DNA from: Clostridiaceae bacterium
GTDB taxonomy: Bacteria > Bacillota > Clostridia > Saccharofermentanales > UBA5734
Assembly: GCA_012523135.1 (NCBI GenBank)
Contig: JAAYJD010000014.1
Span: 1 to 44,774 of the forward strand
Length of the DNA stretch: 44,774 nt
Direction of reading: 5' to 3'
Shown: one piece after another, positions 1 through 44,774 of the stretch
Numbering within the stretch: position 1 is the stretch's first letter
How the letters are laid out: each line of letters starts with the position of its first letter
Made by a program: the position numbers and the translations under genes
Notes under the pieces: generated by a model
Databases searched by the model: none
The model's input: the letters and a program-made list of their open reading frames with translations, nothing else
What the model was told of the DNA's origin: nothing

Positions 1-1
1 G

Positions 2-121
2 GATGATACCGTCAAGAGCGGCGATATCGCCATCGTTGATGTCGTTGACGACACGCTGGTGGTACGGCGCGGGGAGAAAGCGGCGCAAACTGAATCGCCG
101 GCGGCACCTGAAGCTAAATGA
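2..121 (+). CDS. C-terminal fragment of an unidentified protein (NfeD/OB-fold-like tail)
   Basis: The window opens inside a reading frame that runs 39 codons to a TGA at 119-121. The visible peptide contains VKSGDIAIVDVVDDTLVVRR and ends in a short Ala/Glu/Pro-rich tail. Alternating hydrophobic strands with the pattern G-D-x-V-x-V-x-x-V-x-x-x-L-V-V resemble the small C-terminal beta-barrel of NfeD-type membrane proteins, but the fragment is too short for a firm call. Its end overlaps by 8 nt the end of the convergent gene on the other strand (114-1004). The start lies outside the window. Confidence 0.5.
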   Translation, partial: DDTVKSGDIAIVDVVDDTLVVRRGEKAAQTESPAAPEAK

Positions 122-1004
122 TGCCGGAGTGGTCGAGCAGGGCGTTGAGAACCGGCAGGGACAGGTTCAGCAGCAAGGCCAATATGCTGGTGTAGACGGC
201 CAGTGTGAACGCGGTCAGCAGGAACGTGCGGTTGTCGTCAAAACCGGTCAGCCTGCGCAGGACGAGAAACTGGAGGATGGCAGAGGCGGCGAGTCCGGCC
301 GCCAGCATCAGCAGAGCGCTGAAGAAGGAGCCAGACAAAACCAGCAGGGCACTTAACGCGAACAGGCTGGCATAGAGGTAGGCCGGCGCCAGCTGATGGA
401 CGAGGCGGACCAGCTGCAGCCGCTGCCGGTACAGCAGGCGCAGCGCCAGCTGGTACAGCACCGCCAGGAGCAGGTTGGCCGCCAGGCTGATCCCGACGCC
501 TTGTAAAAAGATGAAGAGCTGGCTGGCAAACGCGTACCCGTTCAGCGCGGTCGCGGTGTTCAGCGATAAAAACAAGGATAGCTGCGGCTGCCGGGTTCCG
601 AGCAACAGCAACAGACCGCCCAGCAGGCTGGAGGTGAACAGCACCAGAACGGTGACACCTCCGGCCTTGCGGCTGTCTGGCAGGTTCACAGGACTGGCCG
701 GATGGGCCAGCTGGACGGCCAGGTGCCTGAAGATGTCGGTACTGCCCTGGCGATCCAGGCGGAAAGACCGGTGGCGCTGATGCGGCCCGGGCTCGCCTGA
801 CTTTGTCTTCTGTCCCGTGAACGGGTTGAAGAAACTGACTGCTTTTTTCCAGAAGGGGGTGCGGACGCGGGTCTTGCGGCTGGTCGTTTCTGCCTGCTTT
901 GGCTGGCTGTCGCCGGACGCCCCGGTCGGCTGCGCCGTTGCGCGGCAGCCGCATTTCTCGCCTGAATTCAGTTCGCGGCCGCAATAGAAACAATATCGGG
1001 CCAT
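114..1004 (-). CDS. zinc-ribbon, multi-pass membrane protein (Yip1-like architecture), function unknown
   Basis: The protein is 296 aa. The ATG at 1004 is chosen over the longer ORF because GGAGG lies 9 nt upstream on the minus strand and the protein then begins MARYCFYCGREL. Residues 5-20 hold a CxxC...CxC zinc-ribbon-like motif. A basic, Ser/Thr/Pro-rich linker of about 100 residues follows, and then roughly five hydrophobic segments fill residues 130-296. A short N-terminal zinc ribbon followed by a Yip1-like membrane bundle is common in Firmicutes, usually with no assigned function. It is transcribed divergently from tex, and a TATAAT on this strand at 1065-1060 could serve it. The family assignment is inferred from architecture only. 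Confidence 0.75.
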   Translation of the reverse strand: MARYCFYCGRELNSGEKCGCRATAQPTGASGDSQPKQAETTSRKTRVRTPFWKKAVSFFNPFTGQKTKSGEPGPHQRHRSFRLDRQGSTDIFRHLAVQLAHPASPVNLPDSRKAGGVTVLVLFTSSLLGGLLLLLGTRQPQLSLFLSLNTATALNGYAFASQLFIFLQGVGISLAANLLLAVLYQLALRLLYRQRLQLVRLVHQLAPAYLYASLFALSALLVLSGSFFSALLMLAAGLAASAILQFLVLRRLTGFDDNRTFLLTAFTLAVYTSILALLLNLSLPVLNALLDHSGII

Positions 1005-1059
1005 GCAATGGTGTCCTCCAACGGATTGATCTACTCCATCATAAACGGAATATGTTATC

Positions 1060-1065
1060 ATTATA
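1060..1065 (-). promoter_or_regulatory. possible -10 box for the zinc-ribbon membrane protein gene
   Basis: TATAAT reads on the minus strand 56 nt before the ATG at 1004. No convincing -35 hexamer is found 16-18 nt upstream. The surrounding A/T-rich stretch 1040-1075 is the only such patch between the two divergent genes and contains GTTAT-N11-ATAAC half sites, so it probably also carries the tex promoter. I cannot fix that promoter. Confidence 0.35.
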
Positions 1066-1126
1066 TGACATAACGCGATCGTTTTTGGAAAAAGACCCGC
1101 AACGGTCATGGAGGATTCCCGGCAAG

Positions 1127-3268
1127 ATGAACATTGAGAAGGTCCTGCAGGAAGAGTTTGCCCTGCATGAACAGCAGATCAGCCAGATTATCGGCCTGAT
1201 CGACGGCGGCAACACCATCCCGTTTATCGCCCGTTACCGCAAGGAACAGACCGGCAACCTGGACGACCAGGTGCTACGCCGGCTTGCCGAACGGCTGGAT
1301 CATCTCAAAGCCCTGGCGGCGCGCCAGGAAGAAGTGCTCCGGCTCATCGAGGAGCAGGGAAAACTGACCGCCGAACTCAGCCAGGCTATCCGGCAGGCCG
1401 CCACCCGCGCAGAGATCGACGACGTGTACCGGCCGTTCCGGCCAAAACGCAAAACGCGCGCCTCGGCTGCCCGCGCACAGGGCCTGCTGCCCCTGGCTGA
1501 CTTGCTAGCCGGCGAACCGGCTTCAGAAACAGCCATTCGCGACCTGGCCCGGCAACTGGCCCAGGCCCCGGAAGGCCCGGCAGACGAAGCGGCTGCCCTG
1601 GCGGGCGCCTGCGACATTCTTGCTGAAATCCTGTCCGACGACACCTGGGTCCGCCGCCGTCTGCGACGGTTGCTGCAGGCCCAGGGTCAGGTCGTTACGG
1701 AAGGCAGGACCAGCGAAACGACCGTCTATTCAGCGTATTACGATTACAGCGAACCCGTCAGCCGCATCCCCAGCCACCGGGTCCTGGCCATCGATCGCGG
1801 TGAACGGGAGAAGATCTTGTCGGTTCGCGTGAGCATCGAGCCGGAGCAGGCGCTGGCTGTTTTGCACAGCCGCCTGATCTCACGGCCTTCCGCCGCGAAA
1901 CCATGGCTGGAGCAGACCGCTGCGGATGCCTGGAAAAGGCTGTTGCAGCCATCCCTGGAGACAGAAGTCCGCAACGAACTGACCGTGCAGGCCCAGGAAC
2001 AGGCGGTCCAGGTTTTTGCCGCCAACCTGCGCAGCGTCCTGCTGCAGCCGCCGGTGCGCGGGCACCGTGTGCTGGGGCTGGATCCGGGCTACCGGACCGG
2101 GTGCAAAACGGCCGTTGTTGATGCGACCGGACGCGTCCTGGCGACTGGCGTGGTCTACCCGACACCGCCGCGCAGCCAGACCGCCGAGGCCGCCCGGACC
2201 CTGACCGGCCTGATCGCGCAACACCAGGTCAGCCTGATCGCAATCGGCAACGGAACCGCTTCGCGCGAGACGGAGCTGTTTGTGCGCGACATGATTCATG
2301 AACAGAAGCTGGCAGTGCGCTGGTTTGTTGTCAATGAAGCCGGAGCCAGCGTTTATTCGGCGTCAGAGCTGGGGGCGGCCGAATTCCCCGATTGCGATGT
2401 GTCGCTGCGCAGCGCCATCTCCATCGCCCGCCGCCTGCAGGATCCGCTCGCCGAACTGGTTAAAATCGAACCACGCTCGATCGGGGTCGGCCAGTACCAA
2501 CACGACCTGCAGGCCAAGAAGCTCGACGACAGCTTGCGCGGTGTCGTGGAAGATTGCGTCAATCAGGTCGGGGTGGACCTGAACACGGCCTCAGCCGCCC
2601 TGCTCGCCTACGTAGCGGGCATCAGCGCGTCCGTCGCGGCGCAGATCGTCGCCTTCCGGGAAGCGAACGGCCCTTTTAGGTCGCGGCACCGCCTGCTGGC
2701 GGTTCCGAAGCTGGGTCCGATGACGTTTCAGCAGTGCGCCGGGTTCCTGCGCATTCCGGACGCGGCCCAGATCCTGGACAACACGCCGGTCCACCCGGAG
2801 CGCTACGAACTGGTCGAGCAGCTGGCCGCCCGGTTTGGCCAGCCCCCCTCGCCGCGCCTGGCCGAACGGCTCCAGCAGCAGGACCTGCCGCGCTTGGCCG
2901 GGGCGTACGACGTCGGCCTGCCGACCCTCAAGGACATCATCGAGGCCTTGCAGAAACCAGGCCGCGACCCGCGCGACGACATGCCGCAGCCGCTGCTGCG
3001 GGCCGACATCCTGGAGCTGGAAGACCTCAAACCCGGTATGGTGCTGCGCGGCGTCGTGCGCAATGTCGCCGATTTCGGCGCTTTTGTCGACATCGGGGTG
3101 CACCAGGACGGGCTGGTGCACGTATCGGAACTGTCGGATAACTTTGTCCGCCATCCGCTGGCGGTGGTTCAGGCCGGACAGGCCGTCACGGTGCGCGTGC
3201 TGCAGGTCGACACGGTCAGGCGGCGGATCTCCTTGAGCATGAAAAGCGTTGGCGATAGCCAGGGGTGA
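1127..3268 (+). CDS. tex: Tex-family RNA-binding protein (YqgF-HhH-S1)
   Basis: The protein is 713 aa. Tex proteins bind nucleic acid through a C-terminal S1 domain and have been linked to transcription and RNA processing. Seen in order: the Tex N-terminal helical region with FIARYRKEQTG near residue 30; a YqgF/RNase H-like domain starting VLGLDPGYRTG near residue 315; a helix-hairpin-helix pair with VGVDLNTASAALLAYVAGIS near 485; and an S1 domain with ADFGAFVDIGVHQDGLVH at about 630-705. Length is normal for the family. The ORF is open far upstream, but the ATG at 1127 gives the usual MNIEKVLQEEF start, with GGAGG 12 nt upstream. The next gene starts at or just after its stop, so the two are probably co-transcribed. 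Confidence 0.95.
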   Translation: MNIEKVLQEEFALHEQQISQIIGLIDGGNTIPFIARYRKEQTGNLDDQVLRRLAERLDHLKALAARQEEVLRLIEEQGKLTAELSQAIRQAATRAEIDDVYRPFRPKRKTRASAARAQGLLPLADLLAGEPASETAIRDLARQLAQAPEGPADEAAALAGACDILAEILSDDTWVRRRLRRLLQAQGQVVTEGRTSETTVYSAYYDYSEPVSRIPSHRVLAIDRGEREKILSVRVSIEPEQALAVLHSRLISRPSAAKPWLEQTAADAWKRLLQPSLETEVRNELTVQAQEQAVQVFAANLRSVLLQPPVRGHRVLGLDPGYRTGCKTAVVDATGRVLATGVVYPTPPRSQTAEAARTLTGLIAQHQVSLIAIGNGTASRETELFVRDMIHEQKLAVRWFVVNEAGASVYSASELGAAEFPDCDVSLRSAISIARRLQDPLAELVKIEPRSIGVGQYQHDLQAKKLDDSLRGVVEDCVNQVGVDLNTASAALLAYVAGISASVAAQIVAFREANGPFRSRHRLLAVPKLGPMTFQQCAGFLRIPDAAQILDNTPVHPERYELVEQLAARFGQPPSPRLAERLQQQDLPRLAGAYDVGLPTLKDIIEALQKPGRDPRDDMPQPLLRADILELEDLKPGMVLRGVVRNVADFGAFVDIGVHQDGLVHVSELSDNFVRHPLAVVQAGQAVTVRVLQVDTVRRRISLSMKSVGDSQG

Positions 3269-3273
3269 ACGAA

Positions 3274-4521
3274 ATGGCTGTTTCCCGATCTGCTCCCGAG
3301 TCCGAAAAGAGCCGGCTGCATCCGGCAGCCTGGCTTTACTGGCCGCTTTGCCTGCTGGGCTGGCTGCTGCTGCACGTGCTCTTTCGGCTACGCGTCCGTG
3401 TCGAGCCGGCTGTGCGCAAGGTGAAGGGGCCGCTGATCCTGATGGGCAACCACCCCTCGTACCTGGATCCGGTCATCATGGCGGTTTCGCTGCTGCCCCG
3501 GCGGATCAGCTTTTTGACATCCCGTGATTTTTTCCGCAAACGGCTGCCCCGCTTCATGCTGCGCCGGCTGGGCGCGATCCCCAAGACCCAGTTCCGCACG
3601 GACATGCAGGCGATCAAGTCTGTCTTGCTGACCTTGCGGGCAGACGGAGCCGTGGCGATCTATCCGGAAGGGCAGCGCTCCCTGGACGGCTGCTTGCAGC
3701 CTGTTGACGAGGCCATCGCCAAGCTGGTCAAGAAGATGGCCTGTCCGGTGGTGCTGGTCAAGGAGCAGGGTGCCTATCTGGCCTGGCCGCGTTGGGCAAA
3801 CGGACTGTTCCGTCCCGGCCGCATCGCGGTCTCGGTCACCCTCTTCATGACCGCGGAACAAATCATAGCCAGCTCCGTTGACGCACTGCAGCGGCGAATC
3901 GTCTCGGCCCTGGCGTACGACGAATACCAGCTGCAGCAACAGAACCGCTTTCGTTACCGGACCCGCGAACCGGCTGGCGGGATGGATAAAATCATCCACC
4001 AGTGCCCGGCATGCCGGCGCGAACTGGCCATGGTCTCCGACACGCGCAGCCTGACCTGCCGCTTTTGTCAGAACCAGGCTATTGTCGACCAGACAGGCTT
4101 GCTGCGGCCCGGCGGTCAAGGCCGCATCTGGCCGGACCTGGCCCGCTGGCACCAGTGGCAGGTGGACCAGCTGCGCCTGCAAATGGATAAACCGGGGTTC
4201 AGGCGCGGCTATCCGACTCGCCTGTCCTGGCCGGATTCGCAGGAGGGTCGGCAGCCGCTCGACGGGACGCTGGTCTTGACCGGCGAAAGCTTGCTGTTTT
4301 ACGGGTCCGGTATCCAGGCAGACGATCCGCAAGCCGAGCCCTGCCTCACCGTTAAGCTCGAGCACAGGACCGGCATCTCGGCTGAATTCGGCAGCTATTT
4401 CGATCTGGCCTACAATGACCAGGTTTTACGCTTTTCACCGGAACCAGGCCAGGCGGTCGTGATTCTGGCAGATGTGATCCTAGCTCTCGGCAGCCGGTCC
4501 CGGACGCGCGCGAACGCTTGA
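3274..4521 (+). CDS. 1-acyl-glycerol-3-phosphate acyltransferase-like protein fused to a zinc ribbon and an extra C-terminal domain
   Basis: The protein is 415 aa. The N-terminal half is a PlsC/AGPAT-type acyltransferase, with a hydrophobic anchor at about 15-35, the catalytic NHPSYLD (NHx4D motif) near residue 58 and YPEGQRS (the phosphate-binding EGxRS motif) near 129. Such enzymes acylate lysophosphatidate at the membrane. The C-terminal half is unusual. It has a four-cysteine ribbon (CPAC...CRFC) at about 243-265 and then a beta-rich region of about 150 residues that I do not recognise. The ATG at 3274 is preferred because AGGGG ends 8 nt before it; a GTG at 3265 overlapping the tex stop is the alternative. 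The substrate is inferred, not shown. The paaK promoter -35 box overlaps its stop codon. Confidence 0.8.
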   Translation: MAVSRSAPESEKSRLHPAAWLYWPLCLLGWLLLHVLFRLRVRVEPAVRKVKGPLILMGNHPSYLDPVIMAVSLLPRRISFLTSRDFFRKRLPRFMLRRLGAIPKTQFRTDMQAIKSVLLTLRADGAVAIYPEGQRSLDGCLQPVDEAIAKLVKKMACPVVLVKEQGAYLAWPRWANGLFRPGRIAVSVTLFMTAEQIIASSVDALQRRIVSALAYDEYQLQQQNRFRYRTREPAGGMDKIIHQCPACRRELAMVSDTRSLTCRFCQNQAIVDQTGLLRPGGQGRIWPDLARWHQWQVDQLRLQMDKPGFRRGYPTRLSWPDSQEGRQPLDGTLVLTGESLLFYGSGIQADDPQAEPCLTVKLEHRTGISAEFGSYFDLAYNDQVLRFSPEPGQAVVILADVILALGSRSRTRANA

Positions 4522-4546
4522 CAAACGGTTTGGCAGAGCGGATAAT
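4518..4546 (+). promoter_or_regulatory. promoter of the T-box leader and paaK
   Basis: TTGACA at 4518-4523, a 17-nt spacer, and GATAAT at 4541-4546. The -35 box overlaps the stop codon of the preceding acyltransferase gene. Transcription would begin near 4553, immediately before the T-box leader. Confidence 0.8.
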
Positions 4547-4552
4547 TTCCCT

Positions 4553-4820
4553 AACAATCAAGGCGATGACGGAGACAAGTAGCTGATCCATCACCGACAG
4601 GGCGTTCCGGCCCTGGACTGAGAGCCGGAACCGGCAGAGACGCAGCGAAATTCACTCCTGAGCAGGCAGCTGAACGTGCAGTAGGCTGACCCGCCTGCCC
4701 GGCGTTATGGGGCAGGGATATGACCGTATCCCGGCAAAGTGCGCAATTCGAACGGATTGCGAATATGGGTGGTACCGCGGTGGCCAAGCTGCCGTCCCAT
4801 GCTGGACGGCGGCTTTTTTG
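4553..4820 (+). promoter_or_regulatory. T-box riboswitch, specifier read as TTC (Phe), controlling paaK
   Basis: The T-box core GGGTGGTACCGCGG is at 4767-4780, followed directly by a terminator hairpin and a T run. Upstream is the expected Stem I, with AGTA near 4576 for the specifier-loop S-turn and GAAATTCACTCCTGAGC on the 3' side. By the usual alignment (GAA, one base, codon, then AC), the specifier is TTC at 4651-4653, which is Phe. T-boxes sense uncharged tRNA through the specifier and the NCCA end and then switch from terminator to antiterminator, so paaK should be expressed when Phe-tRNA is poorly charged. The T-box identity is secure. The codon assignment is inference, with ATT (Ile) and TCA (Ser) as the off-by-one alternatives. 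Confidence 0.9.
4788..4819 (+). terminator. T-box attenuator terminator
   Basis: The stem GCCGTCC/GGACGGC (4791-4797 with 4804-4810) is extended by AGC/GCT around single mismatches and ends in TTTTTT. It starts just downstream of the T-box core, so it competes with the antiterminator. Confidence 0.9.
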
Positions 4821-4843
4821 CGTTGACGATCAGGAGGATTTCG

Positions 4844-6151
4844 ATGAACGGATACATCTGGAACATGCCGATGGAAACCATGTCTGAGGAACAGATGCAC
4901 GAGCTGCAGGGCGAACGGCTGGCTGCCTGTGTCCGGAGGCTTTACGGAACCGTGCCGTACTACACCGACCGCATGAAGGCGGCCGGGATGACGCCCGACG
5001 ATGTTCGTTCGTTAGACGATTTGGCCAGGCTGCCGTTCACCGACAAGGACGACATGCGCGACAACTACCCGTACGGGACCTTTGCCGTCCCGCTCGGCCA
5101 GATCGTGCGCATTCACGCGTCCTCCGGCACGACAGGCAAGCAAAAAGTGGTCGGCTATACCCAAAAGGACATCGAACTCTGGAGCGAATGCTGTTGCCGC
5201 GCCCTGGCAGCGACCGGCATGACCGCCAGCGACATCCTGCATGTCGCCTATGGCTACGGCCTGTTCACGGGTGGTCTGGGCCTGCACTATGGCGCGGAGA
5301 AGATGGGTGTCACGACCATTCCCGTCTCGTCGGGCAACACGAAACGCCAGATCCAGATCCTGGTCGATTTCCAGCCGACCGCACTGGCATGCACCCCGTC
5401 CTACGCCTTGCATCTGGCCGACGAACTGGCCACATACGGCGTCGACAAGTCGATGCTCAAGCTTAAGGTCGGTATCTTCGGCGCTGAACCGTGGTCGCTG
5501 GCCATGAAACAGCAGATCGAAGACAAACTGAACCTGCGGGCGTTCGATATCTACGGGTTGTCAGAGACGCTGGGCCCCGGCGTGTCGATCAGCTGCGAAG
5601 CCGGTGACTTGCTGCACATCCAGTCCGACCATTTCATCGCGGAGGTCATCGACCCGGTCACGGGCGAGCAGCTGCCGGATGGCGTTTTGGGCGAACTGGT
5701 CTTTTCCAGTGTAACCAAGGAGGGGACCCCGCTGCTTCGGTACAACACCCACGACCTGACCCGCCTGTATCACGGACGCTGCGCCTGTGGCCGGACGACC
5801 GTGCGCATGGAAAAGGTGACCGGCCGGGCCGACGACATGCTCATTATCCGCGGCGTCAATGTCTTTCCCACGCAGATCGAGTCTGTCCTTTTGCACTTTG
5901 GCGAGGTGGAGCCGCATTACATGATCTATGTCGACCGGATCAACAACCTGGACCAGATGGAAGTCCAGATCGAAATGACACCGATGTTCTTTTCGGATTC
6001 GGTCAAGGAAATCGAGCAGACAGAAAGAAAACTGTACCAGGAAATCCAGTCCACCCTGGGCATCTCGGCTAAGATCCGGCTGGTCGAGCCGCGTACGCTG
6101 CCGCGCAGCGAAGGCAAAGCCAAGCGTGTTGTCGACCGCCGGACGTACTGA
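4844..6151 (+). CDS. paaK: phenylacetate-CoA ligase
   Basis: The protein is 435 aa, the normal length for this AMP-forming ligase, which converts an aryl acetate, ATP and CoA to aryl-acetyl-CoA. Seen: the adenylate-binding loop [14 protein letters not shown] near residue 91, [13 protein letters not shown] near 235, and the C-terminal subdomain entry [21 protein letters not shown] near 325. The ATG at 4844 follows AGGAGG by 6 nt and gives the usual NGYIWN start; the longer ORF runs back into the T-box. It is a single-gene unit under the T-box, ending 9 nt before a convergent gene. In anaerobes such ligases often work with indolepyruvate/arylpyruvate:ferredoxin oxidoreductases, but none is in this window. 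Whether it prefers phenylacetate or indoleacetate cannot be read from the sequence. Confidence 0.93.
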
Positions 6152-6160
6152 ACGGCTCTG

Positions 6161-7651
6161 TCAATAGGTTTTCTGCTTGGTGTGGGTGATGCTGAGGATC
6201 TTTTCCGGACTCATGCCGCTGGCGGCGAAGGTGCTGTCCAGCATGACCCAGCCGGAGCCGTCGATCTCCTTCCAGCGGAAGGCTGCGACAACGACCCAGC
6301 CGCGTCCTTCGAAAAACACCTCGTTCCAGGCGTGGTAGCCCAGCGGTGTCGACCCCTTGATCAGGCGGGTCGGTATCCCCTGGGATCGCAGCATGGCACA
6401 CATCAGTGACGCGTAATCATAGCAGATCCCCTTGCGCGACGCGTAGGTTCTGTCCGGATCGGGCAGATAAACGTCGATCTGCTGTTTGGTGATGCTGCTG
6501 GCCAGGGCGCGGTCGTAGGAGATGTTGCTGACGATCCAGGAATAGACGGCGCTGACCTTGGCGTCCTGGGTGTCCAGGCCGCTGCAGAGGCTGCCGGCCT
6601 TGCTGACACAACCCGAGCCGCGCGAAAAGTCGCTCATGACCGAGGACGCCGTAAAAGGGCGCAGACTGGATTGCAGCGAGACCGAGAAGCTGTGGCTCAT
6701 CTTGGGCGTATAGGAGGTTCCCTCAACCTGTTCGTAGACCGTCAGGCTGTAGGTGCCGTTGCCCAGCTGCAGGGGGATGCCCAGGTAAGTGTTCCTCGCA
6801 ACAATGTCATACTGATAGCTGCTCTTGTTGGCCAGCACGATCACCTTGCAGCGCTTGCTGGCCGGGATGCTGTCGACACGCAGCAGGGCGACCCCGTAGC
6901 GTGTGTTTCCGGTGTCGATCAGGATGCCGCCATCCTCGCTTGCAGTAATTTCGCTGTTTGTTCCGTACTGATCGCGGAAAAAGGTGCCGTAGTTCTTGGC
7001 GGGGAAATAGCCGTCGGCCGCAGCCGTGGGCGGCGGTGCTTTCGTGGCGGTGGGCCGCGGCGTGTTCGTGGCCGTGGGCGGCGGCGTGTTCGCGGCGGTG
7101 GGCCGCGGCGTGTTCGTGGCCGTGGGCCGCGGGGTGTTCGCGGCGGTGGGCCGCGGCGTGTTCGTGGCCGTGGGCCGCGGGGTGTTCGCGGCGGTGGGCC
7201 GCGAGGTGGCTGTGACGGTGGGCCGCGGGGTGTTCGTGGCGGTGGGCCGCGAGGTGGCTGTGGCGGCAGTGGTCGGCCGGATCGCGGCAGTTGGCTTTGC
7301 CGTTGGCGATAGCGTGGCCGGAACGGTCAGCGTAGGTCTGGGCGATGCGGTTACGGCCGTCGTCGGAGCAGGTGTTGCCGTTGCTGCTGCCGTGGTCGGC
7401 GCCTGGGTTGCCGGGCGGGTTGTTGGCGATGGCGGGTGCGTCGGCGACGGGGCCGGCGAGAGCGACGGGGCCGCAGTCGGGGCGGCTGTTGGCGCGGGTG
7501 TACCCGTCGGATCGAGGCCGGTCGGTACGGGCGGCACGCGATGGCAGGAAGACAGGAGCAGCAGGCCAAGAGTCAGCACCGCCAATAGAACCAGGCGGTG
7601 TGAACCAGGTGTTGGATTTGCTCTGGGCGGTTGTGACAAGCGAGCTTTCAT
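6161..7651 (-). CDS. lipoprotein with Thr/Pro repeat stalk and transglutaminase-like domain
   Basis: The protein is 496 aa. Residues 18-36 form a lipoprotein signal ending LLLSSC, so Cys36 is the likely lipidated residue and the protein sits on the outer face of the membrane. Residues about 40-215 are a Pro/Thr/Ala linker that includes repeats of TNTPRPTA and TAANTPRP. The C-terminal 280 residues end in a transglutaminase/protease-like domain with a full triad: Cys in KGICYDYASL near 407, His in GYHAWNEVFF near 438 and Asp in VMLDSTF near 468. The domain between stalk and triad I do not recognise. Substrates of bacterial members are mostly unknown. The gene stands alone, divergent from the pilus-like operon, with a weak GGAAGGA ribosome site about 17 nt before the ATG. 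Confidence 0.88.
   Translation of the reverse strand: MKARLSQPPRANPTPGSHRLVLLAVLTLGLLLLSSCHRVPPVPTGLDPTGTPAPTAAPTAAPSLSPAPSPTHPPSPTTRPATQAPTTAAATATPAPTTAVTASPRPTLTVPATLSPTAKPTAAIRPTTAATATSRPTATNTPRPTVTATSRPTAANTPRPTATNTPRPTAANTPRPTATNTPRPTAANTPPPTATNTPRPTATKAPPPTAAADGYFPAKNYGTFFRDQYGTNSEITASEDGGILIDTGNTRYGVALLRVDSIPASKRCKVIVLANKSSYQYDIVARNTYLGIPLQLGNGTYSLTVYEQVEGTSYTPKMSHSFSVSLQSSLRPFTASSVMSDFSRGSGCVSKAGSLCSGLDTQDAKVSAVYSWIVSNISYDRALASSITKQQIDVYLPDPDRTYASRKGICYDYASLMCAMLRSQGIPTRLIKGSTPLGYHAWNEVFFEGRGWVVVAAFRWKEIDGSGWVMLDSTFAASGMSPEKILSITHTKQKTY
7026..7275 (-). repeat. 24-bp tandem repeat array coding for the Thr/Pro stalk
   Basis: Near-identical 24-bp units alternate in two versions, giving a 48-bp higher-order period and the alternating octapeptides TNTPRPTA and ANTPRPTA. 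On the + strand the units read GGGCCGCGGCGTGTTCGTGGCC-like. Units diverge toward both ends of the array. The array lies wholly inside the lipoprotein gene and stays in frame. Confidence 0.9.
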
Positions 7652-7707
7652 GAAAAGAGCTGCTGCTTCCTTCCACGCTCCGGCAGACGGCCAGAACGAT
7701 TTCCTTC

Positions 7708-7737
7708 ATTATAGCTGATAGAGCAAACAAGCCGCAA
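7708..7737 (-). promoter_or_regulatory. promoter of the transglutaminase lipoprotein gene
   Basis: On the minus strand, TTGCGG (7737-7732), an 18-nt spacer and TATAAT (7713-7708), 57 nt before the ATG at 7651. The -10 box is perfect and the -35 box is a moderate match. Confidence 0.55.
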
Positions 7738-7750
7738 GGCGAGCGGTAGC

Positions 7751-7779
7751 TGGCATTCAGACGGGCAGATGTGTATAAT
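7751..7779 (+). promoter_or_regulatory. probable promoter of the pilus-like operon
   Basis: A perfect TATAAT stands at 7774-7779, 58 nt before the first start codon. The hexamer 17 nt upstream, TGGCAT at 7751-7756, is a poor -35 match, so the promoter may need an activator or be weak. It is divergent from the lipoprotein promoter, whose -10 box is about 60 bp away. Confidence 0.5.
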
Positions 7780-7836
7780 GTTTTTATCATCTTGCCAGGG
7801 TTTTTCGGATCACGAGGCATGTTTCAGGAGGTTCCC

Positions 7837-8892
7837 ATGGTGTCAGACAAGAGAACAAAACTCGATCCTGCGGACTTAGCCTGGCTGTGTGAACAGATCG
7901 CGCTGGTTCAGCGATCCGGCATCTTGTTGCCGGAAGGGATCGCCCTGCTTGCCGAAAGCGCCGATGTGCCGCGTCTGAAAAAGGTCCTTAAGCAACTGTC
8001 CGACCGTGTCAGCAAACTGATGCCGCTTTCGGACGCCATGCAGGAGGTGCAGGCGTTTCCGCCTTATCTGGTCCGCATGGTGCGTATCGGCGAGCTTTCC
8101 GGCAATCTGGACAAAGTGCTGACCGGCCTGGCCGATTTTTACCTGCGCGACAACGACCTGCGCCAGAAGGTGCGCAACGCCCTGGTCTATCCGCTGGTCC
8201 TTCTCCTGATGATGCTCGCCATCATCGTGCTGTTGATCGTTCGCGTCCTGCCCGTGTTCGACCAGGTCCTGGGCTCGTTCGGCGGCCAGATGCCGCCGGT
8301 TTCCCAGGGCCTGCTCCACTTCGGCCAGTTCATCAGCCGCCATGCCTTCTGGCTGATCCCGACCCTGGTCGTTGTGGCGGTCGGGGTCTGGCTCTGGTTC
8401 AGGAAAAGCGCACCGGGCCGGCGTTTGCTCGACCAGATCCGGCTGCGCTTGCCGGTTCTGGGAACACTTTACCGGCGCCTTTATGCGTCACGCTTCGCGC
8501 TGTCCATGCATTACCTGCTGCGCAGCGGCATTGACCTGGACAGCGCGCTTTCCATGACCCAGGCGGTCATGGACAACAGTCTGGTCAGCAGCCGGATCGA
8601 CGAAAGCCGCCAGAAAATCCGCAGCGGCTCCGACACGTTTGTCGCCCTGCAGGAGACCGGTTTGTTTCCACGCCTGTTTGTCCGCATGCTGGCCCTGGGC
8701 AGCCGTGCCGGCGAATTGGACACGGTGATGAGCAAGATCGCCCAGGCCTACGAAAACGAAGTCAACAACCGCCTGACACGCCTGACCGGCATGGTCGAGC
8801 CCTTGCTGGTCATCATCCTATCGCTGGTCGTCGGGATCATCTTGCTGACGGTCATGATGCCGCTGGTTGAGATCATGTCGTCGATCGGCTGA
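7837..8892 (+). CDS. type II secretion / type IV pilus inner-membrane platform protein (GspF/PilC family)
   Basis: The protein is 351 aa, shorter than the roughly 400 aa typical of GspF/PilC. Two T2SSF-type repeats are seen. The first ends in the hydrophobic segments VYPLVLLLMMLAIIVLLIV (about 117-141) and FWLIPTLVVVAVGVWLWF (about 170-187). The second ends in LLVIILSLVVGIILLTVMM near 323-342. The motif QEVQAFPPYLVRMVRIGELSGNLDKVL in the first repeat is typical of the family. This protein forms the membrane platform that the assembly or retraction ATPase acts on. The ATG at 7837 follows AGGAGG by 5 nt. It is the first gene of a run that ends with pilT, with only short gaps or overlaps between genes. 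Confidence 0.92.
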   Translation: MVSDKRTKLDPADLAWLCEQIALVQRSGILLPEGIALLAESADVPRLKKVLKQLSDRVSKLMPLSDAMQEVQAFPPYLVRMVRIGELSGNLDKVLTGLADFYLRDNDLRQKVRNALVYPLVLLLMMLAIIVLLIVRVLPVFDQVLGSFGGQMPPVSQGLLHFGQFISRHAFWLIPTLVVVAVGVWLWFRKSAPGRRLLDQIRLRLPVLGTLYRRLYASRFALSMHYLLRSGIDLDSALSMTQAVMDNSLVSSRIDESRQKIRSGSDTFVALQETGLFPRLFVRMLALGSRAGELDTVMSKIAQAYENEVNNRLTRLTGMVEPLLVIILSLVVGIILLTVMMPLVEIMSSIG

Positions 8893-8906
8893 AAGGGGTG
8901 AACGTG

Positions 8907-9230
8907 GTGAATCAGCAGGTGTTTCGCCTGGCGAGCATCCTGGTGGCCGTCCTGGCCTTCATCCTGATCATGATCGCGGCCTGGCAAGGCCTGGGTGACC
9001 TGGAGGCTAAAAGCAGGCTGAGCGGCCTTGACGTGGCCCGCACGGCAGCCGCGCGGGCGGTTACGCAGTGCTATGCCCTCGAGGGCGCTTATCCGCCTGA
9101 CCTCGCCTACCTGCAGGAACACTATGGCCTGGTGCTCGACACCGCGCGGTTCGCCTATGTCTACGAAGTGGTCGGTGACAATGTTCATCCGATCGTCGAT
9201 ATCCAGTTCAGGGAGGATGTCAGCCAATGA
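8907..9230 (+). CDS. small membrane-anchored protein with pseudopilin-like segment
   Basis: The protein is about 107 aa. An N-terminal hydrophobic helix (LASILVAVLAFILIMIAAW) is followed by a soluble region with AVTQCYALEGAYPPDLAYL. That region resembles the A..A...Y....G.YP..L..L pattern of major pseudopilins of the GspG type. It lacks a class III (GFTLIE-type) leader, so it may be anchored rather than processed. Three in-frame GTG codons (8898, 8904, 8907) are possible starts; AAAGGGG at 8892-8898 fits 8907 best with an 8-nt spacer. The end overlaps the next ATG as ATGA, which suggests translational coupling. The function is unknown beyond the context. Confidence 0.7.
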   Translation: MNQQVFRLASILVAVLAFILIMIAAWQGLGDLEAKSRLSGLDVARTAAARAVTQCYALEGAYPPDLAYLQEHYGLVLDTARFAYVYEVVGDNVHPIVDIQFREDVSQ

Positions 9231-9730
9231 CCCGGCGCGGCTACACGCTGATCGAGATGGTGCTCGTGATGTTCCTGCTGGTTCTGGTGGCGTCACTCGT
9301 CTTTTCCCTGACCGGTGCCGGAGCCACGGCGTATCTGCGCCTGCAGCAGAAACAGGATCTGGCCGCCGACCTGCGCCCCGGCTTGTCTTATCTTGATGTC
9401 AAAATCCGCAGTCACGATGCCGCAGGCCAGATCTGGTCAGACCAGCGGCCAGACAACGGCGAAGCAGCCCTGGTGCTGCGCCGGACCGCGGCCGACGCGC
9501 CGTATGTGACCTGGATTTTTATCCATGAAGGCTATCTTTGCGAGCTGTTCATCCCCGAGCGGGCTGCGTTCAGCCCCGGCCTGGGCAGCCGCATCGCCGC
9601 AGCGGACCGCCTGGACATCCGCTTCGCGGATGAGCGGCAGCTGACGGTGACGCTGTCCCGCCAGACCGATGACGGAACGCTGTCCCGGTCGCGCACGATC
9701 CTGCTGCGCAGCGGAGGGCTCCTGCCATGA
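9227..9730 (+). CDS. prepilin-type pseudopilin protein
   Basis: The protein is 167 aa. A class III leader is clear: MTRRG followed by YTLIEMVLVMFLLVLVASLVF, with cleavage expected after Gly5, Tyr as the new N-terminus and the conserved Glu at mature position 5. The rest is a soluble domain of beta-rich character with no recognised family. The size and the mostly charged soluble domain suggest a minor pilin or pseudopilin. The ATG overlaps the previous stop (ATGA), with GGGAGGA 9 nt upstream. It should be processed by a prepilin peptidase, which is not encoded in this window. Confidence 0.85.
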   Translation: MTRRGYTLIEMVLVMFLLVLVASLVFSLTGAGATAYLRLQQKQDLAADLRPGLSYLDVKIRSHDAAGQIWSDQRPDNGEAALVLRRTAADAPYVTWIFIHEGYLCELFIPERAAFSPGLGSRIAAADRLDIRFADERQLTVTLSRQTDDGTLSRSRTILLRSGGLLP

Positions 9731-10161
9731 TGACGACCAGATGCCGGGCAAAAAAAGGGTTCACGCTGGCTGAGCTGATCATGGCGATCGCCCTGCTGGC
9801 CTTTTTCAGCACCATGATCGTTCAGGTTTTCGCCAAGGCCGCGGATGTGACGGCCAGGGCCGACCGGCTGGACCAGGCGGTGCTGCTGGCTTCAGACCTG
9901 GCCGATCAGTGGAAGCACCACGCGGACGAGTCCGGGTATCCGGAAACGGCCGAGGGGAAGCCCGCGGTCCAGTCATTCGTGTCCTGGTATGACGAGGGCT
10001 TTTCGGCCTGTTCCGAAACCGAGGCCGCCTACGCAGCCGCCGCAACGCTCGAAGCGGGCGATGTGCCCGGCTTATGGCAGTTGCACATCCAGATTGAGAC
10101 CGCGGACCGCCAGGAGCTTATCTACGAGCTGGCCGCCGGACATTACCGGAGGCTGCCATGA
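9727..10161 (+). CDS. prepilin-type minor pseudopilin
   Basis: The protein is 144 aa. The leader MMTTRCRAKKG is followed by FTLAELIMAIALLAFFSTMIV, a canonical type IV prepilin signal with Glu at mature position 5. The soluble part contains QAVLLASDLADQWK, the helix-alpha1 style seen in GspI/PilV-like minor pilins, but I cannot name the family firmly. Start and stop overlap both neighbours as ATGA, so translation is probably coupled along the operon. Confidence 0.83.
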   Translation: MMTTRCRAKKGFTLAELIMAIALLAFFSTMIVQVFAKAADVTARADRLDQAVLLASDLADQWKHHADESGYPETAEGKPAVQSFVSWYDEGFSACSETEAAYAAAATLEAGDVPGLWQLHIQIETADRQELIYELAAGHYRRLP

Positions 10162-10661
10162 AACGGCCGGCGTACAACAGCAAGCGGGGCGCTGCCTCCG
10201 TCCTGATGATCATGCTGCTGGTGCTGCTGGTGTTTTTCGGCATCCTGTCCCTGGTGACGGCCGCCACGGACCTGCGCCTGTCTGACAGGCGCGCCCGGGC
10301 CAACCAGGCCTATTACCTGGCAGACAGCCAGGCGGCTCGGTTGCTGGCCAGGATCGGCGAGGTTTGCCGCCAGGACGATTATCTGCAAGCCGGCCCGGAT
10401 CGCCAGTCCGAGCTGCTCGCCGCGCTGCTGGCGGAAGAGCCGCATGTCCGCACCTACGACATCGCATCCGCGGACGGCCGTCTGCAGGTCAAGGCCGTCA
10501 CCGGCCTGGATGGCCGTGACGAGCAGGGCATGGAACTGGAGCTGGACATTTTTGCCGCAGCGGGCAGGCCGCAATCCGTGCGCATCGAGGTCGGGCGTTG
10601 GAGCTGGTGGAAGAAACCCTTCGACTACCAGGCTGAGCCGGGCGGCGTCTGGGAAGGATAA
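10158..10661 (+). CDS. PilX/GspK-like minor pilin component
   Basis: The protein is 167 aa. A basic N-terminus, MKRPAYNSKRG, precedes AASVLMIMLLVLLVFFGILS. This resembles a prepilin signal but has Leu, not Glu, at mature position 5. GspK-type tip pseudopilins also lack this Glu. The segment RARANQAYYLADSQAARLLA after the membrane helix matches the pattern of PilX/GspK proteins (ANQAYYLAESG-like). The likely role, inferred from family, is tip or initiation of the pseudopilus. It overlaps the previous gene as ATGA and is followed 2 nt later by pilT. Confidence 0.8.
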   Translation: MKRPAYNSKRGAASVLMIMLLVLLVFFGILSLVTAATDLRLSDRRARANQAYYLADSQAARLLARIGEVCRQDDYLQAGPDRQSELLAALLAEEPHVRTYDIASADGRLQVKAVTGLDGRDEQGMELELDIFAAAGRPQSVRIEVGRWSWWKKPFDYQAEPGGVWEG

Positions 10662-10663
10662 GC

Positions 10664-11767
10664 ATGAACAAGATTCAAAACATCCTGGCCGATATGGTTC
10701 GCCTGCAGGCCTCCGACCTGTTTGTCACGGTGGGCAGGCCGCCGATCCTGAAAATAAGCGGTAACCTGCACGAACTGGGCGAGTACGGCCAGTTCGTGCC
10801 TGCGGACACCGAGATGTGCGCCCAGCAGCTCTTCGACCGAGAGCAGAGCAGGCAGGCTTTTGCGGCCCACGGCGAAGCTGATTTTTCCCTGTCCCTGAGC
10901 CATATCGGCCGTTTTCGCGTCAATGTGTTCCGCCAGCGTGGCTCCTGCGCCATCACGGTCCGGCGCATTTATTCACAGCTGCCCGACCCCGTGGAACTGG
11001 GCATCCCGGACACGGTCATGGGCTTGACCTCCCGGCAGAAAGGGCTGGTCCTGGTGACCGGGCCGGCCGGCTGCGGCAAGACCACCACCCTGGCCGCCCT
11101 GATCGACAAGATCAACCAGGAACGCGCCTGCCATATTCTAACGCTGGAGGACCCCATCGAGTTTCTGCACAGCCACCGGCGCAGCATCATCAACCAGCGC
11201 GAAATCGGCACCGACAGCGAAAGCTATGCCCAGGCGCTGCGCGCCGCCCTGCGCCAGTCGCCGGACGTGATCCTGATCGGTGAAATGCGCGATCTGGAGA
11301 CGATCAGCATTGCCCTGACAGCGGCGGAAACCGGTCACCTGGTCTTGTCGACCCTGCATACGGTCGGCGCCGCCAAGACGGTTGACCGCATCATCGACGT
11401 CTTTCCGTCCAGCCAGCAGCAGCAGGTCCGGGTTCAGCTGTCGACCGTGCTGCAGGCGGTCGTGTCACAGCAGCTGCTGCCCGGAATTGACGGCAGCCAG
11501 CAGCCGGCGTTTGAGATCATGCTGGCCAACCCGGCGGTCCGCAACATGATCCGCGACGGCAAAACGCCGCAAATTGACGGCGTGATCCAGATGCACGCAG
11601 CCGCGGGGATGCTCACCATGGAGATGAGCCTGGCGAGACTGCTGCGCGAAGGTCAGATCAGCCGCGAGGACGCTTTCTTTTATGCCGTCAACCAGGAAGC
11701 CCTGACACGGCTTGTTTCCGTTGCCGCCCCGGACAGACCGGACAGCACGAATCCGCACGTTTTCTGA
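10664..11767 (+). CDS. pilT: PilT-family pilus retraction ATPase
   Basis: The protein is 367 aa, normal for PilT (about 345-380). Seen: the N-terminal PilT domain with QASDLFVTVGRPPILKISG; Walker A GPAGCGKTTT near residue 132; the Asp box TLEDPIEFLH near 163; Walker B VILIGEMRD near 202; the His box TGHLVLSTLHTVGA near 225. PilT powers pilus retraction by acting on the PilC platform. This is the only secretion-type ATPase in the operon, and no PilB/GspE assembly ATPase is present, so it might assemble, retract or do both here. The ATG at 10664 follows GGAAGGA. Confidence 0.92.
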   Translation: MNKIQNILADMVRLQASDLFVTVGRPPILKISGNLHELGEYGQFVPADTEMCAQQLFDREQSRQAFAAHGEADFSLSLSHIGRFRVNVFRQRGSCAITVRRIYSQLPDPVELGIPDTVMGLTSRQKGLVLVTGPAGCGKTTTLAALIDKINQERACHILTLEDPIEFLHSHRRSIINQREIGTDSESYAQALRAALRQSPDVILIGEMRDLETISIALTAAETGHLVLSTLHTVGAAKTVDRIIDVFPSSQQQQVRVQLSTVLQAVVSQQLLPGIDGSQQPAFEIMLANPAVRNMIRDGKTPQIDGVIQMHAAAGMLTMEMSLARLLREGQISREDAFFYAVNQEALTRLVSVAAPDRPDSTNPHVF

Positions 11768-11778
11768 ATGCAATCGCC

Positions 11779-11807
11779 TTGACGTGACTGGGGCCACCCG
11801 TCACAAT
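11779..11807 (+). promoter_or_regulatory. weak candidate promoter for the aromatic operon
   Basis: TTGACG at 11779-11784, a 17-nt spacer and CACAAT at 11802-11807. A better -10 match, TATGAT at 11807-11812, is 22 nt from the -35 box. The 125-nt gap between pilT and tyrA has no T-box core, no attenuator hairpin with a T run and no other clear signal. Confidence 0.35.
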
Positions 11808-11892
11808 ATGATCAGGATGACGTACAGGGAGGAGTCTGGCAGGCCGTCCGTGTTGCCCAGGCGCAGCCGGGTCAAGGCCGTCAGGGTAGCGC

Positions 11893-13035
11893 ATGGCCGG
11901 AAATGAGCAAACAACACCCCGTGTCAGACCGCTTGTCAAAGCGGCGGTCATCGGGCTTGGCCTGATCGGCGGATCGATCGCCAAGGCTTTGCGGACGCGC
12001 GCCGCGCTGACCGTTGTCGGGCTCGACATCGATCCGGCGGTTCTGGAGCAAGCCCGCTCCGAACAGGTGCTTGCCGACAGCGGGACGATCCATCCGGACG
12101 ACGGCCCGGAGCATGTGGCCGATACCGGCCCCTGGTCTTTGCTGCAGGACTGTGACATCGTCTTTATCTGCACACCGGCGTCGACCATCGCCCGCCTGGC
12201 CCACTTGGCCGCTGCCTGGTGCCCGGGCCTGATCACCGATGTCGCCAGCGTCAAGCGGCCGGTTTTGGAACAGGTACGCCTGGACCGTTTCATCGGCGGC
12301 CACCCCATGGCGGGATCTGAACGCCAGGGCTATGCCCATGCCACGCCAGGGTTGCTGGAAAACGCGGTCTACGTCCTCTGTTTGCCGCCGGATTCGAACC
12401 TACCCCACGCGCGTGTCCGCCAGCTGGAGGACCTGATCCGTAAAATCGGGGCCACGCCGATGCACCTGGACGCCGCCGAGCACGACCGGGCGGTCGCCGC
12501 GGTCAGCCACCTGCCCCATGTCGTCGCCTCCGCGCTGGCACTGCTGGCCGCCCGCTCTGACCAGGGAACCTTGTCCCGCCTGGCTGCCGGCGGATTCCGC
12601 GACATCACCCGCATCGCCTCGTCCGACCCGCGGCTTTGGTCCGGGATCAGCCTGGAATCGAGCCGCTGCCTGCTGCCCCAACTGACCCAGTACCGCGCGA
12701 TCCTGGATGAATACATCCAGGCTATTGAAGCAGGCGACAGCCATGCGCTGCACCAGCTGTTCTACGAAGCAGCCCATTACCGCAACAGCCTGCCGCTCGA
12801 CGGCCGCGGCGCCCTGACCGCACACAGCACCCTGACCGTCTATGTCGACGACAAGCCGGGTGTTCTCGGACAGGTGACAACCCTGCTCGGCACCCACGGC
12901 ATCAACATCAGCAACATCCGCATCCGGGAATTGCGCGCCTACGAAGGCGGCTGCCTGCAGCTGGTGCTGCCGGACGGCCGGCAGGCCGCGCGAGCCGCCT
13001 GGCTGCTGCAGGAGGCCGGCTATGTCTGCGACTGA
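11893..13035 (+). CDS. tyrA: prephenate dehydrogenase with ACT domain
   Basis: The protein is 380 aa. It oxidises and decarboxylates prephenate to 4-hydroxyphenylpyruvate for tyrosine. The Rossmann motif AAVIGLGLIGGSIAKAL is at about 17-33; DVASVKRP and FIGGHPMAGSERQGY follow near 115-145, the latter containing the conserved catalytic-region His; and AAVSHLPHVVAS is near 200. Residues about 312-380 form an ACT domain (LTVYVDDKPGVLGQVTTLLG), which suggests allosteric control by an amino acid, probably tyrosine. The ATG at 11893 follows AGGG by about 6 nt. It is the first gene of the aromatic operon and overlaps aroE-aroK by 14 nt. Confidence 0.95.
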   Translation: MAGNEQTTPRVRPLVKAAVIGLGLIGGSIAKALRTRAALTVVGLDIDPAVLEQARSEQVLADSGTIHPDDGPEHVADTGPWSLLQDCDIVFICTPASTIARLAHLAAAWCPGLITDVASVKRPVLEQVRLDRFIGGHPMAGSERQGYAHATPGLLENAVYVLCLPPDSNLPHARVRQLEDLIRKIGATPMHLDAAEHDRAVAAVSHLPHVVASALALLAARSDQGTLSRLAAGGFRDITRIASSDPRLWSGISLESSRCLLPQLTQYRAILDEYIQAIEAGDSHALHQLFYEAAHYRNSLPLDGRGALTAHSTLTVYVDDKPGVLGQVTTLLGTHGINISNIRIRELRAYEGGCLQLVLPDGRQAARAAWLLQEAGYVCD

Positions 13036-14377
13036 CTATGGCCTCATCGGCCATCCGCTCGGCCACAGCCTGTCACCGCAGATCCACGCGGCGCTGCTCG
13101 AGGCGGCCGGCTTGCCCGGACGCTACGATTTGTTCGATATCCTGCCCGACCAGCTGGGCGAGACCGTCAGACGCCTGGGCCGCGAACGGCTTGGCTTTAA
13201 CTGCACGATTCCCTACAAGGAACAGGTGATGCCGCTGCTGGAAAGCCTGGACCCGGTTGCCGGACGCATCCGGTCGGTCAACACGGTCTGGCGGAACCGG
13301 GGCTACAACACCGATTACGACGCGTTCCGGCACGACTGCCCCTTGTCGTCCGGTGACCACGTTTTAATCCTAGGCGCCGGCGGGGTCAGCCGGACGATGG
13401 CTTTTGCCGCCGCGGACGCCGGCTGTGTCCTGCGGATCGTAGCCAGGCGGCCGCAGCAGGCCCGGGACCTGGCCTGCGCTGTGCAAACGGCCTGCCCGGC
13501 CGCCGATATCGCCTGCCCGGAGGACCTGGACGCCTGGCGGCGGGACGCGGATGGTGCGAACCGTTGGATTGCGCTCAACGGTACCCCGGTCGGTTTGTGG
13601 CCGCATGTGGCCAAGATGCCGCTGGCGCCAGATGACCTGTCGTTCTGCCGTTTCGTGTATGATACGATCTACAATCCGGTTGCCACCCGTCTGGTTTTGG
13701 CGGCCCGCTCGCGGGGCATCCGGGCCAAGGGCGGTTTGGGCATGCTGTTCGGCCAGGCTCTGGCCGCCCAGAAAATCTGGAATCCCCAGAGTGTGTTTCC
13801 CGAACCGGCCATGGCCGGCGTGTGCGCGGCTCTGGAAGCGGAAATCTGGCGGCAGTTTCCCCTGACCGTGCTCTTGTCCGGCTTCATGGGCAGCGGCAAG
13901 ACAACAGTCGGCCGTCTGCTCGCCCGGCAGATGCAGCTGCCTTTTGTCGATCTGGACCAACAGATAGAAAAGGAGGCCGGGCGCTCGATTCCCGACATGT
14001 TTGCCCGGGACGGCGAAGTGGCTTTCCGCAGCCTGGAACGGCGGCTGCTCGAAGATATCGTCCGGCAGCCATACAGCAAAATCCTGGCCACGGGCGGCGG
14101 GGCCTTGACCGGGCCGGATATCGCGCCGGTCCTTGCGGCCGCGCCGACCCGGGTTGTCTATCTCGACATCCAGCCGGAACGGCTGGTCGAGCGGCTCGGC
14201 CGGGGCCGGGGACGTCCCATGCTGGCCGGCAAAGACTTCGGCCAGTGGCGCGCGCTATATGACGAGCGCCGTCCCCGCTATCTCGAACGAGCCGATCTGG
14301 TCGTCGATACCGCCCCCCCCGCCGACCGCGTGGCGGCTTTCATCTGGCAACGCCTGGGACTGGAGGAAACAACATGA
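13022..14377 (+). CDS. aroE-aroK: bifunctional shikimate dehydrogenase / shikimate kinase
   Basis: The protein is 451 aa and combines two pathway steps. Residues 1 to about 275 are AroE: GLIGHPLGHSLSPQIH for shikimate binding, FNCTIPYKEQ with the catalytic Lys near 66, GYNTDYDAF, and the NADP loop LGAGGVSRTMAFAA near 116. Residues about 280-451 are AroK: Walker A LLSGFMGSGKTTVGRLL near 285, FVDLDQQIEKEAG, DGEVAFRSLE, ILATGGGAL and GRPML. The fusion makes 3-dehydroshikimate reduction and phosphorylation to shikimate 3-phosphate one polypeptide. All key residues I can check are present in both halves. The ATG lies inside the tyrA end (14-nt overlap), and the aroF start overlaps its stop by 4 nt. 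Confidence 0.95.
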   Translation: MSATDYGLIGHPLGHSLSPQIHAALLEAAGLPGRYDLFDILPDQLGETVRRLGRERLGFNCTIPYKEQVMPLLESLDPVAGRIRSVNTVWRNRGYNTDYDAFRHDCPLSSGDHVLILGAGGVSRTMAFAAADAGCVLRIVARRPQQARDLACAVQTACPAADIACPEDLDAWRRDADGANRWIALNGTPVGLWPHVAKMPLAPDDLSFCRFVYDTIYNPVATRLVLAARSRGIRAKGGLGMLFGQALAAQKIWNPQSVFPEPAMAGVCAALEAEIWRQFPLTVLLSGFMGSGKTTVGRLLARQMQLPFVDLDQQIEKEAGRSIPDMFARDGEVAFRSLERRLLEDIVRQPYSKILATGGGALTGPDIAPVLAAAPTRVVYLDIQPERLVERLGRGRGRPMLAGKDFGQWRALYDERRPRYLERADLVVDTAPPADRVAAFIWQRLGLEETT

Positions 14378-15390
14378 TCCTGGTTTTAAAGCAAGGAACC
14401 CCTAAACCGGCTGTCGAATCGCTCTGCGACTGGCTGACATCCGCCTACGGTGTCCAGACCAGCCCGATTTTCGGCAGCAGCATGACCATCGTCGGCCTGG
14501 TCGGGGACACGTCAAACATCCCGATCGAGACCCTCGAGCTGCAGGACACGGTCGAGCGGGTCATGAAGGTGCAAGAGCCCTACAAACGGGCCAACCGGAA
14601 ATTCCATCCTGACAACACGTTGATCCAGATCGGCGATGTGACGGTCGGAACGGACCAGGTCTGCGTGATCGCCGGACCCTGCTCGGTCGAGTCCGAAGAG
14701 CAGGTGGCCGGCATCGCCGCCCTGGTCAAATCGGCCGGCGCCGTCATGCTGCGCGGCGGCGCGTTCAAGCCGCGTTCGTCACCGTATGCGTTCCAGGGGC
14801 TGAAGGCCGAGGGCCTGATGTACATGAAAAAGGCGCGCCAGGTGACCGGTTTGCCGGTGGTTTCGGAGATAACCAACCCGTCGCAGCTTGAGCTGTTCCT
14901 GGAATTTGTCGATGTGATCCAGGTCGGCACCCGCAACATGCAGAATTTCGAGCTGCTCAAGGAGCTGGGCCGGATCCGCCGGCCGATTTTGCTTAAACGC
15001 GGTTTTGCCAACACGATCGACGAGCTCCTGATGTCTGCCGAGTACATCATGAACGGCGGCAACAGCGAGGTGATTCTCTGCGAGCGGGGGATCCGCACCT
15101 TTGAGACCAGTACGCGCAATACGCTGGACATCAGCGCCATCCCGGTTCTGAAAAGCCGCACCCACCTGCCGGTCTTTGTCGATCCCAGCCACGCGGCCGG
15201 CTATGCCGTCTATGTCGAACCGCTGTCGCGGGCCGCGATTGCCGCCGGGGCCGACGGGCTGATCATCGAAGTCCACAACGACCCGCCGCGCGCCCTGTCC
15301 GACGGCCAGCAGTCCTTGACACCGGAGGCGTTCGCGGCCCTGATGAACGGGCTTCGTCCGATTGCCGCCGCCATCGGGCGCACGATCTGA
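14374..15390 (+). CDS. aroF: 3-deoxy-7-phosphoheptulonate (DAHP) synthase with N-terminal regulatory domain
   Basis: The protein is 338 aa. It condenses PEP and erythrose 4-phosphate, the entry step of the shikimate pathway. Residues 1-75 form the small ferredoxin-like domain found in Thermotoga-type DAHP synthases, where it binds the feedback inhibitor. The catalytic barrel follows: VIAGPCSVESEEQ near 98, RGGAFKPRSSPYAFQG near 125, ILLKRGFANTIDEL near 207, and VFVDPSHAAGY and EVHNDPPRALSDGQQSLTP near the end. The domain order identifies the type I-beta (KDPS-like) class. The start ATG overlaps the previous stop as ATGA. Confidence 0.95.
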   Translation: MILVLKQGTPKPAVESLCDWLTSAYGVQTSPIFGSSMTIVGLVGDTSNIPIETLELQDTVERVMKVQEPYKRANRKFHPDNTLIQIGDVTVGTDQVCVIAGPCSVESEEQVAGIAALVKSAGAVMLRGGAFKPRSSPYAFQGLKAEGLMYMKKARQVTGLPVVSEITNPSQLELFLEFVDVIQVGTRNMQNFELLKELGRIRRPILLKRGFANTIDELLMSAEYIMNGGNSEVILCERGIRTFETSTRNTLDISAIPVLKSRTHLPVFVDPSHAAGYAVYVEPLSRAAIAAGADGLIIEVHNDPPRALSDGQQSLTPEAFAALMNGLRPIAAAIGRTI

Positions 15391-15404
15391 AAAGGAGGGA
15401 CCTC

Positions 15405-16466
15405 ATGCCGGAAATTATTGCCAGAACGGCGACTGCCGACTATCCCATATTCATTCAGCAAGGCGCCCTGGACCATCTGGGCGAACGGATCGCGGCGTGC
15501 GTGCAAGGCCGGCGCGCCGTCATCGTCACGGACGACCAGGTCGGGCCGCTCTATCTCGAACGCGCATCCCGTTCGCTGCGGGCCGCCGGATTCAGCTGCA
15601 GCGAAGCGGTGGTGCCGGCCGGTGAAGCCAGCAAGACGCCGGAGCAGCTCGCTTCCCTGTATGCCCGCTTCCAGGAGACGGGCCTGAGCCGGGCGGATCC
15701 GGTCATCGCGCTGGGCGGCGGTGTTGTCGGCGACCTGGCCGGCTTCGCGGCGGCGACCTGGCTGCGCGGCGTTCCCCTGGCGCAGGTGCCAACAACCTTG
15801 CTCGCCCAGGTGGATTCGTCGATCGGCGGCAAGACGGGCATCGACCTGCCCCAGGGCAAGAACCTGATCGGCGCTTTTTACCAGCCGCGTCTGGTCGTGA
15901 TGGATCCGGCGGTGCTGCATACCTTGCCCCGGCGTTTCATGGCCGACGGGATGGCCGAGGTGATCAAGTACGGCCTGATCGGCGACGAACCGCTGCTCGC
16001 CCAGGTTGAGCAGCAGGCCTGTGACCTGGAGTGGGTTGTCTCGCGCTGTGTGCGCAGCAAAATCGCGGTTGTCGCCCGGGACGAAAAAGACAACGGCGAG
16101 CGCATGCTGCTCAATTTCGGCCACACCGTCGGGCATGCCATCGAGAAGGCGACGGGATTTAACGCGTTCAGCCATGGCGAAGCCGTGGCGGTCGGCATGG
16201 TCATCGCGGCCAGGGTTGGCGAGCAACTGGGTGAAACCGAGCCCGGCACCTGCGACCGGATCCGGCGTGTTCTTGAAGCCTACCAGCTGCCGGTCCGGGC
16301 CGATATCCCGCTCACGGCGATCCTGCTGGCCATTAAGAGCGATAAGAAGCGGCTGGGCAGCCGCATCCATTATGTCCTGTTGCGCCGGCCGGGTGAAGCT
16401 TTTCTCAAACCCATGGCGCCGGAAGAGCTGGCGGACGTACTCGGCGAGGTCTGGCCCCGTGGCTGA
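15405..16466 (+). CDS. aroB: 3-dehydroquinate synthase
   Basis: The protein is 353 aa, normal for AroB, an NAD- and metal-dependent enzyme converting DAHP to 3-dehydroquinate. Seen: ALGGGVVGDLAGFAAATWLRG near 100, TTLLAQVDSSIGGKTGID near 128, NLIGAFYQP, EVIKYGLIGD near 186 with the metal-binding Glu region, and LLNFGHTVGHAIE near 233 with the metal His residues. The ATG at 15405 follows a strong AAAGGAGGGA site. Its last bases (CCGTGGCTGA) contain the GTG start of aroA. Confidence 0.97.
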   Translation: MPEIIARTATADYPIFIQQGALDHLGERIAACVQGRRAVIVTDDQVGPLYLERASRSLRAAGFSCSEAVVPAGEASKTPEQLASLYARFQETGLSRADPVIALGGGVVGDLAGFAAATWLRGVPLAQVPTTLLAQVDSSIGGKTGIDLPQGKNLIGAFYQPRLVVMDPAVLHTLPRRFMADGMAEVIKYGLIGDEPLLAQVEQQACDLEWVVSRCVRSKIAVVARDEKDNGERMLLNFGHTVGHAIEKATGFNAFSHGEAVAVGMVIAARVGEQLGETEPGTCDRIRRVLEAYQLPVRADIPLTAILLAIKSDKKRLGSRIHYVLLRRPGEAFLKPMAPEELADVLGEVWPRG

Positions 16467-17685
16467 TATCCTGGTCAAGCCAGGCCTTCTGAGCGGCACC
16501 GTGACACCGCCGCCGGCCAAGAGCGACGCCCATCGTGCCCTGATCGCCGCGACTATGAGCGACAGCCGGCCGCGCGTCGGGGGGCTGCCGGAGCCCTTGT
16601 CGGAAGACCTGTCTGCGACCGTTCGCTGCCTGGATGCGCTTGGGGCCGGTCTGCCTGAACTGGACTGCGGCGAGTCCGGTACAACCTTGCGCCTGCTCAT
16701 CCCGGTCTGTGCGGCTCTGCCCCCTTCGCAGCGAGCGGATCCGCTCTGTTTCACCGGCCGCGGCCGTTTGCCGTACCGGCCGCTCAAAGATTACGAAGCG
16801 ATCCTGGGCCCGGCGGGCGTGCACCTGCAGTTTCCCGCAGAGGGTTTTTTGCCCCTGACGATCAGCGGCCGTCTCGAGCCGGGCGATTTTTTTGTGCCCG
16901 GGCACATCAGCTCCCAGTATGTATCGGGCCTGCTGCTGGCCCTGCCGCTGCTCGGCAAACCGTCGCGCATCCACCTGACTTCGGCGCTGGAATCGGCGCC
17001 GTATGTCGCGATGACGATCCGCACCTTGCAAAGATACGGCATCGAGATCAGTCAGACCGCCGACGGTTTTGCCGTTTTGGCGCCCCAGCCGTACCGGGCA
17101 TCGGACTACATGATCGAGAAAGACTACTCGCAGGCGGCTTTCTGGCTGACCGCCGCCTATGGCGGCGCGCCGCTGACCGTCAGCGGACTGCCCGCAGACA
17201 CGGCCCAGGGGGACAAGACGATCGAGGACTGGCTGGGCCGCTTGGCCAGCGGCCGGTCCGAATACGAAATCGATGCCGCCCAGATCCCCGACCTGGTGCC
17301 GATTCTGGCCGTCGCAGCCTGCCTGACGAAGGCCGAAACGCGCATTGTCCGCGCCGGGCGGCTGCGCCTTAAGGAAAGCGACCGGCTGGAAGCGACGGCC
17401 TCTTCATTGCGGGCAATCGGTGCCGCGATCGAAGCAGGCAGCGACAGCCTGACGGTCCATGGCGGCCGTCCTCTGCCCGGCGGCCAGGCAGACGCCTGCG
17501 GCGACCACCGCATCGCCATGGCCCTGGCGATTGCCGCTCTGTTCACCCGGACCGGTGTGCTGATCCGCGGCGCCGAAGCCGTGCGCAAGTCCTATCCGGA
17601 TTTTTTCCAGGAAATGAGACGACTGGGAGGTGACGTTCATGAGCTCCATGTGGGGGACCACCCTGAAGATCAGCTTGTTTGGTGA
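16459..17685 (+). CDS. aroA: 3-phosphoshikimate 1-carboxyvinyltransferase (EPSP synthase)
   Basis: The protein is 408 aa. It transfers the enolpyruvyl group from PEP to shikimate 3-phosphate. Seen: PPAKSDAHRALIAATM at 14-29, LDCGESGTTLRLLIPV near 70, SSQYVSGLLLALPLL near 152, RLRLKESDRLEATA near 302 and CGDHRIAMALAIAAL near 345, all typical active-site stretches. The ORF track extends it far upstream into aroB, but homology begins at GTG 16459 (VADILVKPG), with GAGGT 8 nt upstream and an 8-nt overlap with aroB. The aroC start lies 47 nt inside its 3' end. Confidence 0.95.
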   Translation: MADILVKPGLLSGTVTPPPAKSDAHRALIAATMSDSRPRVGGLPEPLSEDLSATVRCLDALGAGLPELDCGESGTTLRLLIPVCAALPPSQRADPLCFTGRGRLPYRPLKDYEAILGPAGVHLQFPAEGFLPLTISGRLEPGDFFVPGHISSQYVSGLLLALPLLGKPSRIHLTSALESAPYVAMTIRTLQRYGIEISQTADGFAVLAPQPYRASDYMIEKDYSQAAFWLTAAYGGAPLTVSGLPADTAQGDKTIEDWLGRLASGRSEYEIDAAQIPDLVPILAVAACLTKAETRIVRAGRLRLKESDRLEATASSLRAIGAAIEAGSDSLTVHGGRPLPGGQADACGDHRIAMALAIAALFTRTGVLIRGAEAVRKSYPDFFQEMRRLGGDVHELHVGDHPEDQLVW

Positions 17686-18736
17686 GTCGCACGGCCCGGC
17701 CATCGGCGTCGTGATCGACGGATTGCCGGCCGGCTGCCCGATTGATCTGGAGCAGGCAGTCGCGTATTGCCGGCGGCGCGCGCCGGGCCGGACCCCCTGG
17801 TCGACGGCGCGCCAGGAATCCGACCAGGCGGAAATCCTGTCGGGTCTGTACCGCGACCGGACCAGCGGGGCCCCGTTGGCAGCGATCATCCGCAACCGGG
17901 ACACGCGATCGGCCGACTACGAGGAACTGCAGCGAAAACCGCGCCCGGGGCACGCCGACCTGACGGCACGCCAGCGCTACGACGGGTACCAGGACCCGCG
18001 CGGCAGCGGCCATTTCTCGGGCCGGCTGACCGCGCCCCTGACCTTTGCCGGTGCCATCTGCAGCCAGATCCTGGCACAGCACGGCATCCGTACGGCGGCC
18101 CACATCTGCCAGATCGGCGCGGTCAAGGACCAGCTGTTCAACCCGCTGGCCTGTGACCAGAAGCAGCTGGACGCCCTGTCCGGCCGTGACTTCCCGGTCC
18201 TGGACACGGCCAGCGGCGCCCGCATGGCGGAGGCGGTCCTGGAGGCTGCATCAGCCGGCGACTCGCTGGGCGGTGCCATCGAGGGCGCTATCTTTGGCCT
18301 GCCGGCCGGCATGGGAGACCCGATGTTCGACAACCTCGAATCCCAACTGGCCAGCCTGCTCTTCGGCATCCCTGCGGTCAAGGGCGTCTCGTTTGGCGCC
18401 GGGTTTTCTGCCGCTGCCATGCGCGGGTCCGCGTTCAATGACACGCCGGCCATGAGCGACGGCGCGATCACGTTTCTAAGCAACAACAGCGGTGGCGTCA
18501 TCGGGGGCATCAGCACGGGTCAGCCGCTGCTTTTCCATGTTGCGGTCCGCCCGCCCGCCTCGATCGGCCGCGAGCAGCAGACCGTCGACCTGCTGAGCGG
18601 CGAAAATGCCGTTCTGGCTGTGCGCGGCCGCCATGACCCCTGCATTGTGCCGCGGGCGGTTCCGGTCGTGGAGGCGGCCGCGGCCATCTTCAGCCTGGAT
18701 GTGCTGCTGGGCGCGAGGCGGTGGTCGCATGACTGA
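17639..18736 (+). CDS. aroC: chorismate synthase
   Basis: The protein is 365 aa. It makes chorismate from EPSP using reduced FMN. Seen: LKISLFGESHGPAIGVVIDG near 8-27, KPRPGHADLTARQRYDGYQD near 101, RGSGHFSGRLTAP near 121, and ending GRHDPCIVPRAVPVVEAAAA near 330. The RGSGHFSGR form is the variant common in clostridia. ATG 17639 is preferred because GGGAGGTGA ends 6-8 nt upstream; GTG 17630 and ATG 17648 are possible but badly spaced. It overlaps aroA by 47 nt and aroQ by 8 nt. Confidence 0.95.
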   Translation: MSSMWGTTLKISLFGESHGPAIGVVIDGLPAGCPIDLEQAVAYCRRRAPGRTPWSTARQESDQAEILSGLYRDRTSGAPLAAIIRNRDTRSADYEELQRKPRPGHADLTARQRYDGYQDPRGSGHFSGRLTAPLTFAGAICSQILAQHGIRTAAHICQIGAVKDQLFNPLACDQKQLDALSGRDFPVLDTASGARMAEAVLEAASAGDSLGGAIEGAIFGLPAGMGDPMFDNLESQLASLLFGIPAVKGVSFGAGFSAAAMRGSAFNDTPAMSDGAITFLSNNSGGVIGGISTGQPLLFHVAVRPPASIGREQQTVDLLSGENAVLAVRGRHDPCIVPRAVPVVEAAAAIFSLDVLLGARRWSHD

Positions 18737-19208
18737 GACCGGACGCCTGCTTTTGCTCAACGGGCCCAACCTGAACATGCTGGGCAGGCGCGATCCGCGC
18801 CAGTACGGCACCTTCAGCCTGGCCGATGTGGAAGACATCACCCGGCAGGCGGCAGCCCGGCTGGGTTATGCCGTGGACTGTTTCCAGACCAACCACGAGG
18901 GCAGCCTGATCGACACGATTCACACGGCCATGAACCGCTATGACGGGATCCTGATCAACGCGGGCGCCTGGACCCACACCAGTTACGCCCTGCGTGACGC
19001 CCTGGAACTGACCGGCCTGCCTGTGCTGGAAATCCATATCTCCGACATCTACCGGCGTGAGCCGTTCCGGCGCATCTCGGTCATCCACGAGGTTTGCCTG
19101 GACCAGGTGGTCGGGCTTGGCCTTGACAGCTACCGGGTTGCGGCTGAAAAGCTGTGCCACCATCTGAAAGGACGAAAAGACGATGAAGGATCCGGGGACA
19201 ACACCTGA
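18729..19208 (+). CDS. aroQ: 3-dehydroquinate dehydratase, type II
   Basis: The protein is 159 aa. It dehydrates 3-dehydroquinate to 3-dehydroshikimate. Seen: LLLNGPNLNMLGRRDPRQYG at about 8-27 with the catalytic Tyr, FQTNHEGSLIDTIH near 53, LINAGAWTHTSYALRDAL near 76 and EIHISDIYRREPFRRISV near 100. The small size and these motifs separate it from type I AroD. The ORF track extends it into aroC, but the protein starts at ATG 18729. It overlaps pheA by 26 nt. Confidence 0.95.
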   Translation: MTETGRLLLLNGPNLNMLGRRDPRQYGTFSLADVEDITRQAAARLGYAVDCFQTNHEGSLIDTIHTAMNRYDGILINAGAWTHTSYALRDALELTGLPVLEIHISDIYRREPFRRISVIHEVCLDQVVGLGLDSYRVAAEKLCHHLKGRKDDEGSGDNT

Positions 19209-20343
19209 CCTGGGCGCGCTGCGCCAGGAAATCGACGCCATCGACAAAGCCCTGATCAGCTTGTTCAACCGGCGCATGGCCGTCGCGCACAAGATTGCGG
19301 CGGCCAAGGGGGATGGCAGCCTGGTCTATGTCCCGGAGCGCGAGCAGGACAACATCCGGCGGGCTCTTGAGCAGGTCGAACCTGCGCACAGGCGGCGCGC
19401 CGAGAGCTTCCTCAAGAGCCTGATGCGCCTCTCGCGCAGTGTCCAGTACGATGACCTGATGCGCGGCGGGGCGGATTTTGCCGCCGGCCGCCTGCTGCGC
19501 GAAGCCGAACCGGCCTGGCCCAGGATCCGGCGGGTCATCGTGCAGGGTGCCGCCGGCGCCTATTCGGAACAGGCGGCGGCCCTCCTGTTTCCCGCCGTCG
19601 AACCGGATCGGGCGGAAACCTTCGCCGAAGCCTGCGACCGGGTGCGCGACGGCCTGGCCGATGTCGCGGTCCTGCCGCTGGAAAACAGCACGGCCGGAAC
19701 GGTCGACGATGTCTACAACCTGCTGCTCAAGGACCAGCTGTTTATCTGGCGCTCCCTGACGCTGCCGATCCAGCACCAACTGCTGGTCAGGCCGGGTACG
19801 ACGCTGGACCAGGTCCGCACGATCATCTCCCATCCGCAGGCGCTCGCCCAGTGCTCGGACTATATCCGCCGCCAGGGCTGGTCGATCGAGGCCTCGCTCA
19901 ACACGGCCTTTGCGGCGGAACAAGTCGCCGCCAGCGGCCGCAACGACCTGGCGGCGATCGCCTCGCCGGCTGCCGCCCGCTCCTGCGGTCTTGATGTTCT
20001 GGCGGCCGAGATCAACAACACCGATGTCAACCAGACCCGCTTCATCGCGGTCGGCCGCTCATTCGCGGTAACGCCCGATTGCTCCAGGATCAGCCTGATC
20101 CTCAAGCTGCCGCATACCATCGGGGCCCTGGCTTCCACCTTGGCCGTCTTCAGTGACAGCGGTCTCAACCTGAGCAAAATCCAATCCCGCCCGGACCGTG
20201 ACAGCCCCTGGACCTATCTGTTCTATCTCGATTTCGCGTGCGGCCGGAGCGACCTGCCCAGCGCCCTGGCGACACTCTACCAGCTGTCCTGCGAAATGCC
20301 GATGCTGCGCCTGCTGGGCTGGTACGGCGAGGTCGTTCCCTGA
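19183..20343 (+). CDS. pheA: bifunctional chorismate mutase / prephenate dehydratase (P-protein)
   Basis: The protein is 386 aa. Residues about 10-95 are an AroQ-class chorismate mutase (LRQEIDAIDKALISLFNRRM; YVPEREQDN; SRSVQY). Residues about 115-295 are prephenate dehydratase, with GAAGAYSEQAA, LPLENSTAGTVDDVYNLL and NTDVNQTRFIAVGR carrying the catalytic Thr. Residues about 300-380 are an ACT domain with LPHTIGALASTLAVF and SKIQSRP, the phenylalanine-binding ESRP-like site. Together it converts chorismate to phenylpyruvate under likely Phe feedback. One oddity is that the residue three before Arg-Glu in the mutase loop (PERE) is Val, where Asp is usual. It is the last gene of the operon. 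Confidence 0.95.
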   Translation: MKDPGTTPDLGALRQEIDAIDKALISLFNRRMAVAHKIAAAKGDGSLVYVPEREQDNIRRALEQVEPAHRRRAESFLKSLMRLSRSVQYDDLMRGGADFAAGRLLREAEPAWPRIRRVIVQGAAGAYSEQAAALLFPAVEPDRAETFAEACDRVRDGLADVAVLPLENSTAGTVDDVYNLLLKDQLFIWRSLTLPIQHQLLVRPGTTLDQVRTIISHPQALAQCSDYIRRQGWSIEASLNTAFAAEQVAASGRNDLAAIASPAAARSCGLDVLAAEINNTDVNQTRFIAVGRSFAVTPDCSRISLILKLPHTIGALASTLAVFSDSGLNLSKIQSRPDRDSPWTYLFYLDFACGRSDLPSALATLYQLSCEMPMLRLLGWYGEVVP

Positions 20344-20362
20344 CCGGCCGAACGCGTCTGGC

Positions 20363-20391
20363 TTGAGCATTTTCTCCGTTTGCAGTAGGAT
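20363..20391 (+). promoter_or_regulatory. promoter of the ABC transporter pair
   Basis: TTGAGC at 20363-20368, a 17-nt spacer and TAGGAT at 20386-20391. It lies between the end of pheA and the ABC ATPase start, leaving a leader of about 80 nt with no other obvious element. Confidence 0.6.
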
Positions 20392-20477
20392 AGGGATGTT
20401 GGCCAGCCGGGCGCTTGCGCGCCTTGACGGCTGTTTTTCCAACCGGCAACCGCCGTGCAAACAGGAGGATAACGGTC

Positions 20478-21224
20478 ATGATCCAGATGCGCAAAGTCAG
20501 CAAGAGTTACGGCGGCGCCGTCAAGGCCGTCGACAGCATCGACCTGGATGTCCGGCGCGGCGAGATATTCGGCTTCCTCGGCCCCAACGGGGCCGGTAAA
20601 ACGACTTCGATCAAGATGATCACCGGCATCCTGACGCCTGACTCAGGCGATATCCTGGTCAATGGCCGCGATATCCGCAAGGAAGCGCTGGCGGTCAAAC
20701 GGTCGTTTGGCTTTGTCCCGGACGATCCGAACATCTTTCCCCGCCTGAAGGCGATCGAGTACCTGCGGTTCATGGGCGATATCTACCAGGTTCCGACGGA
20801 CCGGCGCCGGGAGCGTATCCAGGAACTGACCGAACGCTTCAGCCTGGACGAGGCGCTAACCGACCGCATCCAGAGCTATTCGCACGGCATGCGCCAGAAG
20901 CTGATGATCATCGGCGCGCTGCTGCATGATCCCGAGCTGTGGATCCTTGACGAGCCGATGACCGGTCTCGACCCGAAATCGGCTTTTGTGCTCAAGGAGA
21001 TGATGCGCACCCAGGCCGACAGCGGCAAAACGGTTTTTTTCTCGACCCATGTGCTGGATGTTGCGGAAAAAATCTGTGACCGGGTCGCTGTCATCGACCG
21101 CGGACGCATCCTGTTCTGCGGCTCGATTGGCGACATGCAAAGGCAGTTCCGCCAGGACGGTTCGCTGGAGACGATGTTCCTCGAACTGGTCAACCATTCG
21201 GAAACGGCGGGTGATCCGGCATGA
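20478..21224 (+). CDS. ABC transporter ATP-binding protein
   Basis: The protein is 248 aa. Seen: Walker A FLGPNGAGKTTS near 33, a Q-loop region near 75-85, the signature YSHGMRQKL near 133, Walker B LWILDEPMTGLD near 153 and a switch His in FFSTHVLDVAEK near 193. The sequence type (MIQMRKVSKSYGG, short, no extra domain) is that of ABC-2 exporters. ATG 20478 is chosen because AGGAGG lies 9 nt upstream; the longer ORF has no ribosome site. The stop overlaps the start of the permease gene by 4 nt, so the two form a pair. The substrate is unknown. Confidence 0.93.
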   Translation: MIQMRKVSKSYGGAVKAVDSIDLDVRRGEIFGFLGPNGAGKTTSIKMITGILTPDSGDILVNGRDIRKEALAVKRSFGFVPDDPNIFPRLKAIEYLRFMGDIYQVPTDRRRERIQELTERFSLDEALTDRIQSYSHGMRQKLMIIGALLHDPELWILDEPMTGLDPKSAFVLKEMMRTQADSGKTVFFSTHVLDVAEKICDRVAVIDRGRILFCGSIGDMQRQFRQDGSLETMFLELVNHSETAGDPA

Positions 21225-22903
21225 CCAACCTGGTGCGTCTGGCCGTTGTCCTGTTCCGCGGTTCCGGCACCGGCATAACCGCCGGCAGCGGCCGGCGCAG
21301 GAAACGCAGCCAGCTTGGCAACATACTGCTGTTTTTGTTTCTGGGCATCTACATGGTTGGGATCATGAGCGCCAGCTCGGCGGGCCTTTACAGTCTGCTC
21401 GCCGCCAACGGCTTGCAGGACTTGATGATCGGGCTGTATCTGAGCATGGGAACCGTGCTCGTTTTCCTGTTCGGCATCCTATATGTGATCAGCGTCTTCT
21501 ATTTTACCGGCGATATCGAAAAGCTGCTGCCCCTGCCCCTGCAGGCCGATGAGATCATCGGCGCCAAGCTGGCGGTGACGGCCGCCTGGGAATATCTCTA
21601 CCTGGCCGTGCTGGTGCTGCCGCCTCTGGTGGTGTTTGGCATTCTTAGCCAGGCCGGCGCCGGCTATTTCCTGTTCCTGGCCGGCGTGTTCCTGCTCTTG
21701 CCGGTGGTGCCGCTATGCCTGGCCTCCATGCTGGTCATGCTGATCATGCGCTTCACGCCGCTGGCCCGCAACAAGGACCGGTTCAACATGGTCTCGGGGA
21801 TCCTGGCCATGCTGCTGGCGCTGGGCTTTGTCTTCGGCACCCAGTCGATGGCCCGTTTCGATGAGATGGACCTGGCCCAGATCATCAGCGCCGGATCGGC
21901 ATCGATCGCCAAGCTGACCACCACCGTTTTTCCGGGCACCTCTTTCGCGGTCGGTGCCCTGACCGCTCCGGACGCGCTCCAACAGCTCGCTCAGCTGGGT
22001 CTTCTTCTTCTGATTGCATCCGCCGCCGTCCTGGTGACGTTTCGCATGGCCAGGCTGCTCTACTTTAAAGGCGTTGTCGGTGTCGGCGCCTCCGCCGCCA
22101 GGCGCCGGCGGCTCAGCAGCGCCGAACTCAGCAAGGCGGGCCAGGGCGGGTCGGCCTTCTGGACCTACTGGCTCAAGGATGTCCGCATCCTCATCCGGAC
22201 ACCGGTCTTTTTCATGAACAACGTCCTGATGAACTTCCTCTGGCCGGTCTTCTTTGTGCTGCCCATGCTCACCAGCGCCGGCGGTTCAGGAGGCAGCGGC
22301 GCGCTGATCGAACTGGCGCGCGGTGCTCTGGCTGATCCCGATGGCAGGGGGGCTGCCCTGTCCCTCGTCATCTGCTTTGTCATTGCCTGCTTCATATCCG
22401 GCACCAACGGCATCTCAGAAAGCGCCCTGTCCCGGGAAGGGGAAACCTTCTACATCATGAAAATTATCCCCATGTCCTGGTGGCGGCAGATTATGGCCAA
22501 AGTGACGGCCGGTCTGTTATTCAGCCTGGCCGGCACCCTGCTACCGCTGGTGCTGGCTGTCGCTTTTCTGCGGCCGCCAGCCTGGCTGGCACTCGGCTGG
22601 CTGGCTGTTCTGCCCGGCGGTATCCTCATGCCGAACCTGGGCGGGTTCTTTTTCGAGCTGTTTTGGCCTAAGCTGCACTGGGAGCACGAGCAGAAAGCCG
22701 TCAAGCAGAACCTGAACGTGCTGTACGGCATGGCCTTGGCCTTGCTCCTGGCCGCTTTGCTGGCCGGACCCGCCGTGGCGCTGGGTCTTTCCGCCGCCGG
22801 AACGGCCTTGCTGGTCGGGCTGGGTTCGCTGGTGGTCGCGGCAGCCGAAATCGTTATTTTGCGCCGTATCCTGCCGGGCCGATTTGCCGCGATCGAACCG
22901 TGA
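21221..22903 (+). CDS. ABC exporter membrane protein, multi-pass
   Basis: The protein is 560 aa with about 12 hydrophobic segments, including NILLFLFLGIYMVGIMSA, VLVFLFGILYVISVFYF, LAMLLALGFVF, FFVLPMLTSAGG and two long stretches in the last 150 residues. A soluble loop at about 285-325 (SAARRRRLSSAELSK) is rich in Arg. It resembles the large permeases that pair with short ABC-2 ATPases in Firmicutes and are annotated as putative ABC exporters. The pairing with the preceding ATPase (ATGA overlap) supports this. No substrate can be inferred; neighbours on both sides belong to unrelated operons. Confidence 0.85.
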   Translation: MTNLVRLAVVLFRGSGTGITAGSGRRRKRSQLGNILLFLFLGIYMVGIMSASSAGLYSLLAANGLQDLMIGLYLSMGTVLVFLFGILYVISVFYFTGDIEKLLPLPLQADEIIGAKLAVTAAWEYLYLAVLVLPPLVVFGILSQAGAGYFLFLAGVFLLLPVVPLCLASMLVMLIMRFTPLARNKDRFNMVSGILAMLLALGFVFGTQSMARFDEMDLAQIISAGSASIAKLTTTVFPGTSFAVGALTAPDALQQLAQLGLLLLIASAAVLVTFRMARLLYFKGVVGVGASAARRRRLSSAELSKAGQGGSAFWTYWLKDVRILIRTPVFFMNNVLMNFLWPVFFVLPMLTSAGGSGGSGALIELARGALADPDGRGAALSLVICFVIACFISGTNGISESALSREGETFYIMKIIPMSWWRQIMAKVTAGLLFSLAGTLLPLVLAVAFLRPPAWLALGWLAVLPGGILMPNLGGFFFELFWPKLHWEHEQKAVKQNLNVLYGMALALLLAALLAGPAVALGLSAAGTALLVGLGSLVVAAAEIVILRRILPGRFAAIEP

Positions 22904-22921
22904 TGCCAGTACCTTTTTGCA

Positions 22922-22950
22922 TTGTTATTTTGCGGTGCAATTGGTATAAT
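22922..22950 (+). promoter_or_regulatory. promoter of the V/A-type ATPase operon
   Basis: TTGTTA at 22922-22927, a 17-nt spacer and TATAAT at 22945-22950, preceded by TGG so that it also fits an extended -10. The leader to the first start codon is about 55 nt. Confidence 0.8.
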
Positions 22951-23011
22951 TAGTTTCCGGATGTCCGGGCGCACCTTAGTGTGCTCTCCGGCCGGCAACA
23001 GGAGGGAAGAA

Positions 23012-23341
23012 ATGGCAGGACAGAATTTTCTTGCCCAGATCAGGCAGACGGAACAAGAAGCGGCCGATCAGGTGCAGCAGGCACGTGAAACCGCGAAGTC
23101 TTATATTGAATCGGGCCGCGAGCAGGCAGCGGAAGCGTTGACCGAGGCTCAGCAGGCCGCTGCGCGTGAACAGCAGGACATGCTGGCGAAAGCCGAGCAG
23201 GAGTCCGACCGGATCCGCGCCGCTGCGCAGGAAAAAGTCAGACAGGAAAAAGTACGGCTGCTGGACCAGTCCAGAGATAAGCTGCAGCAGGCGGCAGAAC
23301 AGATCGCGGAAAGGATTGTGACAGACAGTGCCCATCGTTAA
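23012..23341 (+). CDS. V/A-type ATP synthase peripheral-stalk subunit (G/H-like coiled coil)
   Basis: The protein is 109 aa and almost entirely a charged Ala/Glu/Gln-rich helix with heptad character (QTEQEAADQVQQARETAKSY), as in the G/H (NtpF-type) stalk subunit that pairs with subunit E. No enzyme motif is present. ATG 23012 follows GGAGGGA by 5 nt; the longer ORF crosses the promoter. It is the first gene of the operon, the place NtpF holds in Enterococcus hirae, and overlaps the subunit I gene by 14 nt. Identification rests on composition, size and position rather than on a motif. Confidence 0.85.
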   Translation: MAGQNFLAQIRQTEQEAADQVQQARETAKSYIESGREQAAEALTEAQQAAAREQQDMLAKAEQESDRIRAAAQEKVRQEKVRLLDQSRDKLQQAAEQIAERIVTDSAHR

Positions 23342-25301
23342 AATGGAAAAACTGACCGTCATCGGCCTGCGCGAAGAACGCGATCCGATCATGGATACCC
23401 TGATGCGGCTGGGTGCTGTTGAACTGATTGAACAATCGACCGAAAAGGAAACGACAACAGAAGAAGAGCCGGCCCTGGTGCCGGAACACCAGGCGGTCCA
23501 GGGCGATGTCAGCTTGATGTCGCGGCTGGAAATGGCGATCGATACTGCGCAGCGGCGTCACCCGGTCAAGCGGAAAATGTTTTCAGGCCGGCGCCAGGTT
23601 GACTCCGCGGCCTTGATGCGCGTAGCCGAACGGGAAGAGGATCTGCTCAGCAAAGTCGCCCGGATCGAGCAGAACCAGGCCCGCCTGGCGGATCTGCGTC
23701 AGCAGCTGGGCCGGTTGGCGACCTTGCGCGAACTGCTGCAGCCATGGACCAGTCTCGATCTCGATCTTCAACAGCAGCAGACCGAGCATGTCCAGGTCTT
23801 TCTGGGCAGCCTGGACACGCCGGAGATGCTGCGTCAGGCTGAGGCGGGGCTGCAGGACGAGGTGCCGGAAAGCCTGCTGACAGTCCTTTCAGAAGACGAA
23901 GGCGGCCTGCGCTGTGCGGCTGCCACGCTGCGTAGCCGGGCCGACCTGGTGCGCAGCATCCTGCGCAAGGCCGGGTTCAACTTTTTGCCTGACATCGACA
24001 CCCCCGGAACGCCGGCCGAACAGCTTGAGCGCATCAGCGGGGAAATCCGCGCGATCCAGCAGGAACTGGCGAACCGTGATCAGGAACTGGAAGAGCTGAC
24101 CCGCCACGGGGCGGACTTCGAAGTGCTGCATGATTTCCTGCTCATCCGGCATGACCGGCTGAAGGCATCCACCGACTTGCCGGCCAGCCGCCACACCTTC
24201 TGGCTGCAGGGCTGGGTGCCCGCGCACCTGGTCAAATCGGTCGCCCGCGGCCTGGAGAGCCGTTACATGGTCGCGCTCAGCCATGAGCCGGCCGGACCGG
24301 AAGACGACTACCCGATCCTGCTGAAAAACAGCAAGCTGGTCAAACCCTACGAAGTCATCGTGGAGATGTTCAGCCCGCCGTCGACCCGCGAGCAGGACCC
24401 GACCCCCCTGCTGGCGCCGTTTTTCTTTTTCTTTTTCGGCATGATGCTCAGCGACATCGGTTACGGACTGCTGCTTTCCGGCTTGTGCGCCCTGCTCCTG
24501 TTCAAGGTCAAGGCCAAAGGCGAGATGGCCCGCATGGTCCGGATGCTCTTTTTATGCGGCATTTCATCGGTGATCTGGGGCGTGCTGTTCGGCAGCTTTT
24601 TCGGCGACATGGTCTCCGTCCTGTCGCAGGGCCGGCTGGTCATCCCGCCGCTCTGGTTCAACCCCATGGACGACGCGACCAAGCTGATGATCTGGAGCAT
24701 GATCTTCGGCGTGATCCACCTTTTCGCCGGCATGGGGGCCAAGGCTTACCTGCTCTTTGTCACCGGCCGGGGCAAGGATGCTGTACTCGACATTTTCCCC
24801 TGGTACCTGATCATCATTGGCCTGGGCATCATGATCGGCGGCATCGGCGGTCAGCTCGGCTTGTACATAGCGGTGGCCGGTGCGTCCGTGCTGGTGCTGT
24901 TTGGCGGCCGGGACAGCCGCAACCCGATCATGCGCCTGCTTAAAGGCCTGCTGTCCTTGTACAACATTACCAGCTACATCAGTGACATCTTGTCCTACAC
25001 CCGCATCCTGGCCCTTGTTTTGGCCACCAGCGTCATCGCGATGGTCGTCAATCTGCTCGGTTTCCTGGGCGGTCCGTCGATCACCGGCTTTTTCTTCTAT
25101 GTGCTGGTCGCCATCCTCGGACACGGCCTCAACCTGGCCCTGTCGGCCTTGTCGGCGTACGTGCACACCAGCCGTCTCCACTATGTGGAGTTTTTCGGGA
25201 AGTTTTACGATGGCGGCGGCCGGCTCTGGCGCCCGCTGGCCATTAAAACCCGCTATGTTGATATTGTCCGCTCACCGGCGGATGAGATGGAAAAGGCATA
25301 A
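23328..25301 (+). CDS. ntpI: V/A-type ATP synthase subunit I
   Basis: The protein is 657 aa. Subunit I (homologue of eukaryotic subunit a) forms the ion half-channels. The N-terminal 350 residues are cytoplasmic and rich in coiled coil (MEKLTVIGLREERDPIMD; RISGEIRAIQQELANRDQEL). From about residue 361 there are seven or eight membrane segments: FFFFFFGMMLSDIGYGLLLS, LFGSFFGDMVSVLS, MIFGVIHLFAGMGAKAYLLF, SYISDILSYTRILALVLATS and ILGHGLNLALSALSAYVHTSRLHYVEF. The conserved channel Arg is probably the one in SYTRILAL. The start is GTG 23328, or ATG 23343 if the first five codons are not used. Confidence 0.95.
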   Translation: MPIVKMEKLTVIGLREERDPIMDTLMRLGAVELIEQSTEKETTTEEEPALVPEHQAVQGDVSLMSRLEMAIDTAQRRHPVKRKMFSGRRQVDSAALMRVAEREEDLLSKVARIEQNQARLADLRQQLGRLATLRELLQPWTSLDLDLQQQQTEHVQVFLGSLDTPEMLRQAEAGLQDEVPESLLTVLSEDEGGLRCAAATLRSRADLVRSILRKAGFNFLPDIDTPGTPAEQLERISGEIRAIQQELANRDQELEELTRHGADFEVLHDFLLIRHDRLKASTDLPASRHTFWLQGWVPAHLVKSVARGLESRYMVALSHEPAGPEDDYPILLKNSKLVKPYEVIVEMFSPPSTREQDPTPLLAPFFFFFFGMMLSDIGYGLLLSGLCALLLFKVKAKGEMARMVRMLFLCGISSVIWGVLFGSFFGDMVSVLSQGRLVIPPLWFNPMDDATKLMIWSMIFGVIHLFAGMGAKAYLLFVTGRGKDAVLDIFPWYLIIIGLGIMIGGIGGQLGLYIAVAGASVLVLFGGRDSRNPIMRLLKGLLSLYNITSYISDILSYTRILALVLATSVIAMVVNLLGFLGGPSITGFFFYVLVAILGHGLNLALSALSAYVHTSRLHYVEFFGKFYDGGGRLWRPLAIKTRYVDIVRSPADEMEKA

Positions 25302-25343
25302 ACGAATCAAGATGGTCCCCGCGGGACCCAGGAGGAAAAAAAC

Positions 25344-25823
25344 ATGGTGTTTCTAGAGAATCTCGGCTTGATCCTGACTTTGATGGCCGGTGCGCTGGCC
25401 GCTCTGCTGCCCGGCATCGGTTCGGCCAAAGCAGTCGGACGCGTCGGCGAGATGGCGGCGGGCGTCCTGACCGAGGATCCCAACAAGTTCGGCAAGCTGC
25501 TCATTCTGCAGGCGCTGCCGGGAACCCAGGGCATCTACGGCCTGCTCACCTGGTTCATGGTGCTGCAGCAATCTGGCTTGTTCGACGAAGGGGCCGCGAT
25601 CTCCTGGCAGAAGGGGCTGGCCTACCTGATGGCCGTGCTCCCAATCGCCATCGTCGGTTATTTTTCCGCTGTGTACCAGGGCCGAGTTTCTGAAGCCGGC
25701 GTCGCCCTGGTGGCCAAGCGTCCGGAAGAGCAGTCCAAGGCACTGGTCATGGCGGCCATGGTTGAAACATATGCCATCCTCGCCCTGCTGGCCTCCGTCC
25801 TGACCATTTTCCGTATTGCCTGA
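25344..25823 (+). CDS. ntpK: V/A-type ATP synthase subunit K (membrane rotor ring), sodium-type ligands
   Basis: The protein is 159 aa with two helical hairpins (four membrane helices), the length of Enterococcus NtpK. The known sodium ligands of NtpK (Leu, Thr, Gln in a LPGTQG turn; Gln in the third helix; Glu in the fourth) are all visible: L58-P-G-T61-Q62 in LQALPGTQGIYG, Q112 in AVYQGRVSEAG, and E141 in AAMVETYAIL. Only the second hairpin carries the carboxylate, so each subunit would bind one ion. This supports a sodium-translocating enzyme. The ATG at 25344 follows AGGAGG by 8 nt. Confidence 0.96.
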   Translation: MVFLENLGLILTLMAGALAALLPGIGSAKAVGRVGEMAAGVLTEDPNKFGKLLILQALPGTQGIYGLLTWFMVLQQSGLFDEGAAISWQKGLAYLMAVLPIAIVGYFSAVYQGRVSEAGVALVAKRPEEQSKALVMAAMVETYAILALLASVLTIFRIA

Positions 25824-25873
25824 CATCAGACGGCAACAGCCGTTGCCGGTTCTGTCCGGAGAGGAGAACGATC

Positions 25874-26458
25874 TTGGAAGGGTTAGAAGCCATTAAACTG
25901 CGGATCCTGGCCGACGCGCACGAAGAAGCTGATGCGATTTTGCGCCAGGCGCGGGATGCCGTCGCAGACATCAAGGAAAAGAACGAGCAGGCTGCCAGCC
26001 GGCTCCTCACTGAGGCGCGCCAAACCGGTGCAGCCCGGGCGGATTCTGTCGTCAGCCGGGCCCGGAGCCTGGCCGCGCTTGATCAGCGCAAAGCGCTGCT
26101 GGGCGCCCGGCAGGAACTGGTCGAAGAAGCGATTCGCCTGGCGCTGGAACGCCTGGTCGCGCTGGAACCGGATCGGAAACTGGCATTTTACCAGGCTCTG
26201 ATCGAGCAGTCTGGCATGACAGATGGGGAACTCATCCTCAACCGCCAGGATCAGGTGCTTGGCCCGCGTTTGCTCCTGCAGAGCCGCCATCGCATCGCTG
26301 TCGCGCATCAGGCGGGCGATTTTGCCGGCGGACTTGTCATCCGCAACGGCCTGATCGAGGAGAACCTGACCTTTGAAACCTTGATCAAGAACAGCCGCCC
26401 GACCTTGATCCGCCTGGCGGCCGATATCCTGTTTGCTCCGGAGGAACCGGCACCATGA
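25874..26458 (+). CDS. ntpE: V/A-type ATP synthase subunit E
   Basis: The protein is 194 aa. The N-terminal half is a coiled coil (AHEEADAILRQARDAVADIKEK) and the C-terminal half a small globular domain (GLVIRNGLIEENLTFETLIK), as in subunit E of the peripheral stalk. The ORF has no early ATG. TTG 25874 is the likely start, with GGAGAGGAG ending 7 nt upstream, and the protein then begins MEGLEAIKLRIL as expected. Its stop overlaps the next start (ATGATGA). Confidence 0.93.
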   Translation: MEGLEAIKLRILADAHEEADAILRQARDAVADIKEKNEQAASRLLTEARQTGAARADSVVSRARSLAALDQRKALLGARQELVEEAIRLALERLVALEPDRKLAFYQALIEQSGMTDGELILNRQDQVLGPRLLLQSRHRIAVAHQAGDFAGGLVIRNGLIEENLTFETLIKNSRPTLIRLAADILFAPEEPAP

Positions 26459-27579
26459 TGACAGCCGCAGGTCCAGCGAAAAAACCAGAGCCGGACAAGC
26501 TGCAGGAGCGCTATCGCTATGTCAGCGGCCTGGTGCGCGCGCGCGAACTGCTGTTGCTCGACCAGGCCAGCCTGAACCGCCTGACGGAAGCTGGCGGACC
26601 CGACGAAATCAGCCGGATCCTGATCGCTAACAGTTATCCCGCGGGCCAAGATCCGGAGGAGATCCTGGACAGGGAGAGCAGCGCCGTGCTGGACTGGCTG
26701 GCCGAGGTCATGCCGGATCCGCGCTTTACCGACACGCTGATCTTGTTCAACGATGCCCACAACCTGAAACTGGTCCTGAAAAAGCACCTGACCCAGTGGA
26801 TCGGCAGCCAGCCGGCGCCTGAGCCGGCCAAGACCGAACCCGATTCGGTCCAGATGCCCGACTTCAGCGGCCCCGACGGCATCCTGCCTTTCGGCGGCGC
26901 GGCCGAACAGGTGCTGAAGCCGTCCCAAGTAGCGGCCACGGTCCTGTACCGGCAGATTGGCATGCGTGAAACCGACGCCCTGCCGGCATGGCTGGCCGAA
27001 CTGGCGCCCAAGGCAATCGGGTGCTACCTGCAGCGTTATGATTTCAGCGATATCGATCACCTGGTCGACCAGACCGTCTGGCAAAAAGCGCACGCTGAAG
27101 CCGCCGGCATCGGCAACCGATTTTTCAGCGGCTATCTTGCGCGCCGCACCGACCTGATCAATCTTGAGCTGCTTCTGCGGACCCGGGTTCTGCGCATGGG
27201 CAAGGATGTCCTGCGCCGCGCACTGCTGGGCGGCGGTTCGCTTGACCCGGAAGCGGTACTGTCGGTCTATGACCAGTCCGATGACCAGGTCAAGGCGCTT
27301 TATGCGCCCACGCCCTACGCAGCCCTGGCCGAACAATGCCGGACATACGGCAAGATCGGCCAGGCAGCCCGTTTCAGCCTGGCATCCGATAACCTGCTCA
27401 TGGACTACATCCGCCAGGCACGCTGGGTGCTGAACGGTCCCGAGATTCCGCTCGCCTGGGCGCTGGCCCGGCAAATGGAAATCAAGAACATCCGGATCAT
27501 AACAACCTATCTGCGCAATGGGCTGCCCCGTGCGCAGATGCGCGACCTGATCCGCGACAACTATCTGGCCTGGAGGTGA
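26455..27579 (+). CDS. ntpC: V/A-type ATP synthase subunit C
   Basis: The protein is 374 aa, matching the subunit C/d (AC39) family, which couples the central stalk to the membrane ring. Seen: YRYVSGLVRARELLLLD near the N-terminus (family pattern Y..a..RarE..LL), LIANSYP, FNDAHNLKLVLKKHL near 98, GNRFFSGYLARRTDLINLELLLRTR near 220, and a C-terminal KNIRIITTYLRNGLPRAQMRDLIR. The family is all-helical without catalytic residues. The ATG overlaps the previous stop. Confidence 0.94.
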   Translation: MMTAAGPAKKPEPDKLQERYRYVSGLVRARELLLLDQASLNRLTEAGGPDEISRILIANSYPAGQDPEEILDRESSAVLDWLAEVMPDPRFTDTLILFNDAHNLKLVLKKHLTQWIGSQPAPEPAKTEPDSVQMPDFSGPDGILPFGGAAEQVLKPSQVAATVLYRQIGMRETDALPAWLAELAPKAIGCYLQRYDFSDIDHLVDQTVWQKAHAEAAGIGNRFFSGYLARRTDLINLELLLRTRVLRMGKDVLRRALLGGGSLDPEAVLSVYDQSDDQVKALYAPTPYAALAEQCRTYGKIGQAARFSLASDNLLMDYIRQARWVLNGPEIPLAWALARQMEIKNIRIITTYLRNGLPRAQMRDLIRDNYLAWR

Positions 27580-27585
27580 ACGGTC

Positions 27586-27960
27586 ATGTATCAAGTCGGC
27601 GTTATCGGTGACCGGGACAGCGTCATGGGCTATCGCGCTCTGGGCATGGCGGTGTTTGAAGCCGTGGATCCGCAGGATGCGGCCGCCGCTGTCGACGAAC
27701 TGGTCAAGGCCCACTATGCCGTTATTTTTCTGACCGAGGCGCTGGCCGAGGCCATCGCGCCGCACCTGCAGCAATACCGCGATCGCCGCCTGCCCTCGAT
27801 CATCCCGATTCCGTCGATCCAGGGAAGCACCGGCTTCGGCATGCGCCAGATCAGCGAATCCGTCCGCCGGGCCGTCGGGATCGACCTGTTCGGTCACGAT
27901 GATCAGCAAGCGGACAGCCGGCAAACAGATCATCCACAAGACGATGTTGAGGAGTCATGA
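27586..27960 (+). CDS. ntpG: V/A-type ATP synthase subunit F
   Basis: The protein is 124 aa. Seen: YQVGVIGDRDSVMGYRALGM at the N-terminus, YAVIFLTEALAEAIAP near 44, and LPSIIPIPSIQGSTGFGM near 70, the typical subunit F fold of the central stalk. The last 20 residues (DDQQADSRQTDHPQDD) are acidic and polar and longer than usual. ATG 27586 follows GGAGGTGA. The subunit A gene starts 3 nt after the stop. Confidence 0.95.
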   Translation: MYQVGVIGDRDSVMGYRALGMAVFEAVDPQDAAAAVDELVKAHYAVIFLTEALAEAIAPHLQQYRDRRLPSIIPIPSIQGSTGFGMRQISESVRRAVGIDLFGHDDQQADSRQTDHPQDDVEES

Positions 27961-27963
27961 TCC

Positions 27964-29739
27964 ATGAATAAAAACAGCCAGGGAAAAATCATCAAGGTAT
28001 CCGGTCCACTGGTCGTGGCCGAAGAGATGCGCGACGCGAACCTTTTCGACGTGGTGCGTGTGTCTGACAAGCGCCTGATTGGCGAAATCATCGAGATGCA
28101 CGGCGACCGGGCCTCGATCCAGGTTTACGAAGAGACGGCCGGGCTGGGCCCGGGCGAGCTGGTCGTATCCGAAGGCGCTCCGCTTTCAGTCGAGCTGGGC
28201 CCCGGCCTGATCGGCGGAATCTTCGACGGCATCCAGCGCCCGCTGGACCGCCTGGTGCAGCTGGCCGGTAACAACATCGCCCGCGGCGTGTCCGCTCCGG
28301 CGATCGACCGGGCCAAGCGCTGGCATTTTGCGCCGTCTGTCGCCAACGGGCAGGCCTGCATCGCGGGCGACATCATCGGCACGGTGCGCGAGACCTCGCT
28401 GGTCGAGCACCGGATCATGGTCCCGCCCGGTGTGTCCGGTACGGTTGATTCGATCCGTTCCGGCCTGATGACGGTCGAAGAAACCGTCTGCCAGCTGCGC
28501 CAGCCGGACGGCTCGCTGTTTCCGATGACCATGCTGCAGAAGTGGCCAGTGCGGCGCGGCCGCCCTTACCAGACCAAGTTGTCTCCTGACCGGCCGCTGG
28601 TGACCGGCCAGCGTTGCATCGATACCTTTTTCCCTGTAGCCCGCGGCGGGACGGCGACCATCCCCGGACCGTTCGGCAGCGGCAAGACCGTCGTCCAGCA
28701 CCAGTTGGCCAAGTGGGCGGATTCGGATATTGTCGTCTATATCGGCTGCGGTGAACGCGGCAATGAGATGACGGATGTCCTGATGGAATTTCCGGAAATC
28801 GTCGACCCGCGTTCCGGCGAGTCGTTGATGAAACGGACCATCCTGATCGCCAACACGTCGGATATGCCGGTCGCCGCGCGGGAAGCGTCGATCTACACCG
28901 GGATCACGATCGCCGAGTATTTCCGCGATATGGGCTACTCGGTCTCGATCATGGCAGACTCGACGTCCCGCTGGGCCGAGGCCTTGCGCGAGATGTCCGG
29001 CCGCCTCGAGGAGATGCCCGGTGAAGAAGGCTACCCCGCATATCTGGGTTCCCGGCTGGCCAATTTCTACGAGCGGGCCGGGTCGGTCCGCTGCCTGGGC
29101 CAAGACGGCCGGATCGGCGTCCTGACCGCCATCGGAGCCGTGTCGCCGCCGGGCGGCGACCTGTCGGACCCGGTCGCCCAGGCCACGCTGCGCATCGTCA
29201 AGGTCTTCTGGGGCCTCGATTCCGCCTTGGCCTACAAACGCCATTTTCCGGCGATCAACTGGCTGAACAGCTATTCACTTTACGTAGATAAAATCGACCA
29301 GTGGAAAAATGAACATGTTGCGCCCGACTGGACACAACTGCGCAACGACGCGATGCGTCTGCTTCAGGAAGAGGCCGAGCTGGAGGAAATTGTCCGTCTG
29401 GTTGGCCAGGACTCGCTGTCGCCGCTCGACCGGCTCAAGCTGGAAGCGGCCCGCTCCCTGCGTGAGGATTACCTGCACCAGGATTCGTTTGACGAGATCG
29501 ACACCTACTCGTCGCCGGACAAGCAGTACCGCATGCTCGCTCTGATCATGCAGTACTACTATGCCGGCAGTAAAGCGCTGGAACAGAACGTGCTGTTCCG
29601 CGACCTGGTCCGGCTGCCGGTCCGCGACGAAATCAGCCGCCTCAAGCTGGCGGCGGAAGAGACATTTGCAGAGACCGCAGAGTCGGTCGGCCGGCAGCTG
29701 GCCGAGCAGATCGACGCCCTGCAGTCCCGGGAGGTATAA
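27964..29739 (+). CDS. ntpA: V/A-type ATP synthase catalytic subunit A
   Basis: The protein is 591 aa, the normal length. It is the catalytic nucleotide-binding subunit of the V1 head. Seen: [20 protein letters not shown] at the N-terminus, the P-loop [14 protein letters not shown] near 234, [15 protein letters not shown] near 259, [20 protein letters not shown] near 330 and [13 protein letters not shown] near 395. The non-homologous insert typical of A subunits lies between about 110 and 190. All catalytic motifs are intact. It is followed 4 nt later by subunit B. Confidence 0.98.
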
Positions 29740-29743
29740 GCAT

Positions 29744-31117
29744 ATGCCCAGAGAATATCGCACCATCGAGGAAGTCGCCGGCCCCCTGATGCTCGTGCAG
29801 CATGTGTCCGGCGTCAAGTACGACGAACTTGGTGAAATCGAGCTGCCCGGCGGCGAGATCCGCCGCTGCAAGGTGCTGGAAGTCAACGGCAGCAACGCCC
29901 TGGTCCAGCTCTTCGAGAGCGCGATCGGCATCAACGCGCAAGACAGTAAGGTTCGCTTCCTGGGCAAGGGGCTGGAGCTGGCGGTCTCCCCCGACATTCT
30001 GGGCCGCGTTTTCGACGGCATGGGCCATCCGGCTGACGACGGACCGGAAATCATTCCGGACAAGATGGCCGATATCAACGGCATGCCGATGAACCCGGCT
30101 GCCCGGGCTTACCCAAACGAGTTCATTCAGACCGGCGTATCGGCCATCGACGGCCTCAACACGCTGGTGCGCGGCCAGAAGCTGCCTATTTTTTCAGCAT
30201 CCGGTTTGCCGCATGCCGAACTCGCCGCCCAGATCGCACGCCAGTCGCGGGTGCGCGACCAGTCCAGCAAGTTTGCCGTCGTATTCGCGGCGATGGGCAT
30301 CACCTTCGAAGAAGCCGATTACTTTATCAACGATTTCAGGCGGACCGGGGCCATCGACCGCGCCGTGCTGTTCATGAACCTGGCCAACGACCCGGCGATT
30401 GAGCGTATCGCAACACCGCGCATGGCCTTGACGGCCGCCGAGTATCTGGCGTTTAACCTCGACATGCATGTCCTGGTCATCATGACCGATATCACCTATT
30501 ACGCCGAAGCCTTGCGCGAGGTGTCTGCCGCCCGCAAGGAAGTTCCCGGCCGCCGCGGCTATCCGGGCTACCTGTATACCGACCTGGCCACCATGTACGA
30601 GCGGGCCGGCCGCCAGCGCGGCAAGGAGGGATCGATCACCCTGATGCCGATCCTGACCATGCCCGACGACGACAAAACCCACCCGATCCCGGACCTGACC
30701 GGCTACATCACCGAAGGCCAGATCATTCTCAGCCGCGAATTGTACAAGAAGGGTGTCCGCCCGCCGATCGACGTGCTGCCGTCGCTGTCGCGCCTCAAGG
30801 ACAAGGGCATCGGGGAAGGCAAGACGCGCGCCGATCACGCGAACACCATGAACCAGCTCTTCGCAGCCTATTCGCGCGGCAAAGATGCCAAGGAACTGCA
30901 GATCATCCTCGGTGAAGACGCTTTGTCTGAGGTCGACCGGATTTATGCCCGCTTCGCCGATGCTTTCGAACAGGATTATGTTTCCCAGGGGTTCACGGTG
31001 GAACGTTCGATCGACGAGACGCTCCACATCGGCTGGAAACTGCTCTCCATGCTGCCGCGCAACGAGCTTAAGCGCATTCGCGACACCTATATTGACCAGT
31101 ACTACGGGAAGGATTGA
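29744..31117 (+). CDS. ntpB: V/A-type ATP synthase subunit B
   Basis: The protein is 457 aa. It is the non-catalytic partner of subunit A. Seen: [17 protein letters not shown] at the N-terminus, [15 protein letters not shown] in place of a Walker A loop near 154, [20 protein letters not shown] near 209, [20 protein letters not shown] near 248, and [16 protein letters not shown] near 277. ATG 29744 follows GGGAGGT; the longer ORF lies inside subunit A. The length matches the family (about 460). Confidence 0.98.
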
Positions 31118-31122
31118 CCGTT

Positions 31123-31809
31123 ATGGCGAGAAAGCAAATCAATCCCAACCGGATGGAGTTGCTCAAACTCAAGCGGCAGCTGGTTACGGCGCGCCGCGGC
31201 CACAAGCTGCTCAAGGACAAGCGCGACGAGCTGATGCGCCAGTTCCTTGATGTCATCCGACAGAACCAGGCGCTGCGCCGCCGGGTCGAGTCCCTGCTGG
31301 CCGGCGCTTCACGCCAGATGGTCCTGGCGCGGGCGGTCATGGTGCCGCAAGTGCTGGAAACCGCCTTGCTCGCCGGCCGGGCCTCCCTGTCCCTGTCTGT
31401 CGACACGCGCAACATCACCAGTGTCAATGTGCCGGTTTTTACGGCGCCGTTCGCCCTGAGCGGGTCACTGGAGAACCTGCCCTACGGGCTGGCTTCCGCG
31501 GCAGGTGAACTGGACCAGGCGGTTACGGCGCTCAACCAGGCGCTGCCGGCCATGATCGAGCTGGCGGAAGTGGAAAAGACTGCCCAGCTGCTGGCCGATG
31601 AAATCGAAAAAACTCGCCGGCGCGTCAATTCGCTCGAGTATATCCTGATCCCGGAACTCAAGGATTCAATCCGTTCGATTACCATGAAAATGGATGAGAA
31701 CGAGCGCGGCAACCTGACCCGCCTGATGAAGGTCAAGGACATGATTGTCAGCCAGGCTCTGGAAAAAGCCCGCCTGGCCGATGCCGCCGCCGCGCGGGAG
31801 CAGGCGTAA
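31123..31809 (+). CDS. ntpD: V/A-type ATP synthase subunit D
   Basis: The protein is 228 aa. Long N- and C-terminal helices form the central rotor shaft. Seen: NPNRMELLKLKRQLVTARRGHKLLKDKRDELMRQF-type start (residues 6-40), a middle globular part, and RRRVNSLEYILIPELKDSIRSI near 168. ATG 31123 follows GGGAAGGA by 9 nt and is preferred over TTG 31114, which overlaps the previous stop. It is the last gene of the operon; a his promoter follows 41 nt after the stop. Confidence 0.95.
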   Translation: MARKQINPNRMELLKLKRQLVTARRGHKLLKDKRDELMRQFLDVIRQNQALRRRVESLLAGASRQMVLARAVMVPQVLETALLAGRASLSLSVDTRNITSVNVPVFTAPFALSGSLENLPYGLASAAGELDQAVTALNQALPAMIELAEVEKTAQLLADEIEKTRRRVNSLEYILIPELKDSIRSITMKMDENERGNLTRLMKVKDMIVSQALEKARLADAAAAREQA

Positions 31810-31849
31810 ACCAGCGTAAAACCAAACAGGTGTTATCGGTCAAAAAGGG

Positions 31850-31878
31850 TTGACAAGCGTAAAGTCCCTGTTTATAAT
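31850..31878 (+). promoter_or_regulatory. promoter of the histidine operon
   Basis: TTGACA at 31850-31855, a 17-nt spacer and TATAAT at 31873-31878. Both boxes are perfect consensus, so the promoter should be strong unless repressed; the palindrome over it suggests that it is. Confidence 0.92.
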
Positions 31879-31892
31879 GACAGGGACTTTAC
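31859..31892 (+). promoter_or_regulatory. candidate operator: 13-bp perfect inverted repeat centred on the his -10 box
   Basis: GTAAAGTCCCTGT (31859-31871), an 8-nt centre TTATAATG, and ACAGGGACTTTAC (31880-31892). The arms flank the -10 box, and the expected start of transcription (near 31885) falls in the right arm, so the full hairpin cannot form in the operon transcript. This points to a DNA site, most simply for a dimeric repressor. The regulator is not in the window. Confidence 0.7.
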
Positions 31893-31893
31893 T

Positions 31894-31927
31894 GCTTTAT
31901 CGGTTTACTTAGCTAAAGCGGTAAAGC
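31894..31927 (+). promoter_or_regulatory. leader hairpin and TTAGCTAA palindrome before hisZ
   Basis: GCTTTATCG (31894-31902) can pair with CGGTAAAGC (31919-31927) in RNA with one G-U pair, and the loop holds the 8-bp palindrome TTAGCTAA (31909-31916). It ends 3 nt before the AAAGGGG ribosome site of hisZ. It may be a second DNA site (TTTAC...GTAAA half sites) or an RNA structure; neither is shown. Confidence 0.4.
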
Positions 31928-31944
31928 GCGAAAGGGGTTTGCTC

Positions 31945-33156
31945 ATGGGACAATGGCAGTTTCATACACCGGTCGGCGTGGCAGATCTGCTGCCGCGCGA
32001 ATGTGCCGCCAAACGGCAAGTTGAACAGCGCCTGCGCGATGTATTCTGCCGGCGCGGCTACCAGGAGATCGAGACGCCGGGCATCGAATTCTACGATGTC
32101 TATGCCGCCGGCAGCGATACGGTACCGCAGGAAGGCCTGTTCAAGTTTTTTGACGAACAGGGCCGCATCCTGTGCCTGCGCTATGACGGCACCGTGCCGG
32201 CCGCCCGGGTCGCTGCGACCTTGTGCCGGGACAATCCGGTACCGCTGCGCCTGGCCTATATCGGGAACATGTACCGCTACAACGAATATGGGGGCGGCAA
32301 GCAGCGGGAATTCGGCCAGGCCGGGATCGAGCTGATGGGATCCGACGCACCCGAGGCCGACGCGGAAGTCATTGCCACCGCCATCGAGGCGGCCCTGGCG
32401 GTCGGTATCGAGGATCTGCAGGTTTCGGTCGGCCAAGTCGGCTTTTTCCATGGCCTGCTGGCCGAATGGCAGATCGACGGAGCTGACGCGGCCCTGCTAC
32501 CCCAACTGATCGACAGCAAGCAGCAGGTAGCGCTGGATGAACTGGCGGAACGGCTGGGCCTGCCGGATCGTGCCCGCAGCGTGATGCGCCTGATGAGCCA
32601 GGGGCTTGGTTCCGAGACCGAACTGAACGAGCTGGCCACGCTCGTGCGCCACCCGCTGGCCCTGGCGGCCCTGGAAAACCTGCGCGCCGTCCTCAGCATT
32701 CTCGACGACGTCCAGGTCCGTCCGTATATCTCCGTTGACCTGGGCATGCTCCAGAGCCTGAACTATTATACCGGTGTCATTTTCAAGGGCTTCACCTATG
32801 GCTTGGGCTTTCCGCTGTTCAGCGGCGGCCGATACGATGGCCTGGTCCGGTCGTTCGGCCGCGATCTGGCGGCGACCGGATTTTCCATGGGCACCAGCCT
32901 GACCCTGGCTGCCCTGCAGCGTCAGGGCAAGACGATTGGCGCCTGGTCGCGGCCGGTGCGTCTGGGCTATTTGCCCGGGCAGCACAAAAAAGCACTGCGG
33001 ACAGCCGACTCGCTGCGCCGGGATGGCCTGGCGGTGAGCTGCGATCCGGTTGAAAGTGCGGCGGCCTGGCTGGCGCACAACCCCGACGGACCGGTACTCC
33101 TGGTCGATGCGCGCGGCGAGCCGGTCTGGCTGCGGGAGGTGACAACAGATGCTTGA
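31945..33156 (+). CDS. hisZ: ATP phosphoribosyltransferase regulatory subunit
   Basis: The protein is 403 aa. It is a histidyl-tRNA synthetase paralogue that pairs with short HisG and carries the histidine-sensing role. Seen: [21 protein letters not shown] at 6-26, [16 protein letters not shown] near 40, [13 protein letters not shown] near 75, [21 protein letters not shown] near 112 and [15 protein letters not shown] near 291. It lacks a tRNA-binding anticodon domain. ATG 31945 follows AAAGGGG by 7 nt; the ORF also has an upstream TTG at 31939. It is the first gene of the his operon and overlaps hisG by 8 nt. Confidence 0.95.
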
Positions 33157-33802
33157 ACTGACGATTGCCCTGGCTAAGGGCCGCCTGGCTGACCAGGCGA
33201 TTGATTTGCTGGAGGCCGCCGGCACCGATTGCCGGGTTGTCCGCGCGCCGTCGCGCAAGCTGATTCTGACCGACGAGCAGGCCGGCCTTCGGTTCATCAT
33301 GGCCAAGCCGGCCGATGTGCCGACTTACGTCGATTACGGCGCCGCCGATATCGGGATTGTCGGCAAGGACACCTTGCTCGAAGAAAACCGCAGCTTGTAC
33401 GAAGTCCTCAACCTGGGCTTTGGCGCCTGCCGCATGTGTGTCTGCGGGCCGGAAAACCTGGCCGGCCGCCTGGACAGCATACCAAACAAGCGGGTTGCCA
33501 CCAAGTACCCCAACATCGCCAGGGCTTATTTCGAAGCCCGGCGCGAGAGCGTCGAAATCATCCGCTTGAACGGCTCGGTCGAACTGGCGCCGCTGGTCGG
33601 CCTGGCTGAGGTGATCGTCGACATCGTCGAAAGCGGCCGGACTTTGCGGGAAAACGGACTGGCTGTCCTGGATACAATCGCTTCGCTCAGCGCGCGCATG
33701 GTTGTCAACCGCGTCAGCATGAAGATGAAGGCGGACCGGATCAATCCGTTGATTCAGGCTGTCCGCAGGCAGCTGGACCAGGCGGGGAGGACAGCACCAT
33801 GA
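33149..33802 (+). CDS. hisG: ATP phosphoribosyltransferase, short form
   Basis: The protein is 217 aa, the short HisG form that lacks the C-terminal regulatory domain and needs HisZ. It catalyses the first step, ATP plus PRPP to phosphoribosyl-ATP. Seen: [19 protein letters not shown] at the N-terminus, [21 protein letters not shown] near 56, [15 protein letters not shown] near 115, and the PRPP-binding [18 protein letters not shown] near 152. The co-occurrence with hisZ directly upstream fits the two-subunit enzyme. It overlaps hisD by 4 nt (ATGA). Confidence 0.97.
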
Positions 33803-35139
33803 CACGTCAGGCCGTTTTGAAGATCATCCGCGCTGGCTCGGGCGAGCTGCAGACCCTGTCTGCCCAGCTGGGCCTGCGCGGCAAGATGAACCAGGCCGGC
33901 GTTGTGGCGGCGACAGAGTCGATCATCCGCCAGGTCCGGCAGGACGGCGACGCCGCCTTGCTCGAGCTGACGGCCCGCTTCGACAACGTCCTGCTGACCG
34001 CCGGCCGGCTGCGCGTTACCGAACGGGAGATCAGCGAAGCGATCGAACAGGTTGATGTCCGGCTCATGGAGGTCATGCGCCTGGCAGCAGAGCGGATCCG
34101 CTCCTTCCACGCGCTGCAGCTGACCGAGGATGTGGTGTCACCAACCAGTTACGGCGGCCAGATCAGCCTGATCAGCCGTCCGCTCGATCTGGCCGGCGTC
34201 TATGTGCCGGGCGGGTCCGCGCCGCTGCCGTCATCGGTCCTGATGAATGTCTTGCCGGCCCGCGTGGCCGGCGTGCGCCGGATCGTGATGTGCACACCGC
34301 CGCGGCCGGACGGTTCTGTCGATCCGGCCATCCTGGCGGCGGCGTCACTGGCGGGCGCCGATGAGATCTACCGCGTGGGCGGCGCCCAGGCGATCGCGGC
34401 CATGGCCTACGGGACCGCCACGATCCCGGCTGTCGACAAAATTACGGGACCGGGCAACATCTACGTCAATACGGCCAAACGGCTGGTTTTCGGCCAGGTC
34501 GATATCGACATGTTCGCCGGGCCAAGCGAAATCATGATTCTGGCGGACCAGACAGCCAGGCCGGATTATGTGGCTGCGGACCTGCTGTCCCAGGCAGAGC
34601 ACGACCCGCTGGCTTCGGCCCTGCTGCTGACCGACAACGAACCGTTGGCGGAAGCCGTTGCCGCAGAAGTCGGTCGCCGTCTGCCCCTGATGCCCCGCGC
34701 GGCGATCATCGAACGCTCGCTGGCGGATTTCGGCGCCGCGCTGGTCGTTCCGGATCTGGACACGGCCGTCGACTTTGTCAATGAACTGGCGCCGGAGCAC
34801 CTGGAACTGCTGGTGGCCGACCCGGACCGGCTGCTGCCCCGGATCCGCAACGCCGGTGCCATCTTCATCGGCCCTTACAGCCCGGAGCCGTTGGGCGACT
34901 ATATGGCCGGAACCAACCACGTGCTGCCGACCAGCGGCACGGCGCGCTTCTTTTCGCCGTTGAACACGCAGGATTTCATCAAGAAAATCAGCGTGATCCG
35001 CTATACCCGCCAGGATCTGGCGGCCTGCCACGAGCTGGTGGAGCATTTCGCCGAAGCCGAGCACTTGAAAGCGCATGCCGAGTCTATACGTGTCCGCTTC
35101 GGTACCGACCTGCTGGCCCAGAAGGGGGAAACACGATGA
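33799..35139 (+). CDS. hisD: histidinol dehydrogenase
   Basis: The protein is 446 aa. It carries out the last two oxidations of histidinol to histidine with NAD and zinc. Seen: [20 protein letters not shown] near 132, [15 protein letters not shown] near 193, [19 protein letters not shown] near 214, [34 protein letters not shown]-type region near 236, and [14 protein letters not shown] near 325 with the catalytic Glu-His pair. The N-terminus is slightly longer than average. Start and stop overlap both neighbours as ATGA. Confidence 0.97.
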
Positions 35140-36239
35140 GCAGTCCCGACAAACAGGCGGGCAGCCGCTTCTGGAACGAGAAAACGCGCCTGCTGACGCC
35201 CTATGTGCCAGGCGAGCAGCCGCGCGGGCAATCGTTTATCAAGCTGAACACCAACGAAAACCCATATCCGCCCGCGCCTGAAGTCGAGGCTGCCCTGAAC
35301 ACGCTGCCGGCTGAGCGTTGCCGCCTCTACCCGGACCCGGACAGCTTGGCGCTGCGCGAGGCCATCGCCAGCTATTATGGGCTGGACACGGAGCAGGTCT
35401 TTGTCGGCAACGGGTCGGACGAGGTGCTGGCACTGGCTTTCCAGGCCTTTTTTGAACCGGCAGGTCCGCAGGACAAACCGGAACGGGCGGTCGTGTTTCC
35501 GGATGTCACATACAGCTTTTACCCGGTCTACGCGCGTTTTTACAACCTCAACTGGCGGACCGTCCCGCTGAACGATGATTACACGCTGCCGGTCGACGCC
35601 CTGCTTCAGCCGTCCGGCGGAATCGTCCTGGCCAATCCCAACGCACCGACGGGCATCGCTGCGGACCTTGATGTCATCGAGCGGCTGGCGCGCCAGGATC
35701 CGGACCGGCTGGTGCTTGTCGACGAAGCCTACGTCGATTTCGGCGGGCAATCTGCTGTCAGCCTGCTGGCTGGCTGCGACAATCTCCTGATCGTTCAGAC
35801 CTGCTCCAAGTCACGGGCCCTGGCTGGGCTTCGCCTGGGTTTCGCACTGGGCTCGCCGGCCCTGATCGAAGGATTGAAACGGGTTCGGGACTGCTTCAAC
35901 TCCTACACGCTCGACCGGGCCGCCCAGGCAGCTGGTACGGCGGCCTTTGCCGCTTCAGCCTGGTTTGAAGCGACGCGGGCCAGGATCATCGCCAGCCGCC
36001 GGCGCATGACCGCGGCCTTGGAACAGCTGGGTTTTGAGGTGCTGCCTTCGTCTGCGAACTTTGTCTTCGCCCGCCATCCGCTGCGCAGCGGCGCGTCCCT
36101 TTATGACGACCTGCGCCAGGCAGGCATCCTGGTTCGCCATTTCAACCTGCCGCGCATCGCTGACTTTTTGCGCATCACGGTGGGCACCGACAGCCAGATC
36201 GATGAAATGATTCGCGTCCTGAAACGGTTGTTGCTATAA
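35136..36239 (+). CDS. hisC: histidinol-phosphate aminotransferase
   Basis: The protein is 367 aa, a PLP-dependent class I/II aminotransferase. Seen: IKLNTNENPYPPAPEV near 36, VFVGNGSDEVLALAFQAFF near 89, IVLANPNAPTGI near 165, VLVDEAYVDFGG near 195, the Schiff-base Lys in TCSKSRALAGLRLGFALG near 223, and FLRITVGTDSQIDEM near the end. HisC enzymes sometimes also aminate aromatic keto acids; as no other aminotransferase is in the window, such a dual role is possible but unproven. It overlaps hisD by 4 nt. Confidence 0.95.
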   Translation: MSSPDKQAGSRFWNEKTRLLTPYVPGEQPRGQSFIKLNTNENPYPPAPEVEAALNTLPAERCRLYPDPDSLALREAIASYYGLDTEQVFVGNGSDEVLALAFQAFFEPAGPQDKPERAVVFPDVTYSFYPVYARFYNLNWRTVPLNDDYTLPVDALLQPSGGIVLANPNAPTGIAADLDVIERLARQDPDRLVLVDEAYVDFGGQSAVSLLAGCDNLLIVQTCSKSRALAGLRLGFALGSPALIEGLKRVRDCFNSYTLDRAAQAAGTAAFAASAWFEATRARIIASRRRMTAALEQLGFEVLPSSANFVFARHPLRSGASLYDDLRQAGILVRHFNLPRIADFLRITVGTDSQIDEMIRVLKRLLL

Positions 36240-36271
36240 TGGATTTGCTTAGCGAGACGGGAGGCATGAGG

Positions 36272-36859
36272 ATGCGCCAGACAGAATTGAAACGAAAAAC
36301 GGCTGAAACCGAAATCGTGGTCCGGCTCAGTCTGGACGGGTCCGGGATCGCGTCCGTGCACACCGGCATCGGTTTCTTCGACCACATGCTGCTCCTTTTG
36401 GCCCGCCATGCGCGCCTGGATCTGGTTGTCGAAGCCCAGGGGGACCTGGCTACCGACGACCACCACACGGCGGAGGATGTCGGCATCGTCCTGGGGCAGG
36501 CGATCGGCCGCGCCCTGGGTGACAAGCGCGGCATCCAGCGCTACGGCCACGCGATGGTCCCGATGGACGAAGCGCTGGCTTCTGCGACCATCGACCTGTC
36601 CGGGCGGGCATACCTGGTCTTCGACGCCCAGTTCACCGCCGACCGGATCGGCGATTTCTCAACCCAGATGACCGAGGAGTTTTTCCGGGCCCTGGTCTTC
36701 CAGGCCGGCATGACCGCCCACCTGGCCTGCGTGTACGGGCGCAACGACCATCACAAGACCGAAGCATTGTTCAAGGCCTTCGCCCGCAGCCTCAGGGACG
36801 CGATCTGCATCGATCCCCGGCTGGAGGGCGAGATTTTATCGACCAAAGGCGTGCTGTAG
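36272..36859 (+). CDS. hisB: imidazoleglycerol-phosphate dehydratase
   Basis: The protein is 195 aa, the monofunctional form with no fused histidinol phosphatase. Seen: HTGIGFFDHMLLLLARHARL near 31, the metal-binding DDHHTAEDVGIVLG near 62, and GRNDHHKTEALFKAFARSLR near 157. The ORF opens at 36239 overlapping hisC, but GGGAGG at 36259-36264 fits ATG 36272 (MRQTELKRKTAETE, 7-nt spacer), which is also the usual family start. It is followed after 30 nt by purC. Confidence 0.96.
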   Translation: MRQTELKRKTAETEIVVRLSLDGSGIASVHTGIGFFDHMLLLLARHARLDLVVEAQGDLATDDHHTAEDVGIVLGQAIGRALGDKRGIQRYGHAMVPMDEALASATIDLSGRAYLVFDAQFTADRIGDFSTQMTEEFFRALVFQAGMTAHLACVYGRNDHHKTEALFKAFARSLRDAICIDPRLEGEILSTKGVL

Positions 36860-36889
36860 GCTGCATGCCACGTTTTTACAGGAGGTATT

Positions 36890-37780
36890 ATGAACCCACT
36901 CATGCGCCAGGCTGATTTTATCCAGTTGCCCCTGTTTGTCCGGGGCAAGGTCCGCGATGTTTACGACCTCGGCGATCAGCTGCTGATCGTGGTTACGGAT
37001 CGGATCTCCGCCTTCGATGTCGTCTTCGCGGAACTGATCCCCGACAAGGGCGCCGTCCTGAACAGCATCGCGGCATTCTGGTTCAGGCGCACACAAGGCA
37101 TCGTGCCCAATCACGTCATGTCAACGGATCCGGCGACCTATCCGCTGGGCCTTGCTGCTTATGCCGATCAGCTGGCCGGCCGTTCCATGCTGGTGCGCAA
37201 GATCGACATGCTGCCGGCGGAATGCATCGTCAGGGGCTATCTGGAGGGATCCGCGCTCAAGGAATACAAAGCCAGCGGGACCGTCGGCGGCATGATGATG
37301 CCAGCTGGCCTGCGCCAGGCCGACCGGCTGCCGGAAGCGGTCTTCACGCCGTCGACCAAGGAAGCGTCGGGGCATGACATCAACATCACCTTCAGCCAGC
37401 TGGAGCAGCTGCTGGGGCAGAAGCTAGCCCGCGAAATCCGCGCCAAGAGCCTGCAGCTGTACCAGGAGGCTTCGGATTACGCCCTCAGCCGGGGCATTAT
37501 CCTTGCGGACACCAAGTTTGAGTTTGGTCTGTGCGACGGCCAGCTCGTGCTTGGCGACGAGATTTTCACGCCGGATTCCTCCCGCTTTTGGGAGCTGTCC
37601 GACTATGCGCCGGGTCGGGCACAGAAAAGCTTTGACAAGCAGTACCTGCGCGAGTGGCTGGAAACGCTCGACTGGGACAAGACCCCACCGCCGCCGGCGC
37701 TGCCTGAACCAGTCATCGCCGCGACGGCCGCGAAGTACCGGGAGGCATATGAGCGCCTGACGGGTAATCCGCTGCCATGA
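36890..37780 (+). CDS. purC: phosphoribosylaminoimidazole-succinocarboxamide (SAICAR) synthase
   Basis: The protein is 296 aa. It adds aspartate to CAIR in purine synthesis. Seen: FVRGKVRDVYDLGDQLLIVVT near 16, DRISAFDVVF near 38, KGAVLNSIAAFWF near 55, ECIVRGYLEGSALKEYK near 105, ILADTKFEFGLCDGQLVLGDE near 203 and SFDKQYLREWLE near 245. The length is typical of the longer form. ATG 36890 follows AGGAGGT. It is a purine gene inside the his operon, coupled to hisH by an ATGA overlap, so it is probably expressed with the his genes. Confidence 0.97.
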   Translation: MNPLMRQADFIQLPLFVRGKVRDVYDLGDQLLIVVTDRISAFDVVFAELIPDKGAVLNSIAAFWFRRTQGIVPNHVMSTDPATYPLGLAAYADQLAGRSMLVRKIDMLPAECIVRGYLEGSALKEYKASGTVGGMMMPAGLRQADRLPEAVFTPSTKEASGHDINITFSQLEQLLGQKLAREIRAKSLQLYQEASDYALSRGIILADTKFEFGLCDGQLVLGDEIFTPDSSRFWELSDYAPGRAQKSFDKQYLREWLETLDWDKTPPPPALPEPVIAATAAKYREAYERLTGNPLP

Positions 37781-38373
37781 CAGTCTTGATCGACTATGGC
37801 ATGGGCAACATCGGCAGTGTCGTCAAAGCGCTGGCCTACCTGGGTGAGACGGTCACGGTGACCCAGGACCCGCGCGTCGTGCTCGAGGCCAGCCGGGTGA
37901 TCCTGCCCGGGGTAGGTGCGATGGCCTACGCTGTCCGCCAGCTGCGCGAACGCGGCCTGGACGATGCCATCCGCCGCTACCGGGACCTGCAGCGCCCCTT
38001 CCTGGGCATCTGCCTGGGCATGCAGCTGATGTTCGAGAAGAGCGAAGAAGGCCAGGCCGGCGGCCTCGGCCTGCTGGCCGGAACGGTGCGGCGTTTCCCG
38101 AATGCTCCGGGCTTGAAAGTGCCGCACATGGGCTGGAACGCCCTGACAGATTCGCGCCTGGACTTGCTGCCCGAACGGACATCGTTCTACTTTGTCCATT
38201 CCTTTTACGCCGCACCCGCGGATCCGTCCTTGACAGCGGCCTGGAGCAGCCACGGAATCCGGTTTGCCGCCGCGGTGCAGGACGGACCGGTCCTGCTGAC
38301 CCAGTTCCATCCGGAAAAGAGCGGCGACGCCGGACTCGACCTGCTGCGCCGCTGGCTGACTCAGCCAGGATAA
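37777..38373 (+). CDS. hisH: imidazole glycerol phosphate synthase, glutamine amidotransferase subunit
   Basis: The protein is 198 aa. It supplies ammonia from glutamine to HisF. Seen: VLIDYGMGNIGSV at the N-terminus, ILPGVGAMAYA near 42, the nucleophile Cys in FLGICLGMQLMFE near 77, YFVHSFYAAP near 136, and the triad His-Pro-Glu in TQFHPEKSGDAG near 176. The catalytic triad is complete. It overlaps purC by 4 nt, and hisA follows. Confidence 0.97.
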   Translation: MTVLIDYGMGNIGSVVKALAYLGETVTVTQDPRVVLEASRVILPGVGAMAYAVRQLRERGLDDAIRRYRDLQRPFLGICLGMQLMFEKSEEGQAGGLGLLAGTVRRFPNAPGLKVPHMGWNALTDSRLDLLPERTSFYFVHSFYAAPADPSLTAAWSSHGIRFAAAVQDGPVLLTQFHPEKSGDAGLDLLRRWLTQPG

Positions 38374-38392
38374 CGTGAACATCGGAGGAGAC

Positions 38393-39121
38393 ATGCAACA
38401 AGAGCCCATGATCCTGTATCCGGCGATCGACTTGCTGCAGGGGCAGTGTGTCCGCCTGCACCAGGGACGCTACGACCAGGTGACCGTCTACAGCGACGAT
38501 CCCCTGGCGGTCGCCCGCCGCTTCCAGGCAGACGGCGCGGCCTGGCTGCATGTGGTCGATCTTGAAGCGGCCCGCTCCGGCCAGATGGTCCACACCGAGC
38601 TGATCGCCCAAATTCGCCGGGAGACCGGCCTGAAGATTCAAACCGGCGGCGGCGTCCGCACCATGGCATCGCTCGTGCTGCTGCTGGAAACGCACCAGAT
38701 TGAGCGGGTCGTCCTGGGGACGGCCGCCGTCAAGGACCGGCGCTTCTCCCAGGAGGCCCTCGCCCGCTATCCGGACCGGATCGCCATCGGGCTGGACGCT
38801 CGCGACGGCATGGTCTGCATCGACGGCTGGACCCGGGAGAGCGGCCTGGATGTTGTCGCTTTTGCCCGGACGATGGCCGACCTGGGGGCGCAGACCGTGA
38901 TTTATACCGATATCCGGCGCGACGGCACGATGCGCGGGCCAGCCCTGGCCGGCATTCGCCAGCTGGTCGCGCTCGGCCGCGTCGCGGTGATCGCGTCAGG
39001 CGGCATCGGCAGCCAGGCCGATCTCGAGGCGGTCCGCCAGACAGGCGCCGCCGGCGTAATTGTCGGCAAGGCGCTATATGAAGGAAAGGTTGTGTTGCCA
39101 TCATGCTTGCCAAACGCATAA
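38393..39121 (+). CDS. hisA: ProFAR isomerase (1-(5-phosphoribosyl)-5-[(5-phosphoribosylamino)methylideneamino]imidazole-4-carboxamide isomerase)
   Basis: The protein is 242 aa, a TIM barrel. Seen: [20 protein letters not shown] at about 7-26 with the catalytic Asp, [10 protein letters not shown] near 50, IQTGGGVRT near 80, [13 protein letters not shown] near 172 with the second catalytic Asp, and VIASGGIGS near 202. ATG 38393 is chosen; GGAGG ends 4 nt upstream, slightly close, and the GTG at 38375 is the alternative. It overlaps hisF by 19 nt. Confidence 0.96.
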
Positions 39122-40281
39122 TTCCCTGCCTGGATGTCCGCGGCGGTCGCGTCGTCAAAGGCGTCAATTTCGTCGATATCCGCGATGCCGGCGATCCGGT
39201 GGCGTCGGCGCGTGCCTATAACGACGCCGGTGCCGACGAACTGGTCTTCCTGGACATCTCCGCGACACTGGAAGAGCGCGACACCCTGATCGATGTTGTC
39301 AGCCAGGTGGCGGAACAGGTGTTCATCCCCTTCACGGTCGGCGGCGGCATCCGCAGCCTGGAGGATATCCGTAAAATACTCAAAGCAGGCGCCGATAAAA
39401 TTTCGCTGAATTCCGCGGCTGTGCTCAATCCGGATCTGGTCCGGGAGGCCTCCGACCGATTCGGCAGCCAGTGCGTGGTGGTTGCGATTGATGTCCGCCG
39501 CACGCCGCAAGGCCCGTATGAAGTCCTGATCGCGGGGGGGACCCGCTCTGCAGGCCTCGAAGCCGTCGCCTGGGCACGCAAGGTTGCCGAGCTCGGCGCC
39601 GGTGAAATTCTCCTGACCAGCATGGACCGGGACGGCACCAAGTCCGGCTACGATCTGGACATCACCCGCCAGATTGCCGACGCCGTTCCGATACCGGTGA
39701 TTGCGTCCGGCGGCGCGGGACGACTGGCCGATTTCTATGACGCCCTGACGCAAGGCGGCGCGGAAGCGGTTCTCGCGGCCAGCCTGTTCCATTTCGGGGA
39801 CATCACGATCCCGCAGCTCAAGCGCTACCTGGCGCTCCGGGAAATACCGGTCCGGTCTTCACCTGCCGAGCTGGAAGCGCTCGCCGGTTGTGCCAGGCCC
39901 TTTGCAGCCGGAACAGGTTTGGATGATCCCGCCGTTGCTGCGGCTATCTGGGCGCAGCTGAAAAAGGATGACCGGGGTCTGGTGCCCGTGATTGCCAGGC
40001 GGGCCGAAGACGGGGCCGTCCTGATGCAGGCATACGCCAACGAGGAGGCTTTCCGGGAAACGCTGGCCAGCGGCCTGATGCATTACTACAGCCGCAGCCG
40101 GGGCAAGCTCTGGCTCAAAGGCGAACAGTCCGGCCATTTTCAGCAGGTTCGCGCCCTGCGTGTCGATTGCGACGCGGATTGCCTGCTGGCGGATGTGCAC
40201 GCGTTTGGTCCCGCCTGCCACACCGGTGCCGAGACTTGTTTCTTTCGCACGATCGACGAACTGGCCGCCATAAAGCTTTGA
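39103..40281 (+). CDS. hisF-hisI: HisF-HisI fusion: imidazole glycerol phosphate synthase cyclase subunit + phosphoribosyl-AMP cyclohydrolase
   Basis: The protein is 392 aa in one uninterrupted frame. Residues 1 to about 250 are His[21 protein letters not shown] with Asp11, [25 protein letters not shown] with the second catalytic Asp, [15 protein letters not shown], and the normal end LREIPVR. A linker of about 40 residues follows, and then His[26 protein letters not shown]-type start, [30 protein letters not shown] and [13 protein letters not shown] with the zinc Cys residues. HisI is normally separate or fused to HisE, and here hisE is a separate gene downstream. Both halves retain their key residues, so this looks like a working bifunctional enzyme, not a sequencing error. 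Confidence 0.95.
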
Positions 40282-40320
40282 TGAAGCTGATGCCGGCCGC
40301 ATGATGCCAGGAGGATAACG

Positions 40321-40608
40321 ATGAGCCAGATTGGACAGATTCTCGATGAACTATATGATGTTGTGCTCGACCGCCAGGCCAATCCCAAGGAAGGGTCTTA
40401 CACCAACTACCTGCTGGGGAAAGGGCTGGATAAAATCTGCAAGAAAATCGGCGAAGAATCGGCTGAGGTCATCATCGCCGCCAAAAACCGCCAGCCGGCC
40501 GAGTTGACATACGAAGTGGCCGACCTGCTGTATCACCTGTGCGTTCTGCTGGTGGAGCAGGAAGTTCGTTTTGACGAAATCGAAAAAGAGCTGCGCCAGC
40601 GGCGTTGA
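40321..40608 (+). CDS. hisE: phosphoribosyl-ATP pyrophosphatase
   Basis: The protein is 95 aa. It hydrolyses phosphoribosyl-ATP to phosphoribosyl-AMP. Seen: ANPKEGSYTNYLLGKGLDKICKKIGEESAEVIIAAKN-type core at about 20-56 with the EExxE metal site (GEESAEV), and ELTYEVADLLYHLCVLL near 61 with the ExxD motif. ATG 40321 follows AGGAGGATAACG. It is the last his gene; its stop codon lies in the loop of a hairpin. Confidence 0.97.
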   Translation: MSQIGQILDELYDVVLDRQANPKEGSYTNYLLGKGLDKICKKIGEESAEVIIAAKNRQPAELTYEVADLLYHLCVLLVEQEVRFDEIEKELRQRR

Positions 40609-40618
40609 CGCCGCTGGC
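40595..40618 (+). terminator. GC-rich hairpin at the hisE stop codon
   Basis: GCCAGCGGCG, loop TTGA, CGCCGCTGGC: a 10-bp perfect stem whose loop contains the hisE TGA. No T run follows, so by itself it is not a classical terminator. It may protect the 3' end or slow polymerase before the second hairpin downstream. Confidence 0.5.
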
Positions 40619-40645
40619 CAGCCTCTGGCACGTCATAAAAACTGT

Positions 40646-40674
40646 TTGACAAAAGACCCTGCCTGTGATAGAAT
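40646..40674 (+). promoter_or_regulatory. promoter of rpmG-secE-nusG-rplK-rplA
   Basis: TTGACA at 40646-40651, a 17-nt spacer and TAGAAT at 40669-40674. The expected transcription start is near 40681, leaving a leader of about 70 nt. The spacer carries the 5' arm of a terminator. Confidence 0.88.
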
Positions 40675-40707
40675 TCGTTTGCTTGTCCATAAAAGGGTCT
40701 TTTTTTT
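40651..40707 (+). terminator. his-operon terminator with its 5' arm inside the rpmG promoter
   Basis: AAAAGACCCT (40651-40660) pairs with AGGGTCTTTT (40694-40703), followed by further T residues to 40707. The loop is 33 nt. Transcripts arriving from hisE contain both arms and can terminate, whereas transcripts started at the rpmG promoter (near 40681) lack the 5' arm. The pairing and T run are seen; activity is inferred. Confidence 0.65.
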
Positions 40708-40708
40708 A

Positions 40709-40721
40709 TGTGATGATCACA
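40709..40721 (+). repeat. small palindrome in the rpmG leader
   Basis: TGTGAT-G-ATCACA is a 6-1-6 palindrome directly after the T run and about 30 nt before the rpmG start. It may be a protein site or chance. Confidence 0.3.
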
Positions 40722-40749
40722 GACCAGACCAGGCGGAGGTGACCAACAG

Positions 40750-40914
40750 ATGGCTAAAGCAGGAGTACGGGACAAGGTGACCTTGTCATGCACCGTATGC
40801 AAACAGAGAAACTATGACACCAAGAAGAACAAGAAAAACAACCCTGACAGGTTGGAAATGAAGAAGTATTGCAGATTCTGCCGCAAGCATACCGATCACA
40901 AGGAAACCAAGTGA
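40750..40914 (+). CDS. rpmG: 50S ribosomal protein L33
   Basis: The protein is 54 aa and too short for the ORF track. It begins [20 protein letters not shown] and includes [15 protein letters not shown]. Two CxxC pairs form a zinc ribbon, so this is the zinc-containing L33 type rather than the zinc-free type. ATG 40750 follows GGAGGTGA by about 8 nt. Location next to secE-nusG is the usual one. In many bacteria tRNA-Trp lies between rpmG and secE; the 34-nt gap here holds none. Confidence 0.96.
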
Positions 40915-40948
40915 GCGATAAGAGCAAGCTGATAAGGATGTGTTGAGG

Positions 40949-41335
40949 ATGGCAGAAAAAGCCAAGAAAGACAACCGGCCGACCAAGCCCGCCCCTGTAA
41001 AACGGAACTTCTTCCAGAAAGTGGCCGCCTTTTTCGTCACGACTGGGAAGAAGCTGAAAAACTTCTTTGTCAATCTCAAGGCAGAGCTGAAACGGGTCGT
41101 ATGGCCGGACCGCAAGCGCCTGATCCAGAGTACGGCGACGGTTCTGGCGATTTGCCTGATCATTGGAGTCCTGCTGTTTGTCATCGACACGGTTCTCAGT
41201 GGCACCTTGAACGCCATTGGCTTTTATTCGCCTCAAGTGACAACGACGGCAACGACAACCGGCACGACGGCCGCTACAACGACCGCCACAACGACCGAAT
41301 CCGGAACAAGCGCCACGACGGCGCAGGCCGGGTAA
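40949..41335 (+). CDS. secE: preprotein translocase subunit SecE with Thr-rich C-terminal extension
   Basis: The protein is 128 aa, where a single-helix SecE is usually 60-75. Residues 1-35 are basic (KAKKDNRPTKPAPVKRN). The family core is at 35-95: FFVNLKAELKRVVWPDRKRLIQST, then the membrane helix TVLAICLIIGVLLFVIDTVL. After GFYSPQV the last 33 residues are almost only Thr, Ala, Gly and Ser (TTTATTTGTTAATTTATTT), a low-complexity tail expected outside the cell membrane. ATG 40949 is chosen; AAGGA lies about 10 nt upstream. It is followed 15 nt later by nusG. Confidence 0.93.
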   Translation: MAEKAKKDNRPTKPAPVKRNFFQKVAAFFVTTGKKLKNFFVNLKAELKRVVWPDRKRLIQSTATVLAICLIIGVLLFVIDTVLSGTLNAIGFYSPQVTTTATTTGTTAATTTATTTESGTSATTAQAG

Positions 41336-41350
41336 AGGAGTACGCAAGCT

Positions 41351-41887
41351 ATGGTCGAAGAAACCTCCTCGGAAGCCAAATGGTATGTTGTCCATACTTA
41401 TTCCGGGTATGAAAACAAAGTAAAGGCGACCTTGGAGCGAATCGTCGAAAATCGCGGCATCCAGGAATATATCCAGGAAGTCTCTGTTCCCATGGAGGAA
41501 CAAGTTGAGATCAAGGATGGCAAAAAGAAGGTCACCCAGCGCAAGATCTATCCAGGCTATGTTCTGGTCAAGATGACGCTGACGGATGAGATCTGGTATA
41601 TCGTCCGCAATACGCGCGGTGTAACCGGTTTCGTCGGACCCTCAAGCTCCAAGCCCACGCCGTTGACCGATGAAGAGCTGATGCTGATGGGCCTCGAGTC
41701 AAGCTGGGAACCCGTTGTCGACTACGATGTCGGCGATTCGGTCAAGGTGATCAACGGGCCGCTCGAAAGCTTTATCGGCACCGTCGAGGACATCAACCTC
41801 GACAAGAAGAAGGTGCGCGTGCTCGTTTCCATGTTTGGCCGCGAAACACCGGTCGAACTGGAATTGACGCAGATCCTGCGCATTTAA
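41351..41887 (+). CDS. nusG: transcription termination/antitermination protein NusG
   Basis: The protein is 178 aa. Seen: the NGN domain with [19 protein letters not shown] at 13-31, [31 protein letters not shown] near 67, and a C-terminal KOW domain with [21 protein letters not shown] near 127. It binds RNA polymerase and couples it to ribosome or Rho. AAAGGAG precedes ATG 41351. Confidence 0.98.
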
Positions 41888-41962
41888 GCAAGACTGCTCC
41901 GCATGGTCCGGCTCAGGCCGGCCGTGCCGCAGATAGAGAACCAGATTTGGGAGGTGGCCGTT

Positions 41963-42391
41963 ATGGCAAAAAAAGTCACAGGGTATGTGAAATTGCAGAT
42001 ACCCGCAGGCAAAGCCACACCAGCGCCGCCGGTAGGACCAGCCCTTGGTCAGCATGGTGTCAACATTTCCATGTTTGTCAAGGAATTTAATGAAAGAACA
42101 GCAAAGGATGTTGGCCTGATCATTCCGGTCATCATCACGATCTACGCGGATCGTTCGTTTACTTTCATTACCAAGACTCCTCCGGTGCCCGTGCTGCTGA
42201 AAAAGGCATGCAACATTGAAAGCGGATCCGGCAAACCCAACCGGGAAAAAGTTGCCAAGATCCCCCGTTCGGAAGTCCTGAAGATCGCCCAGATGAAGAT
42301 GGTCGACACCAATGCGTCGGACATCGAATCCTGTGCCCGGATGGTCGCCGGAACAGCCAGAAGCATGGGCATTGTCGTCATTGACGATTAA
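41963..42391 (+). CDS. rplK: 50S ribosomal protein L11
   Basis: The protein is 142 aa. Seen: [31 protein letters not shown] at the N-terminus, the domain that binds the GTPase centre, and the C-terminal RNA-binding domain with [13 protein letters not shown]. The ORF opens upstream, but ATG 41963 follows GGGAGGTG and gives the usual [12 protein letters not shown] start. The 75-nt gap after nusG holds a G+C-rich stretch; L1 autoregulation of rplKA often acts in this leader, but I cannot identify a site. Confidence 0.97.
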
Positions 42392-42414
42392 GGCGCCGGA
42401 AGGAGTGAAAGACG

Positions 42415-43107
42415 ATGAATAGAGGCAAGCGTTATCAAGACCTGTCGAAGCTGATCGACCGGACCGTCCAGTACGAGCCGGCGGATGCCATCGACTTGGT
42501 GCAAAAGACAGCCAAGGCCAAGTTTGACGAAACCATCGAGATGCACATCCGACTCGGCGTCGACTCCCGTCACGCTGACCAACAGGTGCGCGGCGCTGTC
42601 GTGCTGCCCCATGGCACCGGCCGGACCAAGCGTGTGCTGGTTTTCGCCAAGGGACCCAAAGCCGACGAGGCCAGGGAAGCCGGAGCAGATTTTGTCGGTG
42701 CCGAAGACATGGTCGACAAAATTCGCAATGAGAACTGGTTTGATTACGATGTTGTCGTCGCAACACCGGACATGATGGGTGTCGTCGGGCGTCTCGGCCG
42801 CGTGCTCGGTCCCAAGGGCCTGATGCCCAACCCCAAGTCAGGCACCGTCACCATGGACCTGACCCGGGCCATCGCCGAGATCAAGGCCGGTAAGATCGAG
42901 TACCGCCTGGACAAGAGCAACATCATCCACTGCCCGCTGGGCAAGGCGTCGTTCGGTCAGGATAAGCTGGCGGAAAACTTCAAAGTTCTGATGGACGCGA
43001 TCATCCGGGCCAAGCCGGCCGCATCCAAGGGCCAGTACCTGCGCAGCGTGACGATCACCGCGACCATGGGCCCCGGAATCAAGATCAACACAGCCAGAAT
43101 CAGCTAA
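42415..43107 (+). CDS. rplA: 50S ribosomal protein L1
   Basis: The protein is 230 aa, of standard length. Seen: [20 protein letters not shown] at the N-terminus, [24 protein letters not shown] near 37, [33 protein letters not shown]-type signature near 110-142, and [11 protein letters not shown] at the end. It binds 23S rRNA at the L1 stalk and usually represses its own rplKA mRNA. GGAAGGAGTG precedes the ATG. Confidence 0.98.
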
Positions 43108-43113
43108 CAACGC

Positions 43114-43135
43114 GCGGCCGTTGACAGACGGCCGC
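43114..43135 (+). repeat. GC-rich inverted repeat overlapping the rplJ promoter -35 box
   Basis: GCGGCCGT (43114-43121), loop TGACAG, ACGGCCGC (43128-43135). The -35 TTGACA (43121-43126) lies in the loop and one arm. It may end the rplKA transcript (no T run follows) or be a protein site; it recalls the arrangement at the rpmG promoter. Confidence 0.5.
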
Positions 43136-43149
43136 AAACCAGCTAGAAT
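43121..43149 (+). promoter_or_regulatory. promoter of rplJL
   Basis: TTGACA at 43121-43126, a 17-nt spacer and TAGAAT at 43144-43149. Transcription would start near 43156, right at the L10 leader. Confidence 0.88.
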
Positions 43150-43155
43150 AGCCGC

Positions 43156-43285
43156 ATGCGCCCAAGACAGCAGGATTCCTCAAGGAAGTAAACGTCAGCC
43201 GTCCTGCCGAGGCTGCAGAGCCAGATTGTTTCATGAATCTGTCCTGCCCCTCTTGTCTTCAGGCGAGAGGGGCTTTATTTTGACC
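43156..43285 (+). promoter_or_regulatory. L10 ribosomal protein leader RNA
   Basis: The leader contains AAGACAGCAGGATTCC, TAAACGTCAGCCGTCCTGCCGAGGCTG and a final hairpin, the layout of the L10 leader found before rplJ in Firmicutes. The motif CCTGCCGAGG pairs back to CAGCAGG and resembles the L10(L12)4 binding site of 23S rRNA. Bound L10-L12 complex would favour the terminator and so lower rplJL expression. Confidence 0.85.
43246..43280 (+). terminator. L10-leader attenuator
   Basis: GCCCCTC (43246-43252) pairs with GAGGGGC (43267-43273), followed by TTTATTTT. It lies 20 nt before the rplJ start codon, so it serves as attenuator rather than end of operon. Confidence 0.75.
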
Positions 43286-43300
43286 AGAAGGAGGGATAAT

Positions 43301-43837
43301 ATGCCCAGTAAAAAGGTATTGGAAACCAAGCAGGGGATCGTGGACGAACTGGCCCAGGAATTCAGCCAGGCGCAATCGATCGTTTTGGCCGAATACCGTG
43401 GATTGACCGTCGCCCAGGACACCGAGATGCGGACCGCGCTGCGCAAGGAAGAAGTCACATACAAGGTCATCAAGAACACCTTGTCTTCGCGGGCGCTCGC
43501 CCAGGCGGGATTCAACGGCCTTGACGATTACCTCACGGGACCGACAGCCATTGCCTACAGCAAGAAAGACATGATCAGTCCGGCAAAGGTGCTCAAGGAA
43601 TTCTCGACCAAGTACAACAAGCTGGTTCTCAAAGGCGGCTTCCTTGAGGGACAGGTTCTGGACCTCGATGGCCTGAACCGTCTGGCCAGCATCCCTGGCC
43701 GCGACGTGCTATATGGCCAGCTTGTTTTTGGCCTGATGTCACCGATCACCAGTTTGGCTTTCGTCTTGAACGCCATCCGGGAGAAAATGGAAGCCGGAGC
43801 CGGCGAGGCCGCTCCCGCAGAAACCGCAGAAGCATAA
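43301..43837 (+). CDS. rplJ: 50S ribosomal protein L10
   Basis: The protein is 178 aa. Seen: the N-terminal rRNA-binding domain with [19 protein letters not shown] and [18 protein letters not shown], and the C-terminal helix that holds L7/L12 dimers ([17 protein letters not shown]). The ORF track starts in the promoter; ATG 43301 follows AAGGAGGGA. The C-terminal tail is short and Ala/Glu-rich. Confidence 0.97.
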
Positions 43838-43862
43838 AGGATATAATCAGGAGGTCATAAAA

Positions 43863-44243
43863 ATGGCAAGTGAAAAAGTGAGCAAGTTTATCGAAGACGT
43901 CAAGGCTCTATCCGTCATGGAACTGGCAGAGCTTGTGAAAGCCCTTGAAGAAGAGTTCGGCGTCTCCGCCGCAGCCATGGCCGCCGCTCCGGCCGCCGGT
44001 GCTGCCGCTGTAGAAGCCCAGGTCGAAGAGCAGACGGAATTCACCGTCATCCTCAAGGCCGCCGGTGCCAGCAAGATCGCCGTTATCAAGGCCGTGCGCG
44101 AACTGACGGGTCTCGGACTCAAGGACGCCAAGGATCTGGTTGACAGCGCGCCTAAGGCCGTCAAGGAAAACGTCAGCAAGGAAGACGCCGACAGCGTTGC
44201 CAAGAAGCTGACCGAAGCCGGAGCCGAAGTCGAAGTCAAGTAA
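43863..44243 (+). CDS. rplL: 50S ribosomal protein L7/L12
   Basis: The protein is 126 aa. The N-terminal dimer domain ([20 protein letters not shown]) is followed by an Ala/Pro hinge and the C-terminal domain with [35 protein letters not shown]-type sequence, which contacts translation factors. AGGAGG lies 7-8 nt before ATG 43863. rpoB normally follows rplL; here a strong hairpin and tRNA genes follow. Confidence 0.98.
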
Positions 44244-44257
44244 TCTGTGATCAGGAA

Positions 44258-44289
44258 AAGCCTGGCCGCCGTTCGCGGCGGCCAGGCTT
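44258..44289 (+). terminator. strong hairpin after rplL
   Basis: AAGCCTGGCCGCCG, loop TTCG, CGGCGGCCAGGCTT: a 14-bp perfect stem with a UUCG tetraloop, 14 nt after the rplL stop. No T run follows (AAGCCGATT), so the stem may act by stability or as a 3'-end barrier. Confidence 0.7.
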
Positions 44290-44427
44290 AAGCCGATTCG
44301 CACATTATGCGATTTAAAGATTTCGTGATGATTGAAATGCATATAGCAAAATGATTTTGAGCATGTGTTTCACAAAATTATGATTCTGATGATGGGACAG
44401 CGGCGGTCATGAATTCGGATAAACGCC
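44290..44427 (+). other. A/T-richer intergenic spacer without gene
   Basis: This stretch is richer in A and T than its surroundings and has no ORF with a ribosome site. A small inverted repeat TCGCA-CATTA-TGCGA stands at 44298-44312. I see nothing else that can be supported. Confidence 0.6.
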
Positions 44428-44457
44428 TTGACAAACAGCCGGGTCTACTGGTAGAAT
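44428..44457 (+). promoter_or_regulatory. promoter of the tRNA cluster
   Basis: TTGACA at 44428-44433, an 18-nt spacer and TAGAAT at 44452-44457, 35 nt before the first tRNA. Confidence 0.8.
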
Positions 44458-44491
44458 CATGAAGCACCTTGAAAGGCATCCCCATAATCGT

Positions 44492-44568
44492 GGCGGCGTA
44501 GCTCAGTTGGCCAGAGCATTCGGTTCATACCCGAACTGTCGTTGGTTCAAATCCGACCGCCGCTACCA
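44492..44568 (+). tRNA. tRNA-Met (CAT)
   Basis: 77 nt with encoded CCA. The acceptor stem is GGCGGCG/CGCCGCT and the anticodon loop TTCATAC gives CAT. The D-loop AGCTCAGTTGGCCAGAGC and T-arm GGTTCAAATCC are normal. The sequence resembles elongator tRNA-Met rather than the initiator, because there is no run of three G-C pairs in the anticodon stem (TCGGT/ACCCGA side). Confidence 0.93.
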
Positions 44569-44571
44569 CAT

Positions 44572-44646
44572 GGCCCGTTGGTCAAGCGGTTAAGACATCG
44601 CCCTTTCACGGCGAAGACAGGAGTTCGATTCTCCTACGGGTCACCA
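44572..44646 (+). tRNA. tRNA-Glu (TTC)
   Basis: 75 nt with encoded CCA. The acceptor stem is GGCCCGT/ACGGGTC, and the anticodon stem TCGCC/GGCGA with loop CTTTCAC or its shifted form gives TTC. It lies 3 nt after tRNA-Met. Confidence 0.95.
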
Positions 44647-44651
44647 TTTGT

Positions 44652-44727
44652 GGGTGCTTAGCTCAGCTGGGAGAGCACATGCTTCACACGCATGGGGTCG
44701 CAGGTTCAAGTCCTGTAGTACCCACCA
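44652..44727 (+). tRNA. tRNA-Val (CAC)
   Basis: 76 nt with encoded CCA. The acceptor stem is GGGTGCT/AGTACCC with one G-U pair. The anticodon stem CATGC/GCATG and loop TTCACAC give CAC. Confidence 0.95.
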
Positions 44728-44731
44728 AGCT

Positions 44732-44774
44732 GCGGGATTAACTCAGTGGTAGAGTGTCACCTTGCCAAGGTGAA
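44732..44774 (+). tRNA. tRNA-Gly (GCC), 3' part beyond the window
   Basis: It starts GCGGGATTAACTCAGTGGTAGAG; the anticodon stem TCACC/GGTGA with loop TTGCCAA gives GCC. The window ends just after the anticodon stem, so the T-arm and acceptor 3' strand are not seen. Confidence 0.88.

Follow-up and report, generated by a model that had tools for sequence, protein, structure and literature searches.

A position-conserved hairpin and U-tract behind the rpmG-secE-nusG promoter of a Clostridiaceae bacterium and its relatives, with a proposed, lineage-specific terminator arm inside the promoter

In the Clostridiaceae bacterium studied here, the promoter of the rpmG-secE-nusG operon begins 37 nt after the stop codon of hisE (hisE stop to -35 box), which raises the question of what happens to RNA polymerase arriving from the his operon and whether the hairpin and T-run at this promoter are there to stop it, as a preliminary description of the locus had proposed. 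We addressed this question in a window of 44,774 nt, by which we mean the whole stretch of DNA that was analysed, from a metagenome-assembled genome (MAG) of 3.4 Mb whose nearest named relatives are Mageeibacillus/Fastidiosipila-like MAGs. Pfam searches upheld the gene calls and gave the order fused HisF-HisI, HisE, L33, SecE, NusG and L11 (Table 1). The HisF-HisI (PRA-CH) fusion is encoded by one open reading frame at 39103-40281, and a T-box leader (RF00230) was identified by Rfam elsewhere in the window, at 4557-4802.

Table 1. Positions of genes and transcription signals around the rpmG promoter of the window
Feature	Position	Strand	Basis
hisE (phosphoribosyl-ATP pyrophosphohydrolase), final gene of the upstream his operon	40321-40608	+	Pfam PRA-PH, E 2.5e-24
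rpmG operon promoter: TTGACA (40646-40651), 17-nt spacer ending TGTGA (extended -10), TAGAAT (40669-40674)	40646-40674	+	promoter scan; aligned promoters of relatives
5' arm AAAAGACCCT, reaching from the final A of the -35 box into the spacer; only in read-through RNA; lineage-specific	40651-40660	+	sequence, folding, relatives
Predicted transcription start, G, 7 nt past the -10 box	40681	+	inferred from promoter geometry
Leader-internal hairpin P2 (UCC/GGG), weak here; position kept in relatives	40686-40698	+	folding, relatives
3' arm AGGGTCTTTT, +14 to +23; common to read-through stem and leader element	40694-40703	+	sequence, folding, relatives
T8 tract, +20 to +27; this is what relatives conserve	40700-40707	+	sequence; relatives
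rpmG (ribosomal protein L33)	40750-40914	+	Pfam Ribosomal_L33, E 3.2e-23
secE	40949-41335	+	Pfam SecE, E 7.8e-18
nusG, pro-pausing Y/N/T residues in WYIVRNT	41351-41887	+	Pfam NusG; alignment to 8ehq_G

The promoter matches the consensus at 11 of 12 positions, and the pairing across it that had been described is exact: AAAAGACCCT is the reverse complement of AGGGTCTTTT, which gives ten perfect pairs around a 33-nt loop, followed by the T8 tract. The resulting 53-nt stem-loop (40651-40703) has a predicted energy of -15.4 kcal/mol (z = -3.47; none of 200 dinucleotide shuffles as good) and stays the minimum-energy structure within the longer RNA 40600-40707, whereas RNA initiated at the promoter (40681-40707) reaches -1.0 kcal/mol (z +0.66). 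The claim that the strong stem can be folded only by read-through RNA is thus upheld by folding. Similarly, the duplex between spacer and leader of the window (-16.3 kcal/mol) was matched neither by spacers swapped in from other groups (mean -7.0 kcal/mol) nor by any of 200 shuffled spacers (-5.4 kcal/mol), in tests that count relatives as separate observations. Four A:T pairs beside the -35 box come nearly free, because TTGACAA... faces a T-run, and the informative part of the stem is GACCCT/AGGGTC. As in intrinsic terminators, a stable hairpin of ten pairs stands immediately before a U-tract (U8); the loop, at 33 nt, is long for this class, in which 3-10 nt would be expected, and the stem was not listed by a standard terminator scan because the loop limit of that scan is 8 nt. 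RNA arriving from hisE would form the strong stem before the U-tract and terminate, and RNA started at the promoter, without the 5' arm, would not form it, so that a single U-tract could end the his operon and still let the operon's own transcript escape the strong stem. A terminator acting on the minus strand was rejected, since the stem is followed there by no more than T4 and a convergent gene was not seen. Right after the U-tract, at 40708-40713, lies AUGUGA, in which a stop codon comes immediately behind a start codon; it recurs in congeners L002-L004 and not in other genera; no ribosome-binding site was seen for it, and it is probably due to chance.

For comparison, we read the regions upstream of rpmG in 19 family members and in about 50 others belonging to the order, then in further Clostridia, and in a single genome for each of most remaining families in the class, bearing in mind that there may be errors in MAG sequences. 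Strong pairing between the promoter spacer and the 3' arm of the leader is seen in the window, in its nearest congener (L002), in all four species of genus g2 (L006-L009) and in both species of genus g4 (L011 and L013). In g2 the core of the stem reads GAUCCCU or G(G)GUCCCU opposite AGGGAUC; in g4, L013 has GAUUCUG/CAGGGUC and L011 pairs with one mismatch. The duplexes of both genera range from -14.8 to -17.6 kcal/mol, and the departures from perfect complementarity in L007, L009 and L013 are G-U pairs. The 5' arm is absent, however, in three of five congeners (L003, L004 and L010), though 3' arm and T-run are present there (identical in L003); L010 has hisE 23 nt upstream. It is also absent in L005/L012, in g9, g5 and g8 and in others. 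Over the whole order, spacer-leader pairing did not differ significantly from that of permuted partners (p = 0.06); a column-wise pair count for this stem was left out because g1 and g2 have it one base out of register with each other. The co-variation anticipated at the outset is seen in g2 and g4, where changed sequence goes with kept pairing, and is not borne out in the three congeners, which lack the 5' arm, or significantly over the order.

A similar division applies to the proposed insulation from his read-through. Within the family, pairing is found in eight of the ten members in which hisE lies 3-42 nt from the -35 box, a gap with no room for another terminator, and in none of the nine in which hisE is farther off or undetected (Fisher p = 6e-4, uncorrected for relatedness). 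The pairing label needs three changes on the family tree, which is poorly resolved, and the observations are non-independent. That pairing tracks a short hisE gap supports insulation within the family, but in other families with hisE equally near the promoter the spacer arm occurs in none of 17 loci. Taken together, these comparisons indicate that the read-through terminator was added in certain lineages only, that it is not a universal feature, and that it has probably been selected.

The T-run itself is present in every readable family member and in nearly all members of the order, 20-27 nt past the -10 box and with a starting point that hardly varies, and its presence among relatives is independent of the spacer arm. 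Directly before it stands a short hairpin whose sequence is group-specific (GCUUGU/ACAAGU, CUCCG/CGGAG, ACCUC/GGGGU, AGACC/GGUCU and GCCUUGAA/UUCAAGGC). Over 42 divergent leaders, the hairpin abutting the T-run averaged -4.03 kcal/mol, compared with -1.0 to -1.75 kcal/mol in 20 shuffle sets, and in relatives RNA from the rpmG promoter itself is predicted by folding to be able to form a terminator-like hairpin. In a class-wide sample with one genome per Clostridia family (a few families twice), 32 of 60 genomes had six or more consecutive T in the expected leader span against 5.0 expected from shuffles, the 32 being a rough figure because promoters were taken by best score without inspection; controls gave 7 in an upstream stretch and 4 for runs of at least six A. 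In this sample the median distance from the -10 box to the start of the T-run was 23 nt, and the mean hairpin energy was -2.64 kcal/mol versus -0.71 kcal/mol (sd 0.16). About half of the sampled families are without the T-run. Judged by pattern search, the arrangement TTGACA-N16-18-TANNNT-N14-28-T7 has a single match in the organism's own 3.4-Mb genome, the rpmG locus, and its matches in relatives are mostly at that locus.

Other structures were seen in these leaders. A stem enclosing the U-tract, P1, was significant over the 42 leaders (p < 2e-4, mean rank 0.39) and strong only in some groups, so that a common antiterminator is not established and a single antiterminator stem for all leaders, which we had considered, finds no support in this test. 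Strong P1 stems enclosing the U-tract occur in leaders L028, L029, L016 and L019, for example UUUUCCCGCAA...UUGUGGGAGAA in L028; they are partly exclusive with the hairpin before the T-run and are candidate antiterminators. In many gut Clostridia MAGs (L068-L106), a different conserved leader without a T-run is found upstream of rpmG, in which a GCATG...CATGC hairpin is followed by TCACATCGTTA, and which may offer another means of controlling the operon.

How are these observations best explained? On balance, we lean towards the view that the leader is a promoter-proximal pause or attenuation element of rpmG-secE-nusG, perhaps responsive to NusG, to which a promoter-embedded read-through terminator has been added in this lineage. 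As in an attenuator, a hairpin lies directly before the T-run, past the predicted start, and is conserved in relatives; counted from that start, hairpin and U-tract fall within the first ~27 transcribed nucleotides and are conserved in position and not in sequence over the order and in about half of the sampled Clostridia families. The fraction of RNA polymerases stopped or released there would then set the output of the operon. At ~27 nt, the transcript is about as short as hairpin-driven release allows. The window's own leader hairpin (-0.4 to -1.0 kcal/mol) is among the weakest of the set, which makes hairpin attenuation of its own transcript doubtful in this species and leaves the U-tract only.

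NusG, the product of the third gene of the operon, could control pausing or release in the leader, and is the most attractive effector because Bacillus-type NusG acts at U-tracts, through TTNTTT pausing, and in termination at weak hairpins. In B. subtilis, terminators that depend on NusG combine weak A-U/G-U hairpin bases with U-tracts carrying TTNTTT (Mandell et al., PMC8060035; for weak hairpin bases and U-tracts see also PMC12288461), and residues Y77, N81 and T82 of B. subtilis NusG are required for the U-tract pause motif (PMC8060035). In an alignment to 8ehq_G, the NusG of the operon keeps the equivalents of these residues (WYIVRNT versus WYVVRNT). The motif TTNTTT is present in the non-template strand, within T8, and is trivially contained in any run of T7. 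We propose that polymerase pauses or is released in the leader, possibly with NusG in control, because the hairpin and U-tract, spanning +1 to +27, are arranged like a pause or intrinsic termination site and the motif-reading residues of NusG are kept; it is the genomic company and the residue identity that suggest this link. The wider idea, that NusG throughout the Clostridia controls its own operon, which also encodes L33, SecE and other ribosomal proteins, through pausing close to the promoter and premature termination at about +27, with a dual element including a promoter-embedded terminator arm in some lineages, is tentative and in our judgement doubtful.

Among the alternatives, the U-tract might work by polymerase slippage, or as a stability or protein-binding element at the 5' end of the RNA, and not by pausing or termination. 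The position of T8 inside the initially transcribed region and the overall significance of P1 are in line with such a role, but the hairpin found so consistently before the T-run has the layout of a terminator, and P1 is strong in some groups only; we consider this alternative unlikely. The leader could also be a general, unregulated terminator of upstream read-through, at the price of losing part of the operon's own transcripts. This would suit the many loci in which hisE lies immediately upstream without another terminator, yet the element is also present where the upstream genes differ or lie far off, and the normal place of a terminator is before a promoter, which makes this reading quite improbable. 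The idea that the promoter-embedded terminator is all there is, its whole purpose being to shield the ribosomal operon from his read-through, draws on the strong asymmetric folding, the altered but pairing arms of g2 and g4 and the association with a short hisE gap inside the family. However, the genus, family, order and class all include members that keep 3' arm and T-run while lacking the 5' arm, and hisE-adjacent relatives from other families lack the 5' arm. Since conservation of the T-run and its preceding hairpin reaches far beyond that of the spacer arm, the leader is not there for the read-through terminator alone, and the T-run has an additional, older reason; insulation, the role first assigned to it, is already refuted as a full account, and that it should be the whole purpose is accordingly a poor prospect. 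Finally, a DNA operator bound by a repressor or looping factor, as the inverted repeats of ~10 bp straddling the -10 box and start site might indicate, is very unlikely, because the arm differences in L007, L009 and L013 are compatible with G-U pairing in RNA and would not be selectively tolerated by a DNA site, and the repeat is absent in congeners.

The rpmG leader had no Rfam match, whether the window was searched at the gathering threshold or 11 loci were searched at E <= 1, and a survey of 20 new ribosomal leaders names rpmG only in a reference title and leaves rplK, secE and nusG unmentioned (PMC7247131). In the open-licence literature we found no direct account of nusG autoregulation, of a nusG-operon attenuator or of a secE-nusG leader, and no description of a terminator with its 5' arm in the next promoter. 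A position-conserved hairpin and U-run behind the promoter of the nusG operon in many Clostridia families poses a concrete question: is promoter-proximal pausing the means by which Bacillus-type NusG adjusts its own level? In eukaryotes, Spt5 is linked to promoter-proximal pausing. The lineage-specific spacer arm would be a compact natural terminator that tells transcripts apart by their origin and, if it works, could be used as an insulator.

Compared with known systems, the rpmG leader resembles intrinsic (Rho-independent) terminators and attenuators in its layout, a hairpin in the 5' leader with a U-tract right behind it. It differs in that the element spans about +1 to +27, in that an alternative antiterminator shared by all leaders is not established, and in that the strong hairpin of the window needs an arm inside the promoter. 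Leader attenuation of a neighbouring ribosomal protein operon is represented by the L10 leader of rplJL (RF00557; PMC4538822), which Rfam places before rplJL in the window itself (43143-43288); unlike the rpmG leader, it is ~140 nt long, has an unrelated structure and binds L10(L12)4 (PMC4538822). With the NusG-dependent pauses and terminators of B. subtilis, such as those of the trp leader and ktrD (PMC8060035), the rpmG leader shares a weak hairpin, a T-rich non-template tract and the motif-reading residues of NusG; in contrast to those sites, it is promoter-proximal, its dependence on NusG is putative, and the operon behind it encodes NusG itself.
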